A stretch of DNA of 64,000 nucleotides from Caldinitratiruptor microaerophilus. Lineage in GTDB: Bacteria; Bacillota; Sulfobacillia; Symbiobacteriales; ZC4RG38. The notes under the pieces were generated by a model. The model was not told the DNA's origin. It saw nothing but the letters and a program-made list of their open reading frames with translations, and made no database searches. The position numbers were made by a program, and so were the translations under genes. The DNA lies in assembly GCF_025999835.1 (NCBI RefSeq), contig NZ_AP025628.1, positions 3,534,001 through 3,598,000 of the forward strand, written 5' to 3'. Shown here in pieces: positions 1 through 64,000 of this stretch (the stretch's first letter is position 1; every line of letters begins with the position of its first letter).

Positions 1-137
1 CGTTGGACGAGCAAAGCCCCGCGGCCCTGGATTTCTACAGGATCCGGGCGTGCTGGTCGAGCGCACTGCCCGAGAGCGATCCGCGAGTGACGTCGGGCCT
101 GGCCCCCCTGACGGCCGCCGCGGCCGGGGAGGAGCGC
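1..137. other. Window edge, no gene assigned
   Basis: All frames here are short, or are open only because of the high G+C. The stretch lies just beyond the stop of the DsbA-like gene on the minus strand. It may contain the end of a neighbouring gene, but nothing is recognisable. Confidence 0.4.
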
Positions 138-773
138 TCACCGCTTCTTCACACGGGTCGCCCAGGCTTCCAGTTCTCCATACGGCCGGGCGCCGGAAAG
201 CACGTGGCGGCCGTCGGCCACCAGAGTGGGCACCGCGTGGACCCCGTAGAGGAGTGCCCGAGCGCGGTCGCGCTCGACCGCCTCCCGCACCGCCGGGCTC
301 TGGACGTCCTCCTGCCATCTCCGGACGTCCAGGCCGACTTCCGTCGCGCACATCGTCAGGACCTCCGGGTCCGTGATGTCGAGGCACTCCGTCAGGTGCG
401 CCCGCTGCACCCGGTCGAACATGGCCCAGTGCCCCTCCTGCCCGCCCTGTACCTCCGCGGCCTTGCAGGCGAGGAGGCCGGGCATGGAGTGCGGGTAGGG
501 GTGTATGCGCGCCGCCATGCGGTCGGCGTCGATCCGGTGGTCGTCGTCGTACCGGTTCGCCGCCCGCCAGTGCCCGAGGATCTCCTCCTTGGCCTGGGCG
601 GCCGAGCCGAACATGCGCACCAGGTCCTCCGGCGACGGCGCGAGGGCGAACGCGCGGTGCACCACCTCGACCTCCGGGTGCCCGGCGACGAGGCGGCGTA
701 CCCGGGGTGACAGGACGTAGCACCAGGCGCACAGGACATCGTGAAAGAACTCAACCACGATCCGGTGCTCCAC
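138..773 (-). CDS. DsbA/FrnE-family thiol oxidoreductase
   Basis: This 211-residue thioredoxin-fold protein of the DsbA/FrnE (2-hydroxychromene-2-carboxylate isomerase-like) family has a CAWC active site at C15-C18, just after the first beta strand. The cis-proline loop, reading AVPTL, is near residue 182. The long alpha-helical insertion of the family fills the middle. No signal peptide or membrane segment is seen, so it should act in the cytoplasm on dithiols or disulfides; the substrate is unknown. Its ATG lies inside the end of the upstream HxlR gene (23-bp overlap), so the two are translated together from one message. A redox role beside a cysteine-bearing HxlR regulator is consistent, but that is inference. 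Confidence 0.85.
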   Translation of the reverse strand: MEHRIVVEFFHDVLCAWCYVLSPRVRRLVAGHPEVEVVHRAFALAPSPEDLVRMFGSAAQAKEEILGHWRAANRYDDDHRIDADRMAARIHPYPHSMPGLLACKAAEVQGGQEGHWAMFDRVQRAHLTECLDITDPEVLTMCATEVGLDVRRWQEDVQSPAVREAVERDRARALLYGVHAVPTLVADGRHVLSGARPYGELEAWATRVKKR

Positions 774-1140
774 CGGTCTCTCCCTCCCCAGGGCCGCGTG
801 CCGGGGCGCCGGCGCCGACGCCGCCCGCCGTGCCGGCGAGAAGCCACCGGGTCCCGTACTGCCGCATCGCCTCCAGCACGGAGACGAGTCCTCTTCCTTT
901 TTCGGTGAGCTCGTACTCCACGCGGGGCGGGATCTCGGGGTAGGCGGTGCGGCGGACGATGCCCTCGACCTCCAGCCGGCGAAGCCGGTCGCTGAGGGTC
1001 CGGGAGTTGGCGCGGACGGATCGGGCGAGCTCGCCGAAACGCCGCGGCCCTTTGGCCAGATCGCGCACGATGAGGAGGACGTACACGTCGCCGATCAACT
1101 CGGCCGTCCGGGCGATGGGGCAGAAGTCCTCCACATTCAC
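751..1140 (-). CDS. HxlR-family winged-helix regulator
   Basis: This 129-residue MarR-like HxlR/YodB-type regulator has the typical N-terminal FCPIARTAELIG segment with a conserved cysteine (C7), followed by a winged helix (RTLSDRLRRLEVEGIVRR) and the ELTEKGRGL wing strand. YodB relatives sense quinones or diamide through that cysteine. I chose the GTG at 1140 because AAGGGG lies just upstream. The ATG at 1164 lies inside the predicted -10 box of its own promoter, so it cannot be the start. It is first in a two-gene unit with the DsbA-like protein and is divergent from doxX. It probably represses both directions from the shared promoter region, as HxlR proteins commonly do. Confidence 0.87.
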   Translation of the reverse strand: MNVEDFCPIARTAELIGDVYVLLIVRDLAKGPRRFGELARSVRANSRTLSDRLRRLEVEGIVRRTAYPEIPPRVEYELTEKGRGLVSVLEAMRQYGTRWLLAGTAGGVGAGAPARGPGEGETGGAPDRG

Positions 1141-1159
1141 CGCACCCCTTTCTGCGCCT

Positions 1160-1211
1160 ATCATAGTACAAGTTCAAGCCACTTGCCAAATGGAAGTCGG
1201 TATCCTAGAAT
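1160..1211. promoter_or_regulatory. Overlapping divergent promoters for hxlR and doxX
   Basis: The plus strand carries TTGCCA (1183-1188), a 17-bp spacer and TAGAAT (1206-1211), firing toward doxX. The minus strand carries TTGGCA (1189-1184), an 18-bp spacer and TATGAT (1165-1160), firing toward hxlR. The two -35 boxes lie on opposite strands of the same bases, so one bound repressor could block both. The patchy symmetry around ACTTGCCAAATGGAAGT is a possible HxlR operator. Confidence 0.65.
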
Positions 1212-1255
1212 TAGCGATACGACGTGGCGAAAGTCTGCTACAGGAGGGGATGTCG

Positions 1256-1630
1256 GTGCAAGTCGTCTTCGACGTTGCCCGGGTGGTGCTCGCCCTGTAC
1301 TTCCTGTTCAACGGCGTCAACCATTTCGCCCAGTGGAAGGGCATGACCCAGTACGCCGCGTACAAGAAGGTTCCGGCGGCCGGTTTCATGGTCATCCTGA
1401 CCGGTGTGATGCTGCTGGCGGGCGGGGCCTCGATCCTCTTTGGCTATTCGGTGACGGCCGGTGCCGTGATCCTCGCCGTGTTCCTCGTGCCCACGGCGTT
1501 CTTGATGCACAACTTCTGGGCCGAGGAGGACACGATGTCGCGGATGAACCAGATGGCGCACTTCCTGAAGAACATCGCCCTGGCCGCGGCGGTCCTGCTC
1601 CTTCCCGCGATCGCCGACTGGTCCTGGTGA
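1256..1630 (+). CDS. DoxX-family membrane protein
   Basis: This 124-residue protein has about four hydrophobic helices and the DoxX/DoxD signature, including the FNGVNHFAQW stretch after the first helix. DoxX proteins sit in the cytoplasmic membrane; many are linked to quinone, thiol or oxidative-stress responses, and the function is generally loose. AGGAGG ends 8 bases before the GTG at 1256. An ATG at 1250 is in frame but only 2 bases from the Shine-Dalgarno, so GTG is preferred. It is divergent from hxlR and probably under its control. A pirin gene follows after a hairpin. Confidence 0.82.
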   Translation: MQVVFDVARVVLALYFLFNGVNHFAQWKGMTQYAAYKKVPAAGFMVILTGVMLLAGGASILFGYSVTAGAVILAVFLVPTAFLMHNFWAEEDTMSRMNQMAHFLKNIALAAAVLLLPAIADWSW

Positions 1631-1638
1631 CGAAGAAC

Positions 1639-1674
1639 GCCCCGGCGGCACGAAACGCAGTCTGCCGCTGGGGC
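1639..1674 (+). terminator. Hairpin between doxX and the pirin gene
   Basis: The arms GCCCCGGCGGCA (1639-1650) and TGCCGCTGGGGC (1663-1674) pair over 12 bp with one G-U. No T-run follows, so this is either a weak terminator or an RNA-stabilising stem between two cotranscribed genes. Confidence 0.4.
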
Positions 1675-1703
1675 GCCGCCTTCGTGGCGAAAGGGGAGCG
1701 ATC

Positions 1704-2453
1704 ATGCCGAACGCTCAAGCCGTCGTCACGGCCGAGCCGATGGCCGAAGGAGCCGGCGCGCGAGTGCGCCGTGCGTTCCCGACCCCGCGGCTTCGCACGG
1801 CCGACCCGTTCGTCCTCCTCGACGAGTTCTTCGTCGAGCCGCCGGCCGGTTTCCCGGAGCACCCGCACCGCGGATTCGAGATCATCACGTACATGCTCGA
1901 CGGGGCCTTCCGGCACCGCGACAGTCTGGGCAACGACCGCACGATCCCGGCGGGGGGGCTGCAGCGTATCACGGCCGGGCGCGGCATCTGGCACGCGGAG
2001 ATGCCGGGGCAGGAGGGCTTGAACCACGGGTTGCAGCTCTGGATCAACCTGCCCCGGCGCCTCAAGGGCGTGGACCCGGAGTACCAGGAGGTCGCCGCCG
2101 GAGAGATCCCGGAGGACACGGGCGAGGGTTACCGGGTCCGGATCGTCGTCGGGGACCGGTCGCCGGTGCGCCTGCACACCCCGGTGCAGTACCTGGACGT
2201 GGCCGTCGAGGCGGGCCACGGCTGGGAGACGACGGTGCCGCCGGACCACCGCGGGTTCGTCTACGTACTGGTGGGCGAGGGGCAGTTCGGCCCCGGCGGC
2301 GACGTGCGCCTGCGGCCGGGGCAACTTCTCCTGGTCGGCGAGGGGGAGCCGGTGCGCGTCCGGGCCGGCGGGGACGAGCCCCTGCGGTTCGTGCTGGTCA
2401 CCGGCCGGCCGCACGGGGAGCCGATCCGACTGCGCGGGCCGTTCGTCGACTGA
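1704..2453 (+). CDS. Pirin-family bicupin
   Basis: This 249-residue pirin-type bicupin has metal ligands H53 and H55 (HPHRGFE), then H97 and E99 (WHAEMP), which match the iron site of human pirin and E. coli YhhW. The N-cupin spans about residues 20-130 and the C-cupin about 150-245. Some bacterial pirins have quercetin 2,3-dioxygenase activity; others modulate enzymes, and the real substrate is unknown. The ATG follows AAAGGGGAGC closely. It lies downstream of doxX and 18 bp upstream of a VOC protein, so a redox or aromatic-detoxification unit is plausible. Confidence 0.88.
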   Translation: MPNAQAVVTAEPMAEGAGARVRRAFPTPRLRTADPFVLLDEFFVEPPAGFPEHPHRGFEIITYMLDGAFRHRDSLGNDRTIPAGGLQRITAGRGIWHAEMPGQEGLNHGLQLWINLPRRLKGVDPEYQEVAAGEIPEDTGEGYRVRIVVGDRSPVRLHTPVQYLDVAVEAGHGWETTVPPDHRGFVYVLVGEGQFGPGGDVRLRPGQLLLVGEGEPVRVRAGGDEPLRFVLVTGRPHGEPIRLRGPFVD

Positions 2454-2471
2454 GGCGGAAGGAGCTGGCGG

Positions 2472-3353
2472 ATGGCCATGGAAGCCTTCTCGCTGCCCGA
2501 TGGGACGCGCCTCGGCCGGGTGTGCCTCCAGGTCGCGGACATCCGCCGGTCGCTCGCCTTCTACCGGGATGTCCTCGACCTGCGGGTGCTCCCGCCTGAC
2601 GGACTGGCCGGTCGGGGTTCCGACCCTGCGAACTCCGTTGTCCTGGGTGCCGGCGGGGAGCCGCTGGTCGTCCTGGCGGAGCGGCCCGGTGCGCCGCCGA
2701 AACCGCCGAGGACCACGGGCCTGTACCACTTTGCCCTCCTGCTCCCGCACCGACGGGGACTGGCCGCGGTCCTGCGGCGCCTGGTTGAATGCGGATGGCC
2801 GCTGGAAGGGTTCGCCGACCACGCCGTGAGCGAGGCGGTGTACCTGCGTGACCCCGACGGGAACGGGATCGAGCTGTACGCCGACCGCCCCAGGGAGAGC
2901 TGGCTCCGCCGCGGCGACGAACTGTTCATGACCACCGAGCCGCTCGACCTGCACGGCCTGCTGGCCGAGGCGCAGTCGGCCGCCGGGCTTCCGCCGGGAA
3001 CCGTGCTGGGGCACGTGCACCTTCAGGTGGCCGACCTGGATCGGGCGGAACGGTTCTACCACGGCCTTCTCGGGTTCGACGTGACCACCCGCAGCTACCC
3101 TGGGGCGCGGTTCCTGGCCATGGGCGGCTACCACCACCACCTGGGGCTGAACGTGTGGGCCGGGATCGGGGCCCCGGCGCCGCCCGGGGAGGCCGCGGGC
3201 CTCCGGTTCTTCGAGATCGTCCTCCCGGGCGCGGCCGTCCGGGACGGACTGGTGGACCGCCTCCTCCGCCACCGCATCGGGGTGGAGTCCCTGCCGGCGG
3301 GCCACTTCGTGCGCGACCCGGACGGGAACGGCGTCGTGCTGACCGTGCGGTAA
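2472..3353 (+). CDS. Two-domain VOC (CatE-like) protein
   Basis: This 293-residue protein holds two vicinal-oxygen-chelate domains, about residues 10-135 and 175-290. It resembles the glyoxalase/catechol-2,3-dioxygenase-like CatE proteins of Bacillus. Metal-binding candidates are the His in LYHFALLLP and the Glu in GIELYADRP of the first domain, and GHVHLQVADL plus VRDPDGNGV in the second. It probably opens or detoxifies a catechol or quinone-like compound with a divalent metal in the cytoplasm. AAGGAG precedes the ATG. Neighbours are pirin, doxX and an HxlR regulator, the company such genes keep in Bacillus quinone-stress loci; the shared function here is inference. Confidence 0.83.
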   Translation: MAMEAFSLPDGTRLGRVCLQVADIRRSLAFYRDVLDLRVLPPDGLAGRGSDPANSVVLGAGGEPLVVLAERPGAPPKPPRTTGLYHFALLLPHRRGLAAVLRRLVECGWPLEGFADHAVSEAVYLRDPDGNGIELYADRPRESWLRRGDELFMTTEPLDLHGLLAEAQSAAGLPPGTVLGHVHLQVADLDRAERFYHGLLGFDVTTRSYPGARFLAMGGYHHHLGLNVWAGIGAPAPPGEAAGLRFFEIVLPGAAVRDGLVDRLLRHRIGVESLPAGHFVRDPDGNGVVLTVR

Positions 3354-3448
3354 GACTGCGAAGGCCCGCTGGCGTCTTGCCGGCGCCCCGGCGAGACGGA
3401 GCGGAAACCCGGCACCCTGATCGACCGCGGGCGTAGACGTGCAGGGCG

Positions 3449-3474
3449 GGGCCGGCCAGCCGGGTTGCCGGCCC
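3449..3474. terminator. Hairpin between convergent genes
   Basis: GGGCCGGC (3449-3456) pairs with GCCGGCCC (3467-3474) and is followed on the plus strand by TTCAGTCTT. It could end the VOC transcript and the opposing ychF transcript. Confidence 0.45.
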
Positions 3475-3475
3475 T

Positions 3476-3631
3476 TCAGTCTTGGGGCTCATTTGTTTTC
3501 CGAGCACGTAGTCCGGGCGTGGTCAGCGCGGTCGGACGGGCGGGGTGCCGGGCCAGGGGAGCCGGCGGGAAGTGGCGGCGCACGACCCGCTCGGCGACGC
3601 GGACGTCCGCCGGGCTGATCACGGTCGACAA
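3476..3631 (-). pseudogene. Possible N-terminal stub of a PLP lyase
   Basis: A TTG with a good Shine-Dalgarno (AGGAAGGGGGG) opens a 51-codon frame just after ychF. It reads ISPADVRVAERVVRRHF and then PPAPLARHP, the layout seen at the start of threonine dehydratase/synthase-like PLP enzymes. It then hits a stop, and no catalytic domain follows. It could be the surviving start of a deleted gene, or chance. The similarity is from memory of the family only. Confidence 0.3.
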
Positions 3632-3642
3632 GGCCCCCCTTC

Positions 3643-4761
3643 CTACACGTTGAAACGGAAGTGCACCACGTCGCCGTCCTGCATCACGTAGTCCCGTCCT
3701 TCCAGGCGGACCAGACCCTTCTCCCGGGCGGCGGCGAGAGACCCCGCCCGCATCAGGTCCTCAAAGGCGACGACCTCGGCGCGGATGAACCCGCGCTCCA
3801 TGTCCGAGTGGATCTCGCCGGCCGCCTCCGGAGCCCGGGTGCCCTTGCGGATGGTCCAGGCACGCACCTCCGGGTCCCCCGCCGTCAGGAAGGTGATGAG
3901 GCCCAGCAGCCGGTAACCGGTGCGGATCAACCGCTCCAGGCCCGATTCGGAAAGCCCCAGCGCCCGCAGGAACTCCTGGCGCTCGGCGGGGCTGAGGTCG
4001 GCGAGTTCGGCCTCGATCTGGGCGCACACCGGCACGACGGCCACCTCGGCGCCGGCGCCGCCCGCCTGCCGCGCAGCGTATTCCTTCAGCCGGCGGTAGT
4101 GCGGATTGGCGTCCGGGTCCTGAAGGTCCGCCTCGGCGATGTTCGCCACGTACATCACCGGCTTGCGGGTGAGCAGGTGCATGTGGTGAACGGTGCGGAG
4201 GTCATCGCCCTCGAACGCCACGCTACGGGCGGGCTGGCCCTGGCCGAGCGCTTCCAGGAGCCGCTCGGCGACGCGGACCACCGAGGCGGCCTGCTTGTCG
4301 CCCGAGCGCGCGGCCTTCACGTTGCGGTCGTACTGGCGCTGGACGGATTCCAGGTCCGCCAGGACCAGCTCCAGCTCGACGGTCTCGGCATCCCGCACTG
4401 GATCGACAGAGCCCTCCACGTGGGTGACGTCCGGATTCTCGAAGCACCGGACCACGTGGGCGATCGCGTCGACCTCGCGGATGTGGTGCAGGAACTGGTT
4501 CCCCAGCCCCTCGCCCTTCGACGCCCCCCGCACCAGCCCGGCGATGTCCACGAACGTCACCACGGCCGGCGTGACCTTCCGGGGGTGATAGAGGCGGGCG
4601 AGGGCGTCGAGGCGGGGGTCGGGGACCTCCACCACGCCGACGTTCGGGTCGATCGTGCAGAAGGGATAGTTCGCCGCTGCCGCCCCGGCCCGGGTGAGCG
4701 CGTTGAAGAGCGTCGACTTGCCGACGTTCGGTAGCCCCACGATGCCGATGCTGAGCCCCAC
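3643..4761 (-). CDS. ychF: YchF/Ola1-type ATPase
   Basis: This 372-residue Obg-family protein has a P-loop GLPNVGKS at residues 9-16, a switch II DIAGLVRGAS segment, and NIAE where GTPases have NKxD. That change is the YchF hallmark, giving ATP preference. A coiled-coil insertion lies near residues 125-170, and a TGS domain ends the protein (YVMQDGDVVHFRFNV). It is a ribosome- and stress-associated ATPase in the cytoplasm. The GTG at 4761 has AAGGAT upstream and puts the first strand (LSIGIVG) at the normal place; in-frame upstream codons have no support. A single-gene transcript is likely. Confidence 0.93.
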   Translation of the reverse strand: MGLSIGIVGLPNVGKSTLFNALTRAGAAAANYPFCTIDPNVGVVEVPDPRLDALARLYHPRKVTPAVVTFVDIAGLVRGASKGEGLGNQFLHHIREVDAIAHVVRCFENPDVTHVEGSVDPVRDAETVELELVLADLESVQRQYDRNVKAARSGDKQAASVVRVAERLLEALGQGQPARSVAFEGDDLRTVHHMHLLTRKPVMYVANIAEADLQDPDANPHYRRLKEYAARQAGGAGAEVAVVPVCAQIEAELADLSPAERQEFLRALGLSESGLERLIRTGYRLLGLITFLTAGDPEVRAWTIRKGTRAPEAAGEIHSDMERGFIRAEVVAFEDLMRAGSLAAAREKGLVRLEGRDYVMQDGDVVHFRFNV

Positions 4762-5073
4762 GGATCCTTCACCGTCCCAGCCACCCATGGTACCACAGTT
4801 GTGGGGCGACAGCATCCGGCCACCGTCTGCACGGCCATTCCTCGCCCGCAAGGGGGGACCCGCCGCATGAGGTCGAGAAGATGCACCCGGCATGGCGGAA
4901 GTCCGTGCTCCGGCAGGTGATCCTCTGGAGCGGCCACGATGTCCCCCGCCCGTGGCTCCACCGGGCCCCCGGCGGGGGACGATACGTCACCCCGCGTCGC
5001 GCCAGCATTCCGCCCGCCTTCACCACACCGCCTTGCGCCGTCACGTTTCAACGTGCGGGCGGGGAACGACGCA
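4762..5073. other. Intergenic region upstream of ychF
   Basis: This holds the ychF leader. A minus-strand extended -10 (TGGTACCAT, with TACCAT at 4792-4787) lies about 20 bp before the likely transcription start. No good -35 is seen. The rest has no convincing gene on either strand. Confidence 0.4.
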
Positions 5074-5955
5074 TCACCGGGCGTCGGGCCCTCCGCCTCC
5101 GCGGGCACGGGCGGCCTCGTGCGCGGCGGCGATGGCCTCGAAGAGCTCGGCGGCGCCGTCCTGCGTGTGAGGCGGGGCGATCGCCTTGGCGGCGGCCCGG
5201 AGCACGGGGTCGCCGTCCCCCATCGCGACCCCGACGCCGGCCCAGGTGATGAGCTCGATGTCGTTGCGGGCGTCTCCGATCGCTGCCGCCTGGTCCGGAG
5301 TGAACCCCAGGCGGGTGGCCAGCCACCGGGCGCCCCACGCCTTGGTCACGCCGCGCGGGGTGATCTCGAGGTAGTCGGGATGGTACACGATCTGGGCGCG
5401 CTCCGCCCAGCGGGCCAGGGCCTCGTCGTGGAGGTGTGCCGCCCCCCAGGGCATGACCTTGTGCGCCGGGACGTGCCAGTCTTCCGGGCCGGCCAGGCGG
5501 GGGGCGACGCCCCGGACCCGGTTCGCCTCCTCGACCAGCGGGGTGACCCGGGTGACCAGGTAACCCACGGGGGTCATGAGGTAGACGGGGCAACCGTGAC
5601 CGTGGAAGAAGGCGGTCATCTCCGCCACGAGAGGAGCGGGCAGCGTCTCCTGCATCAGGAGCGTGTGGCCGTCGTAGACGGAGGAGCCATTGGTGCAGAC
5701 CATGTAGCGGCCGCCGAGGGACTCGACGATCGGCCGCGTGGCCTCGGGCGCCCGGCCGGTGCACACGACGAACTCGACCCCCAGCCGCAGGAGGCGCTCC
5801 ACCGCCCGCCGGCTCCGGTCGCCGACCCGGTGATCCGGGCCGAGGAGCGTCTCGTCCAGGTCGGAGAACACGATGCGGATGCGGGCGAGCCGGGCGGGGT
5901 CGACGGCGGACGGGGCGGGCTGCGCGGCGGGCTCTGGTGAGCCGGGTGTGATCAT
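5074..5955 (-). CDS. Cof-type HAD hydrolase
   Basis: This 293-residue HAD-superfamily IIB phosphatase has motif I DLDET (nucleophile D32, acid D34), motif II in VVCTGRAPE, a lysine near VTKAWGARWL, and motif III/IV GDARNDIELI. The large C2B cap fills the middle. Cof-type enzymes dephosphorylate sugar phosphates or cofactors in the cytoplasm; the substrate cannot be read from sequence. The ATG at 5955 has GGAGGG 9 bases upstream. The first 25 residues are Pro/Ala-rich and nonconserved. It is divergent from the PpiC gene. Confidence 0.86.
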   Translation of the reverse strand: MITPGSPEPAAQPAPSAVDPARLARIRIVFSDLDETLLGPDHRVGDRSRRAVERLLRLGVEFVVCTGRAPEATRPIVESLGGRYMVCTNGSSVYDGHTLLMQETLPAPLVAEMTAFFHGHGCPVYLMTPVGYLVTRVTPLVEEANRVRGVAPRLAGPEDWHVPAHKVMPWGAAHLHDEALARWAERAQIVYHPDYLEITPRGVTKAWGARWLATRLGFTPDQAAAIGDARNDIELITWAGVGVAMGDGDPVLRAAAKAIAPPHTQDGAAELFEAIAAAHEAARARGGGGPDAR

Positions 5956-6152
5956 GGGGCCAGACCCTCCGGGCGATGGTTCCAGTGGTGTTGGTAAGTA
6001 AGGTAGCAGACGGGGAACGCGAGGGCAACCCGGCCGCCTCCTGTTCACAGAGTCACTGGGAAGCTGTAGGAGCGGTCGGAGCCCGCAGGAGTCCCCCGCC
6101 GTGGGGCGAAGATCAGAGCAGTGGTGGTACACGAAAACGGGAGGGCATCCGT

Positions 6153-7175
6153 TTGAAGAAAGGATTTGTCTGGGTCGTTCTGACGGTCGCCTTCGCGGCT
6201 CTCTCGGCCATTCTCGGCGTCCAGGTGTACGTGCTCTACCGCAGCCTGGACAGCCGAGCTGTGGTGGCCACGGTGAACGGCGAGGCCATCACCAAGGCCG
6301 ATCTGTACAACGAGCTGGTCGCCCGGAGCGGAAAGCAGGTGTTGCAGGGCCTGATCGAGGACCGGCTGATTGCCCAGGAGGCGAAGAAGCAGGGCGTTCA
6401 GGTCACCAGGCAGGAGATGCAGGCCGAGATCGACAACCTGCGCAAGGAGTTCCCTTCGGAGCTGGCGTTCCAGGCCTTCCTCGCCGAGCGCGGCGTGACC
6501 CAGGAGCGTCTCGAGCAGGCCGTGTCGAGGACCCTGATGCTGAAGAAGCTCGTCGAGCCCCGGGCCAAGGAGCGGCTCACCGACGAGGCCCTGAAGAAAT
6601 ACTTCGAGGACAACCGCGACAAGTACGATCAACCCGAGCGGGTCCGGGCGCGGCACATCCTCCTGAAGACCCGGGAAGAGGCCGAGGCCGTGCTGGACCA
6701 GCTCAAGGGCGGCGCCGACTTCGCGCAGCTCGCCCGGGAGAAGTCGGTCGACACGATGAGCGGCCAGCAGGGCGGCGACCTGGGGCTGTTCACTCGCGGC
6801 CAGATGGTGCCAGAGTTCGAGAACGCCGCCTTCGCGCTGCCCGTCGGGCAGATCTCCGGGGTGGTGCAGTCGCCGTTCGGGTTCCACATCATCCAGGTTA
6901 CCGAGCACCAGCCGGCGCGACAGGCCCGGTTCGAAGAAGTGAAGGACAAGGTCCGGCAGGACGCCCTCGAGGACGAACTGGGCACCCTCATCCCGCAGTG
7001 GCTCGAAGAGATGAAGAGCAAGGCGACCATCACCAATACCCTGGAGCCGGCACCGGCACCGAAGCCGAACGCGCCCGCCCCGGAGGGCGGCGGGACGTCC
7101 CAGACCGGTGGGTCCTCCCAGGGCGCACAGCCGCCCGGGGGCCAGTCGGGGCAGCCGGCGCCGGCCGGAAAGTAG
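6153..7175 (+). CDS. Membrane-anchored PpiC foldase
   Basis: This 340-residue parvulin-type peptidyl-prolyl isomerase has one N-terminal membrane helix (about residues 5-27) and a SurA-N-like chaperone region (about 35-160). A PpiC domain follows (about 165-265, with RARHILL, GGDLGLF and PFGFHIIQV), then a Pro/Gly/Ser-rich tail. The helix has no lipobox cysteine, so it is anchored by the helix rather than by lipid as in PrsA. It should help exported proteins fold outside the membrane. The TTG at 6153 has GGGAGGG about 8 bases before it and begins LKKGFVW; upstream in-frame codons would give an unlikely 59-residue extension. Confidence 0.87.
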
Positions 7176-7185
7176 GGGGATGGCC

Positions 7186-8487
7186 ATGAACGATCGGGTC
7201 CGGTCGGCGGAGCTGTTCGCGGCCAGCCGCGAGGTCATCCCGGGCGGGGTGAACAGCCCGGTGCGCTCGTTCCGGTCCGTGGGGGGTACCCCGCCTTTCA
7301 TCGCCCGGGGCGAGGGGGCGTACCTCTACGACGTCGACGGCAACCGCTACATCGACTACTTCCTCTCCTGGGGCCCGCTCGTCCTCGGGCACGCACACCC
7401 GGAGGTCGTGGAGGCGCTCCGGGAGGCGGTCCTGCGGGGGACGTCGTACGGCGCCCCGACCGAGCTCGAGCTGGAGCTCGCGCGGGAGGTCATCGACTTC
7501 TACCCCGGGCTTGAGATGATCCGCATGGTCAACTCGGGTACGGAGGCCACGATGAGCGCGCTCCGCGTGGCCCGTGCGGCGACCGGCCGGCCCAAGGTCG
7601 TCAAGTTCATCGGCAACTACCACGGGCACCACGACAGCCTTCTGGTGCGGGCGGGCTCCGGGGCGATGGACATGGGCGTGCCCGACAGCCCCGGCGTGGC
7701 GCCCGGCGCCGCCCGGGACACCCTGAGCCTGCCGTACAATGACCTCGATGCGGTGCGGGAGGCGTTCCGGCAGCACGGCGATCAGATCGCCGCGGTGATC
7801 GTGGAACCGGTGGCGGGCAACATGGGGCTCGTGCTGCCGCGCCCGGGCTTCCTGGAAGGCCTGCGGTCGATCACGCGCGAGCACGGCGCCCTCCTGGTCT
7901 TCGACGAGGTGCTGTGCGGTTTCCGCCTACCCGGGGGCAGCGCGGCGGCGCACTTCGGGATCGACCCGGACCTGGTCACGCTGGGCAAGGTGATCGGCGG
8001 CGGCCTGCCGGTCGGCGCGTACGGGGGCAAGCGGCGCTACATGGAGCTGGTCGCCCCGGCCGGGCCCGTGTACCAGGCCGGCACCCTCTCGGGCAACCCC
8101 CTGGCGATGACCGCCGGCCTCACCCAGCTCCGGATCCTGCGCCGGCCGGGGGTGATGGCGGAGATCGAGCGCAAGACCGCCCGGCTGGTCGAGGGGCTGA
8201 ACGCGCTTCTGAGCCGCCGCGGTCTGCCGTACCGCGCGCAGGGGATCGGCTCGCTGTGGGGACTCTTCTTCTCGGCCGAGCCGGTGTACGACTACGAGTC
8301 CGCCCTAAAGTCCGACACCCGGCTCTTCGCCCGGTTCTTCCACGCGCTGCTCCGCCGCGGCGTGTACATCGCCCCCTCGCAGTTCGAGTCGGGCTTCATG
8401 AGCCTCGCCCACACCGACGCCGACCTGGATGCCACCCTGGAGGCCGCCGGGGACGCGCTCGACGAGGCGCTGGCGATGGTGCAGTGA
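7186..8487 (+). CDS. hemL: Glutamate-1-semialdehyde 2,1-aminomutase
   Basis: This 433-residue class III PLP enzyme converts glutamate-1-semialdehyde to 5-aminolevulinate for tetrapyrrole synthesis. It shows the family's start ([14 protein letters not shown]), YHGHHDS, and the PLP lysine K268 in [12 protein letters not shown]. Length is normal. The ATG at 7186 is better spaced from AGGGGG than the ATG at 7180. No other heme gene is nearby, so it may be a second hemL (gsaB-like) or an isolated one. The next gene starts inside its stop codon (GTGA overlap), implying coupled translation. Confidence 0.93.
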
Positions 8488-10412
8488 ACCTGCGCCGCCG
8501 GCTGCGGATCGCGCTGGTGGCCGGAGTCCTGGCGCCCCTGGGCATGGTCCTCGGCGGGGTGCTGCTGGCCCGCATCCTGCGGGGCGAGAGCCTGGTGCAG
8601 GCGCTCGCCGGCCCTCCGGCGGGCGTGGGCCGTTCCCTGCGCGAGGCGCTGCCTTGGGCCCTGGGGGGCGCCGGCGTCTCCCTCGGCGTGAGCGCGCTCC
8701 TGGCCTCCGTGTGGCCGCAATTCGGCAAGGCCTTGGAGCGAACGGGGATCCAGTCCGGGAGCGAGGTCCTCCGCCTCGCCGGGTGGCCCGTGCTGCTCCT
8801 GGTGGTGGCCGCCGGCGCGGTGGGGGAGGAGGTGCTCTTCCGCGGGGGAATCCAGCCCTCGCTCGGCGTGTGGCCCACGGCCACCGCCTTCGGCCTGGCT
8901 CACGGCGGCTGGCAGCTGCGGGAGATGTGGTCGTACGTCATGGCGGCCGGCCTGGCCGGCCTGGCCTTCGGCTACGCATACGAGTGGAGCGGGACGCTCT
9001 GGGCCCCGGTTCTGGCGCACGTGGTGCACAACGGCGCGGTCGTCGCCTACCTCCTTTACCGGCAGCGCCGCGGCGAGCCGGAGAGAGCGGAAGCCGGGGC
9101 GGTGGAGGCCGCCGCTGGCCCGGCTGTCATCCCGACACAAGGTGAGGTGCTCGGCATGCTGGCGATGGCGCGCATCCGGCAGAATCTTCCCCGGCCCCGG
9201 GTCGAAGACGTGCCCGCTGCCGTCCGGGCCGAGTTGCGGCGCCTGGAGGGCCGGGTGCGGCCCGGCATGACGGTGGCGGTCACGGCGGGTAGCCGGGGCA
9301 TCGCCGGGATCCCGGCGATCCTGCGCGCAGTCGTGGGCACGCTCCGGGAGATGGGCGCCGAACCCTTCCTCGTCGCCGCCATGGGCAGCCACGGGGGCGG
9401 CACGGCCGCAGGACAGGCCGAGCTCCTCGCGCATCTGGGCATCACGGAGGAGTCGGTAGGGGCACCCCTGCGGGTGACGGACCAGGCGGTGGCGGTCGGC
9501 ACCACGGCCTCCGGCCACGTGCTCTACTGCGACGCCGAGGCCGCGCGTGCCGACGCCATCCTCCTCGTGAACCGGGTGAAGCCCCACACGTCCTTCCGGG
9601 GGTCCCTGGAGAGCGGGCTGTTCAAGATCCTTACCGTCGGCCTCGGGAAGGTGCCGGGGGCGCGCCAGGTGCACCGGCTGGGAGCGCCCGAGATCTACCC
9701 CGCCATCCGGGAGATGGGTCGCCTTGGTCTGGAGCGGCTGCCGATCCTGGGCGGGCTGGCCATCCTGGAGAACGGGTACGAGGAGACGGCAAAGGTGCGG
9801 CTGCTCCTCCCGGAGGAGATGGAGGCCGGGGAGGAGCGGCTCCTGGAAGAGGCCCGGTCGCTCCTGCCGGGGCTGCCGGTGCGGGACCTCGACCTCCTCA
9901 TCGTCGAGGAGATGGGCAAGAACTACAGCGGCACCGGCATGGACACGAACGTCATCGGCCGGTGGCGGGTGCCGGGGATGCCCGAGCCGGAGTGGCCCCG
10001 GATCGGCCGGATCGTGGTGCTGCGGCTGTCGGAGGCGTCGGCCGGCAACGCGAACGGGGTCGGGCTCGCTGACTTCACCACCCGGCGCCTGGCGGACGCG
10101 ATCGACTGGGACAAGACCCTGACGAACATCGCCACGTCGGGCTTCTGGTTCCGGGCGATGTGCCCACCGGCTCTCCCCAGCGACCGGTCCGCCATCGAGT
10201 GGGCGATCCGGAGCCTCGAAGCGCTGAAGGGGGAGCCGGTCGACCCCGGGCGGCTCCGGGCGGCCCGCATCCGGTCCACCCTCCACCTGGAGGAGCTGTG
10301 GGTCACCGCTCCGGTGCTGGAGGAAGTGCTGGCCGCCGGCACCTGCGAGGCGCTCACCCCGCTCGAGCCCCTGCGCTTCTCCGGGGAGGGAGATCTGCTG
10401 CCGGGGGCGTGA
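8484..10412 (+). CDS. CPBP membrane protease fused to LarA-like protein
   Basis: One frame of 642 codons holds two unrelated parts. Residues 1-210 are a multi-helix CPBP (CAAX/bacteriocin-processing) protease with EEVLFR at 115-120, the FGLAHGGW histidine motif and a later HVVHN. Residues 225-642 are a LarA/DUF2088-type protein ([23 protein letters not shown]), the family of lactate racemase and related nickel-pincer isomerases. No stop separates them. An ATG at 9156 with AAGGTGAGG 8 bases before could start the second part alone, so the cell may make the fusion, the free LarA-like protein, or both. The GTG start overlaps the hemL stop. Confidence 0.8.
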
Positions 10413-10418
10413 CGAGGC

Positions 10419-11552
10419 CTAACGACCGATCTGCCAGAGGAAGTACCGCTCGAGGGCGTGCTTGATCCACATGGGTGCCCGCCCGGCGTGGGTGATCTGG
10501 ATCTGCCAGTTGCCCAGTGCGGGCGGGGACGGTTTCCAGATCGAGAACACCGCGTCCCGGCTTCCCAGGGGGAGGTCCACCAGGGTGGACGGCCGGAACC
10601 GGGCGCGCGGCGGGCCGCCGCCGACCACGGCAGCCAGGTTCTGTGCCACGACGCCTCCGGCGAGGCGGGCGTTGTGCCCCGTCTTCAGCCCGTCCAGGGC
10701 CACGCAGTCGCCCGCCGCGAAGACCTCCGGGTAGTCCGGGTTCTGCATGTGCAGGTTGCACCGGACAAAGCCGGCGGCGTCCGCCAGGGAGGAGCAGTGG
10801 AGCGGTGCGGGGCCCCGGTAGGGCGGGTCGATGAAGAGGAGTTCCGCCCCGAGCCGCGTCCCGTCCTCCAGCACGAGGCAGCCCGGCTCGGCCTGACGGA
10901 CGCGCGTGGCGGTTCGCAAGCGGATTCGCCTCTGCTCCAGCGCCCGGGCCACCACCCGGGACGCCCCGTCGCCGCCCTGGTCGAGGGCCCGGGGCTCGTT
11001 CGTCACGATCTCGATCTCGATCCGGCGTCGCCGGCCCCGGCGCCGGAAGTAGTCGTCGAGGAGGAACGCGAGCTCGTAGGCCGGCGCCGGGGTATCGGCG
11101 CCCGCGGCGATCGCGATCAGGATCTCCCCCGCTTCGAACTCCTGCAGCGCCTCCCAGATCCGCACGGCGCCGTCCAGGCGGTGGATGTTGTGGCTGTGCG
11201 TCCGGGCGCCGGGGAGGGCCTCCCAGTCCAGCTCCGCCCCCAGGGCGATGACGAGGAAGTCGTAGCGCAGGACGCCGGCGTCAACGACCACTTGCCGGCG
11301 GTCGGGGTCCACCGCCCGGACCTCCGCCTCCACGAATCGGATGCCCTTGCGCCGGAGCCCCGGCCCGAGAGGCGCCACGATGTCCTGAGGCTGCCGTGTT
11401 CCCACGGCCACCCACGGCAGGGACGGGAGGTAAACGAAGTTCGCCTCCCTTGCCACGACCGTGATCGGGTGTTCCGGTCCGAGGAGGGCCGCGAGCCGGT
11501 AGGCGACCGTGATGCCGCCGAACCCGGCGCCCAGTACGAGGATGCGTGCCAC
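10419..11552 (-). CDS. NAD(P)/FAD-dependent disulfide-type oxidoreductase
   Basis: This 377-residue flavoprotein resembles type II NADH dehydrogenases and sulfide:quinone reductases. Its N-terminal FAD fingerprint is LGAGFGGITVAYRL, the second FAD motif is FAAGDCVALDGLKTG, and a C-terminal part (WQIQITHAGRAPMWIKHAL) may contact the membrane. Candidate cysteines lie near EPGCLVL and RCNLHMQN, but I cannot match them to the sulfide:quinone reductase catalytic pair. It probably feeds electrons to quinone from NADH or sulfide at the membrane. It is convergent with the fusion gene (6 bp apart). AGGGCGAGAAGG lies upstream of the ATG. Confidence 0.78.
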   Translation of the reverse strand: MARILVLGAGFGGITVAYRLAALLGPEHPITVVAREANFVYLPSLPWVAVGTRQPQDIVAPLGPGLRRKGIRFVEAEVRAVDPDRRQVVVDAGVLRYDFLVIALGAELDWEALPGARTHSHNIHRLDGAVRIWEALQEFEAGEILIAIAAGADTPAPAYELAFLLDDYFRRRGRRRRIEIEIVTNEPRALDQGGDGASRVVARALEQRRIRLRTATRVRQAEPGCLVLEDGTRLGAELLFIDPPYRGPAPLHCSSLADAAGFVRCNLHMQNPDYPEVFAAGDCVALDGLKTGHNARLAGGVVAQNLAAVVGGGPPRARFRPSTLVDLPLGSRDAVFSIWKPSPPALGNWQIQITHAGRAPMWIKHALERYFLWQIGR

Positions 11553-11605
11553 CTTCTCGCCCTCCCGACCGCCAAGTGCCGGTTCTTAGGGTTTGTAACA
11601 GGTCG

Positions 11606-11634
11606 CTGTTTTCATCCTGTTTTCCTGTTTTCAT
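11606..11634 (+). repeat. Three short CTGTTTTC repeats upstream of the flavoprotein gene
   Basis: CTGTTTTC(AT) occurs at 11606-11615, 11617-11624 and 11625-11634, in an unusually AT-rich 60 bp between the flavoprotein start and the gerB stop. Spacing of 8-11 bp suggests a regulator site on the promoter of the minus-strand gene. No regulator is known. Confidence 0.45.
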
Positions 11635-11643
11635 AAGGAAAGC

Positions 11644-12801
11644 TCACGTTTTCAGGAACGGTCCGGCCGCCCGGTGGACGCGCCGGGTGGTCGGAGCGCG
11701 GGAGTCCGGGCCGGGGCGCGGGCTTCGGGCGGGCCGTGCCGGCAGGACGGCCAGGAGGAGGAGGAGGGGGACCGCCGAGTAGAGGAGCCCTCCGGTCGCT
11801 GCCATGAGCGGTTGCCGGAGTCCGGGCTCATGGGCGGCCGAGGCGACCCCCAGTGCGCCCCCGGCGACCACGGGGATGAAGGGGTCGGGGTTGCGCGCGC
11901 TGACGAGAGCTGCGAGCATCTCCGCACCTGCCAGGAGAGACACAGCCACAGCCATGAGCGCGTTGACGTTCAGGCTCAGCCGGGCCAGGTGCTCCGGCCG
12001 GTCGAAGAAGGAGCGGGGGAGCGTCAGCACCGCGGTGATGTCCGGGTACGGCTGACCGAGCTCCCGCGCCGCCTCCGGGCCCACGACGGCGACGACGAAC
12101 AGGACGGAGACCAGGATGACGGCGGCGCCGGCGAAGCCCCCGGCCGCGAACGCCGGGAAGAACCGCTTCTTCCGGGCGGCGAGGGGGAAGAGAAAGGGCA
12201 GGACCACCGGGTAGTGGAACCCGACCAGGGCCAGCCACACCGCCACAGGCTCCCACCGGAACTGGCCCGGGTCGATCGGCGGCCACAGGTAGCCGGCTTC
12301 GGCCTTCGGCACGAGCAGGGCCCAGAGAAACGAGAGGGTGGCACCCACCGCGAGCAGCAGAAGCGGGCTCACCATGGCCAGGGAGCGCCACCCGGTCCAG
12401 GCGGCGTACCCGGCGACCACAAGCACGGCGGCCGCGAGGGCCCAGAAGGGGGTCCGGTCGTAGAAGACGTCGTCCACCGATTCGAAGATCAGGATGAGAT
12501 CGACGGCGGCGACCAGGACCGGGACCCCCGCCAGGTACAGGAGTGCCACCCGCCCCAGCACGGGGCCCAGGGCCCGGAGGACGTAAGTCGGAAACCGCTC
12601 CTCCGGGTGACGGCGCGCGGCCAGCCAGAAGGCGCCGCTCCCGAGCGCCGACACCACCCACGCAGCGAGGACCACCGTCCAGGCGGCCCGCCCTGCCACC
12701 GCGATGCTCACGGTGGGCAGGATGAGGATGGCCCCTCAGAGGGAGACGAGTGTGGCCAGGGCGAAGACCTGGCCGGTAGAGATCCGGCCCCGGATCGCCA
12801 T
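11644..12801 (-). pseudogene. gerAB: GerAB-type germinant permease with in-frame TGA
   Basis: The GerAB/ArcD/ProY-family membrane subunit of a spore germinant receptor. An ATG at 12801 with a perfect AAGGAGG begins the usual GerAB N-terminus (RGRISTGQVFALATL), but codon 22 is TGA (12738-12736). The frame then continues without a break through the rest of helix 1 (GAILILP) and about nine more membrane helices to 11644, 385 codons in all. A single G-to-T change of GGA would explain it. A GTG at 12711 could restart translation but would lose helix 1. Either the gene is newly broken, or it is read through or mis-sequenced. It is last in the gerA-gerC-gerB operon. Confidence 0.75.
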
Positions 12802-12831
12802 CTCACGACCTCCTTCGCGGGGCGTGCACGT

Positions 12832-13923
12832 TCACCGGGTGTACCCTGTGGTGCGGATGCGGATCACGGCCTCCACCTCCAGCGGCGCCCGCGCGTACGC
12901 CCGGCGCCACGCTTCCGGTCCGGCGACCGCCGGGTGAGTGGGGTCCAGGCGGCGGAGGCGCTCGCCGAACCCCAGCGGGTCCGCACCCAGGGCCTGGAGG
13001 CGTGCCAGCACGCGGCGGGTTTCCTCCTCCAGCTGGCGGGCCCCGGCCGCCTCGAGCTCCCGGATCGGCATCTCGTCGCGCTCGCGCACCGCGGCCTGGG
13101 CCTCGAGGTGAGCCCAGAGGACGGGCTCTCCGCCTGCGCCGACCCGCACGCCGTACCGGGACCTCCCGCCCGTCAGGAGCAGGTCCCCGGGCTTGCCGCC
13201 GCCCCCCCGGGGCACGGCGAGGGAGCCGTAGAAGCGCGTGGACCGCAACCGGTTGAACGTCCTGGACTCCTCGGGGCTGAACCATCCGACCAGCCGTCCC
13301 TCCCGGAACACCGCCACCCCTTCCACGTTGAGCCCGTACTTCCGGGACGTGACCCCCGGCAGGAAGACGTCCTCCAGCGGGCTCCGGAGCCGCTGCAGGG
13401 CCTGCCAGCGTTCCACCGGCACCACCCCGTCGTCTACCCCGTGGGTGGGCCGGAAGGCGTGATACAGGAACAGCGCCGGGAGCGCGACCGGCGGCGTCCG
13501 GGCCCGGATCACCTCCGCCACGGGCTCCCGGGCAACGGCCAGGAACGCCACCGCCGGGAAACGCCGGCTGTGCCACAGCCAGTCGATGCCGCCGAGCCCC
13601 TCCCGGGCGACGGCTTCCCCGACGATCACGACCTTCACCTGGCCGAGCTCCATGAAGCGATACAGGCTCGCGCGGATCTTCTCCAGCGCCTCCTCCACCG
13701 TCCGGCCTTCCTCGGCCAGCACGCGGAAGTCGGAGGCGATGAGGGCTTCCGGCGCCCCGCCGCGCGGGATCGGGATCTGCACCGATACCTGGTAGGGAGC
13801 GGTCTGACCGCGGTCGATCCCCACCATGAGGACCAGCGCGCGCTCATCCGTGTCCCGGAAGTCCCAGCAGCCCGCGGAGGCCACGGCAAGGGCCAGGGCC
13901 GCCGCCAGCGGCGCCCGCCTCAC
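12832..13923 (-). CDS. gerAC: Ger(x)C-type germinant receptor lipoprotein
   Basis: This 363-residue GerAC-family lipoprotein has a signal peptide ending in a lipobox (ASAGC, with cysteine near residue 20) followed by WDFRDTDE, the standard GerC opening. The N-domain (VLMVGIDRG to EPVAEVIRA) and the C-domain (about residues 200-360) match the family in order and length. It sits on the outer face of the spore inner membrane as part of the nutrient-germination receptor. The GTG start overlaps the gerA stop (GTGA), so translation is coupled; gerB follows 30 bp later. Gene order is A-C-B, unlike the A-B-C of B. subtilis gerA. Confidence 0.9.
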   Translation of the reverse strand: MRRAPLAAALALAVASAGCWDFRDTDERALVLMVGIDRGQTAPYQVSVQIPIPRGGAPEALIASDFRVLAEEGRTVEEALEKIRASLYRFMELGQVKVVIVGEAVAREGLGGIDWLWHSRRFPAVAFLAVAREPVAEVIRARTPPVALPALFLYHAFRPTHGVDDGVVPVERWQALQRLRSPLEDVFLPGVTSRKYGLNVEGVAVFREGRLVGWFSPEESRTFNRLRSTRFYGSLAVPRGGGGKPGDLLLTGGRSRYGVRVGAGGEPVLWAHLEAQAAVRERDEMPIRELEAAGARQLEEETRRVLARLQALGADPLGFGERLRRLDPTHPAVAGPEAWRRAYARAPLEVEAVIRIRTTGYTR

Positions 13924-15458
13924 TGTGGCCTCCGCCGGGGCGGGACGAAGGGGTGTGGGCCCCGGGCGGGCATCTCCCACCAGTATCGCCGGGTGAGCCC
14001 GTCCTGCCGGAGGTCCCGGAGGTTGAGGGGAGCCAGGGGGTGGAGGTACGGCTGTCCCAGGGACTGCAGGCAGCACAGGTGGAACACCAGCGCCATGAGC
14101 CCCAGGAACACGCCGAAGAGGCCCAGAACGGCCCCTCCGAGCAGGAGCAGGCCCGAGCTGATCCGCCAGGCGGCGGCAATCTCCCGGTCCGGGAAGGTCA
14201 GGCTCCCGATCGCCGCCATCGCGATGATGACGATGATGATGTCGCTGACGATGCGCGCGCGGGCCACGGCCTCGCCGATGATCAGTGCCCCGATGATCGT
14301 CGTCGACGCCCCGACTTTCTCGGGCAGGCGCACGGCCGTCTCCTGGATGAGTTCCACCATGACGATGAGGAAGATCGACTCCAGCACCACGTTCAGCGGC
14401 ACCCCGGCGCGGGCGGCGTCGACGGCCAGCATGAGCTCGAGCCGCAGCACGTCGACGTTGTGGGCCTCCAGCGCGACGTAGAGGGCCGGGAAGAGGACGA
14501 TCCCCAGCCACGCGGCGATCCGGGCCAGCCGCAGCAGGGCGACCACCGCCGGCCGCAGGTAGTAGTCGTCGACGGAGAAGAAGAAGTCGATGAGCCGCAC
14601 CGGCACGAGCACGACCCACGGCGAACCGTCCAGCATCACGAGCACCTTGCCCGCCATGAGCCACGCCGCGGCGCGGTCCGGGCGCTCCGTGGCCATGTAC
14701 AGCGGGAAGGCGGTGCGATACCGCCCCACGAGGATCTCGGCCAGCTGGCTGGCGTCGATGACCGCGTCCACATGCACTTGCCCGAGCCGGTCCCGAACTT
14801 CGCGGACGAGGTCCGGCCGGGCGAGCTCCCGGACGTACACGAGGGCCACCAGGACCCGGCTGCTGGGGCCGAGGCGGGTCTCCTCCACCATGAGGCGCGG
14901 GTCGCGGAGCCGGCGGCGGACCAGGGCCAGGTTGACCTCCACGTTCTCGGTGAAGGCCTCTCCGGCGCCCCGGAGGCTCGACTCGGTGGTGGGGCGGGGT
15001 ACGGGCCGCTCCTTCCAGCCGGAGATGCGCAGGATCCAGGGCTCCGGGTCGGTTTCGAGGAGGAGAAGGGCCTCGCCCGAGAGCACGCGGTCCACGAGGT
15101 CCTGGCCGTCTGTCGGCCGGAGCGGCTCGACGGGCGCCAGCTTCTTCAGGACGTCCTGTCCGGCGCCGTCCCTGCCCTGCGGGGAGGAGGGGACCTCGGG
15201 GGGATTCGCGCCGGTCGCCGGGGGCGGCGGTGCCGGTTCGAAGTGGGCGAGCACGTGCCGGCGGAGCGCCTGCCGGTCGGTGAGCCCCTGGACGTGAATC
15301 AGGGCCGCGCGGGTCCGAGGCGATCCCGGCGCGTACAGCCAGAGGCAGCGAATGTCGTGCGCGTCGCCCAGGAGCCTGCGGACCTGGTCCACCCGGGTCC
15401 GGAGGTCGCCGCCGGCGTTCCGCATCGCTGGGGGAGAACCCGCACTCATGCTCTTCAT
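13920..15458 (-). CDS. gerAA: GerA-type germinant receptor subunit A
   Basis: This 512-residue GerA-family protein has a soluble N-terminal half (about 1-270) with family motifs RDPRLMVEETRLG and LVYVRELARP. A membrane half follows with TERPDRAAAWLMAGKVLVMLDG and a long helical bundle to about 470, ending with a proline-rich cytoplasmic tail. It forms the nutrient-sensing receptor of the spore inner membrane with GerB and GerC. The ATG at 15458 has AGGAT upstream; another ATG at 15449 is possible. Residues about 78-110 are a low-complexity insert. The FMN enzyme gene ends 32 bp upstream, so all four may share a promoter. Confidence 0.92.
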   Translation of the reverse strand: MKSMSAGSPPAMRNAGGDLRTRVDQVRRLLGDAHDIRCLWLYAPGSPRTRAALIHVQGLTDRQALRRHVLAHFEPAPPPPATGANPPEVPSSPQGRDGAGQDVLKKLAPVEPLRPTDGQDLVDRVLSGEALLLLETDPEPWILRISGWKERPVPRPTTESSLRGAGEAFTENVEVNLALVRRRLRDPRLMVEETRLGPSSRVLVALVYVRELARPDLVREVRDRLGQVHVDAVIDASQLAEILVGRYRTAFPLYMATERPDRAAAWLMAGKVLVMLDGSPWVVLVPVRLIDFFFSVDDYYLRPAVVALLRLARIAAWLGIVLFPALYVALEAHNVDVLRLELMLAVDAARAGVPLNVVLESIFLIVMVELIQETAVRLPEKVGASTTIIGALIIGEAVARARIVSDIIIVIIAMAAIGSLTFPDREIAAAWRISSGLLLLGGAVLGLFGVFLGLMALVFHLCCLQSLGQPYLHPLAPLNLRDLRQDGLTRRYWWEMPARGPHPFVPPRRRPQ

Positions 15459-15489
15459 GACGATCCTAGGGTTTTCCCGCCGGGCCGTC

Positions 15490-16920
15490 CTATCCGTGCT
15501 GCCGGCGAGCGGGGTCGGCTTGCGGCGCATCCGCGGCCGGGAAACCGTAGGCGAGCGGCACGCCCGTGATGGCGGCGGTCTCCGGGTCCAGGGCCACGAG
15601 ATCGTCCCGGTTCACGTCCCGGAGCGCCCGCTTGCCCAGCGCGCGGGCGCCGATCACCATCTCGTCGGTCACCGCCCTGAGGAACCGGGCCAGGCTCTCT
15701 GCGCCGCGCGCGGGGTCGAAGCGGCGGGCGAGGACACCGGTCGCCCACACCAGCTCCGTGGGCGGCTCCCAGGGCATGGCCCGGGTAACCTGCTCGTGCG
15801 TGGCGGCGAAGAGGGCCGCCGTACCCATGTACACGGCGTCCGCGCCGAGGGCCAGGCACTTCAGGCAGTCGCCGGGGGTGAGGAGGCCGCCGCCGACCAG
15901 GAGGCTCACCCTCCCACCCGTCCCCCGCGCGTCCAGGTGGCGGCGGGCACGGCAGAGCGCGTGCAGGGTCGGGAGGCCGAAGTCGTCCGCCAGGATGGGT
16001 GGCGCGGCGTGCGTCCCGCCCTGGGCGCCGTCGAGGGAGATGAAGTCGACCCCGGCGGCCAAGGCCACGTCGAGGTCCGCCTCCAGGTCGTGGCCGGCTG
16101 CCAGCTTCACCCCGATCGGGACCCCGCCCGTGACGGCGCGCAGGTCGTGCACCAGGCGGCGCAGCGTCTGGGCATCGCGGCGATCCGTCGCCCCGGAGGG
16201 GAGCACGACCACCTCGTCGTCGCCGAATCCCATGGCCTCTGCCGCCTGCCGGGGCACGTCGCCCGGCTCCAGGGTGGGTTCCAGGCCCGCCTGCGCGCCC
16301 TGCCCGAACCAGATCTCCACCATGTCTGCCTGTCGCAATACTGCCGGGTCGGACGTCCAAGGCGTGCCCGTGTACTGTACGACGAGAATGCGGGCCTCGC
16401 GGCGTACGGCGGGGAGCAGGGGTCCCTTGCCGGCGTTGCAGGCCGTGCCGGCCAGGGCGGCCCCCCGCGCCAGCGCCACGGCGACCCGCTCGCTGACGGC
16501 CACGCCGTATCCCATGGCGGCCAGCAGGACGGGGATGTCCAGGTGAACGGGCCGGCGCGCCTGTGGCCCGATGGTCACGCGGGTGTCCACCGGCTCGTCG
16601 GGTTCGAGCGGGCGCCGGGTCAACTGGGCGGGGCGGAAGAGAAGACCGCGGAAGTCCCGGAAGCGCCTGCCGGTGCCGATCGGGCGCCTGATCGCCCGTC
16701 CTGCCCGGGCGCGGAGCGCATTTTCGAGCGTGGGTCCCGGGGGGTTGTGACCGAAGCCGGTCACCAGTTCCCAGAGGTTCTCGTGGTACGGTTCGGTCAG
16801 GAGCCGGCGGAGGGCACGGTCGACCGCGGCGTCGACCAGCCGGCGCCCCAGGGCGGCCGCCAGCAGCCACGCTCCCGCGAGCACCGCGGCTCCGCCCAGG
16901 AGCCAGGCCAGCAGCCACAC
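15490..16920 (-). CDS. FMN-binding glutamate-synthase-like protein
   Basis: This 476-residue protein has an N-terminal membrane helix (about 2-24) and a TIM-barrel domain like the FMN/3Fe-4S domain of glutamate synthase. Motifs include GTACNAGKGPL, SLDGAQGGTHAAP and a phosphate-binding VGGGLLTPGDCLKCLALGAD followed by AVYMGTAAL. The amidotransferase and GXGXG domains of real GltB are absent, and few cysteines remain for an iron-sulfur cluster. Related stand-alone proteins are annotated as FMN-binding glutamate synthase family; the reaction is unknown. The GTG start has GGGAGGGAGG upstream. It precedes the ger operon on the same strand, which could place it in sporulation. Confidence 0.8.
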   Translation of the reverse strand: MWLLAWLLGGAAVLAGAWLLAAALGRRLVDAAVDRALRRLLTEPYHENLWELVTGFGHNPPGPTLENALRARAGRAIRRPIGTGRRFRDFRGLLFRPAQLTRRPLEPDEPVDTRVTIGPQARRPVHLDIPVLLAAMGYGVAVSERVAVALARGAALAGTACNAGKGPLLPAVRREARILVVQYTGTPWTSDPAVLRQADMVEIWFGQGAQAGLEPTLEPGDVPRQAAEAMGFGDDEVVVLPSGATDRRDAQTLRRLVHDLRAVTGGVPIGVKLAAGHDLEADLDVALAAGVDFISLDGAQGGTHAAPPILADDFGLPTLHALCRARRHLDARGTGGRVSLLVGGGLLTPGDCLKCLALGADAVYMGTAALFAATHEQVTRAMPWEPPTELVWATGVLARRFDPARGAESLARFLRAVTDEMVIGARALGKRALRDVNRDDLVALDPETAAITGVPLAYGFPAADAPQADPARRQHG

Positions 16921-17011
16921 GGCCTCGCCTCCCTCCCCGAAGGCCCGCTGCCCCCCCGACTAGTCTGGGCACGCCGGTCCGGCCTCATCCTGCCCGGCCG
17001 GGGTGGCGGCG

Positions 17012-17020
17012 TGCTACACT
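17012..17020 (+). promoter_or_regulatory. Extended -10 before acpS
   Basis: TGCTACACT (TACACT at 17015-17020) is a good extended -10, 53 bp before the acpS start. No clear -35 is seen at 17 bp, as is common with extended -10 promoters. Confidence 0.4.
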
Positions 17021-17073
17021 AGAGAAGTCGGAGTGCCCGTCCGAACACGTTCCGGAAGGTGGGGGGCCCCGGG

Positions 17074-17454
17074 ATGCGCCTGGTGGGAGCGGGGATCGAC
17101 ATCATCGAGGTGGACCGCGTGCGCCGGGCCGCCGAGCGCACTCCCCGCTTCCTGACCCGGGTCTTCACCCCCGCCGAGCTGGCTTACGCCGGGGCGGCGC
17201 CGGCGCACCGCTGGCGCCGCCTCGCCGCGCGCTTTGCCGCCAAGGAGGCCGCGCTGAAGGCCCTCGGTACCGGCCTCCGGCGGGCGCGCTGGCAGGAGGT
17301 GGAGGTCGTCCCTGGTCCGCTCGGCCGTCCCGGGCTCCGGCTGACGGGCTCGCTGGCCGAAAGGGCCGCCCGCCTGGGGGTGACGGCCTTGCACCTCAGC
17401 ATCTCGCACTCACGCCACTACGCCGTCGCCCAGGTCCTGGCGCTGGGGGAGTGA
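17074..17454 (+). CDS. acpS: Holo-[acyl-carrier-protein] synthase
   Basis: This 126-residue AcpS transfers 4'-phosphopantetheine from CoA to the acyl carrier protein. The metal-binding aspartate lies in [12 protein letters not shown] at the start, and the second signature is [14 protein letters not shown] near residues 55-70, followed by [14 protein letters not shown] at the end. Length is typical for the trimeric bacterial enzyme. The ATG at 17074 is preceded by GGAAGGTGGGGG; the GTG at 17059 would add five nonconserved residues. As in Bacillus, it leads into an alr-containing cluster (acpS, nnrDE, alr). Confidence 0.93.
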
Positions 17455-17838
17455 CGAGGGGCTTGTAACAGCTCGCCACTTTGATGAAAGGTCGGGTATC
17501 GGATCGTTTTCCTGAAGCCTCCCACAGGTTGGATCGCCGGCCGGCACGCCCGGCGGCTGTCGCACTTCGCCTACGCCTGCTTCCACGCCCCGCTCATCGC
17601 CTGCCCGCTACCTGCAAGGAATCGCGGGCGGCACGCCTGGGGCGACTGGCGCCGGGTTCTCCCCGGCGTGCGGGGGCGGAAGCCGATGCACGCTTTGTAC
17701 CAGCGTCCCTCCGGGGGAGGCCCAGGCAGGGGGGTACCCCTATCCGCCGCGGCACCGGCAGGTACAGGCTCCGGTGTCGTCGGCGTGGATTTGGAGGGGA
17801 TTTGCACAGGAATGCTTGCGATAGGAACGGTGAGGGTC
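17455..17838. other. Intergenic region between acpS and nnrDE
   Basis: I find no convincing gene in these 384 bases. Near the left end, TTGTAACAGCTCGCCACTTT resembles a sequence at 11,592 upstream of the flavoprotein gene. Several GC-rich stems occur in the centre. TTGCAC at about 17,801 could be a -35 for the nnrDE transcript. No known riboswitch motif was recognised. Confidence 0.35.
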
Positions 17839-19563
17839 ATGTGGGCGGTCACGGCAGAGCAGATGCGGGCGATGGAGCAGGAGACGCAGGACCGCTACGG
17901 CATCCCGCCCCTCGCCCTCATGGAAAACGCCGGGCGGGCCGTGGCGGAAGTGGCCTGGCAGGTCCTCACGGGTGCAGGCCCTGCGGGCAGCCTTGACGAC
18001 GGCCCCGCCTTCGCCGGTCTCCCCGGCTCGCCCTGGCTGGTGCGGGTTCGCCCCGCGCCGGGCCTTCCCGGCCCGGCGTCCGGGACGCCCGGCCCGCGTC
18101 CCCCTCTTGCCCCGGGCGGGCGCCCGCCCCGGGTCGTGGTCGTGGCCGGGCACGGCAACAACGGGGGCGACGGCCTGGCCGCTGCCCGGCACCTGCACGC
18201 CTGGGGCGCGGAAGTCCGGGTTCTCCTTTACGGCCATCCCGACCGGCTGACGCCCGATGCCCGCGTGAACTTCCGGGCCTGCCAGGAGGCGGGCCTGGTG
18301 ACCCTGCCCCTGGCTGACGGCCGGGCCCCCGTGAGCGAGTGGCTCGCCCAGGCGGACCTCGTCATCGATGCCCTTCTCGGAACCGGCGTGCGCGGCGCGC
18401 CCCGCGAGCCGGTGGCGGGAGCCATCGGGGCGGTGATGGCCGCGGGCCGGCCGGTCCTGGCCGTCGACGTCCCGTCCGGCATCGATGCCGACGCCGGTGC
18501 GGTCCCCGGCCCCGCCGTGCGGGCGCAGTGGACGGTCACGTTCGGCGCCCCGAAGCTGGGCCTCTTCCTCTACCCGGCGGCCGGGCTCACGGGGGAGGTG
18601 TGGGTGGCCGGCATCGGCCTGCCGGCCGGCGTGGAGCCGCCGGGACCGGCCGTCTACCCGCTGGCCCTCCCGGCCCGGGCCGGCGCGCGCCTTCCCCGGC
18701 CCGGGGAGGACGCCCACAAGGGTACCCGGGGCCGGGTCCTGGTCGTCGGCGGCTCCCGGCCGATGCCGGGGGCCGTCGCCCTGGCCGCCCAGGCGGCCTT
18801 GCGGGCCGGGGCCGGCCTGGTGGTGGCGGCGGTGCCGGATCCGGCAGCGGGCCTCGTGGCAAGCCGCGCGGCGGAGATCATCACCCACGGACTGCCCGCC
18901 GCGGCGGATGGCGGCTTCGGCCCCGGGGCGGCCGAGGCCGTGCTCCCGCTCGTCGAGCGGTCCGTCGCCCTGGCGGTGGGGCCGGGCATCGGCCAGGGGG
19001 ACTGGGCCATGGACCTCGTGCGAAGGCTCGTGCTCACGGCGGGCCGGCCCGTCGTCCTCGACGCCGACGGCCTCCGGGCCTTCGCCGCCCGCCCGGAGGA
19101 CCTGCAGAGTGCCCCGGCCCCCGTGGTTCTCACGCCCCATGCGGGCGAACTCGCCCTGCTCCTGGGCACCACCCCCGAGGCCGTGCAGGCCGACCGCCCC
19201 GCCGCCGTCCGGGAGGCGGCCCGGCGCACGGGGCAGACGGTGGTGCTGAAGGGGCCGCACACGCTGGTGGCGACGGGCGGCGCGCCGCTGACGGTGTGGG
19301 TGAACCTCACTGGCAACCGCGCGCTGGCGACGGCCGGATCCGGCGACGTGCTGACCGGCATCATCCTGGGGCTGATCGGCCAGGGCATGGACCCGCGCGA
19401 GGCGGCCGTGACCGGGGTGGCGCTGCACGGCTTCGCCGCCGACCGGATCGCCGCCCGCATCGCTCCGGACGGGATCCTGGCCGGCGACCTGCTCGGCGAG
19501 CTGCCCGCCGCCCGGGCGGCGTTGGCCCGGCTCGGAGAGGAGGCGCCCGCTCATTGGAAGTGA
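17839..19563 (+). CDS. nnrDE: Bifunctional NAD(P)HX epimerase/dehydratase
   Basis: This 574-residue fused YjeF enzyme repairs hydrated NAD(P)H. The N-terminal epimerase (about 1-270) has AEQMRAMEQET, GHGNNGGDGLAAARHL and the VDVPSGIDAD loop. The C-terminal ADP-dependent dehydratase (about 290-570, ribokinase fold) has AHKGTRGRVLVVGGS and NRALATAGSGDVLTGII. A Pro/Gly-rich stretch of about 50 residues, near 45-95, interrupts the epimerase before the NNGGDG loop and is not usual. Start choice is uncertain: the conserved text begins at ATG 17839, but GTG 17830 and ATG 17812 are also in frame. alr starts inside its end. Confidence 0.9.
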   Translation: MWAVTAEQMRAMEQETQDRYGIPPLALMENAGRAVAEVAWQVLTGAGPAGSLDDGPAFAGLPGSPWLVRVRPAPGLPGPASGTPGPRPPLAPGGRPPRVVVVAGHGNNGGDGLAAARHLHAWGAEVRVLLYGHPDRLTPDARVNFRACQEAGLVTLPLADGRAPVSEWLAQADLVIDALLGTGVRGAPREPVAGAIGAVMAAGRPVLAVDVPSGIDADAGAVPGPAVRAQWTVTFGAPKLGLFLYPAAGLTGEVWVAGIGLPAGVEPPGPAVYPLALPARAGARLPRPGEDAHKGTRGRVLVVGGSRPMPGAVALAAQAALRAGAGLVVAAVPDPAAGLVASRAAEIITHGLPAAADGGFGPGAAEAVLPLVERSVALAVGPGIGQGDWAMDLVRRLVLTAGRPVVLDADGLRAFAARPEDLQSAPAPVVLTPHAGELALLLGTTPEAVQADRPAAVREAARRTGQTVVLKGPHTLVATGGAPLTVWVNLTGNRALATAGSGDVLTGIILGLIGQGMDPREAAVTGVALHGFAADRIAARIAPDGILAGDLLGELPAARAALARLGEEAPAHWK

Positions 19564-20741
19564 CACGCGCCCCGGGCCTGGAGACCCTGCGGCCCACCCG
19601 GGCCCTGATCGACCTGGACGCGATCGCCCACAACGTCCGGGAGCTCAGGCGCCACCTCCGGCCCGGAACGGCCCTGATGGCCGTCGTCAAGGCGGACGGG
19701 TACGGGCACGGCGCCGTGCCCGTCGCCCGGGAGGCACTGGCGGCGGGGGCGGAGTGGCTCGGGGTGGCCACCGTCGAGGAGGGCATCCAGCTGCGGCAGG
19801 CCGGCCTGACGGCGCCGGTGCTGGTCCTCGGCCCGGTCCTCCCCGAGCAGGCCGGGCAGGTCGTGGACCACGACCTCCGCGTGGCCGTCTACGACCCGCG
19901 CCTCGCCCGGGCGCTCGACGCCGTGGCGCGCGGCTCGGGTCGGCCCGCCCGAGTCCACGTGAAGGTCGAGACCGGCATGGGCCGGATCGGCGTGCGGCCG
20001 GAAGACGTGGAGCCCTTCGCCCGTCTCGTGGCGGGTCTGCCGGGGGTCGAGGTGGAGGGGGTCTTCACCCACTTCGCCGCCGCGGACGACCCCGACCCGG
20101 CCTACACCCGAGAGCAGATCGCCCGCTTCGAGGACGCCCTGGCTGCACTCGGCAACGCCGGCGTGCGCCCGCGCCTTCGCCACGCCGCCAACAGCGCGGC
20201 GATCCTCGCCCACCCCCGGGCCCACTACGACCTGGTGCGGGCGGGGATCGCCCTGTATGGCCTCGCCCCGGACGCGGCCCGCTCCTGGCCCGCCGACCTG
20301 CGGCCGGCGATGCGGCTGGTGAGCCGGATCGTCCACCTGAAGACGATGGCCCCCGGCGAGCACGTCTCCTACGGGGCCACCTGGACGGCCCGGGGGGGCG
20401 AGCGCGTGGCCACCGTGCCCGTCGGCTACGCCGACGGGTACCGGCGCCTGTTCAGCAACCGGGGCGCGATGCTGGTGGCCGGACAGCCGTGCCCCGTCGT
20501 GGGCCGGGTCTGCATGGATCAGACGATGATCCGGATCCCGCCCGGTGTCCCCGCCGAGGTCGGCGACGAGGTCGTCCTCATGGGCCCCGGCCTCACTGCC
20601 GACGACTGGGCGGAGCTTCTCGGGACGATCAACTACGAGGTCGTGTGCCTGATCGGCCGCCGCGTGCCCCGGGTGTACCTGCGGGGGAGCGAGGTGGTGG
20701 AGGTGGGGCCGCCATCCGTAGCGCTTCCACCCGCCAAGTGA
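19554..20741 (+). CDS. alr: Alanine racemase
   Basis: This 395-residue fold-type III PLP enzyme makes D-alanine for peptidoglycan and, in spore formers, for germination control. The PLP lysine is in AVVKADGYGHG near residue 44, and the catalytic tyrosine is in HVSYGATW of the C-terminal half. KVETGMGRIG, AANSAA and RVCMDQTMI are present. The TTG at 19554 is preferred because AGGAGG lies 10 bases upstream; it overlaps the nnrDE frame by 10 bases. In Bacillus, alr is followed by the ndoAI-ndoA antitoxin-toxin pair. Here two minus-strand genes separate it from the toxin, and the antitoxin is missing. Confidence 0.95.
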   Translation: MEVTRAPGLETLRPTRALIDLDAIAHNVRELRRHLRPGTALMAVVKADGYGHGAVPVAREALAAGAEWLGVATVEEGIQLRQAGLTAPVLVLGPVLPEQAGQVVDHDLRVAVYDPRLARALDAVARGSGRPARVHVKVETGMGRIGVRPEDVEPFARLVAGLPGVEVEGVFTHFAAADDPDPAYTREQIARFEDALAALGNAGVRPRLRHAANSAAILAHPRAHYDLVRAGIALYGLAPDAARSWPADLRPAMRLVSRIVHLKTMAPGEHVSYGATWTARGGERVATVPVGYADGYRRLFSNRGAMLVAGQPCPVVGRVCMDQTMIRIPPGVPAEVGDEVVLMGPGLTADDWAELLGTINYEVVCLIGRRVPRVYLRGSEVVEVGPPSVALPPAK

Positions 20742-20743
20742 CG

Positions 20744-21340
20744 TCACTCAGCGAAGATCTCCGCCACGGAGAAGTCCGGCTCGCCCAGCACGGCGGAGCG
20801 CGGACGCTCGTCGCCCCGGTACGTCGTGCCCGACCCTTCCTCCTGCAGGGCCACCACCTCGAGGGTCTCGGCCCACGGGTCCACCACCCACGCCTCGCGC
20901 ACGCGGGCTTCGGCGTAGATGCGCAGCTTCACGACCCGATCCCGCCGGTCCGTACCAGGGGAGAGCACCTCCACCACCAGGTCCGGCGCGCCCTGGACGT
21001 TCTTCGGCGTGACCACGCTCCGGCGGTCCGCCGAAACGAAGAGGATGTCCGGTTGCACGACGTCCTGGTCCGACAGGACCACGTCGAAGGGGGCGAGGTA
21101 GACCGTGCCGAGCCGGCGTGCACCCACCCAGCGGCGGAGGAGAACGTAGAGGTTGCCGATGGCGCGCTGGTGGCGTTCCGTCGGCGACGGTTCCCGAACC
21201 AGCCAGCCCCGCATCAGCTGGAAACGCGGCCCGTCCTCCGGCAGCTCCATGTAGTCGGCCACCCTGTACGGCCCTCGGGCGCCGCGCAGCAGTTCCGCTT
21301 CCACGCCGGCGCCCGGGATGTCGGCCCGCGTTTCGGTCAT
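20744..21340 (-). CDS. Uma2-family putative endonuclease
   Basis: This 198-residue protein is of the Uma2 (DUF820) family with a PD-(D/E)XK nuclease fold. Catalytic candidates are VVQPDILFVS, APDLVVEVLSPGT and the lysine in RVVKLRIYAEARVREAWVVD. Uma2 proteins are abundant in thermophilic Firmicutes and cyanobacteria and lack a clear biological role. It is convergent with alr (stops 2 bp apart). AGAGGAG precedes the ATG. A second Uma2 gene lies at 46.2 kb, divergent enough to be a separate family member rather than a recent copy. Confidence 0.85.
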   Translation of the reverse strand: MTETRADIPGAGVEAELLRGARGPYRVADYMELPEDGPRFQLMRGWLVREPSPTERHQRAIGNLYVLLRRWVGARRLGTVYLAPFDVVLSDQDVVQPDILFVSADRRSVVTPKNVQGAPDLVVEVLSPGTDRRDRVVKLRIYAEARVREAWVVDPWAETLEVVALQEEGSGTTYRGDERPRSAVLGEPDFSVAEIFAE

Positions 21341-21420
21341 GCCGCCTGCGCTCCTCTGCCCCGGTTTCTCTCAAATCATTTCGCGTATTCTGCAGCATGT
21401 CAAGAAGTGGACACGAAAAT

Positions 21421-21446
21421 GCGCCCCCGGTCTCGTGCGGGGGCGC
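21421..21446 (-). terminator. Terminator of the DUF1232 gene
   Basis: GCGCCCCCG (21421-21429) and CGGGGGCGC (21438-21446) form a perfect 9-bp stem. On the minus strand it is followed by ATTTTCG, and it starts 6 bp after the stop at 21452, a good intrinsic terminator. Confidence 0.75.
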
Positions 21447-21451
21447 CGCGG

Positions 21452-22525
21452 TTACCTGTCCGGCTTCTCTTTCTCTTGCAGCCACCGCCGGAGCCGGTCC
21501 GTGAACCGCCTCGGGAAGAACCGGGCCGTCCACGCCAGCCCCTGCCGGACCACCTCGAGCACGTCCTCGCTGCCCGGCCAGTGCCTCTGCACCACCTCCG
21601 GCGGGCTCATCCCCACGAGCGCCTCGAGGGCGAAGACCGCCAGGGCCACGTCGTCCAGGACGCCCAGTCCGGGGATGAAGTCCGGCAGGATGTCGGCCGG
21701 CAGCGCCAGGTACCCGAGCGCCGCGCCCGCCACCACCTTGGCCCGGGTCGAGACCGCCGGGTCCCGGACCAGCCGGGCGAGGAGCACCACGAAGTCCGGC
21801 AGGAGCAGCACCCAGGGAACCGCCGGCTGGAGCCACTCCGGCAGGCTGCGATCCAGGAAGCTGGCCACCCGGTCCCGAATGCGGCGGTAGGTGACCTCGT
21901 GGTCGCCCTCCACCGGCCGCTCCGGTGGCATCTGGGCGACGGCCCCCGACTCGTCCGGCGCTTCCGGCCCGGCGCCGGTCTCCGGCCGTGGGACCTGGAG
22001 ATCCTCTCCGGCCGCCGCGGCCAGGTCCTCTTCCCCGGGCGCGGGGGGCGGCGCCGTCGCGGCGGCCGCCGGCTGGCTCACAGGCCCCTCCCGGATCTGC
22101 ACGTCCTCCAGCCGGAGCCACAGGCGCCCGTCGCGGATGTCCGCGGCGCTCAGCCGGCACGCGGTGGCCAGCGGACCGGCGAGCGTGGCGGCGGCGATGT
22201 GGAGTTGCCCGTCGGTCAGCTTCACCCCGGGAGCGTCCAGGCGCTGTGACAGCAGGTCGAGGGCCCGGGTGCGCCAGGCGGCCGGCAGAAGACCCATCGC
22301 CCCGATGTCGAGCCCCAGCACGAGCTCGCCGGGGTCCACCCGGCGGATGTGGGCCTGCACCTCGATCGGGACCGGCAGTGCGGCCGGCCGCAGCCGGACC
22401 CGCAGGCGCGCGTCCTCGACGGCGACCGCTTCGATCGTGACCCGGGCCCCCGGCCCCACCAGGCTCTGCAGCAGCTGGCGGATGTCCGCGGGCGCCAGCC
22501 GTACTTCCAGTTCGGATACTCTCAT
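21452..22525 (-). CDS. DUF1232 (YkvA-like) protein
   Basis: This 357-residue protein has three parts. Residues 1-155 form an unassigned beta-rich domain with repeated [17 protein letters not shown] strands. Residues 160-210 are an acidic, Ala/Pro-rich linker. The C-terminal part contains a DUF1232 membrane hairpin ([20 protein letters not shown], then [20 protein letters not shown]). The YkvA-like motif PxDxxPDxxPxxGxxDD is complete. YkvA proteins are small membrane proteins of unknown function; the added N-domain is unusual to me. The ATG has no strong Shine-Dalgarno. It is monocistronic, with its own terminator. Confidence 0.78.
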
Positions 22526-22672
22526 CGCGATGCCCGGAGCGCGCCTCCGGACGTCCCCTCCCCTGAACCGACCGTCTCGAAGCTTAGACTGTCCACATGC
22601 CCGGTCTCGTTCGCAGTCGTGCTCCGGTTCCAGCCCCCGGGTCTGGCGATGACCCCGCGGACGGCCCGTGGA

Positions 22673-22678
22673 TACAAT
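22673..22678 (+). promoter_or_regulatory. Possible -10 box of ndoA
   Basis: TACAAT at 22673-22678 would start transcription about 15 bp before the GTG of the toxin gene, leaving only the Shine-Dalgarno as leader. The -35 (near ATGACC) is weak. Confidence 0.4.
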
Positions 22679-22699
22679 GACGCAGGAGGCCGGATTGTC

Positions 22700-23065
22700 G
22701 TGACACGCCCGCCCCTTACGATCCGTCGCGGCGACGTGTTCTATGCCGATCTCAGCCCGGTGATCGGCTCGGAGCAGGGAGGGGTCCGGCCGGTGCTGGT
22801 GCTGCAGAACGACATCGGAAACCGGTACAGCCCGACCGTGATCGTGTCAGCCATCACCTCCCAGATCGAGAAGGCCAAGTTACCCATCCACGTGGAGCTG
22901 GACGGCGAGGCGTATGGCCTGGAGCGGGACTCCGTGATCCTGCTCGAGCAGATCCGCACCATCGACAAGCGGCGCCTGCGGGAACGGGTGACCCACCTCG
23001 GCGAGGATGTCATGGCCAGGGTGAACGAGGCGCTCATGATCAGCCTCGGCCTCAAGGAGATCTGA
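22700..23065 (+). CDS. ndoA: MazF/PemK-type endoribonuclease toxin
   Basis: This 121-residue toxin is of the MazF/EndoA family, which cuts single-stranded mRNA at short motifs in the cytoplasm. It has [20 protein letters not shown] at the start (residues 8-27), then [19 protein letters not shown] and [13 protein letters not shown], all close to Bacillus NdoA. The GTG at 22700 has AGGAGG 10 bases upstream. The adjacent antitoxin gene (ndoAI/mazE) is absent: the preceding 174 bases hold no plausible frame, and the neighbouring genes are a DUF1232 protein and gerQ. The protein looks intact, so control must be elsewhere. Confidence 0.92.
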
Positions 23066-23090
23066 GCGGTGTCCGGGCCGACAGCGCGGG

Positions 23091-23120
23091 GAGGGCAAGG
23101 TGGCCGGTCACCTTGCCCTC
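23091..23120. terminator. Bidirectional terminator between ndoA and gerQ
   Basis: GAGGGCAAGGTG (23091-23102) and CACCTTGCCCTC (23109-23120) form a perfect 12-bp stem with a 6-base loop between two convergent genes. T-runs are weak (CTCTCCGTT). Confidence 0.7.
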
Positions 23121-23128
23121 CTCTCCGT

Positions 23129-23512
23129 TCAGCGGCGGAGCATGCGCACTCCCGGCGGCGGCACGTACTGCAGCGGTTCGTCGAAGATGACGTAGTCGAC
23201 GTTCACCATGAGCAGGAGGTAGCGCTTGCCCGTCTCGGGATCGCTGAGGATGATGTGATCCCGCCCGGCCGCCTCCACGCGCCCCCGGAAGACGCGCGCC
23301 GGCCATTCCGGGTTGTTTTCGAAGGTCATGTACACCGATGCCATCTTGCCGAGGTTCATCCGGAGGATGTTTTCCACGTACGACTCCTCGAGCGGGAGCA
23401 TGGGTGCCGGTGGGAACTCCTCGCCCTGCATCGGGGGCAGGGCAGGGCCGGTGTAGGGCATGGGGCCCAGCGGCGGACACCAGTCGGCAGGGAAGGGATA
23501 CACGGCATCCAC
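23129..23512 (-). CDS. gerQ: Spore coat protein GerQ
   Basis: This 127-residue GerQ (YwdL) coat protein has a variable Pro-rich N-terminal third, then the conserved block YVENILRMNLGKMASVYMTF, the AAGRDHIILSD loop and GKRYLLLMVNVDYV. In Bacillus, GerQ is cross-linked into the coat by transglutaminase and is needed to place the germination hydrolase CwlJ. It starts 3 bp after cwlJ, the same order as in Bacillus, so the two are made together in the mother cell. The Shine-Dalgarno lies within the end of cwlJ. Confidence 0.93.
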   Translation of the reverse strand: MDAVYPFPADWCPPLGPMPYTGPALPPMQGEEFPPAPMLPLEESYVENILRMNLGKMASVYMTFENNPEWPARVFRGRVEAAGRDHIILSDPETGKRYLLLMVNVDYVIFDEPLQYVPPPGVRMLRR

Positions 23513-23515
23513 CCC

Positions 23516-23947
23516 TCACCAGGTTCGGTACACCCCGGGGCAGTCTTCGGCCGAGGGTGCGAAGAAGCAGTGGGACTTGAACCGCCCGGTGTGGCGCTGG
23601 CCGTACCAGGCGGGTGGGCACTCGGCCGGGGGCCGGTGGAACCAGAGGGCGAACGTGGCCGGGTGGTATCGCTCCCCGGCGACCACCTTCCGGGCCAGCC
23701 GGATCTCCCTCCCGCGGGCCCGCTGGTAGAAGTAGCCCTTGCGGACAGCCTCGAACCCCCCGGGGGTCTGGAACACCATCTGCGGGATCGTCCGGATGCC
23801 CCGGAAGTCCAGGCAGTTCCCCCGGATCCGGTTGACCCCCACATTTCCCACCATGAGCATCCCGAGGTCGCCCTCGCCCTCCGCCTCGGCCCGGATCAGC
23901 CGGGCGAGCAGCTGGAGGTCGCGACGGGTCGCCTTCACGACGGCCAT
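23516..23947 (-). CDS. cwlJ: Spore cortex-lytic hydrolase CwlJ
   Basis: This 143-residue SleB/CwlJ-family cell wall hydrolase lacks a signal peptide and a peptidoglycan-binding domain, as is normal for CwlJ and unlike SleB. The probable catalytic glutamate lies in ARLIRAEAEGEGDLG near residue 20, followed by VGNVGVNRI and the PQMVFQTPGGFEAV segment. It degrades cortex muramic-lactam peptidoglycan during dipicolinate-triggered germination and sits in the coat with GerQ. GAGAGGAGA precedes the ATG at 23947. A sigma-E-type -10 box lies 37 bp upstream. Confidence 0.93.
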   Translation of the reverse strand: MAVVKATRRDLQLLARLIRAEAEGEGDLGMLMVGNVGVNRIRGNCLDFRGIRTIPQMVFQTPGGFEAVRKGYFYQRARGREIRLARKVVAGERYHPATFALWFHRPPAECPPAWYGQRHTGRFKSHCFFAPSAEDCPGVYRTW

Positions 23948-23983
23948 GCGTGTCTCCTCTCCCGTCGTGTGGCGTGCACTCGC

Positions 23984-23991
23984 AGTGTATG
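23984..23991 (-). promoter_or_regulatory. Sigma-E-like -10 of cwlJ-gerQ
   Basis: On the minus strand these bases read CATACACT, matching the CATACAnT -10 of the mother-cell factor sigma-E, which transcribes cwlJ in Bacillus. The -35 region does not show a good ATA match. The same octamer lies upstream of the DUF3794 gene. Confidence 0.55.
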
Positions 23992-24042
23992 ACGCCCTCC
24001 CGGGGGGGTGACAATCGGGCCGGTGGGGAGCGGCAGCGCCTG

Positions 24043-25050
24043 TCAGCTCGCCCGGCGGTTCCGGAGAAGCCCGTCGACGAACGGAACGCCGGAGAAGACG
24101 ACGGGGCTGCGGTCTTCGAGGGGCGCCACCCGGCCCTGGGCGGCCAGGAGGTCGAGGTAGCCGGCGGTGTTCGCCAGTGCGAAGATGAGATTCTCTTCCC
24201 CGACCTGCGGGAACAGGGCCGAGCACAGTTCCCATGCCGTGCGGGGTTCCAGCTCCAGTAACCGGCAAACCTCGTTGGCCTTGGCGTGCACCTGGGCGAT
24301 GCGGGTCGCGACGAGTTCCCGCGTGACGGAGAAGGGCTCGCCGTGTCCCGGGAGGACGTGGCGGATGTCCAGCGCTGCAAGCCGCGCCAGGTGAGCCAGG
24401 TACAGGATCTGGGGCGCAGGCCGCGTGCGGCCGTCGACCGACGGCTCCGGCAGCGGGCTCGAGGGGATGCCGGGCAGGAGGTGGTCGCCGCTCAGGAGGG
24501 TCCCGTCCTCCTCCCGGAACAGGCAGATGTGCCCGGAGGAATGGCCCGGCGTGTGAAGCACCCGCCACACGCTGTCCCCGGCGACGAGCAGGTCTCCGGC
24601 CTCCAGCCAGGTGAAGACCTCCACCGGTTCGGTCAGGGCAGACCAGCGGGTGTAGCTGTGGATGATCCGGCCCAGGGTCGGCGTGGGCACGCCGTGCCGG
24701 CGACCCCACGCCTCCAGGTGACGGACCGTCCGGCGGATGGCGGCACCCGGGGCGGCCAGAGTGGGTCCGGCCTCCGGATGGGCCAGCACGGGTGCGCCCG
24801 ACATGCGGGCGACCTCCGCGGCCAGCCCCGCGTGGTCGACGTGGGGGTGGGTGAGCACGACCTGGCGGATGGCAGAAGGATCGATCCCCGCCTCACCGAG
24901 GCCCTCCCAGAGAGCGGTGGCCGCCTCCACGGTCCACGGGCCGCAATCCACCAGAGTGGGGACCGCGCCCTCGATCAGGTAGACGTTGACATTCCCCACC
25001 GGCAGGGTCGTGGGGATCACGAGTCGGCGGATCCCGGCTGGTAGTGTCAC
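24043..25050 (-). CDS. MBL-fold metallo-hydrolase
   Basis: This 335-residue metallo-beta-lactamase-fold hydrolase has the HPHVDH metal motif (near residue 67), HTPGHSSGHI, SGDHLLPG and LPGHGEPF, a complete two-zinc site. The C-terminal about 80 residues form a winged-helix-like domain (ELCSALFP to AQGRVAPL), the layout of LACTB2/RNase Z-like MBL proteins. It probably hydrolyses a thioester or phosphoester in the cytoplasm; the substrate is unknown. A Shine-Dalgarno (GGGAGG) precedes the ATG. It is a single gene between cwlJ and the PfpI gene. Confidence 0.86.
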   Translation of the reverse strand: MTLPAGIRRLVIPTTLPVGNVNVYLIEGAVPTLVDCGPWTVEAATALWEGLGEAGIDPSAIRQVVLTHPHVDHAGLAAEVARMSGAPVLAHPEAGPTLAAPGAAIRRTVRHLEAWGRRHGVPTPTLGRIIHSYTRWSALTEPVEVFTWLEAGDLLVAGDSVWRVLHTPGHSSGHICLFREEDGTLLSGDHLLPGIPSSPLPEPSVDGRTRPAPQILYLAHLARLAALDIRHVLPGHGEPFSVTRELVATRIAQVHAKANEVCRLLELEPRTAWELCSALFPQVGEENLIFALANTAGYLDLLAAQGRVAPLEDRSPVVFSGVPFVDGLLRNRRAS

Positions 25051-25382
25051 GGGCGGGCCTCCCTTCGCTCGCGCCGTCCGCCTGGAGGGCAGCGGCGCTT
25101 TGCCCGATTCTAGGCCCTACGCCCTGACACGGGCAACAGATTGTCAGAAAGGATGTCATTCCTCTTTCTTCGGGTCGCTATTCTCACGCGGGGATCCTGA
25201 CAACCTGACAGGAGGCGCTGCCGTGCATGCGATCCGGTTGAGCGTGCCCGCGTCCGCCGGCGGCAGGAACCAGCCGCCCTCCGCAGAACAAGGGGCCGGG
25301 TAAGTCGCTTCCGTTCACCCGGCGACCGATCATCCGGAAAGGGGGGAGGGCCGCCCCGGCCGCGGCCGGGTGCGGCAGAACA
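25051..25382. other. Intergenic region before the PfpI-like gene
   Basis: This holds divergent leaders. TATTCT at 25,179-25,184 is a possible -10 on the plus strand without a clear -35. The only reading frame with a good ribosome site is the 26-codon frame listed separately. The final 60 bases are GC-rich and structured, including GGCCGCGGCC. Confidence 0.35.
25223..25303 (+). CDS. Possible short leader peptide
   Basis: A GTG with AGGAGG 7 bases upstream opens 26 codons (begins MHAIRLSVP) and ends with TAA. It lies 80 bp before the PfpI-like gene. No homology was recognised, and no regulatory codon bias or attenuator was seen, so it may be chance. Confidence 0.3.
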   Translation: MHAIRLSVPASAGGRNQPPSAEQGAG

Positions 25383-25898
25383 ATGGAGATCCGAGGCAAG
25401 ACGGTCGTCATCCTGCTCGAGGACCTCTACAACGAGTTCGAGTTCTGGTACCCGTACTACCGCATGAAGGAGGCCGGCGCCACGGTGGTGGTCGCCGGCA
25501 CCGGCAGGGAGAGCTACACGAGCAAGCACGGGCTGGTCGCGAAGGCGGACCGGGCCGTCGACCAGATCGACCCGGCCGGCGTCGACGCCGTGATCATCCC
25601 CGGCGGCTACGCGCCCGACCTCATGCGGCGTTCCCCGGCCCTGGTCGACTTCGTTCGCCGCATGGACCAGCAGGGCAAGGTGGTGGCCGCCATCTGCCAC
25701 GCAGGCTGGGTGCTCGCTTCGGCCGGCATCCTGAAGGGGCGCCGGGCCACCGGCTTCTCCTCCATCCGGGACGACATGGTGAACGCGGGCGCCGAGTACC
25801 TGGACCAGGAGGTCGTCCGCGACGGGAACCTGATCACCTCCCGGCAGCCGGCAGACCTCCCCGCCTTCTGCCGGACGATCATCGAGGCGCTGCGCTGA
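25383..25898 (+). CDS. DJ-1/PfpI-family protein
   Basis: This 171-residue protein is of the DJ-1/ThiJ/PfpI superfamily, with the nucleophile-elbow cysteine in AAICHAGWVL near residue 104, a glutamate in LEDLYNEFEFWYP near residue 14, and the VIIPGGYAPDLMRR loop. PfpI-type members have been described as proteases or as deglycase/glyoxalase-like stress proteins; which applies is unresolved. It has no signal. It precedes an old yellow enzyme by 69 bp on the same strand, so a stress-detoxification pair is possible. Confidence 0.88.
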   Translation: MEIRGKTVVILLEDLYNEFEFWYPYYRMKEAGATVVVAGTGRESYTSKHGLVAKADRAVDQIDPAGVDAVIIPGGYAPDLMRRSPALVDFVRRMDQQGKVVAAICHAGWVLASAGILKGRRATGFSSIRDDMVNAGAEYLDQEVVRDGNLITSRQPADLPAFCRTIIEALR

Positions 25899-27056
<1,158 letters not shown>

Positions 27057-27088
27057 TCGTAACGGTGCCGTGACTGGGGGGACCGGGC

Positions 27089-28039
27089 TTGGCGGGAGCG
27101 ATCACGGACGTCCCGGGGATCCGCGTCGGACACGCCACCGACGTGGTGGGTCTGACGGGCTGCACCGTGGTGCTGTGCCCGGAGGGGGGCGTCGTGGCGG
27201 CCGACGTCCGGGGCGGCGCCCCCGGCACCCGGGAGACCGACCTCGCCCGGCCGGGGCAGCTGGTCGAGCGGGCGCACGCCGTGCTCCTCACGGGCGGGAG
27301 CGCCTACGGGCTCGACGCCGCCTCCGGGGTCATGCGTTACCTGGAGGAGCAGGGCAAGGGCTTCCCGACCCCCGCCGGGGTGGTGCCGATCGTGCCGGCG
27401 GCGGTTCTCTACGACCTGGCCCTCGGAGACCCCAGGGCCCGTCCGGACGCCGCCATGGGCTACGAGGCCTGCCGGGCGGCCACCGGCGGGTCTGTGGCCG
27501 AGGGGAACGTCGGCGCCGGGACGGGCGCTTCGGTGGGGAAGCTCCTCGGGCCGGCATTCGCGATGAAATCGGGTCTCGGGACGGCGTCCGTGCGCCTGCC
27601 GGGCAGCGGGGTGGTCGGGGCGGTCGTGGCCGTGAATGCGGCCGGCGACGTGCGCGATCCCCGGACGGGGCGCATCGTGGCCGGCGCGCGGGCCCCCGAC
27701 GGCGCCTTCCTGGACGCGGCGCGCCGGCTTCTGGCGGGCGAGCCCCCGGCGGCCCTGCCCGGGCAGAACACGACCATCGGCTGCGTGGCCACCGACGTGC
27801 GGCTCACCAAGGAGCAGGCGGCGGTGGTGGCCCGCATGGCCCACGCCGGGCTCGCCCGGACCATCGAGCCGGCGTTCACTCCCTACGATGGGGACACCGT
27901 CTTCGTCCTGAGCTGCGGGGACAAGGATGGCGACGTGACCCTCGTCGGCCTCGCCGCCGCGCGGGCGGTGGAGGAGGCCATCCTGCGCGCCGTGCGCCTG
28001 GCCGCCTCCGCCGGGGGTCTGCCCGGGCTGGCCGGCTGA
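27089..28039 (+). CDS. P1-family (DmpA-like) peptidase
   Basis: This 316-residue protein is of the DmpA/BapA self-processing aminopeptidase family. It has ITDVPGIRVGHATD at the start, LTGGSAYGLDAASGVM, and the processing site region GQNTTIGCVATDV near residue 228. There the chain is expected to cut itself before a Ser/Thr nucleophile; here the residue is threonine. Related enzymes act on D-amino-acid amides or beta-peptides, and many have unknown substrates. The TTG start has GGGGGGA upstream. It is the third gene in a PfpI/OYE/P1 series. Confidence 0.87.
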   Translation: MAGAITDVPGIRVGHATDVVGLTGCTVVLCPEGGVVAADVRGGAPGTRETDLARPGQLVERAHAVLLTGGSAYGLDAASGVMRYLEEQGKGFPTPAGVVPIVPAAVLYDLALGDPRARPDAAMGYEACRAATGGSVAEGNVGAGTGASVGKLLGPAFAMKSGLGTASVRLPGSGVVGAVVAVNAAGDVRDPRTGRIVAGARAPDGAFLDAARRLLAGEPPAALPGQNTTIGCVATDVRLTKEQAAVVARMAHAGLARTIEPAFTPYDGDTVFVLSCGDKDGDVTLVGLAAARAVEEAILRAVRLAASAGGLPGLAG

Positions 28040-28135
28040 GCGGTGCGTCTTCCGTCGGAGCAGGAGATTGGGTCAGGTCCAAGAAAGAGCTATTGATCGC
28101 CAACTCATCGGGTGCAGTCAGAGAGGGGTGTCGTC

Positions 28136-29302
28136 GTGAGCAGAAGGTCTGCCCTCTGGGGGATCGCGGCCCTCCTCGCGTCGGCCGTGGCCGTGGCCGG
28201 CTGTGGCAAGACCGGCGGCGGTGCGGGCGGCGGCGAGGTGATCAAGATCGGCGTCTCGGCGCCGCTCACGGGCAACATCGCCGCGATCGGCCAGTCCACC
28301 AAGAACGCCGTGCTGATGGCCGAGGCCGAGATCAACGAGAAGGGCGGCATCGACATCGGCGGCAAGAAGATGAAGGTCCAGTTCGTGATCGAGGACGACG
28401 AGAACAAGCCGGAGTCGACCGCCAACGTCTTCCAGAAGCTGATCAACCAGGACAAGGTCATCGCCATCATCGGGTCCCAGTCCTCGAGCGCGACGAACGC
28501 CGGCGCCCCGATCGCCAACGACGCCAAGGTGCCCGCGATCACGCCCTGGGCGACCAACCCGAACGTGACCAAGGGCAAGAAGTACGTCTTCCGGGCCGCG
28601 TTCATTGACCCGTTCCAGGGTTACGTGAACGCCAAGTTCGCGTACGAGAACCTGAAGGCCCGGAAGGCGGCCGTCCTCTACGACGTCGCCCAGGACTACA
28701 ACAAGGGCCTGGCCGAGGTCTTCCGGGACGAGTTCAAGAAGATGGGCGGCGAGATCACCGCGTTCGAGACGTACACGACCGGCGACAAGGACTTCTCCGC
28801 CCAGCTCACCAAGATCAAGGGCACGAACCCCGACGTGATCTTCCTCCCGAATTACTACAGCGAGGTCCCGCTGCAGATCCAGCAGGCCCGCAAGCTCGGG
28901 ATCAACGCGATCTTCCTCGGCGGGGACGCCTGGGACTCGCCGAAGCTCCTCGAGATCGGCGGCAAGGACATGGAGGGCACGTACTTCAGTAACCACTACG
29001 TGGCGACGGCCGACGTGCCCAAGGTCAAGGAGTTCGTGACCAAGTACAAGCAGAAGTACAACGAGGTCCCCGACGCTGCGGCCGCGCTCACCTACGACGC
29101 CGCGTACATCATCTTCCAGGCGCTCGAGCGGGCGGGCTCGCTCGACCGGGACAAGCTGCGCGATGCGATGGCCGCCACGAAGGGCTTCGAGGGCGTCACG
29201 GGAACCATCTCGTACGGCGACACCGGGGACCCCGTGAAGCCGGCGGTGGTGCTCAAGATCGAGAACGGGGAGTTCAAGTACGAGACGACCGTGAACCCGT
29301 GA
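28136..29302 (+). CDS. livJ: Branched-chain amino-acid-type ABC substrate-binding lipoprotein
   Basis: This 388-residue receptor is of the LivJ type (periplasmic-binding fold I), anchored outside the membrane. A signal peptide ends in the lipobox VAGC near residue 22, followed by a Gly-rich linker and IKIGVSAPLTGNIAAIGQST, with the usual FQKLINQDKVIAIIGSQSSS segment. It binds branched-chain amino acids or a related small organic; specificity is not certain. The GTG at 28136 with GAGAGGGG upstream is preferred over upstream frames. It heads a complete livJHMGF set; a strong hairpin separates it from livH and probably keeps receptor mRNA in excess. Confidence 0.92.
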   Translation: MSRRSALWGIAALLASAVAVAGCGKTGGGAGGGEVIKIGVSAPLTGNIAAIGQSTKNAVLMAEAEINEKGGIDIGGKKMKVQFVIEDDENKPESTANVFQKLINQDKVIAIIGSQSSSATNAGAPIANDAKVPAITPWATNPNVTKGKKYVFRAAFIDPFQGYVNAKFAYENLKARKAAVLYDVAQDYNKGLAEVFRDEFKKMGGEITAFETYTTGDKDFSAQLTKIKGTNPDVIFLPNYYSEVPLQIQQARKLGINAIFLGGDAWDSPKLLEIGGKDMEGTYFSNHYVATADVPKVKEFVTKYKQKYNEVPDAAAALTYDAAYIIFQALERAGSLDRDKLRDAMAATKGFEGVTGTISYGDTGDPVKPAVVLKIENGEFKYETTVNP

Positions 29303-29313
29303 CCGTTCGGCTC

Positions 29314-29344
29314 GGCGGGGGCCGGCCTCGAGCCGGCCCCCGCC
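29314..29344 (+). terminator. Strong hairpin between livJ and livH
   Basis: GGCGGGGGCCGGC (29314-29326) and GCCGGCCCCCGCC (29332-29344) form a perfect 13-bp stem with a 5-base loop and no T-run. It probably stabilises the livJ message or causes partial termination. Confidence 0.65.
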
Positions 29345-29356
29345 CAGTCTCCAGCC

Positions 29357-30250
29357 GTGGGAGTGTTGCCGGTGCTCATCTTCATCCAGCAGCTCATGAA
29401 CGCGCTCCAGCTCGGTGGGATCTACGCCCTCATCGCCCTCGGCTACACGATGGTCTACGGGGTCCTGCAGCTCATCAACTTCGCGCACGGCGACATCTTC
29501 ATGGTCGGGGCGTTCATCGGCCTGTTCCTGGCCACGTACCTGAAGCTGCCCTTCGTGGCCGTGCTCCTGCTGACGATGGCGCTCACCGCCGTGGTCGGGG
29601 TGGCGGTGGAGCGGGTGGCCTATCGCCCCCTGCGGACCGCCCCCCGCATGTCGCTCATCATCACGGCCCTCGGGGTGAGCCTCTTCCTGGAGAACTTCAC
29701 CCGGGCCACCGTGGGGGCGGCGCCGCGCGACTTCCCCGCCCTGGTGGCGGGGGCCACCTGGGACCTGGGCGGCGTGACCGTCGGCAGCGTGCAGGTCCTC
29801 ATCATCGGCATCTCGGTGGGCCTCATGCTGATCCTGCGGTACGTGGTCCGCCGCACCCTCCTGGGGAAGGCCATGCGGGCGATCGCGGACAACCGCGAGG
29901 TCATCGGCCTCATGGGCATCAACCCTGACGCCGTGATCGCCGCCACATTCGCCATCGGGTCGGGGCTGGCGGCGGCGGGCGGCATCCTCGTCGCCCAGGC
30001 GTACCCGGTCATCGAGCCGTACATGGGGATCGTGGTCGGGTGGAAGGCGTTCATCGCCGCGGTGCTGGGCGGCATCGGGCTGATCGACGGCGCGATGCTC
30101 GGCGGATTCATCCTCGGGTTCACGGAGATCTTCGTCGCGGCGTACCTGCCGTCGACCTTCCGGGACGGCATCGCCTTCGCGATCCTGATCATCGTGCTCC
30201 TGTTCCGGCCGACGGGCCTGCTGGGCCGGCCGGTCTCGACCAAGGTGTAG
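29357..30250 (+). CDS. livH: LivH-type ABC permease
   Basis: This 297-residue inner-membrane permease has about eight helices and the family signatures LGGIYALIALGYTMVYGVLQ, INFAHGDIFM and, for the ATPase-coupling loop, RAIADNREVIGLMGI. It forms the translocation channel with LivM. The GTG at 29357 follows the livJ/livH hairpin directly. livM begins 17 bp after its stop. Confidence 0.93.
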   Translation: MGVLPVLIFIQQLMNALQLGGIYALIALGYTMVYGVLQLINFAHGDIFMVGAFIGLFLATYLKLPFVAVLLLTMALTAVVGVAVERVAYRPLRTAPRMSLIITALGVSLFLENFTRATVGAAPRDFPALVAGATWDLGGVTVGSVQVLIIGISVGLMLILRYVVRRTLLGKAMRAIADNREVIGLMGINPDAVIAATFAIGSGLAAAGGILVAQAYPVIEPYMGIVVGWKAFIAAVLGGIGLIDGAMLGGFILGFTEIFVAAYLPSTFRDGIAFAILIIVLLFRPTGLLGRPVSTKV

Positions 30251-30267
30251 GCGGAGGGAGGCGCCCG

Positions 30268-31218
30268 ATGGCCGCGCGGTGGCAGTCACTCTTCCTCTGG
30301 ACCCTCGCCACGGCCCTGGCGGTGGCCCTCCACCTGCTGGGTCGTGCCGGCGTCCTGAGCGGCTACACGGTCCAGGTGCTGTCGCTCATCTGCATCAACA
30401 TCATCCTGACGGCGAGCCTCAACCTGGTGAACGGGTACCTCGGCGAGTTCGCCATCGGCCACGCCGGGTTCATGGCGGTCGGCGCGTACGTGGCCGGCGT
30501 GATGACGGTCAAGCTCGACCTGCCGTTCTGGCTGGCGTTCGTCGCGGCCGGGCTGGCGGCCGCCCTGGCGGCCTGGCTCGTCGGCATCCCGGCGTTCACC
30601 ACGTTCGGCGACTACCTGGCCATCATCACGCTCGGATTCAACATGATCATCGTCAACGTCATCACGAACATCGACGCCGTCGGCGGGCCCCGGGGCATGG
30701 CCGGCCTGCCCAAGGCGACGAACCTGCTGTGGGTCTACGGCACCGTGGCGGCCACGCTGATCGTGCTGGGCAACCTCGTGCGCTCGAACTACGGGCGGCT
30801 GTGGACTGCCATCCGCCAGAACGAGATCGCCGCCACCCTGATGGGAGCCCGGGTGAAGCAGCTGAAGCTCACGGCCTTCGTGGTGGCCGGCCTCTTCGCC
30901 GGGCTGGCGGGGGCGCTGTGGGGGCACCTGATCCAGTACATCAACCCCTCATCGTTCACGTACATCAAGTCCACGGAGATCCTCGTCATGCTGTACCTGG
31001 GCGGGATGGGCAGCCTCAGCGGTTCGGTCGTGGGGGCCACCCTCATGACCGTGCTGCTGGAGAGCCTGCGCGGCCTGGGAGTCTGGCGCCTGGTGATCAG
31101 CCCGCTGATCCTGATCGTGATCATGCTCCGGATGCCGCGGGGCATCCTCGGGTTCCGCGAGCTGAGCCTGGGCGGGCTCTTCCGGCCAAGGGGGGTGTCC
31201 CGGCGTGCCGCTGCTTGA
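30268..31218 (+). CDS. livM: LivM-type ABC permease
   Basis: This 316-residue permease has about nine helices, with TASLNLVNGYLGEFAIGHAG in the first third and WTAIRQNEIAATLMGARV as the ATPase-coupling loop. It pairs with LivH. The ATG at 30268 has GGAGGGAGG upstream. Its end overlaps the start of livG by 14 bases. It lacks the long N-terminal extension of E. coli LivM, as is usual in Firmicutes. Confidence 0.93.
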   Translation: MAARWQSLFLWTLATALAVALHLLGRAGVLSGYTVQVLSLICINIILTASLNLVNGYLGEFAIGHAGFMAVGAYVAGVMTVKLDLPFWLAFVAAGLAAALAAWLVGIPAFTTFGDYLAIITLGFNMIIVNVITNIDAVGGPRGMAGLPKATNLLWVYGTVAATLIVLGNLVRSNYGRLWTAIRQNEIAATLMGARVKQLKLTAFVVAGLFAGLAGALWGHLIQYINPSSFTYIKSTEILVMLYLGGMGSLSGSVVGATLMTVLLESLRGLGVWRLVISPLILIVIMLRMPRGILGFRELSLGGLFRPRGVSRRAAA

Positions 31219-31978
31219 GATGGACCGCGTCACGATGGCCTTCGGCGGGCTGAGGGCCGTCGAGGACTTCACCCTCCGGCTCGAGCCCGGCGAGCTCGTG
31301 GGCCTCATCGGCCCGAACGGAGCCGGCAAGACGACCGTGTTCAACGTGATCACCGGCGTGTACCGGCCCACCGCCGGGCGCATCCGCTTCCAGGGCCAGG
31401 ATATCGCCGGCCGGCCGCCCGCTGACATCACCCGCCTCGGGATCGCCCGGACCTTCCAGAACATCCGCCTCTTCGCCGACATGACGGTGCTGGAGAACAT
31501 CCTCGTCGCCTACAACTTCCGGGTGGCGTACGGATTCTGGCGGGCGATCTTCCGGGGGCCGAGCTTCCACGCCGAGGAGCGGCGGCTGCGGGACGAGGCC
31601 ATGGAGCTCCTGCGCCTGGTGCACCTCCACGACAAGGCCGGCTACCCGGCCGGGAGCCTTCCCTACGGCGAGCAGCGGCGGCTGGAGATCGCCCGGGCGC
31701 TGGCCACCCGGCCCCGTCTGCTCCTCCTGGACGAGCCGGCCGCGGGGATGAACCCCGCGGAGGGCCAGGAACTCATGGAGTTCATCCGCTGGGTCCGGAG
31801 CCGGTTCGACCTCACGATCCTCCTGATCGAGCACCACATGCCGATCGTCATGGGCGTCTGCGAGCGGGTCCTGGTGCTTGACTTCGGCCGGGTGATCGCA
31901 GAGGGCAAGCCGGCCGAGATCCAGAACAACCCCCGGGTGATCGAGGCCTACCTGGGCGAAGAGGAGGCGGCGGGTTAG
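31205..31978 (+). CDS. livG: LivG-type ABC ATPase
   Basis: This 257-residue ATPase has Walker A GPNGAGKTT near residue 38, the Q-loop in ARTFQNIRLF, signature LPYGEQRRLEIARAL and Walker B LLLLDEPAAGMNP. The signature reads PYGEQ rather than SGGQ, normal for LivG. It drives import of branched-chain amino acids on the cytoplasmic side with LivF. The GTG start overlaps livM and the last base overlaps livF. Confidence 0.94.
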   Translation: MPLLEMDRVTMAFGGLRAVEDFTLRLEPGELVGLIGPNGAGKTTVFNVITGVYRPTAGRIRFQGQDIAGRPPADITRLGIARTFQNIRLFADMTVLENILVAYNFRVAYGFWRAIFRGPSFHAEERRLRDEAMELLRLVHLHDKAGYPAGSLPYGEQRRLEIARALATRPRLLLLDEPAAGMNPAEGQELMEFIRWVRSRFDLTILLIEHHMPIVMGVCERVLVLDFGRVIAEGKPAEIQNNPRVIEAYLGEEEAAG

Positions 31979-32688
31979 TGGCACTCCTGGAAGTCGACGA
32001 CCTCACCGTCACCTACGGCGCCATCCGGGGCGTGAGCGGCATCTCCCTGACGGTGGAGGAGGGGGAGGTCGTCGCCCTCATCGGGGCGAACGGCGCCGGC
32101 AAGACGACCACGCTGCGCGCCATCTCCCGCCTCGTGCCGTCCCGGGGGTCGATCCGGTTCGCCGGCCGGGACCTGACCCGCCTTCGCCCGCACGAGGTGA
32201 CCGCCCTGGGCGTGGTCCACGTGCCTGAAGGGCGCGGCATCTTCCCCCGCCTGACCGTGATGGAGAACCTCGAGCTGGCCACGTGGACCCGGCGGCGGGA
32301 CCGCGAGGGGATCCGGCGCGACCTCCGGCGCGTGTTCGACCTCTTCCCCCGCCTGGAGGAGCGGCGCGACCAGGTGGCCAACACGCTGAGCGGCGGCGAG
32401 CAGCAGATGCTCGCCCTCGGCCGGGCGCTCATGACCCGGGGCCGGCTCATGCTCCTTGACGAGCCCTCCATGGGCCTCGCGCCGGTCCTGGTCAAGGAGA
32501 TCTTCTCCGTGATCCAGGAGATCAGCGCTTCCGGCACGACCATCCTCCTGGTCGAGCAGAACGCCCACTTCGCCCTCAAGATCGCCCGGCGCGGCTACGT
32601 GCTCGAGACGGGCTCCATCGTGCTCTCCGGCCCTGCCGGGGCCGTGGCGGCGAACCCGCGGGTGAAGGCGGCGTACCTGGGGGCGTAG
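31978..32688 (+). CDS. livF: LivF-type ABC ATPase
   Basis: This 236-residue ATPase has Walker A GANGAGKTTTLRAIS, the EGRGIFPRLTVMENL segment typical of LivF, signature LSGGEQQMLALGRAL and Walker B LMLLDEPSMGLAP. It is the second nucleotide-binding subunit of the liv importer. The GTG start shares a base with the livG stop. The operon ends with a hairpin 28 bp later. Confidence 0.94.
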   Translation: MALLEVDDLTVTYGAIRGVSGISLTVEEGEVVALIGANGAGKTTTLRAISRLVPSRGSIRFAGRDLTRLRPHEVTALGVVHVPEGRGIFPRLTVMENLELATWTRRRDREGIRRDLRRVFDLFPRLEERRDQVANTLSGGEQQMLALGRALMTRGRLMLLDEPSMGLAPVLVKEIFSVIQEISASGTTILLVEQNAHFALKIARRGYVLETGSIVLSGPAGAVAANPRVKAAYLGA

Positions 32689-32715
32689 CGGGCGGACCGC
32701 TCCTCCGGGACGCGC

Positions 32716-32755
32716 AGACCCGGCGCCTGTCTCCTGTCAGGTCGCCGGGTCTTTG
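32716..32755 (+). terminator. Terminator of the liv operon
   Basis: AGACCCGGCG (32716-32725) and CGCCGGGTCT (32743-32752) make a perfect 10-bp stem followed by TTTGCG, 28 bp after livF. Confidence 0.75.
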
Positions 32756-32824
32756 CGCTGGCCGGTCCCTGATGACGCCTGCACGGGCGTCAACTGCCGG
32801 CGTTCACGCCGGCTTCCGTGCGCG

Positions 32825-33469
32825 TCAAGGCCGTCTCAGCGTCACCTCATAAGCCTCCGGGGCCAGTTGCCGGCTCTCGAAGCCGAAACCGCGCACGCGG
32901 GCAAGCCGCTTCAGGTTCTCGACCGACCCCGGCTGCCCCACCACCACGGTCAGGTCCCCCTTCACCGCGGTCAGCGCCTGCTTGACCTGGTGCATCGCGT
33001 CCGGGACGTCCAGGCCGCGGCGCGGGTCCTTCGGTTGCCCCCGGGTATCGAGCCGGTTTCCGACGAGATTGAGCCTCGGCCGGTACTCCCGCTTGAGCTC
33101 CGCCTCGGCCGCCGCCCACTCCGCTTCGGTCAGGCCGGCCCGGCCGAACAGCACGCAGTGGCAGGTGCCCTTCGCCTCGATGTCGGCCAGGGCGAAGTGG
33201 CACGGGCAGAGGAGCTTGCGGTCGAACGCCGGGTCGCCGGTCGGCTCGAAGCACGGGCAGTACTGGTTGCCGTACAGGTCCCGGTTCTCCTCGATCCAGA
33301 TCTTCAGGTTCGTGTAGAACATCCGGTGGGGATTCACCTGCAGGCCCTTCGCCTGCGCATACCTGCGGATCCACTCGTCGTCCCTCTTCAGCCGGTGCCG
33401 GTACTTCCACCAGCCGGCGAGGAAGTCACGGTACATCCGCAGGTTGGCCACTAGCCTCCGAAACAACAC
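32825..33469 (-). CDS. Ferredoxin-thioredoxin reductase-like protein with TusA-like tail
   Basis: This 214-residue protein has the three cysteine pairs of ferredoxin:thioredoxin reductase catalytic subunits: CPC (71/73), CPC (88/90) and CHC (103/105), a 4Fe-4S cluster plus redox disulfide. Spacing is 14 and 12 residues, as in archaeal and clostridial variants rather than plants. Residues about 140-214 look like a TusA domain (LDVPDAMHQVKQAL, PGSVENLKRLARVRGF), but the sulfur-carrying CP pair is missing. It may reduce disulfides with ferredoxin electrons; the tail could be a docking part. Start is GTG 33469 or TTG 33466 behind GGGGAGG. It is divergent from the MoaD-like gene. Confidence 0.82.
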   Translation of the reverse strand: MLFRRLVANLRMYRDFLAGWWKYRHRLKRDDEWIRRYAQAKGLQVNPHRMFYTNLKIWIEENRDLYGNQYCPCFEPTGDPAFDRKLLCPCHFALADIEAKGTCHCVLFGRAGLTEAEWAAAEAELKREYRPRLNLVGNRLDTRGQPKDPRRGLDVPDAMHQVKQALTAVKGDLTVVVGQPGSVENLKRLARVRGFGFESRQLAPEAYEVTLRRP

Positions 33470-33765
33470 AACACCTCCCCCTGTGGCTGTGGGACCGGCC
33501 GCCCACGATTTTACGGCTCGCACACCGGGGAGGCACTCCTTGTCAGGGCCCATGTGGCGAGCATATACCCCATGGGGTTTCTTCCTCGTGTGAAGGGCCC
33601 TCCGGACGCCGTCGGTCGGATTTCGGTCAAGGCCACCCCGCCCGCGGATTGACCACCCGTCTCGGCCACTACCCTGACGCGCAGTTCCAGGCGTGTAACC
33701 CGCCCCGATCAGCCAGCCCAGAATGCCACCCGCGTGGCCACCCCGGCCGGGTGAGCCCGCCGTTC

Positions 33766-33774
33766 TGTTACAAT
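33766..33774 (+). promoter_or_regulatory. Extended -10 (sigma-A type)
   Basis: TGTTACAAT is a near-perfect extended -10 in an AT-richer patch. There is no clear -35. It would give a 360-base leader to the MoaD-like gene, or a basal transcript alongside the sigma-54 promoter. Confidence 0.4.
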
Positions 33775-33894
33775 TACCAGAATCATCTGGATATACCGGC
33801 CGGAGTTCCCGGCTTCTCCTCGCAGGATCGCCAGGCGCCGGCCGGCGAGGCTCCTCCGGACCACGGGCGTGCAGAAGTTCCAGCCGCGCTCCTG

Positions 33895-33919
33895 ATGCAC
33901 GGAAGCATACCTCGATGCT
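33895..33919. promoter_or_regulatory. Putative activator site upstream of sigma-54 promoter 1
   Basis: Two inverted repeats share their middle arm: ATGC-N6-GCAT (33895-33908) and AGCAT-N6-ATGCT (33904-33919). The cluster is about 110 bp upstream of the -24 element, the usual place for an enhancer-binding protein. A like arrangement lies at the same distance before the second sigma-54 promoter. Confidence 0.55.
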
Positions 33920-34017
33920 TCGCGACATCGAGGCCACGCTCCCGACAGCAGCCATCTGCGATCGGGACGCCCGGAAGAAAAGGTCTGATGGGGGATGTGT
34001 CGAAAAGGTGGGTCGTA

Positions 34018-34034
34018 TGGCACGGCCCTTGCGA
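34018..34034 (+). promoter_or_regulatory. Sigma-54 promoter 1
   Basis: TGGCACGGCCCTTGCGA has the invariant GG (34019-34020) and GC (34031-34032) exactly 10 bases apart and matches the -24/-12 consensus TGGCACN5TTGC. Transcription should start near 34,044 and enter the MoaD-like gene and potABCD. Confidence 0.88.
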
Positions 34035-34090
34035 ATGTACCAATGTGATCCACCGAATCTTCGGGGTTCCACGGAGGAACGGTGAACGGC

Positions 34091-34144
34091 ATGGGAAACG
34101 GACGGGCTGCCTCGGAGGCGACCGGGGGCAGGAGGTCGTGGTGA
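34091..34144 (+). CDS. Possible 17-residue leader peptide
   Basis: ATG with GGAGGAACGG upstream opens MGNGRAASEATGGRRSW and stops at TGA (34142-34144), which overlaps the GTG start of the MoaD-like gene. This is the form of a translational-coupling leader. It may also be chance. Confidence 0.35.
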   Translation: MGNGRAASEATGGRRSW

Positions 34145-34383
34145 TCCGGCTTCACGGCGACCTGGCACGTGCGGCGGGCGAACACACGGCGCGGTTGAGC
34201 CTCGAGAGCCCCCTGACGGTCCGGGAGGTGGTGACGGTGCTACGAGGTCTGTACCCCGGGCTGGGCGTCGGGCTGGACGGCCGCGCCGGCCGCGTGGTGG
34301 TCCTGCGCAACCGGCTCCCGTGCCTCCTGGACGATCCGGTGACCGACGGCGATCTCCTGGACCTCATTCCGGAAGAGCCCTGA
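34141..34383 (+). CDS. MoaD/ThiS-like beta-grasp protein without Gly-Gly
   Basis: This 80-residue protein has the ubiquitin-like MoaD/ThiS fold pattern: VIRLHGDLARAAG, LTVREVVTVLRGLYPGL, VVVLRNRLPCLLDDPVTDGD, DLLDLIP. Length is right for MoaD, but it ends EEP rather than GG, so it cannot be adenylated and thiocarboxylated as a normal sulfur carrier. The GTG at 34141 is 5 bases from AGGAGG. It is first behind the sigma-54 promoter and 83 bp before potA. Its role with an amine transporter is unknown. Confidence 0.75.
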   Translation: MIRLHGDLARAAGEHTARLSLESPLTVREVVTVLRGLYPGLGVGLDGRAGRVVVLRNRLPCLLDDPVTDGDLLDLIPEEP

Positions 34384-34466
34384 CGCCCAGGCGGCGGCGC
34401 ACGAGCGGAGGAGGCTGATACGGCCAGCACACGCGGATGAAGCCCGCGATGGGGGAGAGGCTCGGG

Positions 34467-35522
34467 GTGAGCGACGTCAAGGTGCGCCTCGAAGGGGTGC
34501 GCAAGGAGTACGGACCGGTGCAGGCGGTCCGCGGCGTCGACCTGGAGGTGAGGCGAGGGGAGTTCCTCACCCTTCTGGGGCCGAGCGGCTGCGGCAAGAC
34601 CACTACCCTGATGATGATCGCCGGATTCGAGCGGCCCACGGCCGGACGGATCTTCATCGACGGCGAGGACGTCACCGACCTCGCCCCCTTCGAGCGGAAC
34701 GTCAACACCGTGTTTCAGAACTACGCCCTGTTCCCGCACATGCGGGTGTTCGACAACGTCGCCTTCGGGCTGAGGGTCCGCCGCCTCCCCGAGAAGGAGA
34801 TCCGCGAGCGGGTCCACCGGGCCCTCGCCCTGGTGCAGCTTGACGGCTACGCGGCCCGCTGGCCCCGGATGCTCTCCGGCGGGCAGCAGCAGCGCGTCGC
34901 GCTCGCCCGGGCGATCGTGCTCGAGCCGCAGGTCCTGCTGCTGGACGAACCGCTCGGCGCCCTGGACCTCAAGCTCCGCAAGGAGATGCAGATCGAGCTG
35001 AAGCGGCTGCAGAAGCACCTGGGCATCACCTTCATCTACGTGACCCACGACCAGGAAGAAGCCCTGACCATGTCCGACCGCATCGTGGTGATGCACGACG
35101 GCCGGATCGAGCAGATCGGTCCCCCGCACGAGATCTACGAGCGGCCCCACACGCGCTTCGTGGCCGGCTTCATCGGGGAGACGAACCTCCTCGAGGCGGA
35201 GGTGGCGCCCGCAGGCGGCCTGCACCTCCTCGGGGTCCGGGTGCCCGTGCCGACGGAGTCGCTCGCCCCGGGCTCCCGCGTCGAGGTCTCACTGCGGCCG
35301 GAGCGCATCCGCCCGGCGAATGGCGAGTCGCCGTACGCGGTCGAGGTGCGGGTCACCGACCGGATCTACGTCGGGGCGTCGATCCGCCTCCTCGCCCGCG
35401 GACCCGGCGAGCGTCTACTTGTCATCAGCGGGCCGGCCGGCTCCTCGCTGAGCGACGCGCTTCCGGGCCAGGCGATCCGGGTGACCTGGGACCCGGCGGA
35501 CTGCGTGGTGGTGACGTCATGA
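34467..35522 (+). CDS. potA: Polyamine-type ABC ATPase PotA
   Basis: This 351-residue ATPase has Walker [19 protein letters not shown], the Q-loop in [10 protein letters not shown], signature [15 protein letters not shown], Walker [12 protein letters not shown] and a C-terminal TOBE domain (about 280-350). It energises uptake of spermidine, putrescine or a related amine with PotBC and receptor PotD. The GTG at 34467 has GGGGGAGAGG 6 bases before it; ATG codons at 34437 and 34449 have no ribosome site. It ends ATGA, overlapping potB. Confidence 0.93.
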
Positions 35523-36391
35523 TCCTGAGGCTCCTGCGGCGCAGCCCCGCGCTCCGGACGCTGGCGGCCGTGGGGCCGGCCGCGCTGTGGCTCGGGGTCT
35601 TCCAGCTCGTGCCCCTCGTGCTGGTGGTGGTCGTCTCGCTGGCGTCGCGCGGGGCCCACGGCGGCATCGAGTGGGAGTGGGGTCTGCACAACTACGCGCG
35701 GTTCCTCGAGCCCCTCTACCTGGGTGTCCTCGGCGAGTCGCTCCTGACCGGCACGCTCGTGACCCTGATCAGCCTCGTGGTCGGGTACCCGTTCGCCTAC
35801 TACGTGGCGGGGCGGCCGCCCGAGACCCGCAACCTCCTCCTGGTGCTGGTCGTGATCCCCTTCTGGACCAACATGTTGCTGCGCACCTACGGCTGGATGG
35901 TCATCCTCCGCAGCAACGGAGTCCTCAACACGGCGCTGCAGGCCCTGGGGCTCACCGACCGCCCGCTGGAACTCCTGTACACCCGGGGCGCGTCGATCCT
36001 GGGGCTCGTCTACGTGCTCCTCCCCTTCATGGTCCTGCCCCTGTACGCCAGCATCGAGAAGTTCGACCGCTCGCTCCTGCGGGCCGCCTACGACCTGGGC
36101 GCGCGCCCGGCCCGGGCCTTCCTGCAGGTGACGCTGCCCATGACCCTGCCGGGGGTCGTGGCCGGCTCGATCCTGGTCTTCGTGCCGTCGACGGGCCTGT
36201 TCTACGTCAGCGACCTGATGGGCGGCGCCAAGACGGTGCTGATCGGGAACCTCATCCAGCGCCAGTTCACCCAGGCCCGCAACTGGCCGTTCGGGGCGGC
36301 CGCCGCGGTGGTGCTGATGGCGGTGAGCCTGGCGCTGATCCTCCTGTACCTGCGTCTGTTCGGCAGGCGGGAAGGGGAGTCGCTGCTGTGA
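35519..36391 (+). CDS. potB: Polyamine-type ABC permease PotB
   Basis: This 290-residue inner-membrane permease has six helices and the ATPase-coupling EAA loop [20 protein letters not shown]. It starts within the potA stop (ATGA) and ends within the potC start (GTGA), so the three are translationally coupled. It forms the channel with PotC. Confidence 0.92.
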
Positions 36392-37215
36392 GCGCCGTCC
36401 GCGCGGTCCGGAGGAGGCGGTGGGGCCACGGCCGGTCGGGCGAATGGCTCCTGAGGGTCCACGCCGGACTGGTGTACCTGTTCCTGTACGCGCCGATCGC
36501 CGTCCTCGTGGTCTTCTCCTTCAACAGGTCGCGGCTTGGCGTGAACCTGACCGGATTCACGCTTCAGTGGTACGCCGCCCTGGCGAAGAACGACCGCATC
36601 CTGGAGGCGGCGTGGAACAGCCTGGTCGTGGCCGTGGTGGCCACGCTCGCCTCCACGGCCCTCGGGACACTGACGGCCTTCGCGTTCGCCCGCCACCGCT
36701 TTGCCGGCAAGACCTTCCTGGAGGGCCTCATCTACGTGCCGATCATCCTGCCGGAGATCATCATGGGCATCTCGCTCCTGGTGCTCTTCAGCTCGATCGG
36801 CCTCCGGCTGGGGCTCCTGACGGTGGCGATCGCCCACATCACGTTCTCCATGTCCTTTGTCTTCGTGGTCGTGCAGGCGCGCCTTCACGACTTCGACCGC
36901 AATTTGGAGCGGGCGGCCATGGACCTCGGGGCGGACGAGTGGCAGACGTTCTGGAAGGTGACCTTCCCCCTGGTCTTCCCCGGCATCCTGGCAGGCGCAC
37001 TGCTCGCCTTCACCCTCTCCGTGGACGACGTGATCGTCACCTTCTTCACCACGGGCCCCGGCGCCACGACCCTGCCGCTCCAGGTCTACTCGATGGTGAA
37101 GTTCGGGGTGAGCCCGGAGATCAACGCCCTCTCGACGGTCATGCTGGCGGTCACCATGAGCCTGATCGTCCTGGCCGAGCGGCTCCAGCGGCGCAAGATC
37201 AGTGGCGGGTTATGA
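36388..37215 (+). CDS. potC: Polyamine-type ABC permease PotC
   Basis: This 275-residue permease has six helices, with YAPIAVLVVFSFNRSR at the first, and EAA loop AAMDLGADEWQTFWKVTFPL. The length suits PotC. GTG at 36388 overlaps the potB stop; GAAGGGGAG lies upstream. potD follows after 49 bp. Confidence 0.92.
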   Translation: MSAVRAVRRRRWGHGRSGEWLLRVHAGLVYLFLYAPIAVLVVFSFNRSRLGVNLTGFTLQWYAALAKNDRILEAAWNSLVVAVVATLASTALGTLTAFAFARHRFAGKTFLEGLIYVPIILPEIIMGISLLVLFSSIGLRLGLLTVAIAHITFSMSFVFVVVQARLHDFDRNLERAAMDLGADEWQTFWKVTFPLVFPGILAGALLAFTLSVDDVIVTFFTTGPGATTLPLQVYSMVKFGVSPEINALSTVMLAVTMSLIVLAERLQRRKISGGL

Positions 37216-37264
37216 GTTGTGCGTTGTGAGTGATGAGACCGGGGAAAGGAGCTGAGGGGGTCGT

Positions 37265-38422
37265 ATGCGGAAACGGTTCGTAGGTGTGGCGGCGCTTCTC
37301 GTGCTCGCCCTTGCCCTGGCCGCCTGCGGCGGACAGGGAGGACAGGCTCCACAGCAGCAGGGCGGCGCGCCCGCCGCGCAGCAGCCGGCCGGCGAACAGA
37401 AGCCCGCGCAGGAAGGCGCCCAGCGGAGCGGGGCGGAGGTCGATCGGTCCAAGCTCTCGAAGGAACTGAACCTGTTCATCTGGACGGAATACATGCCGGA
37501 TGAAGTGCTCCAGGAATTTGAAAAGGAGTACGGCGTTAAGGTAAACTATGATACGTACTCCAGCAACGAGGAGGCCCTGGCCAAGCTGCAAGCCGGGGGC
37601 GCGCTGTACGACGTCGTCGTGCCCAGCGACTACATGGTCCAGATCATGATCTCCCAGGGCCTGCTGGAGGAGCTGGACAAGTCCAACATCCCCAACCTCA
37701 AGAACGCCGGCAAGGAGTACCTCGATCCCCCCTATGATCCGGGCAACCGCTACAGCGTACCTTACATGTGGGGGACCGTAGGGATCGTTTACAACAAGAA
37801 GTACGTGAAGCCGGAGCCCACGTCGTGGGGCGACCTGTGGAAGCCGGAGTACAAGGGCCGGGTCGTCCTGCTCGACGACAGCCGTGAGGTCATGGGCATG
37901 GCCCTCCAGCTCCTGGGCTACTCGAAGAACGAGACCGACCGCGCGAAGCTGGAGGAGGCGAAGAAGAAGCTGATCGAGCTCCTGCCGAACGTCAAGGCGT
38001 TCGACAGCGACAGTCCCAAGACCCTCATCCTGAGCGAAGAGGTGTGGATCGGCCAGACGTGGAACGGCGAGGCGGCCCTGGCGATGCAGGAGAATCCGGA
38101 CATCGGCTACGTGCTGCCCAAGGAGAAGGGGGGCCGCTGGCAGGATAACCTGGTCATCCCGAAGGGTGCGCCGCACAAGTACACGGCGGAGGTGTTCATC
38201 AACTACCTCTACCGTCCCGAAGTGGCCGCCAAGATCGCCAGCGCCTTCCCGTACGGTTCCCCGAACGTCGAGGCCGTGAAGCTCCTCGATGCCAAGATCC
38301 GCCAGAATGCCGCTTCCTATCCCCCCGCCGACAAGCTCGCACAGGCCGAGTGGATCACCGACGTCGGTGAAGCCACCGAGCTGTACGACCAGTTCTTCAC
38401 CGAGGTGAAGAGCTCCAAGTAA
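37265..38422 (+). CDS. potD: Polyamine-type ABC receptor lipoprotein PotD
   Basis: This 385-residue lipoprotein has signal peptide MRKRFVGVAALLVLALALAA with lipobox cysteine C21 (LAAC), then a Gln/Ala/Gly-rich tether to about residue 65. A PotD-like binding protein follows: LNLFIWTEYMPDEVLQEFEK, YDVVVPSDYMVQ, YMWGTVGIVYNKKYV, WNGEAALAMQEN. The aromatic and acidic residues lining the amine site in PotD have counterparts here, but specificity (spermidine versus putrescine) is not resolvable. It catches the substrate outside the cell. A strong terminator follows. Confidence 0.93.
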   Translation: MRKRFVGVAALLVLALALAACGGQGGQAPQQQGGAPAAQQPAGEQKPAQEGAQRSGAEVDRSKLSKELNLFIWTEYMPDEVLQEFEKEYGVKVNYDTYSSNEEALAKLQAGGALYDVVVPSDYMVQIMISQGLLEELDKSNIPNLKNAGKEYLDPPYDPGNRYSVPYMWGTVGIVYNKKYVKPEPTSWGDLWKPEYKGRVVLLDDSREVMGMALQLLGYSKNETDRAKLEEAKKKLIELLPNVKAFDSDSPKTLILSEEVWIGQTWNGEAALAMQENPDIGYVLPKEKGGRWQDNLVIPKGAPHKYTAEVFINYLYRPEVAAKIASAFPYGSPNVEAVKLLDAKIRQNAASYPPADKLAQAEWITDVGEATELYDQFFTEVKSSK

Positions 38423-38446
38423 CCCGTTCCATCCCTCAGGGCGCGC

Positions 38447-38487
38447 AGGTCCGGGCGGGGGGGTGGCGCATCCCGCCCGGACCTTTC
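38447..38487 (+). terminator. Terminator after potD
   Basis: AGGTCCGGGCGGG (38447-38459) and CCCGCCCGGACCT (38472-38484) form a 13-bp stem followed by TTC. It should lower read-through from potABCD into the GNAT/oxidase/regulator genes. Confidence 0.72.
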
Positions 38488-38532
38488 ATCCTCACCCGGC
38501 GGCAAACCAATGCCAAAGGAGAGTTGGGTGTT

Positions 38533-39327
38533 GTGGAGGACAACAGACGCCAGCAGCTAGCCGTGCAGGCGGCACCGGTAACCCTGAAGGAGGTGAAGGA
38601 TCCAGGGGACCCGGATATCCTGCGCTTCCGTGAGCTGATGGTCGGGGCGTTTGCCGACCCGAACATGATCGCGGACCCGGACCAGCTCACGGCGTGGGTT
38701 CGGGATCGGGACGGCGGCGGCCGGCGGTTCCACCTGCTCGTGGTGCGGGTGGGCGGCCAGGTCGCGGGCGGCACCCTGTTCAGCTACGTCCCCGAGACGA
38801 ACGTCGGTTTCTCGGAGTACATCATCGTTGCACCGGCGTACCGGGGGCACGGGCTGGCCCGGCTTCTCTTCCAGCGCCGTCTCACGATCCTGGAGTGGGA
38901 CGCCCGCCTGAAGGGAAAGCCTCCGATCCGCGGCATCTTCATCGAGGTGGCCCACCCCATGCGCCTGCCGCCCGAACTCTACGAGGCGGACCGGCGAATG
39001 GCGGTGGATCCCGTGGAGCGCCGGCGGATCATGCACCATTTCGGGTTCCGCCAGCTCGATCTCGAGTACAACCAGCCGCCGCTCACCCAAGACAGGGAGC
39101 CGGTCTCGTACCTGGACCTCCTGTTCCTGCCGCTGGACCCGGACCTGAAGGCGGCGGGTGCGCTGCCCGCCGAGATGATCCTCCGGAGCCTCCGGCCCAT
39201 CTGGCGCGCCTGGGCCGTGCCCTCGTGGGAGGAGTACCTGCGGCGGATGCGCCGGGCACTCGACGGCAAGCCCGTCGCCATGCTGCCCTGCTGGACCCCC
39301 GAGATGGAAAGGGTTGCAGGCGCATGA
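38533..39327 (+). CDS. GNAT acetyltransferase, paralog 1
   Basis: This 264-residue protein is of the GNAT fold, with FADPNM near the start, SEYIIVAPAYRGHGLARLLF as motif A (acetyl-CoA binding RGHGLA) and FIEVAHPMRLPPELYEADR after it. It is longer than common GNATs by a C-terminal block (VSYLDLLFLPLDPDLKAAG to the end) shared with the protein at 42,308. The two clearly arose by duplication. The acceptor is unknown; an amine is plausible from context. The GTG at 38533 is 11 bases from AGGAG; a TTG at 38524 is too close. The FAD oxidase starts in its stop (ATGA). Confidence 0.8.
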   Translation: MEDNRRQQLAVQAAPVTLKEVKDPGDPDILRFRELMVGAFADPNMIADPDQLTAWVRDRDGGGRRFHLLVVRVGGQVAGGTLFSYVPETNVGFSEYIIVAPAYRGHGLARLLFQRRLTILEWDARLKGKPPIRGIFIEVAHPMRLPPELYEADRRMAVDPVERRRIMHHFGFRQLDLEYNQPPLTQDREPVSYLDLLFLPLDPDLKAAGALPAEMILRSLRPIWRAWAVPSWEEYLRRMRRALDGKPVAMLPCWTPEMERVAGA

Positions 39328-40505
39328 GGTACGAGGCCATCGTCGTCGGGGGCGGGATTGTCGGCCTGAGCACGGCCTGGGGCCTCGCGAAGCGGGGTCT
39401 GGGCCCCGTGGCCGTGCTCGAGCGGGGGCCGGTGGCCGCCGGGGCCACCCTCCGCAGCGCCGGGGTCGTCACCGCCCAGCTCTGGACCCCGGAGGACATT
39501 CAGCTGGCCCTGCGCACCCAGAAGGTCCTGGCCGAGCTCGAGGCCGCCTCCGGCGGTCTCTTCCGCATCGAGCGGGATGGTTCCTTGACCATGGTCGGTC
39601 CGGGCCAGGAGGCCCACCTCCACCGGCAGGCCGGGATGATCCGCGCCGCCGGAGGGGAGGTGGAGCTGTGGGAGCCGGAGCGGGTGGCGGGCGAGTACCC
39701 GGCCATCCTCACCGAAGGGATCACCCTGGCGCTCTACACCCCCCGGGACGGGACCCTGCGTCCCGCGGAGGCCCTGGCCGCGCTGGGTGCGGCCGCCCGG
39801 GCTGCGGGCGTCCACACGTTCGAGTCGACGCCGGTCGAGCACGTGGCCATCGAAGGCGGGCGGGTGCGGGGCGTCTACGTGGCCGGGGAGGTGCTCGAGG
39901 CGCCCCGGGTGATCCTGGCGGCCGGCATCTGGACCCGGCAGATCGCCCGGAACTCCGGCTTCGACCTGCCGCTCAAGGCCTTCCGCACCCAGGTGTCGGC
40001 CGTGGTGGCGCCGGAGCCGATCGACCTGCCGGAGATGACGGACGCCGCCCGCGGCATCTACTGCTTCTCCCGCAGGCCCCGAACGGTCTTCTTCGGGTAC
40101 GGCACGGAGATCGAGGGTATCGACCCCGACGCCTATCGTCAGGAGCGCGACGAGGCGGAAGAGGAAGCGGCGCTGGCCCGCCTGGCCGAGCGGATCCCGA
40201 TCCTCCGCCGGGCCCGGCCGGCGGGCGGCTGGGCCGGGGTGTGCGACATCTCGGCCGACGTCCTGCCGCTCATCGGCGCCCAGGGCGAGATCGACGGGCT
40301 CTACCTCAACTGCGGCTTCGCCGGTTACGGCATCAGCCGGGGGCCCGGGGCGGGGGACGCGCTGGCGGCCGTGATCGCCGGCGAGGAGCCCGGCCTGGAC
40401 CTGGGCCCGTACCGGGCGGACAGGCACAAGGGGTTCGAGGACTTCGAGATCCACTTCGGCGGGCCGTGGCAGGTATCCGTGCGGAGCGACCAGGTGGGGG
40501 CGTGA
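39324..40505 (+). CDS. FAD-dependent amine/glycine oxidase (DAO family)
   Basis: This 393-residue protein is of the D-amino-acid/glycine/sarcosine oxidase family. Its N-terminal FAD site is VVGGGIVGLSTAWGLAKRG, the SAGVVTAQLW segment follows, and the C-terminal CGFAGYGISRGPGAGDALA closes the flavin site. It should oxidise a secondary or primary amine, giving an imine or aldehyde, with oxygen or a carrier as acceptor. The ATG overlaps the GNAT stop. In this setting its likely substrate is a polyamine or derivative imported by PotABCD, similar in role to PuuB; that is inference. Confidence 0.85.
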   Translation: MRYEAIVVGGGIVGLSTAWGLAKRGLGPVAVLERGPVAAGATLRSAGVVTAQLWTPEDIQLALRTQKVLAELEAASGGLFRIERDGSLTMVGPGQEAHLHRQAGMIRAAGGEVELWEPERVAGEYPAILTEGITLALYTPRDGTLRPAEALAALGAAARAAGVHTFESTPVEHVAIEGGRVRGVYVAGEVLEAPRVILAAGIWTRQIARNSGFDLPLKAFRTQVSAVVAPEPIDLPEMTDAARGIYCFSRRPRTVFFGYGTEIEGIDPDAYRQERDEAEEEAALARLAERIPILRRARPAGGWAGVCDISADVLPLIGAQGEIDGLYLNCGFAGYGISRGPGAGDALAAVIAGEEPGLDLGPYRADRHKGFEDFEIHFGGPWQVSVRSDQVGA

Positions 40506-40618
40506 TCCGCCCCCACCTCGGTTGTATCGGCAGAGCCTCTTTTCAGCTCTGTTATCCAATTGGCAGGAACCCCCGCGCAGGATCTCGAATCCCCCCACCA
40601 TCTGGCACAAGGGCGGTG

Positions 40619-42098
<1,480 letters not shown>

Positions 42099-42100
<2 letters not shown>

Positions 42101-42124
42101 CATCGCCCCGATGCTCGAACGCAT
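42099..42124. promoter_or_regulatory. Putative activator site upstream of sigma-54 promoter 2
   Basis: AGCAT-N7-ATGCT (42099-42115; arms extend to AGCATCG/CGATGCT) overlaps ATGC-N6-GCAT (42111-42124). The same two half-site pairings occur at 33,895-33,919. It begins in the stop codon of the activator gene, about 110 bp upstream of the -24 element. Confidence 0.6.
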
Positions 42125-42218
42125 CAACGATCGGGACAGTCGCGCGAGTCCGCCGGACCCCGAAAGGCCGGCGGCTCTGGCTTTGCGGGCGGTTCCAACC
42201 TTGTTCCGGCCCTGTCCG

Positions 42219-42235
42219 TGGCACGAGCCTTGCAT
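42219..42235 (+). promoter_or_regulatory. Sigma-54 promoter 2
   Basis: TGGCACGAGCCTTGCAT has GG (42220-42221) and GC (42232-42233) 10 bases apart, a full match to the -24/-12 consensus. Transcription would start near 42,245 into the second GNAT, the aminotransferase and the GGT-like gene. Confidence 0.92.
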
Positions 42236-42307
42236 TCATGCGGTGGCATCCGGGTAGCCCCAGGGGCGCCGGAGAATCCGGTGGTCTGTACGGACGGAGG
42301 GATGGCC

Positions 42308-43063
42308 ATGGAGCAGGACCCGGGCGTGACCATCCGCGAGGTCTCGGACCCCGCCGACCCCGAGGTGGAGGCGGTCGCCGGCCTCCTGCTGGAGACGTTC
42401 GCCGACCCGAACATCGTCCTCCCCGCCGCCCGGATGCGGGAGTTCCTGGAAGCCACGCGGGCGGGAAGCCGGGCCGCGGGCCGGACCTTCCACGTCCTGG
42501 CGGCGCGGGCGGGCGGCAGGCTTGCGGGTGCGACCGTCTTCAGCTACGTGGCCGCCGCCGGCGTCGGGTTCTCCGAGTACATGGTGGTGGCGCCGGGGTT
42601 CCGGGGGCAGGGCGTGGCGCGGCGCCTCTTCGACGCCCGCCGGGCCGTGCTCGACCGGCAGGCCCGGACGGCCGGCCGGCAGGGGGCTGCAGGCCTCTTC
42701 ATCGAAGTGGAGAACCCGGAGCGTACACCGGCGGAGTTCCTGGAACGGGAGCGGGCCACCGCCATGGACGCGTGGGCCCGGCTGCGCTTCTTCCATCACC
42801 TGGGCTTCCGCCGCTGCGACCTCACCTACGTGCAACCGCCGCTGGCGCCGGGCCGTGAGCCGGTGGACTACCTGGACCTGCTGTTCCTCCCCTGGGACGA
42901 GTCGATCCGGCGGGCAGGGGTCCTCCCCCCGCAGGTCCTCCTGGACGCGGTGAAACCGATCTGGGTGGGCTGGGCGCCGGACACCTACGAGGACGAGCTC
43001 AGGCGGCTGGGCAGCCGCATCGGCGGGCGGCCCGTCCGGCTCGTGCCGCTGTTCCCCCAGTGA
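42308..43063 (+). CDS. GNAT acetyltransferase, paralog 2
   Basis: This 251-residue GNAT protein parallels the one at 38,533 along its length: TFADPNIVL, VGFSEYMVVAPGFRGQGVARR (acetyl-CoA loop RGQGVA), LFIEVENPERTPAEF, and the shared C-terminal VDYLDLLFLPWDESIRRAG. The conserved C-terminal extension marks both as one subfamily. The ATG at 42308 is 6 bases from GGAGGG; the ATG at 42302 touches it. It is first behind sigma-54 promoter 2 and 43 bp from the aminotransferase. Confidence 0.82.
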   Translation: MEQDPGVTIREVSDPADPEVEAVAGLLLETFADPNIVLPAARMREFLEATRAGSRAAGRTFHVLAARAGGRLAGATVFSYVAAAGVGFSEYMVVAPGFRGQGVARRLFDARRAVLDRQARTAGRQGAAGLFIEVENPERTPAEFLERERATAMDAWARLRFFHHLGFRRCDLTYVQPPLAPGREPVDYLDLLFLPWDESIRRAGVLPPQVLLDAVKPIWVGWAPDTYEDELRRLGSRIGGRPVRLVPLFPQ

Positions 43064-43106
43064 CATCTGCCGGGCGGCCTGCGCCGGGCCCGGACCGAGG
43101 AGCGTG

Positions 43107-44495
43107 ATGCGACCCATGCAGCGGTCGGCGGAAGAGATCAAGGCGCTCGACCGGCGCCACGTCCTGCACCCGAACGTTGTGCTGGCGGACCACGCCCGGG
43201 GCCTGCCGATGCCGATCATGGTCGAGGGCCAGGGCGCCGTCCTGCGGGACATCGACGGGAAGGAGTACATCGACGCCATCGGGGCGCTGTGGCTCGCCAA
43301 CATCGGCTACGGCCGCAAGGAGCTGGCCGAGGTCGCCCGGCGCCAGATGGAGAAGCTCTCGTTCTGGTCCCTCTTCTGGGGCTACGGCAACGTGCCGGCA
43401 GTCGAACTCGCGGCCCGGCTGGCGGAGATCGCCCCGCCCGGCCTGAGCCACGTGTTCTTCACCAGCGGCGGCTCCGAGGCCAACGAGACCAGCATCAAGA
43501 TCGCCCGCCTGTACCACGTCCGGCGCGGCGAGCCGTCCCGCCGGCACATCATCGGGCTCGCCAGGGCGTACCACGGCGTCTCCTACGGCGCCATGACCGC
43601 CACGGGGCTCGAGACGGTGCGGCAGAACTACGAGCCTTACGTCGGCGCCTTCGACCACATCCCGTCCGCCTACTGCTACCGGTGCCCGCTGGGCAAGGCC
43701 TACCCGGCGTGCGGGGTGGCCTGTGCCGGCGAGCTCGAGCGCAAGATCCTGGACCTCGGGCCCCAGAACGTTGCCGCCTTCATCGCCGAGCCCATCCACG
43801 GGGTCGGCGGCGTGATCACGCCCCCGCCGGAGTACTTCCCCCGCATCCGGGAGATCTGCGACCGGTACGGCGTGCTCTTCATCGCCGACGAGGTGATCTG
43901 CGGCTTCGGCCGCACCGGCACGTGGTTCGGGATCGAGCACTGGGGCGTCGTCCCCGACCTCATCTCGGCGGCCAAGGGGCTGTCGAGCGGCTACCTGCCC
44001 ATCGGCGCGACCCTGGTGCACGACCGGGTCTACGAGGCGCTCGGCCAGCCGGAGGGGCCCGGCGCCTACTTCAACCACGGGTTCACGTACTCGGGGCACC
44101 CGGTCGCCGCCGCCGTGGCGCTGGAGAACATCCGCATCCTCGCCGAGGAGCGCCTGGGCGAGCGCGCGGTCGAGATGGGCCGGTACCTCACCGAGCGCCT
44201 GCGCAGGGCGGAGAATCCCTACATCGGCGACATCCGCGGCAAGGGCCTGATGCTCGGGGTGGAGCTCGTCGCCGACCCGGCCACCGGCGAGATGCCGGCC
44301 GACCCCAACGTGGGCCGCTACGCCGAGGCGCGCTGCCGGGAGCACGGCGTGATCGTCCGGGCCCTGGCGCCGGGGAACATCATCGCCCTGTCGCCGCCCC
44401 TCGTCGTCACCCGGGAGCAGGTCGACCGGATCGTCGAGGTGCTCGACGAGGCCGTCCGGTACGTGTTCGAGCATCCGCCGGCCCCGGCCCGCTGA
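43107..44495 (+). CDS. Class III PLP aminotransferase
   Basis: This 462-residue fold-type I class III aminotransferase has YHGVSYGAMTATG, FIADEVICGFGRTG and the PLP lysine K290 in SAAKGLSSGYLPIG. An insert with YCYRCPLGKAYPACGV carries three cysteines, as in the beta-alanine/taurine and putrescine-type group. It should move an amino group from an omega-amine to pyruvate or 2-oxoglutarate. GAGGAG lies 4 bases before ATG 43107. With amine transporter and oxidase genes nearby it probably serves polyamine or omega-amino acid breakdown; the exact donor is inference. Confidence 0.9.
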   Translation: MRPMQRSAEEIKALDRRHVLHPNVVLADHARGLPMPIMVEGQGAVLRDIDGKEYIDAIGALWLANIGYGRKELAEVARRQMEKLSFWSLFWGYGNVPAVELAARLAEIAPPGLSHVFFTSGGSEANETSIKIARLYHVRRGEPSRRHIIGLARAYHGVSYGAMTATGLETVRQNYEPYVGAFDHIPSAYCYRCPLGKAYPACGVACAGELERKILDLGPQNVAAFIAEPIHGVGGVITPPPEYFPRIREICDRYGVLFIADEVICGFGRTGTWFGIEHWGVVPDLISAAKGLSSGYLPIGATLVHDRVYEALGQPEGPGAYFNHGFTYSGHPVAAAVALENIRILAEERLGERAVEMGRYLTERLRRAENPYIGDIRGKGLMLGVELVADPATGEMPADPNVGRYAEARCREHGVIVRALAPGNIIALSPPLVVTREQVDRIVEVLDEAVRYVFEHPPAPAR

Positions 44496-44510
44496 GGAGG
44501 AGAGTTCACG

Positions 44511-46148
44511 TTGCGATATCCGCCCGTTCACGAGGCCACCGGGACCCGGGGGGTGGTGGCGGCCAAGCACGGGCTCGCGGCCGAAGCAGGACTGGAGATG
44601 CTCCGCCGCGGGGGGAATGCGGTCGACGCCGCCGTGGCCGCCGCCTTCGCCAGCGGCGTGGTCGAGCCCTGGATGAGCGGCATCGGCGGCGGGGGGTACA
44701 TGGTGATTCGCCGGGGGGACACGGGCGAGGCCGTGGTCGTCGATTACAGCCTGCGGGCCCCCCTGGCCGCCCGTGAGGACATGTTCGAGATCGTGCCCGG
44801 CCGGTCGTCGGGGCTGTTCCCGTGGCCCCTCGTGAGGGACGACGCGAACCACCAGGGCTGGCTCTCGGTCGCCGTGCCGGGCACCGTGGCCGGGCTGGCG
44901 CTGGCGCTGGAGCGGTTCGGCCGGCTCGACCTGGCGACGGTGATGGAGCCCGCCATCCGCCTGGCGGCCGAGGGGTTCCCCGTCACCTGGTACGCCACCC
45001 TGCGGATCGCGGTCGAGGCGCCGTTACTGGCCCGTTACCCCGAGACCGCCCGGATCTTCCTGCCCGGTGGCCTGCCGGCCCGCCCGGCGGCGGGCGAGGA
45101 CCTGCCGCCCGAGCGGATCGTGCAGCCCGACCTGGCCGAGACGCTCCGGCGGATCGCCCGGGGCGGTGCCGACGAGTTCTACCGGGGCGAGACGGCCCGC
45201 CGCATCGCCGCGGCCATGAAGGCGGCGGGGGGCCTCATCACCGAGGAGGACCTCGCCCGCTACCGCGCTGAGGTCGTGCCGGCGCTGGTCACCCCGTACC
45301 GGGGATGGCAGGTGGCCACCCCGCCGGGGCCGGCGGGCGGCGTCTCTCTGGCCCAGATGCTGCGGATCCTGGAGGGTACGGACCTGACCGCCCTCGGCCA
45401 CAACTCCGTCCTCTACCTGCACCGGGTGGCCACGGCGATGCGGCTGGCCTTCGAGGACCGCTACGCCCGGCTGGCGGACGGCGCCGACTGGGAGGCGCTG
45501 CTGTCGGGCGACCACGTCGCCACGCTGCAGGCCCGCCTGGAGGCCGGCCGGGCCCCGGCGGCGGGCGCACCGGGGGAGCCCGGCGGCACCTCCACGACCC
45601 ACCTCGCCGCCGCCGACGCGCAGGGGAACGTGGTCTCCTGCACGCAGACGCTCCTGAGCCTGTTCGGGTCCCGGGTCACCGTGCCCGGGACGGGGATCCT
45701 CCTCAACAACGGGATGTTCTGGTTCGATCCGGAGCCCGGGAAGCCCAACTCGCCGGGCCCCGGCAAGCGCCCGCTCAGCAACATGGCGCCGCTGGTGGCC
45801 GTCGGCCCCGGCGGCTGGCCCCGGGTGGGCCTGGGGTCGTCCGGCGGACGGCGGATCCTCGGCGCCAACCTGCAGATCTTGCTGGCGATCGTTGACGGCG
45901 GGCTCGGGCTCGGCGCCGCGATCGGCGCCCCCCGGATCGACATCTCCACCGGCCGGCTCCTCGCCGACCGGCGCCTCGGCGACCGGACGCTCGCCGCGCT
46001 GGCCGCCCTCGGTCACGACGTGGTGCCGGTCTCCGAGGCGCCCTACCCGCAGCACTTCGCCAGCCCCGCCGGGGTCATGGCGACGGAGGCGGGGCTCTTG
46101 GTGGGCGCCGTGGACCCGATCATGCCGGCGGAGGCGCTAGCGTTCTGA
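44511..46148 (+). CDS. Gamma-glutamyltransferase-family protein, no signal peptide
   Basis: This 545-residue Ntn-hydrolase proenzyme has RGVVAAKHGLAAEAGLEML, GNAVDAAVAA, SGIGGGGYMVIRRG, the self-cleavage nucleophile T362 in TSTTHLAAADAQGN, and the late SSGGRRILGANLQI segment. It lacks a signal peptide or membrane anchor, so it should act inside the cell, unlike secreted GGT. Substrates could be gamma-glutamyl amines or related amides. The TTG start has AGGAGGAGAG upstream, 15 bp after the aminotransferase. It is last in the sigma-54 promoter 2 operon. Confidence 0.9.
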   Translation: MRYPPVHEATGTRGVVAAKHGLAAEAGLEMLRRGGNAVDAAVAAAFASGVVEPWMSGIGGGGYMVIRRGDTGEAVVVDYSLRAPLAAREDMFEIVPGRSSGLFPWPLVRDDANHQGWLSVAVPGTVAGLALALERFGRLDLATVMEPAIRLAAEGFPVTWYATLRIAVEAPLLARYPETARIFLPGGLPARPAAGEDLPPERIVQPDLAETLRRIARGGADEFYRGETARRIAAAMKAAGGLITEEDLARYRAEVVPALVTPYRGWQVATPPGPAGGVSLAQMLRILEGTDLTALGHNSVLYLHRVATAMRLAFEDRYARLADGADWEALLSGDHVATLQARLEAGRAPAAGAPGEPGGTSTTHLAAADAQGNVVSCTQTLLSLFGSRVTVPGTGILLNNGMFWFDPEPGKPNSPGPGKRPLSNMAPLVAVGPGGWPRVGLGSSGGRRILGANLQILLAIVDGGLGLGAAIGAPRIDISTGRLLADRRLGDRTLAALAALGHDVVPVSEAPYPQHFASPAGVMATEAGLLVGAVDPIMPAEALAF

Positions 46149-46238
46149 GGGGTGCACGGGGCGGGGTCCGCCGTGCGGTATCATGGACCCGGTGGAGATG
46201 TGGTAGTCTCGCTCCGGATTCGAAAGAGGTGCGCCGTG

Positions 46239-46883
46239 ATGGCCAGTCCGCCTCGTGCGCAGCAGTCCGCCACCCGTCGCCACGAGAACCCGACGCGCGT
46301 CCCGTTCGAGGAGTTTCTCGCGTCCCTGCAGGAAGGTTCGTGGGCCGAGTGGGTGGACGGAGCGGTGGTCCCGTTGGCGCCCGCTTCCGCGCGACACCAG
46401 CGAATCGCCCTGTTCCTGGCCTCAGTCCTTTCCGAGTACGTCCGGGCCCGTGATCTGGACGAGGTGTTCCAGGCCCCCTTCGTGGTCCGCCCGCCTGACC
46501 CGCTCGCGCGAGCCAGGGAACCCGATCTGGTGTTCGTGCGGAAGGATCGCCTTTCTCTCTTGCGGGATACCTACCTCGAGGGTGCGCCCGACCTGGCTGT
46601 CGAGATCACCTCACCCGAGAGCCTGAGCCGGGACCGGGGTGAGAAGTTCGTGGAGTACGAAGCGGCCGGCATCCCGGAGTACTGGCTGATCGACCCGGAC
46701 CGGACGCAATCGGAGTTCTACCAGCTGCAGCGGGATGGCCGCTACCGCTCGGTTCCCGCCGGCCCCGAGGGGATCTACCGGTCCAGCGTGGTCTCGGGCT
46801 TCTGGCTCCGTGTCGAATGGCTGTGGCGCGATCCGCTTCCCTCTGCACTCCAGGTGGCGAGAGAACTCGGTGTCGACCTTTGA
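46239..46883 (+). CDS. Uma2-family putative endonuclease
   Basis: This 214-residue Uma2 (DUF820) protein of the PD-(D/E)XK fold has EPDLVFVRKDR, GAPDLAVEITSPES, the lysine in GEKFVEYEAAGIPEYWLID and a C-terminal SGFWLRVEWLW. The active-site D, E and K are all in place. The biological role of the family is unknown. The ATG at 46239 follows AAAGAGGTG; a GTG at 46236 is adjacent. It is convergent with the MFS exporter. It is distinct from the Uma2 at 20.7 kb. Confidence 0.86.
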   Translation: MASPPRAQQSATRRHENPTRVPFEEFLASLQEGSWAEWVDGAVVPLAPASARHQRIALFLASVLSEYVRARDLDEVFQAPFVVRPPDPLARAREPDLVFVRKDRLSLLRDTYLEGAPDLAVEITSPESLSRDRGEKFVEYEAAGIPEYWLIDPDRTQSEFYQLQRDGRYRSVPAGPEGIYRSSVVSGFWLRVEWLWRDPLPSALQVARELGVDL

Positions 46884-46934
46884 GCCGAACAGTCCCGGCG
46901 ACCCATCCCATGGACCGGCGCGGGCGCGGAGGAC

Positions 46935-48473
46935 CTACCCCGCCATGTGACCGGCCGGCTCCTCCTTTTTCGTAGCTGTGGCCGCCCGGTCGAAGTGCCG
47001 GTTGGGGAGGAAGACGGCCACCGCCAGCGTGCACACGGCGGCGACCAGCACCACCCAGTGCACGCCGCGCAGGGCCTCCGCCAGGGCCGCGCGGGCGGCG
47101 GCGAGCGTCTCCGGCGGCAGCTGCGACCCGTGGGCGGGGCTGAGGAGGTTGTTGGCGAAGGCGGCGGCCTCCGTCGCGGTGCGCACGCCCAGTTCGGGGA
47201 GCGCCCGCAGCCGGGCGGCCAGGGTCAGGTTCATCACGGCGCCCATGACAGACACCCAGATGAGCCCGCCGAGGGTGCGGATGAACTGCAGGGACGCGGT
47301 TGCGACCCCCCGCCGCTCCCAGCCCACCGCCGACTGGACCCCCAGGATGAAGGACAGGGTGGCGAAGCCCATTCCGGCGCCCACGACGAACGTCACCGCC
47401 GCCAGGCCCACCTCCGGGATGCCGCCGGGCCGGCGGTCGAGGACGAGCAGCCCCGCCGCCGCCAGGGCGTTCAGCGCCAGCCCCAGGAGGGCGGCCGGCC
47501 GCATACCCACCTTGAGGATGTAGCGCCCGCCGTAGATGGACGCCAGCGGCCAGCCGACGGACAGCCACAGGAGCGAGGCGCCGGACCGCGTCGCCGAGAA
47601 GCCCTGCACGCCCTGGGCCCAGAGGGGAAGGTACACGGTGGTCCCGTAGAACACGCCGCCGATCATGAGCGAGGCCAGGTTCGCCACCCCGATCGTCGGG
47701 TCCCGGAAGAGGTCGAGCGGCAGCATCGGGTCGGGGTGCCGGAGTTCCTGGAGAACGAAGAGCGCCAGGAGCGCGGCGCCGCTGGCCAGGAGGCCGAGGA
47801 TGAACGGAGAGCCCCACGGGTAGTGGACGCCACCCTCCAGGAGGGCGAGGAGGATCGCCGACGTGCCGGCCGTCAGGAGCGCCGACCCCAGGTAGTCGAC
47901 CGGGGCCCGGCGCCGGCCGAGGCGCTCGTCGAGGTTCGTGAGCAGCATGGCGATGGCCAGCCCGCCGAGCGGCAGGTTGATGTAGAAGAGCCAGCGCCAC
48001 GAGAAGTGGTCGACGATGAAGCCGCCCACCAGCGGCCCGGTCAGCGCGGACAGGCCCCAGACGGAGGAGAACCAGCCCTGAACCCGGGCCCGCTCGGCGG
48101 GCGTGAAGATGTCGCCGATGATGGTCTGCACCACCGGCAGGATCGCCCCGGCGCCCAGGCCCTGGACGCCGCGGAAGAGGATGAGCTGGACCATGCTCTG
48201 CGCCTGCCCGCACAGCGCCGAGCCCAGCAGGAAGATCAGGGCGCCGGCCGTGAAGGTGCGCTTGCGGCCGAAGATGTCCGCGAGCTTGCCGTACACCGGG
48301 ACCGTGGCCGTGGAGGTGAGCAGGTAGGCGGAGACGAGCCACGTGAGCAGGGAGAAACCGCCGAGGGCGCCGACGATCCGGGGCATGGCGGTGTCCACGA
48401 TCGTGGCGTCGACGGCGGTGAGGAAGGTCGCCAGCATGACGGAGATGACAACCCGCACGCGCCTGTCGCGCAC
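46935..48473 (-). CDS. DHA2 (14-helix) MFS drug exporter
   Basis: This 512-residue EmrB/QacA-type proton-coupled exporter has 14 predicted helices. Its motifs include DATIVDTAMPRIVGALGG (helix 1), LADIFGRKRTFTAGALIF (motif A) and GLGAGAILPVVQTIIGDIF (motif C). It probably exports toxic hydrophobic or cationic compounds across the cytoplasmic membrane. GTG 48473 has AGGGAG 9 bases upstream. A hydrophilic C-terminal tail (TATKKEEP) ends it. No dedicated regulator is adjacent; it is divergent from the coiled-coil/ftsEX operon. Confidence 0.9.
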   Translation of the reverse strand: MRDRRVRVVISVMLATFLTAVDATIVDTAMPRIVGALGGFSLLTWLVSAYLLTSTATVPVYGKLADIFGRKRTFTAGALIFLLGSALCGQAQSMVQLILFRGVQGLGAGAILPVVQTIIGDIFTPAERARVQGWFSSVWGLSALTGPLVGGFIVDHFSWRWLFYINLPLGGLAIAMLLTNLDERLGRRRAPVDYLGSALLTAGTSAILLALLEGGVHYPWGSPFILGLLASGAALLALFVLQELRHPDPMLPLDLFRDPTIGVANLASLMIGGVFYGTTVYLPLWAQGVQGFSATRSGASLLWLSVGWPLASIYGGRYILKVGMRPAALLGLALNALAAAGLLVLDRRPGGIPEVGLAAVTFVVGAGMGFATLSFILGVQSAVGWERRGVATASLQFIRTLGGLIWVSVMGAVMNLTLAARLRALPELGVRTATEAAAFANNLLSPAHGSQLPPETLAAARAALAEALRGVHWVVLVAAVCTLAVAVFLPNRHFDRAATATKKEEPAGHMAG

Positions 48474-48655
48474 TCGCTCTGCTCCCTTCGAAGCGCCTGC
48501 CGCGGCCGAGCCGCGGCGTTCACGACAAGAGGAATTCGGAGTCACGGGGTTGGCCCCCTGCCGGAGCCGGACGAGCCCTTCGGCGCCGGACCAGGAGATC
48601 CGCGTGCCGGGAGCGTAGAGCAGTTTGGACGCGCACGTTGGGGGGCGGTCTTCGC

Positions 48656-49837
48656 GTGGGACCACAGCGGCGGATTCTGCCCCGGGGGCTCGCCCTCGCG
48701 ATCCTGGCGGCCATCCTCCTCCAGGTCCCGGCGGTCGGTGGCGCGCCCTCGCCTCAGCCGGTTTCCGGAGCCGCGGAGTGGCGCCGCCTGCAGGAAGCCC
48801 TCGCCGGACTCGAGGTACAGGAGAAGGCGATCCTGGCTGACCTGTTCCGCCTGCAGCGCGCGGCGGAGGAGGCGAAGGCCCGCCTCGGCGACCTGGAGAC
48901 GCGCCGCCAGTCCGCCGAGGCGGCCCTGGCAGCCGCCCGGGACGAGCTGGACCGGGCACGGGTGCTTCACGCCCGCCGCCGGGACGAGGCGGCGCGGCTC
49001 CTGCGCCTGGTGCAGCACCTGGGCCCTGCCTCCTACCTCGGCGTGCTCCTGGGGGCGGAGAGCTGGACCGATTTCACGGCGCGCCTCGGGGCGGTCACCG
49101 TCGCGGTTCGCTCCGTGCGGCAGGGCCTCCGGCGGCTTCGCGAAGCGGAGGCGGAGCTCCGGCGGCGGGAGGGCGAGCTGGCTGCCCGGGAGGCGCAGCT
49201 GGCGGCCGCCGTAGAGGCCGAGCGCGCCGGGCTGGCCCGTCTCGTGGATGCCCGGGCCGAACGGGAAGCGGCGCTGGCCGCGCTGGGGTCGGAGCGCGAG
49301 CGCTATCTCGACCGGCTCGCGGCGCTCGAGCGCGGCTGGCTCGACTTCGTGCAGCCTCTCGTGCAGCGCATGGGCACGGCGTTCCGCCGGCTCGCCGGGG
49401 AGGTGCGGGAGATCCCCGGAGCGCGCGTGGCGCTTGGTGGCGGCGGGGTGCGGCTCCGGGTGCCCGAGGCGGGCCTCAACCAGCTCCTGGCCGCCGACCC
49501 GGACCTCCGGGGGTTCCGGTTCCGCCTGGAGGACGGCGGGGCCCGCCTGGAGGCGCCCGAGCTGGCGCTCACCCTGCGCGGGCGCTTCGCCATCGACGGC
49601 GGCGCGGTGCTGGTGTACGAGGTCGAAGGGGCCGAGCTGGCGGGGGTCGCGCTCGACTCCGGCGCGGTCCGGGAAGCCCTGGGCGGGCGGGGCCTTGCGG
49701 TCGACCTGTCGCCGGTGCTGGGTCCGTGGCGGCTGCACGCGGTCCGCGTGGACGGCGGGGAGCTCGAGTTCACGGTCGGGATCGGACTGGGCCGGGACCC
49801 CAGACCGCCGGCCGTGGCGGGGGGGATGGCGGCGTGA
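48656..49837 (+). CDS. Exported coiled-coil protein, likely FtsEX partner
   Basis: This 393-residue protein has a signal peptide (about residues 1-30), a long coiled coil (about 40-235) of the EnvC/PcsB type rich in Leu, Arg, Glu and Ala, and a C-terminal beta-rich domain of about 150 residues that I do not recognise. It lacks the LytM or CHAP peptidase domain seen in EnvC, RipC or PcsB. ftsE starts within its stop codon and ftsX follows, so it is very probably the outer coiled-coil partner of FtsEX. The start (GTG 48656 or TTG 48638) is uncertain, with weak ribosome sites. Confidence 0.75.
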   Translation: MGPQRRILPRGLALAILAAILLQVPAVGGAPSPQPVSGAAEWRRLQEALAGLEVQEKAILADLFRLQRAAEEAKARLGDLETRRQSAEAALAAARDELDRARVLHARRRDEAARLLRLVQHLGPASYLGVLLGAESWTDFTARLGAVTVAVRSVRQGLRRLREAEAELRRREGELAAREAQLAAAVEAERAGLARLVDARAEREAALAALGSERERYLDRLAALERGWLDFVQPLVQRMGTAFRRLAGEVREIPGARVALGGGGVRLRVPEAGLNQLLAADPDLRGFRFRLEDGGARLEAPELALTLRGRFAIDGGAVLVYEVEGAELAGVALDSGAVREALGGRGLAVDLSPVLGPWRLHAVRVDGGELEFTVGIGLGRDPRPPAVAGGMAA

Positions 49838-50574
49838 TCCGGGCCAGGGCGCTGCGTGCCGTCTACCCCGGCGGGGTGGTGGCCCTCGACGGGGTGGACC
49901 TGGACGTGGCGCCGGGGGAGCTGGTCTTCCTCACGGGCCGCAGCGGGGCGGGCAAGACGACCCTCCTGCGGCTCCTCCTGGGCGCCGCCGTGCCGGCGGC
50001 GGGTTCGCTGACGGTCCTGGGCGTCGACATGACCCGGGCAGCCCCGGAAGACGTGCAGCGCGTGCGGCGCAGGATCGGCATGGTGTTCCAGGAATTCCGC
50101 CTCTTCCGGGGCCGCAGCGCGTACGACAACGTGGCGATCGCCCTGCGGGTGGCGGGCGTCGGGGGCGCGGAGCTGCGCCGCCGGACCCTGGAGGCGCTGG
50201 CGGCGGTGGGGCTGGCCGATCTCGCCGGGCGGCGGGTGGAGACCCTCTCGTGGGGCCAGCAGCAGCGGGTGGCCGTGGCCCGGGCCCTGGTGCGCCGGCC
50301 CGCTCTCGTCCTCGCCGACGAGCCCACCGGTAACCTCGACGCCGAGACGGCCGGCGCCGTGGTCGACCTGCTGGCGGCGGCGCGGCAGGCCGGGGCGACG
50401 GTGCTGGTCGCCACCCACGACCGGGGCGCGATCGAGCGCGCCGGCGGGCGGATCGTGCAGCTCGAAGGGGGACGGATCGTCGCCGACACGGGGGCGCCCG
50501 CCCCGGCTGCGGCGGCCCTGGAGCCCGGCGGGGGCACCGCCTCACGGAGGGAGGGCCCTGACGGTGCGCGGTGA
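49834..50574 (+). CDS. ftsE: FtsE-like ABC ATPase
   Basis: This 246-residue ATPase of the FtsE/LolD group has Walker A TGRSGAGKTTLLRLLLG, the Q-loop in GMVFQEFRLF, Walker B LVLADEPTGNLD and an H-loop VATHDRGAIE. The signature reads LSWGQQQR rather than LSGGQQQR, a change in a catalytic glycine. With FtsX it transmits ATP cycles to a cell wall hydrolase activator during division or sporulation. It starts inside the stop of the coiled-coil gene and overlaps ftsX by 11 bases. Confidence 0.9.
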   Translation: MIRARALRAVYPGGVVALDGVDLDVAPGELVFLTGRSGAGKTTLLRLLLGAAVPAAGSLTVLGVDMTRAAPEDVQRVRRRIGMVFQEFRLFRGRSAYDNVAIALRVAGVGGAELRRRTLEALAAVGLADLAGRRVETLSWGQQQRVAVARALVRRPALVLADEPTGNLDAETAGAVVDLLAAARQAGATVLVATHDRGAIERAGGRIVQLEGGRIVADTGAPAPAAAALEPGGGTASRREGPDGAR

Positions 50575-51439
50575 CCTCACCTTTCCCGTGCGCGAGGCGT
50601 TGCTCTCGATCCGCCTGGGCGGCGCGGTCCACGCGCTGTCCGTGGCCAGCATCGCGCTGTCGCTCTTCCTGGTGGGGCTTTTCACGGCCGCCTGGCTGAA
50701 CCTCGACCACCTGGTGGGGCTCGTCCGGGCCCGGGCGGAGATCACGGTCTACCTGAAGGATGGCGCTCCGGAGTCCGCGGTCGAGTCCGTCCGGGCGACC
50801 CTCGCCACGCGCCCGGGCGTCCGGGGTGTCCGGCGGGTCAGCCGGGAGGAAGCCCTGGCGGAGATGCGGGAAGTGCTGGGGCCCGAGGCGGCCATCCTGG
50901 CAGAGCTCGAGGGCGCTAACCCCTTCGCCGCCTACCTCGCCGTGCGGGTCGAGCCGGAGGCGGCGCCGGCAGTGGCCGCCGCCGCGGCCGGCCTGCCGGC
51001 GGTCGAGTACGTGCAGGACAACCGGGAGCTGATCGGCCGCCTGGCTTCACTCAGCCGGGTCGCCACGACGGCCGGTCTCGGACTGGTGGCCGCGGCGGGG
51101 GTCGTGGCCCTCGTGGTCGTGTCCCACGTGGTGCGGCTGAGCATCCACGCCCGCCGGGACGAGATCGAGACCCTACGGCTCATCGGGGCTTCGGAGGGAT
51201 TCGTGGCCCTGCCGTTCCTGCTGGAGGGCGTCCTCACCGGCGGCGCCGGCGGCGCGCTCGCCGCGCTGGGGCTCGCCGGCCTTCTCCCCCTCGTGGGAGC
51301 GGCCCTGGCCCGCACGCTGCCGTTCCTCCCCCTGGTGCCCTGGGCGCCGGTCTGGGTGGCCTCGGCGGCGGTGACGGTCGCCCTCGGGCTCCTCTGCGGC
51401 GGCCTCGGGAGCGGGATCGCCCTCAGACATAGGTCGTGA
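50564..51439 (+). CDS. ftsX: FtsX-like membrane protein
   Basis: This 291-residue protein has an FtsX topology. Helix 1 is about residues 20-45 and an external loop runs from about 50 to 160 (VYLKDGAPESAVESVRATLA onward). Three further helices end with the SIHARRDEIETLRLIGAS coupling loop typical of FtsX. GTG 50564 overlaps ftsE. It probably passes the ATPase signal to the coiled-coil protein outside. Confidence 0.9.
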   Translation: MRGDLTFPVREALLSIRLGGAVHALSVASIALSLFLVGLFTAAWLNLDHLVGLVRARAEITVYLKDGAPESAVESVRATLATRPGVRGVRRVSREEALAEMREVLGPEAAILAELEGANPFAAYLAVRVEPEAAPAVAAAAAGLPAVEYVQDNRELIGRLASLSRVATTAGLGLVAAAGVVALVVVSHVVRLSIHARRDEIETLRLIGASEGFVALPFLLEGVLTGGAGGALAALGLAGLLPLVGAALARTLPFLPLVPWAPVWVASAAVTVALGLLCGGLGSGIALRHRS

Positions 51440-51520
51440 GGAGACAACCGGCCGGCCTTCCCATGCGGTCGTCGCCGCGGGGAAAGCCGGCCTCTGTGGC
51501 CTGCGCACGGGATGCACCAG

Positions 51521-52003
51521 TCAGGCGTCCCGGGATGGAATCGCCCGCCAGTCAGCCCGCAACTCGACCCCGGCATCCTTGAGGAGGTTGATGGCAGGGC
51601 AGCGGTCGTGGACCTTCTCCCGGAGTTCGGCCACGCGCTCCGGCGGCTCGTCGGTCTCGAGCGTGACGGTCAGGTTCACGGTCTGGAAGTGGCGCCGCAC
51701 GCCCGGGGTGCCCAGGAGACCCCGCACGTCGAGCACGCCGTCCGCATGGATGTCCGCGCCGGCGTAGCGAAAGCCCATCTCGCCCGCGATGAGGCGGATC
51801 ATGACCGAGACGCAACCGCCCAGCGCGCCCATCACGTACTCCATGGGGTTGGGGCCGCGGTCGGTCCCGCCCAGGCTTTCCGGCTCGTCCATCACGACAG
51901 GCCCGAAATCCCGCATGCGGACGGAACTCCGCATCCCTTCCTCCGCCCGGGCGGTGGCGGACGTGGTCACGAGGAGGGGTTCGGTCCCCTCTACGGCTGC
52001 CAT
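51521..52003 (-). CDS. OsmC/Ohr-family protein
   Basis: This 160-residue OsmC-type peroxidase-like protein has redox cysteines in ALGGCVSVMIRL and DRCPAINLL, the two positions of the family. OsmC/Ohr proteins reduce organic hydroperoxides in the cytoplasm using lipoyl or thiol donors. The ATG at 52003 has GGAGGAGGAGG upstream; a longer frame to 52084 lacks a site. It is a single gene convergent with ftsX. It is nearer YhfA-like OsmC than Ohr by its GPNPMEYVMGAL stretch. Confidence 0.88.
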   Translation of the reverse strand: MAAVEGTEPLLVTTSATARAEEGMRSSVRMRDFGPVVMDEPESLGGTDRGPNPMEYVMGALGGCVSVMIRLIAGEMGFRYAGADIHADGVLDVRGLLGTPGVRRHFQTVNLTVTLETDEPPERVAELREKVHDRCPAINLLKDAGVELRADWRAIPSRDA

Positions 52004-52127
52004 GGCGCCTCCTCCTCCCGTCAGGTGGTCCTCTTGCCAAGACCGTAGCACGGGCGGATCGATACGGTCAACCAAGTGTTCCATAAGAGTAGACCACTTT
52101 TTCGCTGCGCGAGCGGCCGACGCGCGA

Positions 52128-52159
52128 GGCGGGCGGAATCCGGCCGGATTCCGCCCGCC
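52128..52159. terminator. Perfect 32-bp palindrome
   Basis: GGCGGGCGGAATCCGG (52128-52143) is followed at once by its reverse complement (52144-52159), a 16-bp stem. It lies 20 bp past the stop of the secreted-protein gene on the minus strand, and probably ends that transcript, though no T-run follows. Confidence 0.6.
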
Positions 52160-52179
52160 CCCACTGCCGGGTGCCGCCG

Positions 52180-53124
52180 TCAGTCGTCTCCCTCTTCGTC
52201 CTCGTGGTCGTCAGAGGGGTTTCCCCGGTCGTTTCCCTTGCCCTTGTCCGACTTGCCGTGACCGCCCTTGTCCGAGTCGTTCTCGTCTTCCTCGTCCCCG
52301 ACCGCCTGGTCGTCCACGTTGTTGAGTTGGGCGTCCTCATCGTCGATCTCCGGCTCGTCCGGGCCGTCCGCCCCGTCCTCGAACTCGGTTTCGTCCTCGC
52401 CGTCCGCCTGCCCGACCTTGCGCTCCGGACCGCCCTTCTTGAGCTCGAAGGAGACCTCCGTTCCCTGCTCGGTCTTCACCTTGGCCTTGAAGACCAGGTT
52501 GCCGGCCGACTTCAGCTCCAGCTTGTACCCGGCCTGGAGGCTGTCGGCCAGCCCCGCCAGGGCGCCCGTGAGCGGGACGGTGACCTCCGTGCCGTCCACC
52601 AGGACCGTGACGGAACCGGGGTCGGTCTCCGAGGGCGGCGTCACGGCCGTGATCGTGCCTTCCATTTGCTGGACGGTGCGCCGCACCCGCAGCTGGATCC
52701 CCAGGCCCGTGTTGTTCAGGCGCAGGGCGTCACCCGGCTGCAGGCTGCTGACCGGTACCTCCCAGGCCCGGAACTCGGCTCCCGCGTCCGGAGCGACCAC
52801 GACGTTCTGGATCGTCCCGTCGGGCTGCAGCACGTTCAGCGAATAGGCCAGGACCTGGCCGTCGGGGGAGAGCACCGGCACCACCGAGACGACGGTACCC
52901 CACGGGCCGTCGTCTTCCTCTTCCGGATCCTCCGCCACAGGGTCGACCGGAGTTCCCGTGGGGTCACCCGTGCCGGGGTCGGTCGGGGTCAGCATGGGAT
53001 CGGTGGGCGCCGTGACCACGCCCGTGGAGTCGGCCGGTGCCGTCTCTGCCGCCGTCGCGAGGGACGGCAACAGCAGGAGCAGGCCCGTCACGATCGCCAG
53101 GAGACTGCGTGGACGCATCGACAT
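52180..53124 (-). CDS. Secreted acidic-tailed protein under c-di-GMP riboswitch
   Basis: This 314-residue protein of unknown function has a signal peptide (about 1-25, RSLLAIVTGLLLLLPSLATA) and a Thr/Pro/Asp-rich spacer to about 72. Next come two small beta-rich modules (GTVVSVVPVLSPDG near 75; MEGTITAVTPPSE near 155) that suggest DUF5666-like or OB-type domains. A strongly acidic tail of about 80 residues (repeated DDE, DKGG, GNDRG) follows. It has no anchor. ATG 53124 has GGGAG and AAGG upstream. It follows sigI-rsgI with the riboswitch between, so c-di-GMP should control its production. A surface or matrix role is inference. Confidence 0.8.
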   Translation of the reverse strand: MSMRPRSLLAIVTGLLLLLPSLATAAETAPADSTGVVTAPTDPMLTPTDPGTGDPTGTPVDPVAEDPEEEDDGPWGTVVSVVPVLSPDGQVLAYSLNVLQPDGTIQNVVVAPDAGAEFRAWEVPVSSLQPGDALRLNNTGLGIQLRVRRTVQQMEGTITAVTPPSETDPGSVTVLVDGTEVTVPLTGALAGLADSLQAGYKLELKSAGNLVFKAKVKTEQGTEVSFELKKGGPERKVGQADGEDETEFEDGADGPDEPEIDDEDAQLNNVDDQAVGDEEDENDSDKGGHGKSDKGKGNDRGNPSDDHEDEEGDD

Positions 53125-53165
53125 TCGCCTTCGCTCCCTTCGGAGAGGTCTTGCCAAGGGCGACC

Positions 53166-53191
53166 GGCAGCCCCTCGGAAGGGGACCTGCC
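53166..53191 (-). promoter_or_regulatory. Possible expression-platform hairpin
   Basis: On the minus strand GGCAG-GT-CCCC pairs with GGGG-CTGCC, directly after the 3' end of the riboswitch. A second small stem (CTCC-GAA-GGAG) covers the Shine-Dalgarno before 53124. No U-run is present, so translational control is as likely as termination. Confidence 0.45.
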
Positions 53192-53284
53192 TGCGGCAGC
53201 CCGGCTGCCCTGGCCCGCGGTGCGGGCGGTAGGCCCGTGGCTTTGCGGCCCCGCCTTTCGGCGGGTGTGCCCTTGTCGCCGGCT
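53188..53284 (-). promoter_or_regulatory. c-di-GMP-I (GEMM) riboswitch
   Basis: The minus strand shows the whole GEMM-I core in order. AGGGCACACC comes first (53273-53264), then a stem closed by a GAAA tetraloop (53259-53256) and GGGGCCGCAAAGCC (ending at 53239). ACGGGCCTA and a second stem follow, then GGGCAGCCGGGCTGCC (53210-53195) as tetraloop receptor and closing helix. This matches the Vibrio Vc2 pattern of GGGCAAACC, CGCAAAGCC, GGCCUA and GGUAGC. It lies between rsgI and the secreted protein gene. Confidence 0.93.
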
Positions 53285-53331
53285 ACCATCTCATTCGGAG
53301 ATTCCGTTCGAGTTTCGGGGGGTCGGGGAGA

Positions 53332-54771
53332 TCAGTCACCCGACGGTTTGCCGCCCCCACTGCGAATGTCGCCGTCATCCTTCTCGTGACTCCCGCCGCC
53401 GTCGGAGTCCTTCTCGTCCCCGGAGTCCTCCCGGGTGTCCGACTTCTTCCCGTCGGGTTCGGGCTCCGCGCGCGCCTCGTCGCCGCCGGACAGCTCGTCC
53501 GCCGGCTCGTCCCCGGCCTCGTCCCGGGACGGCGGGCCATCCGGATCGGCCGCGGGGGATCGCCCGTCGTGGTCACGCGGTCCCCCGGCGGAGTCGTCCG
53601 CTTCGTCTGCCTGCGGTACCTCGCCCTGCGTGAGGCCGGAAGGCTCGTCCTCCTGCGCCTCGCCGCGACCGACAGGCGGTGTGAGGGACCCTGGCGTACT
53701 CTCACTGCCCGGCTGGCTGGCCTGCCCGGCCCCCGGCGGGGCTGCCGGGCTACCGGCCCGTGAGTTCCCGCTCCGGCGCCCTGCGCCGCCCGGGGCGGCG
53801 GCCGCGGGCGATCCGTGCGGCGTGCGGTCGCCACGGCTGCTTTCATCATCGCCGCGGCCTGTGTCCGGCGCCGGCGCGGGGCCGGCACCGGTCCGCAGCA
53901 CGAGGGGCGCCTGCGGGTCCCCGCCGGGTGCGGAGGTCTCGTACAGGGAACCGACGCTGGCACCGGCAGCCGCCAGCGCCCTACGCAGGCCCCCTGCCTT
54001 CACCGCGGCCGGGTCGACGGGCAGGGACAGGCCCCGGGCTCGCTCGACGGCCGTGTACACGCCCACGGGGAGGCCGCTGCGGTGTGCCGCGTCCAGCACG
54101 CCCTTTGGCACTCGCTGGACCACCACCAGTGCGGGACCGGGAGGACCGGCGCGGAGTCCGGCTTCCACCGCGCCGGCGAGCTCTGCGGGATCGAGCGAAG
54201 GGCCACCGGCCGCGCCGCCGTTCCGGGGCTTCAGGTCGACCACCGTCACCAGCACCGCGGGATCCGGTCCGCCCAGGTAGCCGAGTTCGGCCGCCCGCCG
54301 TACGACCGCCGCGGCGGCGGCGGGCGCCGGCAGGCCCACGAGGTCGAGTTCTGTCAGGACCCGCTCCCCGTCGGGGTTCTGTGGGCTGGCCCGGAGCACG
54401 GTGCCCGCGTCCCCGACCCAGAGCTCGACGCTCGGGTTGATGTCGACGGCCACCACGGCCAGGGCGGGAAGGGCCGGCCTGCTGCGACCGGGCCCCAGCC
54501 ACCAGGCCAGGGGCACGAGGGCGGCGGCCGCGGCGGCGACCAGGACGCGCCGGACGCGGCGGACCGGGTGCCGGGCCCCAGGCGCCGGGCGGGCCGGGAC
54601 CGTGCCCGGGTCGCCGGACCCGGCCTCGGCGCCGGCGGGCCCGACGACCACCGCGCCGACTTGCGGCGGATCGCCGGACCAGGGAACGGACCGCAGCTCG
54701 CCCGCGTCGGTGAGGAGGAGAACGGTGCCGTCGCCGGCGTCGAGCACGACTCCCCGGATGGTCGGGTTCAC
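53332..54771 (-). CDS. rsgI: Anti-sigma-I factor RsgI
   Basis: This 479-residue membrane anti-sigma factor has an N-terminal RsgI_N domain in the cytoplasm (VNPTIRGVVLDAGDGTVLLL, residues 1-50) and one membrane helix (about 75-93). The outer DINPSVELWV motif contains N112-P113, the site where RsgI proteins cut themselves. A periplasmic domain extends to about 300, then a long Gly/Ser/Asp/Glu-rich disordered tail. It holds SigI inactive until a signal triggers further cleavage. Its GTG overlaps the sigI stop. It lacks the carbohydrate-binding modules of clostridial cellulosome RsgI. Confidence 0.88.
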   Translation of the reverse strand: MNPTIRGVVLDAGDGTVLLLTDAGELRSVPWSGDPPQVGAVVVGPAGAEAGSGDPGTVPARPAPGARHPVRRVRRVLVAAAAAALVPLAWWLGPGRSRPALPALAVVAVDINPSVELWVGDAGTVLRASPQNPDGERVLTELDLVGLPAPAAAAAVVRRAAELGYLGGPDPAVLVTVVDLKPRNGGAAGGPSLDPAELAGAVEAGLRAGPPGPALVVVQRVPKGVLDAAHRSGLPVGVYTAVERARGLSLPVDPAAVKAGGLRRALAAAGASVGSLYETSAPGGDPQAPLVLRTGAGPAPAPDTGRGDDESSRGDRTPHGSPAAAAPGGAGRRSGNSRAGSPAAPPGAGQASQPGSESTPGSLTPPVGRGEAQEDEPSGLTQGEVPQADEADDSAGGPRDHDGRSPAADPDGPPSRDEAGDEPADELSGGDEARAEPEPDGKKSDTREDSGDEKDSDGGGSHEKDDGDIRSGGGKPSGD

Positions 54772-55556
54772 GGAGCGTCCCCCCTCTCGCGGCGGGATGG
54801 ATCGGGCCGGTCCAGTCCGGCGAAGCTGCGGAGCCCGTCGAGGTCCTCGGCCAGGAGCAGGAGGGCCACGCCGGTGATGTAGCGGCGGCCGGAGTCGAGC
54901 ACCTTCCGGCTCGCCCCCGTGGCCGCCGCCAGGTCGGCCAGGGGCAGCCGTCGCTGGGTCAGGAAGCGGGCGGAGAGCTCGGGGTCGGCGGCGAGGTGGC
55001 GGGCGATGGCCACCAGACGCTCGCGGGTGTCGCGGTGCTGGGGGGCGGCGCGCCGGAGGTCGGCCAGGGTGAGCCCGAAACGGGCGAGGTGGGCCGCATA
55101 GCGGCGGATCTCGTCCGCGCGCTCCGCGATGGCCTCGGCGCTGTTCGCGAGCGGATCCGGCGTCCAGCCGCCGGACGGCAGCCGCTCCGCGGCGGCAGCC
55201 AGCGGGGCGGGTGTTCCGGTTGAGCCCGCCTCCCCGGCCCGCGGGGCATCCAGCGAGAGCACACGGCGATGCGGGGCCTCCTGGCGGAAGTAGTCGACGA
55301 GCCGGTGGCGGATCACGGCGGCCGCATACGTCTCGAACCGGGCCCCGCGGCCGACGGCGTACGTGTCCACCGCCTCGTTGAAGGCGATGAGCGCCACGCT
55401 CAGCTCGTCGTCGTTCTCCCACTCCAGGCGCCGCCGGCACGCCGCCTCGGCCACGCGCCGGACGAACGGCCGGGCGGCTTCCAGGAGGGCCCGGCGGCTT
55501 TCCTCGTTCCCGGCCTGCGCGGCCTTGACCAAGCTGGCCAGATCCTCCCCTGCCAT
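54768..55556 (-). CDS. sigI: RNA polymerase sigma factor SigI
   Basis: This 262-residue sigma-70-family factor of the SigI group has AQAGNEESRRALLEAARPFV at the start, region 2 with ENDDELSVALIAFNEAVDTY and FETYAAAVIRHRLVDYFR, and a SigI-type C-domain ending in ASRKVLDSGRRYITGVALLL. In Bacillus, SigI is heat- and cell-wall-stress-linked. In this cluster it may control its own operon and the genes for the secreted protein. ATG 55556 with GGAGGCAG upstream is preferred over a 63-codon extension. Translation is coupled to rsgI. Confidence 0.9.
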   Translation of the reverse strand: MAGEDLASLVKAAQAGNEESRRALLEAARPFVRRVAEAACRRRLEWENDDELSVALIAFNEAVDTYAVGRGARFETYAAAVIRHRLVDYFRQEAPHRRVLSLDAPRAGEAGSTGTPAPLAAAAERLPSGGWTPDPLANSAEAIAERADEIRRYAAHLARFGLTLADLRRAAPQHRDTRERLVAIARHLAADPELSARFLTQRRLPLADLAAATGASRKVLDSGRRYITGVALLLLAEDLDGLRSFAGLDRPDPSRRERGDAP

Positions 55557-55780
55557 ACTGCCTCCGAGGGAGTGCTTTCCATATCCATTCCCCGTCCGGG
55601 CTCCCGATTCCTGGCAGCGGCGGATGCCCGGCTCCGGCGGAGGGCCTGGCCCGTCTCTGCCTTTTCTTGCGGACCCGTGGGGCGGTTTCGGGGGGTCGGA
55701 GGCGCGGGCGCAGGATTTCGGCGGCCCCAGGCTCGAAGTGTACAAGGCACCTGCACTGTGTTCCGGGGGGAGGGATTGCC

Positions 55781-56677
55781 GTGCGCGTGCGCAAGGCGGT
55801 CATCCCGGCGGCGGGATACGGGACCCGCTTCCTGCCGGCCACGAAGGCCCAACCCAAGGAGATGCTGCCGGTCGTCGACAAGCCGATCATCCAGTACGTC
55901 GTGGAAGAGGCCGCCCAGGCCGGGATCGAGGACATCCTCATCATCACCGGGCGGGGCAAGCGGGCGATCGAGGACCACTTCGACCGCACGCTGGAACTGG
56001 AGTACCACCTGCAGCAGCAGCAGAAGGACGACCTGCTCGACCGGGTCCGGGAGATCGCCGACCTGGTGGACATCCACTTCATCCGCCAGAAGCAGCCGCT
56101 CGGCCTGGGCCACGCGATCCTCCAGGCGTGGCGCCACGTGGGGGACGAGCCCTTCGCGATCCTCCTGGGCGACGAGATCTTCACCGGCGCAGAGCCCTGC
56201 CTCGTCGAGCTGATCCGCCAGCACGAGCGCCACGGCGGCAGCGTGGTGGCGGTGCGCGAGGTCCCCCGGGAACAGGTCAGCCGTTACGGCATCGTCCGGG
56301 CAGAGCCCATGGGCGGGCGCCTTCACCGCGTCCTGGACCTGGTGGAGAAGCCCGATCCCGCCCACGCGCCCTCGACGATGGCCGTGGTCGGCCGCTACAT
56401 CGTCGACCCGGGCATCTTCCCGATCCTGGCCGACCTGCCGCCGGGCCACAGCGGCGAGATCCAGCTGACGGACGGCCTCCGCACGCTGCTCCGGCGCTCG
56501 CCCGTCTTCGCTTACGAGGTCGAGTCCGAACGCTACGACGTGGGGGAGAAGCTCGGTTATCTCCGGGCCACGGTCGAGTTCGCGCTGGCCCGCGAGGACA
56601 TCGGCCCGGCCTTCCGGGAGTACCTGCGGAGCCTGAACCTCGAGCCGGCCCGGGAGCCGGACGGACCCGGGCGATGA
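55781..56677 (+). CDS. galU: UTP-glucose-1-phosphate uridylyltransferase
   Basis: This 298-residue GalU makes UDP-glucose from UTP and glucose 1-phosphate. Its nucleotide site is AVIPAAGYGTRFLPATKAQP with the lysine in KEMLPVVDKPIIQY, and the FAILLGDEIF, RYGIVRAEP and EIQLTDGLRTLL motifs are present. Length is normal. GTG 55781 has GGGGGGAGGG upstream. It is divergent from sigI. The sugar epimerase starts within its stop (ATGA), so the pair feeds exopolysaccharide or wall sugars. Confidence 0.95.
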   Translation: MRVRKAVIPAAGYGTRFLPATKAQPKEMLPVVDKPIIQYVVEEAAQAGIEDILIITGRGKRAIEDHFDRTLELEYHLQQQQKDDLLDRVREIADLVDIHFIRQKQPLGLGHAILQAWRHVGDEPFAILLGDEIFTGAEPCLVELIRQHERHGGSVVAVREVPREQVSRYGIVRAEPMGGRLHRVLDLVEKPDPAHAPSTMAVVGRYIVDPGIFPILADLPPGHSGEIQLTDGLRTLLRRSPVFAYEVESERYDVGEKLGYLRATVEFALAREDIGPAFREYLRSLNLEPAREPDGPGR

Positions 56678-57618
56678 GGGTGCTGGTGACGGGCGGCGCC
56701 GGGTTCATCGGCTCGCACGTGGTGGAGGCCCTGGTGGGCGCCGGCCACCGGGTGGAGGTCCTCGACGACCTCTCGACCGGCGACCTCCGGCACCTGCCGG
56801 CCGGCGTCCCTCTCCACAGGGCCGACGTCGCCTCCCCCGAGGCCGCTGCCCTGGTGGAGGCCCTGCGGCCCGACGCCGTGCTGCACCTGGCCGCCCAGGT
56901 GTCGGCGGCCGCGTCGGTGCGGGACCCGGTGGCCGACCTGCGCGCCAACGCCCTGGGCACCCTGAACGTCCTGGAAGCCTGCCGCCGCGCGGGGGTGCGG
57001 CGGTTCGTCTACGCCTCATCGGCTGCCGTTTACGGGCAGCCCGAGCGACTGCCGCTCTCCGAGGACGCGCCGCTCCGCCCCCTCAGGCCGTACGGGGCCT
57101 CCAAGCTGGCCGGGGAGGTGTACGTCCGCCTTTACGGCGACCTGTACGGTCTGGACTTCGTGATCCTCCGCTTCGCCAACGTCTACGGTCCCCGTCAGGC
57201 CGTGACCGGCGAGGGGGCGGTGGTGCCCGCGTTCGCCACCGCCATGCTGGCGGGAACCGGCGGACGAGGCCCCGGGCCGGTCGTCCACGGCGACGGGCGC
57301 CAGACCCGGGACTTCGTCCACGTCCGCGACGTGGCCCGGGCGCACCTTCTGGCGCTGTGGGCCGGGTCGGGCGCCATCCTCAACCTGGCCACCGGGCGTG
57401 CGGTGACGGTTCTCGACCTCTGGCGCCGGATCGCGGCGCTGACCGGCTGGGACCGGCCGCCGGTGTTCGGGCCGCCCCGGCCGGGCGACATCCCGCACTC
57501 CGTCCTCGACCCCTCCCGGGCGCGGCAGGCGCTCGGGTGGGAGCCGGCCACGGGCCTCGACGAGGGGCTGCGGGAGACGGTCGCCTACTACCGCGAGGTC
57601 GCGGGGGAACCGTCCTGA
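56674..57618 (+). CDS. NAD-dependent sugar epimerase (GalE family)
   Basis: This 314-residue extended short-chain dehydrogenase has the NAD site TGGAGFIGSHVVEAL at the start, YASSAAVYG, the YGASK catalytic Tyr-Lys pair near residue 145, and RDFVHVRDVARAHLLAL. It probably epimerises UDP-glucose or a UDP-hexose made from GalU's product; the exact sugar is not fixed by sequence. Its ATG overlaps the galU stop. Its last 31 bases overlap the end of the opposite-strand dioxygenase. Confidence 0.92.
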   Translation: MRVLVTGGAGFIGSHVVEALVGAGHRVEVLDDLSTGDLRHLPAGVPLHRADVASPEAAALVEALRPDAVLHLAAQVSAAASVRDPVADLRANALGTLNVLEACRRAGVRRFVYASSAAVYGQPERLPLSEDAPLRPLRPYGASKLAGEVYVRLYGDLYGLDFVILRFANVYGPRQAVTGEGAVVPAFATAMLAGTGGRGPGPVVHGDGRQTRDFVHVRDVARAHLLALWAGSGAILNLATGRAVTVLDLWRRIAALTGWDRPPVFGPPRPGDIPHSVLDPSRARQALGWEPATGLDEGLRETVAYYREVAGEPS

Positions 57619-58424
57619 GGCTCGTACATCGCGCAGGCCATGCCGAAGTAAGTCGGGACCTCGTAGGAGAGGAGGCGGCCCTGCATCGGCCGCCGCTGGA
57701 GCGCGCCGTGGAGGATGAGCGCCTGCCACAGGCTGTCCGGCTTGCCCCGCTCGACCAGTTCTCCGTCCACGTTCAGGAGCCGGCCGAGGTCCTGCGCCTC
57801 GACGGCCTCGCAGAACAGCCGGTCGTACTCCGCCGACTTCTCGTCGTACCCGTAGGGTCCGTCGGGGTGGTGGCAGTGCCCCTGGTCGGCGCTGGCGATG
57901 AAGGCCACCCGCCGGCCTGAGGCCTCCGCCACCTCGGCCAGGGCCTCGCCGAACTTCACGTGCAGGGACAAGGGCAGGTCGGGAGAAGGGGTCACCAGCA
58001 CGACCTCGGGCCGGGGCCGGTAGGACCGGCCCATGTAGTAGAGGGGAATCAGCGCCCCCCAGTCGAGGGGCGCGGTGAAGCCCTGGGGAAAGAAGGAAGG
58101 CGCCACCGGCACCCCCGCGCGGGCCCCGTGGGCGGCCAGGGTCCAGGCCAGGGGGCCGTCGATGGCGAACCCGGCCTCCACGCGCTGGCCACCGCCCTCG
58201 AGGTGGCCCCGCGCCTCGGCGGCGATGGGCAGGGCCATCGCCCCGGGCACGGCCAGCCCGTGGGGCGTGGCCACCACGACGACGTCCGGCTCGAGCTCGG
58301 CGAGCCGCTCCCCCATCCGGGCCATGGCCGCCCGGGTGCGGGCGGCGCGCTCCGGGGCGTGTACGGCGAACTCCGGCAGGCACTCGCCCCCGTGCGGGGC
58401 GATCGCTGCGAAGATGAGCCCCAT
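57588..58424 (-). CDS. Class III extradiol dioxygenase (LigB-type)
   Basis: This 278-residue LigB-type extradiol-dioxygenase or Memo-like protein has an early histidine in FAAIAPHGGECLPEF, then VVVATPHGLAVPG, ALIPLYYMGR and ASADQGHCHHPDGPYGYDE, with the usual His and Glu metal ligands. These ring-cleavage relatives use non-heme iron; the substrate is unknown. AGGAGATCC precedes the ATG at 58424. It is divergent from the uracil-DNA glycosylase. Confidence 0.85.
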   Translation of the reverse strand: MGLIFAAIAPHGGECLPEFAVHAPERAARTRAAMARMGERLAELEPDVVVVATPHGLAVPGAMALPIAAEARGHLEGGGQRVEAGFAIDGPLAWTLAAHGARAGVPVAPSFFPQGFTAPLDWGALIPLYYMGRSYRPRPEVVLVTPSPDLPLSLHVKFGEALAEVAEASGRRVAFIASADQGHCHHPDGPYGYDEKSAEYDRLFCEAVEAQDLGRLLNVDGELVERGKPDSLWQALILHGALQRRPMQGRLLSYEVPTYFGMACAMYEPQDGSPATSR

Positions 58425-58550
58425 CCGGATCTCCTGTCCTCCGTTCCGTCCTTCCGTGTGTGCCGGCGGGGCGGCTCCGGTGACCTGGCAGGAATCCGCC
58501 CCGCAGGGGCCGAAACCGGGTGTGGCGACCCTTGTCCAGGGGGGATGGTG

Positions 58551-59222
58551 GTGGCCACGCAGCCCCGGTTCCTGCCGGCGGGCGGCTCCCCGCAGCCGGG
58601 CGACATCTTTGGCGAACCGCCGACCGAGCTCGACCAGCTGCCCGACATGGAGGCGCTGAAGTCGAGGGTCCTCGGCTGCCGCGCCTGCCCGCTCCGGGAC
58701 GGCTGCCAGGGCGTCGTCTTCGGCGAGGGCAACCCGTCGGCCCGGCTGATGCTCATCGGGGAGGGCCCGGGTGCAGACGAGGACCGCCTCGGCCGCCCGT
58801 TCGTGGGCCGGGCGGGCCAGCTGCTGGACCGGATCCTGGCCGCCGGCGGGTTCGAGCGCTTCACGCACACCTACATCGCCAACGTGGTGAAGTGCCGGCC
58901 GCCCGGCAACCGGGTGCCCGTGTGGGAGGAGCGCGCTGCCTGCTGGCCCAACCTGCGGGCGCAGATCCGCTTGGTCCGCCCCAAGATCGTGATCCTCCTC
59001 GGGGCCACCGCCGTGCAGACGCTCCTGGACCCCCGGGCCAGCATCACCCGGCTGCGGGGTCAGTGGGTGCAGAAGGACGGCATCTGGTTCCTCCCGACCT
59101 ACCACCCCGCCGCGCTCCTCCGCGACCCGGAGAAGAAGCGGCCGGTGTGGGAGGACGTCAAGGCGGTCGTCCGCAAGTACCGGGAGCTGGTGGACCCCAA
59201 CCACGTCTGCAAGTACGTATAG
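58551..59222 (+). CDS. Type-4 uracil-DNA glycosylase
   Basis: This 223-residue family 4 enzyme removes uracil from DNA and is common in thermophiles. Four cysteines fit the 4Fe-4S cluster: CRACPLRDGC, KCRPPG and AACWPN. Motif 1 is GEGPGADEDRLGRPFVGRAG, and motif 3 is TYHPAALLR with the key histidine. GTG 58551 is 6 bases from AGGGGGG; ATG 58545 touches it. The first 35 residues are unconserved. It is followed by the sbcDC remnant. Confidence 0.93.
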   Translation: MATQPRFLPAGGSPQPGDIFGEPPTELDQLPDMEALKSRVLGCRACPLRDGCQGVVFGEGNPSARLMLIGEGPGADEDRLGRPFVGRAGQLLDRILAAGGFERFTHTYIANVVKCRPPGNRVPVWEERAACWPNLRAQIRLVRPKIVILLGATAVQTLLDPRASITRLRGQWVQKDGIWFLPTYHPAALLRDPEKKRPVWEDVKAVVRKYRELVDPNHVCKYV

Positions 59223-59316
59223 GGTTTCGGCGCCTCCTGGGCCGCCCCTGCCGCCCCCGACCAGGCACCGGCGGGGTTCGCCGGGGGCGCCGTGCGGTTT
59301 TCCGGGAGTGGCGAAC

Positions 59317-59714
59317 GTGCGCATCCTCCCCACGGCCGACTGGCACCTCGGCGGGACGCTCGAGGGCCGCAGCCGCCTGGACGAGCAGGCGAAGGTGCTG
59401 GACGAGATCGGCGAGGTCGCCGAGGCGAAGGGGCCCACCTCCGCCAGCCGGTGACCAGCCTCTCCGGCGGCGAGACGTTCTTGACGTCCTTGTCGCTCGC
59501 CCTGGCGTTGCCGGCCCAGATTCAGCTGCGGGGGTGGTATCCGCTCGAGCTGGAGACGGTGATCGGGGTGCTGGAGCGGCTGCAGTTCGAGAACATGCCC
59601 ATCGGGAGGACCGGCCACGTGCCGGAGCTTCGGGCCCGCCCCCGGCGCGGCGTGCTCGTCGACCCGGCGCAGCCCGGCGGCCGGGGCAGTCGCGTGCGGC
59701 TCGAGATGGCCTGA
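59317..59714 (+). pseudogene. sbcDC: Collapsed remnant of sbcD-sbcC
   Basis: Two frames of one nuclease pair remain. 59317-59454 reads MRILPTADWHLGGTLEGRSR, the SbcD (Mre11-like) start, then stops after 45 codons. From about 59449, in another frame, comes VTSLSGGETFLTSLSLALAL, the SbcC signature near its C-terminus, then QIQLRGWYPLELETVIGVLE, where the usual FFLDEGFGTLD Walker B/D-loop is missing. It ends SRVRLEMA like SbcC. About 95% of the two genes has been deleted in at least two steps. Neither product can function. Confidence 0.85.
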
Positions 59715-59788
59715 TGGGGCACGGTGCTGCGGTGCGGCGGCGTCCCGGCCTCCCCCGGCGTACGATGACAGCGGGGGAGGTGGTGCCC

Positions 59789-60169
59789 GTGTTCCTGGGC
59801 GGGCAGCCCGATGCGGCAGGGGCGCGCAGCGCGCTCTTCTGGCTCCTTCTCGGTTTCAGCCTGGGCGCAGGCAGCCGCTGGCCGGACGGGGCCGGCCTCA
59901 CACCGCCGGGTCGGTCGGGGCGGGATTCCGCCGGCTCGCGCGGCGGCGCGTTCTCCGTCTCGGTTGCCGACGAGACCGCGGCGGACCGCGCGCCCGCACC
60001 CCGCGGCCCGTCCTTTGCGTCGTGGCCCGGGGGGTCCGGTCCGGGGGCCGTCCAGGTCCGGGTGTTCCAGGAAGTACCCGGCCCGGACGGCCCGACGTAT
60101 GTACAGACCACAGGCCAGGTGGTATCGGTCTACACGGGTCGGGGCGGGGCGGGACCAGCCGGCCCCTGA
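59789..60169 (+). CDS. Hypothetical protein with N-terminal membrane segment
   Basis: This 126-residue frame starts with GTG behind GGGGGAGGTGG. A short hydrophobic segment (ALFWLLLGFSLGAG, about residues 13-26) is followed by a Pro/Gly-rich, probably disordered region and a beta-like C-terminus (VQVRVFQEVPGPDGPTYVQT). No homology is recognised. A strong terminator follows 40 bp later, which supports a real gene. It could instead be a high-G+C chance frame. Confidence 0.5.
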   Translation: MFLGGQPDAAGARSALFWLLLGFSLGAGSRWPDGAGLTPPGRSGRDSAGSRGGAFSVSVADETAADRAPAPRGPSFASWPGGSGPGAVQVRVFQEVPGPDGPTYVQTTGQVVSVYTGRGGAGPAGP

Positions 60170-60209
60170 GGCGCGTGTTCCTAGCGGGCGGGTCCCGCGG
60201 TCCCGGACG

Positions 60210-60255
60210 GTGCAGGCCCCGGCAACTGGGCAGAACATCCAGCCGGGGCCTGCAC
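60210..60255. terminator. Bidirectional hairpin between convergent genes
   Basis: GTGCAGGCCCCGGC (60210-60223) and GCCGGGGCCTGCAC (60242-60255) form a perfect 14-bp stem with an 18-base loop, between the hypothetical gene and the DUF3794 gene. T-runs are poor. Confidence 0.6.
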
Positions 60256-60287
60256 GGGCGTTCCGGCCCGGACACGGTGCGCCGGGG

Positions 60288-60977
60288 TCAGACACCGGGA
60301 GCCTGGGGGCCGGGAAACACGACGGTGGGGCCGATTGCGGTGCCCACGGTCGGTCCGGGCACCGCGCTGCCGGGGAAGGTGACCACGTTCCCGCTCTGCG
60401 GGACTCCGGAGGTGATGGCGGGCGGGCAGGGCTCGACCGGGGCGACAGGCGTGGTGACGGTGACGACCCCCGGACGGGTGACCTTGGCGCAGACGAGGAC
60501 AAGGCTCTTGTCGACCAGCGTGGTGAACGTCCCGTGGGTGGTGACGTTGGCCGGTTCCTCGGATTCGCCCTCGACGACCGCCTGAAGTACCGTGCATGTG
60601 TCGCCCGGACGGGCCCCGGGGATCGTGATGAAGAGGTTGAAAGCCACGTCCACGGTGGTGTGCAGCACGGCCCCGCTGGCCGTGTTCACGATCCCGGAGC
60701 ACGCCGTGAACACGCCGGGCTTCGGGGGCACGGTCCCGGCCGTGAGAGTCTTGAAGTTTACATCTTTTCGGAGCCGGCCGTCAATGATCACGCGGTCCGG
60801 AATGACCTTGCAGGAGTCGATGATCACCTTCTTGCGGATGTCCTTGACCTCGAGGGCCGGACTGGGGAGCGGGATGGTGGTGCAGACGAGCGAACGTGCC
60901 TGTCCTGACCCTACCAGGACGGGCACCTCGACCTGGACTTCCTGCTGTCCACCCTGGATGGGCATCAGGGTTGTCAC
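60288..60977 (-). CDS. DUF3794 (SPOCS-type) protein
   Basis: This 229-residue protein has a DUF3794 domain of the SipL/CotX-like SPOCS type. It begins VQVEVPVLVGSGQARS and KKVIIDSCKVIPDRVIIDGR, then HTTVDVAFNLFI and a mid-part LVDKSLVLVCAKV. A Pro/Val/Gly-rich tail follows. The family is confined to endospore formers and is found in spore coat or morphogenesis proteins. GTG 60977 has GGGGGAGG upstream. A sigma-E-like -10 lies 37 bp before it. The function is inferred as spore-structural. Confidence 0.82.
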   Translation of the reverse strand: MTTLMPIQGGQQEVQVEVPVLVGSGQARSLVCTTIPLPSPALEVKDIRKKVIIDSCKVIPDRVIIDGRLRKDVNFKTLTAGTVPPKPGVFTACSGIVNTASGAVLHTTVDVAFNLFITIPGARPGDTCTVLQAVVEGESEEPANVTTHGTFTTLVDKSLVLVCAKVTRPGVVTVTTPVAPVEPCPPAITSGVPQSGNVVTFPGSAVPGPTVGTAIGPTVVFPGPQAPGV

Positions 60978-61013
60978 GGATAGGTTCCTCCCCCGGTGCA
61001 CGGGTTCTACGGC

Positions 61014-61021
61014 AGTGTATG
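61014..61021 (-). promoter_or_regulatory. Sigma-E-like -10 of the DUF3794 gene
   Basis: The minus strand reads CATACACT, identical to the box upstream of cwlJ-gerQ and fitting the mother-cell sigma-E -10. The -35 region (around TTATGTCAA) is only partly similar to the consensus. Confidence 0.55.
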
Positions 61022-61110
61022 CGCATGCCCCGCAGGGTTGACATAAGAGGTGCAAGGTCACCGCGCTGTCACAGCCGGGGACCCGGCGTGCACCGGAGGG
61101 ACACCGTGCG

Positions 61111-61323
61111 CTAGCGTCCGCCCCTGTCGGGGTCGCGCACGTCCTTGGTCTCCCAGGGCTCCGGGCGCTGCCGCTCCTTGTCGTCCTCCTGCACCGCAGG
61201 CTCGGGGTCGACCGGGAGGGCGAGGCGGCCGCCGCCCCGGGCCACTGAGGGCAGGTAGCCGCCGTAGCCGCGTTCGGCCTTGCCCTGCTGAAGGTCCTGG
61301 TTGCGCTCGCTCTTCTTGGACAT
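61111..61323 (-). CDS. Small hydrophilic protein
   Basis: This 70-residue, highly charged protein begins MSKKSERNQDLQQGKAERGY and ends with a Glu/Asp/Arg-rich tail. It has no membrane segment. GGTGAGGTGGGG lies before the ATG. No family is recognised; it is not of the alpha/beta small acid-soluble spore protein type. It lies 134 bp upstream of the DUF3794 gene on the same strand. Confidence 0.55.
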   Translation of the reverse strand: MSKKSERNQDLQQGKAERGYGGYLPSVARGGGRLALPVDPEPAVQEDDKERQRPEPWETKDVRDPDRGGR

Positions 61324-61708
61324 CGGTTCCCCACCTCACCGTAGGGTAGTGTGCCCGTGCTGCGTGTGGGGGCACCGGGCCACGGGGGTGGGCTGCATGC
61401 ACGCCCCGGCTGCATGCACGCCCCGACTGCCCGGGCCGGAGCGGGTCGACCGCCTGCGGGACGTGGAGGACCGCCTGACCCGGCACCGCCACGTGCGGGT
61501 CGACCACTTCCTGCCGGAGCGTAGCGACCCGGCGTGCGACTTCCTGCTGCGCTGCGAGTAACCCATCGCGCCTTGTTTGACGTCCGAGGCCCGTGCCCGG
61601 TGTGGCCGTGGCCGCTCCGCCGGGCGCAGGTACGGGATACTGGCGTTTGCGGGCGCGTCGTGGTAGCCTGAATCCGTGCCCCACGGCATGGGCGAACGGA
61701 GGTGCCAC
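61324..61708. other. Intergenic region with tandem repeat
   Basis: These 385 bases lie between two divergent genes. They contain an exact 17-bp tandem repeat (61391-61424) and an ATG frame at 61397-61561 of 54 codons (ends HFLPERSDPACDFLLRCE) with a weak ribosome site. I do not count that frame as a gene. The last 140 bases show nothing else. Confidence 0.4.
61391..61424. repeat. 17-bp exact tandem repeat
   Basis: GGCTGCATGCACGCCCC occurs twice in direct succession (61391-61407, 61408-61424), with a third partial start (GACTGC). GCATGC is palindromic within each unit. Confidence 0.8.
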
Positions 61709-62281
61709 GTGGCCCAATCCCTGCTGTCCCTGGAAGCCATCCGTGACCGGCTGTTCCCGATGCTCCTGCCCCCGAAGCGGGTGGAATCCCTCGGCGAGGG
61801 CCACATGGTCGCGCGCCTTCTCGCCGAGGACCTGGCCGTCGTGTATGTCGAGGACGTGGGCCCCAACGAGATCCGCTACGTCACCTGGGAGGAGCTGCAG
61901 GCCTGGGGAATCGGGCCGGACGGGCTGCACCAGATCGCCCTGTGGAACCTCGATGAGAAGTCCCGGCCCCTCTTCCCGATCGTCATGAACCCGCCCGGGA
62001 AGCGGGACCCCATGTTCATCTGGAACGTGCAGGACGGGTACGACGCCGCCCGCATCCTCCTTCACCGGTGGCTGGCAGAGGCCGCGTCCCAGGTCGACGG
62101 CCGGCTCCTGCTCGCCGTTCCGGACCGGCACTGGCTGGCGGCCACGGGCGACCGGGACCCGCAGAAGCGAGCCGCCTTCCACCGGCTCACCCGCGAGCGG
62201 TTCCAGACCACCATCTTCCCCGTGAGTCCCCACGTGTACGTCTGGACAGGCCACCGCCTGGTGGTCGACCGCCTCGAGTAG
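61709..62281 (+). CDS. DUF1444 (YtpQ-like) protein
   Basis: This 190-residue protein resembles the DUF1444/YtpQ family: DLAVVYVEDVGPNEIRYVTW, LHQIALWNLDE, an IWNVQDGYDAARILL block and GRLLLAVPDRHWLAAT. It is shorter than Bacillus YtpQ by about 70-80 residues at the N-terminus. Cytoplasmic, function unknown. GTG 61709 with GGAGG 6 bases upstream is a good start. Confidence 0.75.
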   Translation: MAQSLLSLEAIRDRLFPMLLPPKRVESLGEGHMVARLLAEDLAVVYVEDVGPNEIRYVTWEELQAWGIGPDGLHQIALWNLDEKSRPLFPIVMNPPGKRDPMFIWNVQDGYDAARILLHRWLAEAASQVDGRLLLAVPDRHWLAATGDRDPQKRAAFHRLTRERFQTTIFPVSPHVYVWTGHRLVVDRLE

Positions 62282-62382
62282 GGCCGGGGCGAACGCCGGG
62301 GCCCCACACGCGGCACGAACCCGGGCGCTGGGCGCCCGGGTGGGTACGGCGGACGAACCGGGACCACGTGTAGCCGCGGGCG

Positions 62383-62472
62383 TCACCGGGTCGGGAACAC
62401 GCCCGTGGCGAGGAGGAGCACCAGCACGAGCACGATCAGGAGCTCGGGGCTGATCTGCTGCTGGGTGCGCAC
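62383..62472 (-). CDS. Small single-helix membrane peptide 1
   Basis: This 29-residue peptide starts at GTG 62472 behind AAGGAGGTGAGC. It reads VRTQQQISPELLIVLVLVLL, then ends LATGVFPTR. One membrane helix fills most of it. It has the same leader and the same Q-Q-x-SxEL-helix plan as the peptide at 62684. Short QQ-type helical peptides like these are frequent in spore formers; the function is unknown. Confidence 0.65.
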   Translation of the reverse strand: MRTQQQISPELLIVLVLVLLLATGVFPTR

Positions 62473-62537
62473 GTCGCTCACCTCCTTATGTCAACGCTAC
62501 GCCCGGCCAGCCCGCGGTGTGCGTGGAAAACCGAGGT

Positions 62538-62684
62538 TCAGTTGGACGGGCGCCCCGGGATGACCACCACCCGGCGCCTGCGCGGCGGCCGGACGATGAC
62601 GACCGGGCGCAGGAACAGGAGCAGCACGAGCACGAGGATCACGGCCAGCTCGGCGGAGATCGGATCCCGCTGCTGAACCTGCAC
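62538..62684 (-). CDS. Small single-helix membrane peptide 2
   Basis: This 48-residue peptide starts at GTG 62684 behind an identical AAGGAGGTGAGC. It has VQVQQRDPISAELAVILVLV, a membrane helix to about residue 25, then a basic tail (PPRRRRVVVIPGRPSN). It is a paralog of the preceding peptide with an added tail. The gap between the two genes is 66 bp, and both share the leader GTTGACATAAGGAGGTGAGC. Confidence 0.65.
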   Translation of the reverse strand: MQVQQRDPISAELAVILVLVLLLFLRPVVIVRPPRRRRVVVIPGRPSN

Positions 62685-62864
62685 GGCGCTCACCTCCTTA
62701 TGTCAACCTATGCGCGCCGTGCGTCGGTTGACTGAGGCCGCGGCAACGGGCCATGTTTACACCCGCCCACCGGTGCGTTAAGGTAACACTGAGCCGGGCG
62801 TTCCGTCCGGGGCACCCTGCCCCACCGCCCGGCCGCACAAGCTGAACCGGGAAGGGGAGCGGAG

Positions 62865-63650
62865 ATGCCGGCAGCGGGGCTGGTCGCAGGGAAGAAGGCG
62901 CTCATCCTGGGGGTGGCCAACAAGCGGTCCATTGCCTGGGGCATCGCCCAGGCCCTCCACGCAGGGGGAGCCGAGCTGGCCTTCAACTACCAGAACGAGC
63001 GACTGCGCGAGAACGTCGAGGAGCTCGCGCGGAGCCTCGGCCCCGACGTCCCGATCTACCCTTGCGACGTGACCCGGCCGGCCGAGATCGACGCCCTGTT
63101 CGCCTCGCTCGAGGAGCGGTGGGGGCGGCTCGACGTCCTTGTGCACTCCCTGGCGTACGCGCCGCGGGAGGCGCTGGACGGGGCGTTCGTCGACACCCGG
63201 CCGGAGGACTGGGACACGGCACTTCAGATCAGCGCGTACTCGCTGGTGGCCGTCGCCCGGCGGGCGCGGCCCCTCATGCAGAGGGCCGGTGGCGGCAGCA
63301 TCTTCACCATGACGTACCTGGGCTCCGAACGGGCCGTGCAAGGGTACAACGTGATGGGGGTCGCCAAGGCGGCTCTGGAGGCCACGGTGCGCTACCTCGC
63401 GGCCGACCTGGGCCCGGACGGCATTCGCGTCAACGCCATCTCGGCCGGCCCGATCAAGACGCTGGCAGCGATGGGCGTGAAAGGTTTCTCGAACATCCTC
63501 AAGGTGATGGAGGAACGGGCCCCGCTGCGCCGCAACGTGACCCAGGAGGACATCGGCGGCGCCGGACTTTTCCTTGCCAGCGACCTCTCCCGGGGCATCA
63601 CCGGCACCGTTCTGTTCGTCGATGCCGGGTACCATATCATGGGCGTGTGA
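62865..63650 (+). CDS. fabI: Enoyl-[acyl-carrier-protein] reductase
   Basis: This 261-residue FabI performs the last reduction of fatty-acid elongation with NADH. It has the NAD site LGVANKRSIAWGIAQAL, LVHSLAYAPREAL, and the catalytic YNVMGVAK (Tyr-x6-Lys), then VNAISAGPIKTLAAMGV. This is the triclosan-target type. ATG 62865 has GGGAAGGGGAG upstream. It is followed by tsaE after about 50 bp on the same strand. Confidence 0.95.
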   Translation: MPAAGLVAGKKALILGVANKRSIAWGIAQALHAGGAELAFNYQNERLRENVEELARSLGPDVPIYPCDVTRPAEIDALFASLEERWGRLDVLVHSLAYAPREALDGAFVDTRPEDWDTALQISAYSLVAVARRARPLMQRAGGGSIFTMTYLGSERAVQGYNVMGVAKAALEATVRYLAADLGPDGIRVNAISAGPIKTLAAMGVKGFSNILKVMEERAPLRRNVTQEDIGGAGLFLASDLSRGITGTVLFVDAGYHIMGV

Positions 63651-63701
63651 CCTCCGCTCCGCGCCCCGATCTTCTCGCACCGGCGGTGGCGGCGCTTGGT
63701 C

Positions 63702-64000
63702 GTGGAACTGGTGTCCCACTCTCCCGAGGAGACTGCCGCGCTGGGGCGCTGGCTCGGCGAGCGCCTCTGGCCCGGGAGCTTCGTCGCCCTGGTCGGCGAC
63801 CTGGGCGCCGGCAAGAGCGTGCTGGCGGCCGGCATCCTGTCGGGGCTCGGAGTCGTCCGCAGCGGCGGCAGCCCCACCTTCACGCTCCTGTGGGAGTACC
63901 GCCGGGGCCGGGTCCCCGCGTTCCACTGGGACCTGTACCGCCTGGACCCGGCAGGCGATCTCGCGGCGCTCGGCTACGAGGACTCGTTCTACGGCGACGG
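63702..64000 (+). CDS. tsaE: tRNA threonylcarbamoyladenosine ATPase TsaE (partial)
   Basis: The first 99 codons of TsaE (YjeE), cut by the window's end. It has the P-loop GDLGAGKS near residue 33, SPTFTLLWEY near 61, FHWDLYRLDP near 76 and GYEDSFY. It aids TsaBD in adding threonylcarbamoyl to tRNA A37. The start is GTG 63702, or TTG 63696 just upstream. The normal length is about 150 residues. Confidence 0.9.
   Translation, partial: MELVSHSPEETAALGRWLGERLWPGSFVALVGDLGAGKSVLAAGILSGLGVVRSGGSPTFTLLWEYRRGRVPAFHWDLYRLDPAGDLAALGYEDSFYGD

Follow-up and report, generated by a model that had tools for sequence, protein, structure and literature searches.

Which signals control the gene for an exported acidic protein that lies, on the same strand, directly downstream of a sigI-rsgI operon in Caldinitratiruptor microaerophilus, and does its leader RNA carry one control or two? 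To address this, we analysed a stretch of 64,000 nt (positions 3,534,001 to 3,598,000 of contig NZ_AP025628.1), referred to as a whole as the window. A preliminary description had placed a c-di-GMP-I riboswitch, with all core parts in order, at 53166-53284, ahead of the gene for a secreted acidic protein. When the entire window was searched with cmscan, RF01051 (c-di-GMP-I, GEMM-I; Rfam) was the sole RNA family above threshold, giving a complete match at 53281-53192 of the minus strand (60.7 bits, E 2.1e-9, model positions 1-87; gathering threshold 35 bits), so that the claim passed the Infernal check suggested for it. The span had been given correctly, yet it includes the first downstream hairpin (53191-53166) besides the aptamer; the distance of about 60 bases to the gene agrees with an aptamer match that ends 67 nt 5' of the first ATG (53124). 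With P1, the aptamer extends over 53283-53189 (53283-53275 paired with 53197-53189). It scored 73.5 bits against a model built in this work (R1) from 27 seed sequences, itself among them, and missed the threshold of RF03167 (c-di-GMP-I-GGC; 55.8 bits vs a gathering score of 59).

Alignments revealed the hallmarks of RF01051, namely P2 with a GAAA tetraloop, P3, the conserved GCAAAG and the terminal CUGCCG, with one core A replaced by C. The residues G20, A47 and C92 (Vc2 numbering), which we take to be those contacting the ligand, are likewise present. As in other c-di-GMP-I riboswitches and the related RF03167, the window aptamer is complete, has the tetraloop and the conserved core, and is located 5' of a gene for an exported or surface protein. 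Unlike the usual members, it has GGCACACC in place of GGCAAACC, a feature common to the MCP-linked copy in the same genome, and its leader is devoid of a U-run and begins at a predicted sigma-I promoter. Its identity as a riboswitch is near certain.

The gene product was correctly described as secreted and acidic, as judged from a signal-peptide-like N-terminus (by eye; MSMRPRSLLAIVTGLLLLLPSLATAAET) and a mature pI of 4.05; it has no cysteine. It gave no Pfam match and no meaningful NCBIfam match, a PDB sequence search returned nothing real, and a single-sequence AlphaFold model had a pLDDT of 46. In the plasmids and genome contigs searched, no relatives were found apart from repeats of an SLH-domain surface protein in one genome (G008), which weakly match residues 109-186. 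The protein is perhaps a surface or matrix component.

Table 1. Features of the riboswitch locus (window coordinates)
Feature	Position	Strand	Basis or remark
Exported acidic protein, 314 aa	52180..53124	-	signal-peptide-like start, beta module, acidic low-complexity tail
CCUCUCCGAAGGG, 3' arm of predicted SD-sequestering hairpin	53136..53148	-	fold
Hairpin GGCAGGUCCCC-UUCCGA-GGGGCUGCC, alternative to P1 and anti-SD helix	53166..53191	-	-14.7 kcal/mol alone
CCCUUCCGAGGGG, 5' arm of predicted SD-sequestering hairpin	53171..53183	-	12 pairs with 53148-53136, -27.9 kcal/mol
P1 3' strand GCCGCAGGC	53189..53197	-	fold; last 3 nt overlap 5' arm of next hairpin
c-di-GMP-I (GEMM-I) riboswitch aptamer	53192..53281	-	RF01051, 60.7 bits vs GA 35
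P1 5' strand GCCGGCGAC	53275..53283	-	7 Watson-Crick pairs with 53197-53189; first base = predicted transcription start
Predicted sigma-I -10 element CGAA	53294..53297	-	15 nt after A-tract
Predicted sigma-I -35 element GACCCCCCGAAA	53313..53324	-	1 of 2 genome copies; ~30 nt 5' of aptamer
rsgI, anti-sigma-I factor, acidic tail	53332..54771	-	Pfam RsgI_M E 1.2e-16; RsgI_N E 0.011, below cut-off
sigI, sigma-I factor	54768..55556	-	NCBIfam SigI E 2.2e-64 (below curated cut-off); Pfam Sigma70_r2 above cut-off
-10-like CGCA of sigI	55671-55668	-	paired with -35 at 55686..55697
Predicted -35 element of sigI, identical GACCCCCCGAAA	55686..55697	-	12-mer search

A riboswitch of this class is expected here, since six are present in the 3.6-Mb, one-contig genome and at least one in 137 of the 154 genomes of the class. 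As assigned by eye, the other five precede a chemoreceptor gene, a Flp/Tad pilus operon, two HD-GYP genes (one of them behind a gene for a DUF5317-like membrane protein) and a pyrimidine-nucleoside phosphorylase-like gene. Among the best-scoring loci of the class, several lie before flgB-like genes and others before genes for pilins or exported proteins. The ligand could be made by proteins bearing the 11 GGDEF domains encoded in the genome. As the MCP-linked switch (L010 1944-2032) has an aptamer core, GGGCACACCCGCCGAAAGGCGGGGCCGCAAAGCCACGGG, identical to that in the window, recent copying inside the genome is suggested. The switch before the phosphorylase-like gene, an unusual target for c-di-GMP-I, scored 63.7 bits (L014 1937-2042; genome 209136-209241, plus strand) and is followed by a terminator-like hairpin with a U-run.

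The first reading, a riboswitch preceding the gene for a secreted acidic protein, is supported; it was incomplete, as it overlooked a predicted sigma-I promoter and the upstream sigI-rsgI operon, which are the main source of the locus's interest. Positioned between rsgI and the riboswitch, this promoter would start the RNA at P1 or at most a few bases away from it. A surface signal would release sigma-I from RsgI, and transcription from such a promoter would depend on the sigma factor so released, while c-di-GMP would gate the same RNA through P1. Initiation by sigma-I combined with gating by c-di-GMP, the latter probably at the level of translation, is as a whole the best explanation of the locus, and we hold it with fair confidence.

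How might the gate work? The lack of a U-run, already noted in the preliminary description, was confirmed in the sequence, and a scan found no intrinsic-terminator-like site on the minus strand there; with no terminator, the gate would most likely act at translation, a view to which we lean moderately. When RNA beginning at 53283 was folded, the minimum-energy structure contained every P1 pair but the innermost. The GGC at the 3' end of P1 is common to the next hairpin (GGCAG/CUGCC), and enforcing P1 reduced the probability of that hairpin to 0, i.e. the two are mutually exclusive. The arm CCUCUCCGAAGGG covers three bases of the Shine-Dalgarno sequence GGGAG (53138-53134), and the predicted probability of the anti-SD helix rose from about 0.52 to 0.97 at 55 °C once P1 was enforced. 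The ligand would accordingly be expected to stabilise P1, P1 would take bases from the GGCAG/CUGCC hairpin, and CCCUUCCGAGGGG, freed in this way, would pair over the Shine-Dalgarno sequence, so that the modelled folds suggest a translational OFF response to c-di-GMP. The exclusion by P1 of the hairpin competing with the anti-SD helix speaks against the same dual-input leader turning the gene ON with c-di-GMP; this reading, to which thermodynamic folding without a clear direction lends some room, appears the less probable one and is to be taken seriously. Enforced P1 hardly altered the predicted accessibility of the Shine-Dalgarno sequence, and the anti-SD hairpin showed no gain in stability over shuffles of the sequence (z -0.85), 19% of which were as stable. 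We therefore give the direction little weight, the preliminary description having named none, and put the chance of OFF at slightly over one half. Early termination of transcription, either at a hairpin lacking a U-run or via Rho, is unlikely: the -27.9 kcal/mol hairpin between aptamer and start codon and the terminator-like hairpins (by eye) of other switches in this genome, one with a clear U-run (L005/L014), would accommodate it, whereas the leader itself has neither a U-run nor a hit in the minus-strand scan, and U-runs are also missing from some relatives whose targets are exported (L019, L079).

The other half of the preferred reading, initiation by sigma-I, concerns the operon upstream. 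Here, a SigI-family sigma factor adjoins a membrane anti-sigma factor with an RsgI_M domain, which identifies a SigI-RsgI pair, albeit one in which no NCBIfam SigI model reaches its curated cut-off and RsgI_N is sub-threshold. In common with SigI-RsgI systems of Bacillales and cellulosomal clostridia, it has the operon structure, an autoregulatory-type promoter and a predicted regulon that includes exported proteins. It differs from them in that no carbohydrate-binding domain was recognised in the RsgI tail, which is acidic and of low complexity, and in that the target leader bears a c-di-GMP riboswitch. The tail (window 53335-53840) resembles that of the exported protein in composition. In C. 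thermocellum, a sigma-I promoter has been predicted before a pilZ gene (PMC4711584).

Exactly two copies of the 12-mer GACCCCCCGAAA exist in the 3.6-Mb genome, one before sigI and one before the aptamer, both on the same strand. Sigma-I promoters consist of a C-run and an A-tract followed by CGWA, 13-15 nt apart (PMC4711584; PMC6056542); published elements are CCCYYAAA/CGWA and ACCCCC--AA 15N CGAA, and the sigI2 promoter of C. thermocellum reads CCCCCGAAA (PMC4711584). The gap between rsgI and the aptamer contains GACCCCCCGAAA-CTCGAACGGAATCTC-CGAA, an arrangement of this kind (CCCCCCGAAA-15-CGAA). Only five matches to CCCCNNAAAN{13,16}CGWA were found in the genome, one of them inside this gap of ~50 nt, and the sigma-I motif is missing from the other five riboswitches. 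Because the C of CGWA is located at -14 in published promoters (PMC10575876), we infer a transcription start at 53283, the first base of P1. Across the class, CCC-N0-3-AAA-N13-16-CGWA was present within 200 nt 5' of 25 of 81 sigI genes, against a background expectation of 0.0037 per gene, and we therefore consider the motif valid in this class. Two counterpoints are that the sigI promoter of this genome has CGCA rather than CGWA, as does the sigI4 promoter of C. thermocellum (PMC4711584), and that 15 nt separate AAA from CGAA, one nucleotide more than in C. thermocellum. A genome-wide search for the -35 element with two mismatches gave no excess over a backward control, so we do not claim a wider sigma-I regulon. 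Judged by these sequence features, a sigma-I promoter at the start of the riboswitch is likely, and sigma-I dependence of the leader is predicted.

We also asked whether c-di-GMP-I riboswitches recur near sigI, using ~80 loci around class homologues of SigI. Of the ten loci fetched first, which hold the SigI proteins closest to that of the window, four (L076, L077, L079, L084) have a c-di-GMP-I switch or the related GGC form near sigI; about 0.2-0.4 would be expected in ten loci at the roughly 2-3.5 switches per Mb of those four genomes. None was found near sigI in the remaining 70 loci. The L076 aptamer is marginal (35.1 bits). In L079 (genome G024), sigI is preceded by a sigma-I promoter that likewise has CACCCAAA, and another, with ACCCAAA, stands before the riboswitch, whose target encodes an exported TPR and Cu_amine_oxidN1 protein; this leader was located via its proximity to sigI, and the promoter was noticed afterwards. 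In L077, two subtilase genes have sigma-I motifs in front of them, and the riboswitch is situated between the second of these and a third subtilase gene. The L084 riboswitch, too, lies between subtilase genes.

These loci showed further features. In L077 (1656 and 8322) and L084, sigI-rsgI is clustered with several subtilase genes, some of which encode SLH domains, and sigma-I-like promoters are present, possibly marking an exported-protease regulon of sigma-I. In L076 (3762-3617; G019:C17), the aptamer, with 40.5 bits against our own model, is followed by a terminator-like hairpin with TTTTTGTTGTT, a sigma-I -35-like CCCCCCTAAA and then sigI, an order by which c-di-GMP may control sigI itself. 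THF riboswitches occur within ~6 kb of sigI in L081 (6340-6436), L090 (1692-1788) and L103 (9844-9940), from three genomes of one family (G151, G031 and G152).

Searching by promoter pattern retrieved a further leader in the class, on contig 3 of G062, where a promoter, a c-di-GMP-I aptamer (67.9 bits, RF03167), a gene for an exported acidic TPR/Cu_amine_oxidN1 protein, sigI and rsgI follow in a row. The order of promoter, c-di-GMP-I and exported protein beside sigI-rsgI is hence found in G024 and G062 as well. Three leaders from outside the class (G392, G261 and G275), obtained from a phylum sample of 299 genomes, have verified aptamers behind the motif and precede proteins with exported-type starts, with no sigI or rsgI within the retrieved flanks. 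Since these four leaders were found with a pattern already containing the promoter, only the window and G024 count as independent evidence for it; in the phylum search, the backward control gave about the same number of hits as the forward pattern. The products of G392 and G062 are apparent orthologues (46% over 374 aa), and in tblastn the window's exported protein matched none of the products of the recurrent leaders. A leader in G035 (L173) fitted the pattern and was rejected, as its start site would be inside the aptamer.

An ordinary c-di-GMP-I riboswitch carried on RNA from sigI-rsgI read-through or a housekeeping promoter, beside a coincidental promoter-like motif, would suit the frequency of c-di-GMP-I before surface and motility genes in the class and the co-oriented rsgI, whose end is ~50 nt from the aptamer. 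We consider it improbable, given that an identical 12-mer, absent elsewhere in the genome, precedes sigI, that the -10 element is suitably spaced, with the predicted start at P1, and that the arrangement recurs in G024; the failure to find a sigma-70-type site in the region adds weak evidence in a GC-rich genome.

The proposed sigma-I-started, c-di-GMP-gated leader has a parallel in cap, the collagen adhesion protein gene of Bacillus thuringiensis, where a c-di-GMP-I switch controls an exported surface protein; the part of the abstract consulted names no sigma-I link (PMC4933901). Both c-di-GMP riboswitches and surface sensing by sigma-I/RsgI are well known, and the novelty is their combination; no report joining the two was found in the open-access literature searched. 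More tentatively, and at a little less than even confidence, there may be a phylum-wide two-input circuit in which RsgI-released sigma-I drives leaders starting with a c-di-GMP-I aptamer, so that particular exported surface proteins would be produced only when an outside cue accords with the internal level of c-di-GMP; different, unrelated exported proteins would occupy this regulatory position, and feedback of the product on RsgI is conceivable. If true, sensing of the outside and a second messenger would converge on one transcript, and a connection could be drawn between attachment or matrix formation and the signals of the SigI-RsgI pairs in these little-studied bacteria.
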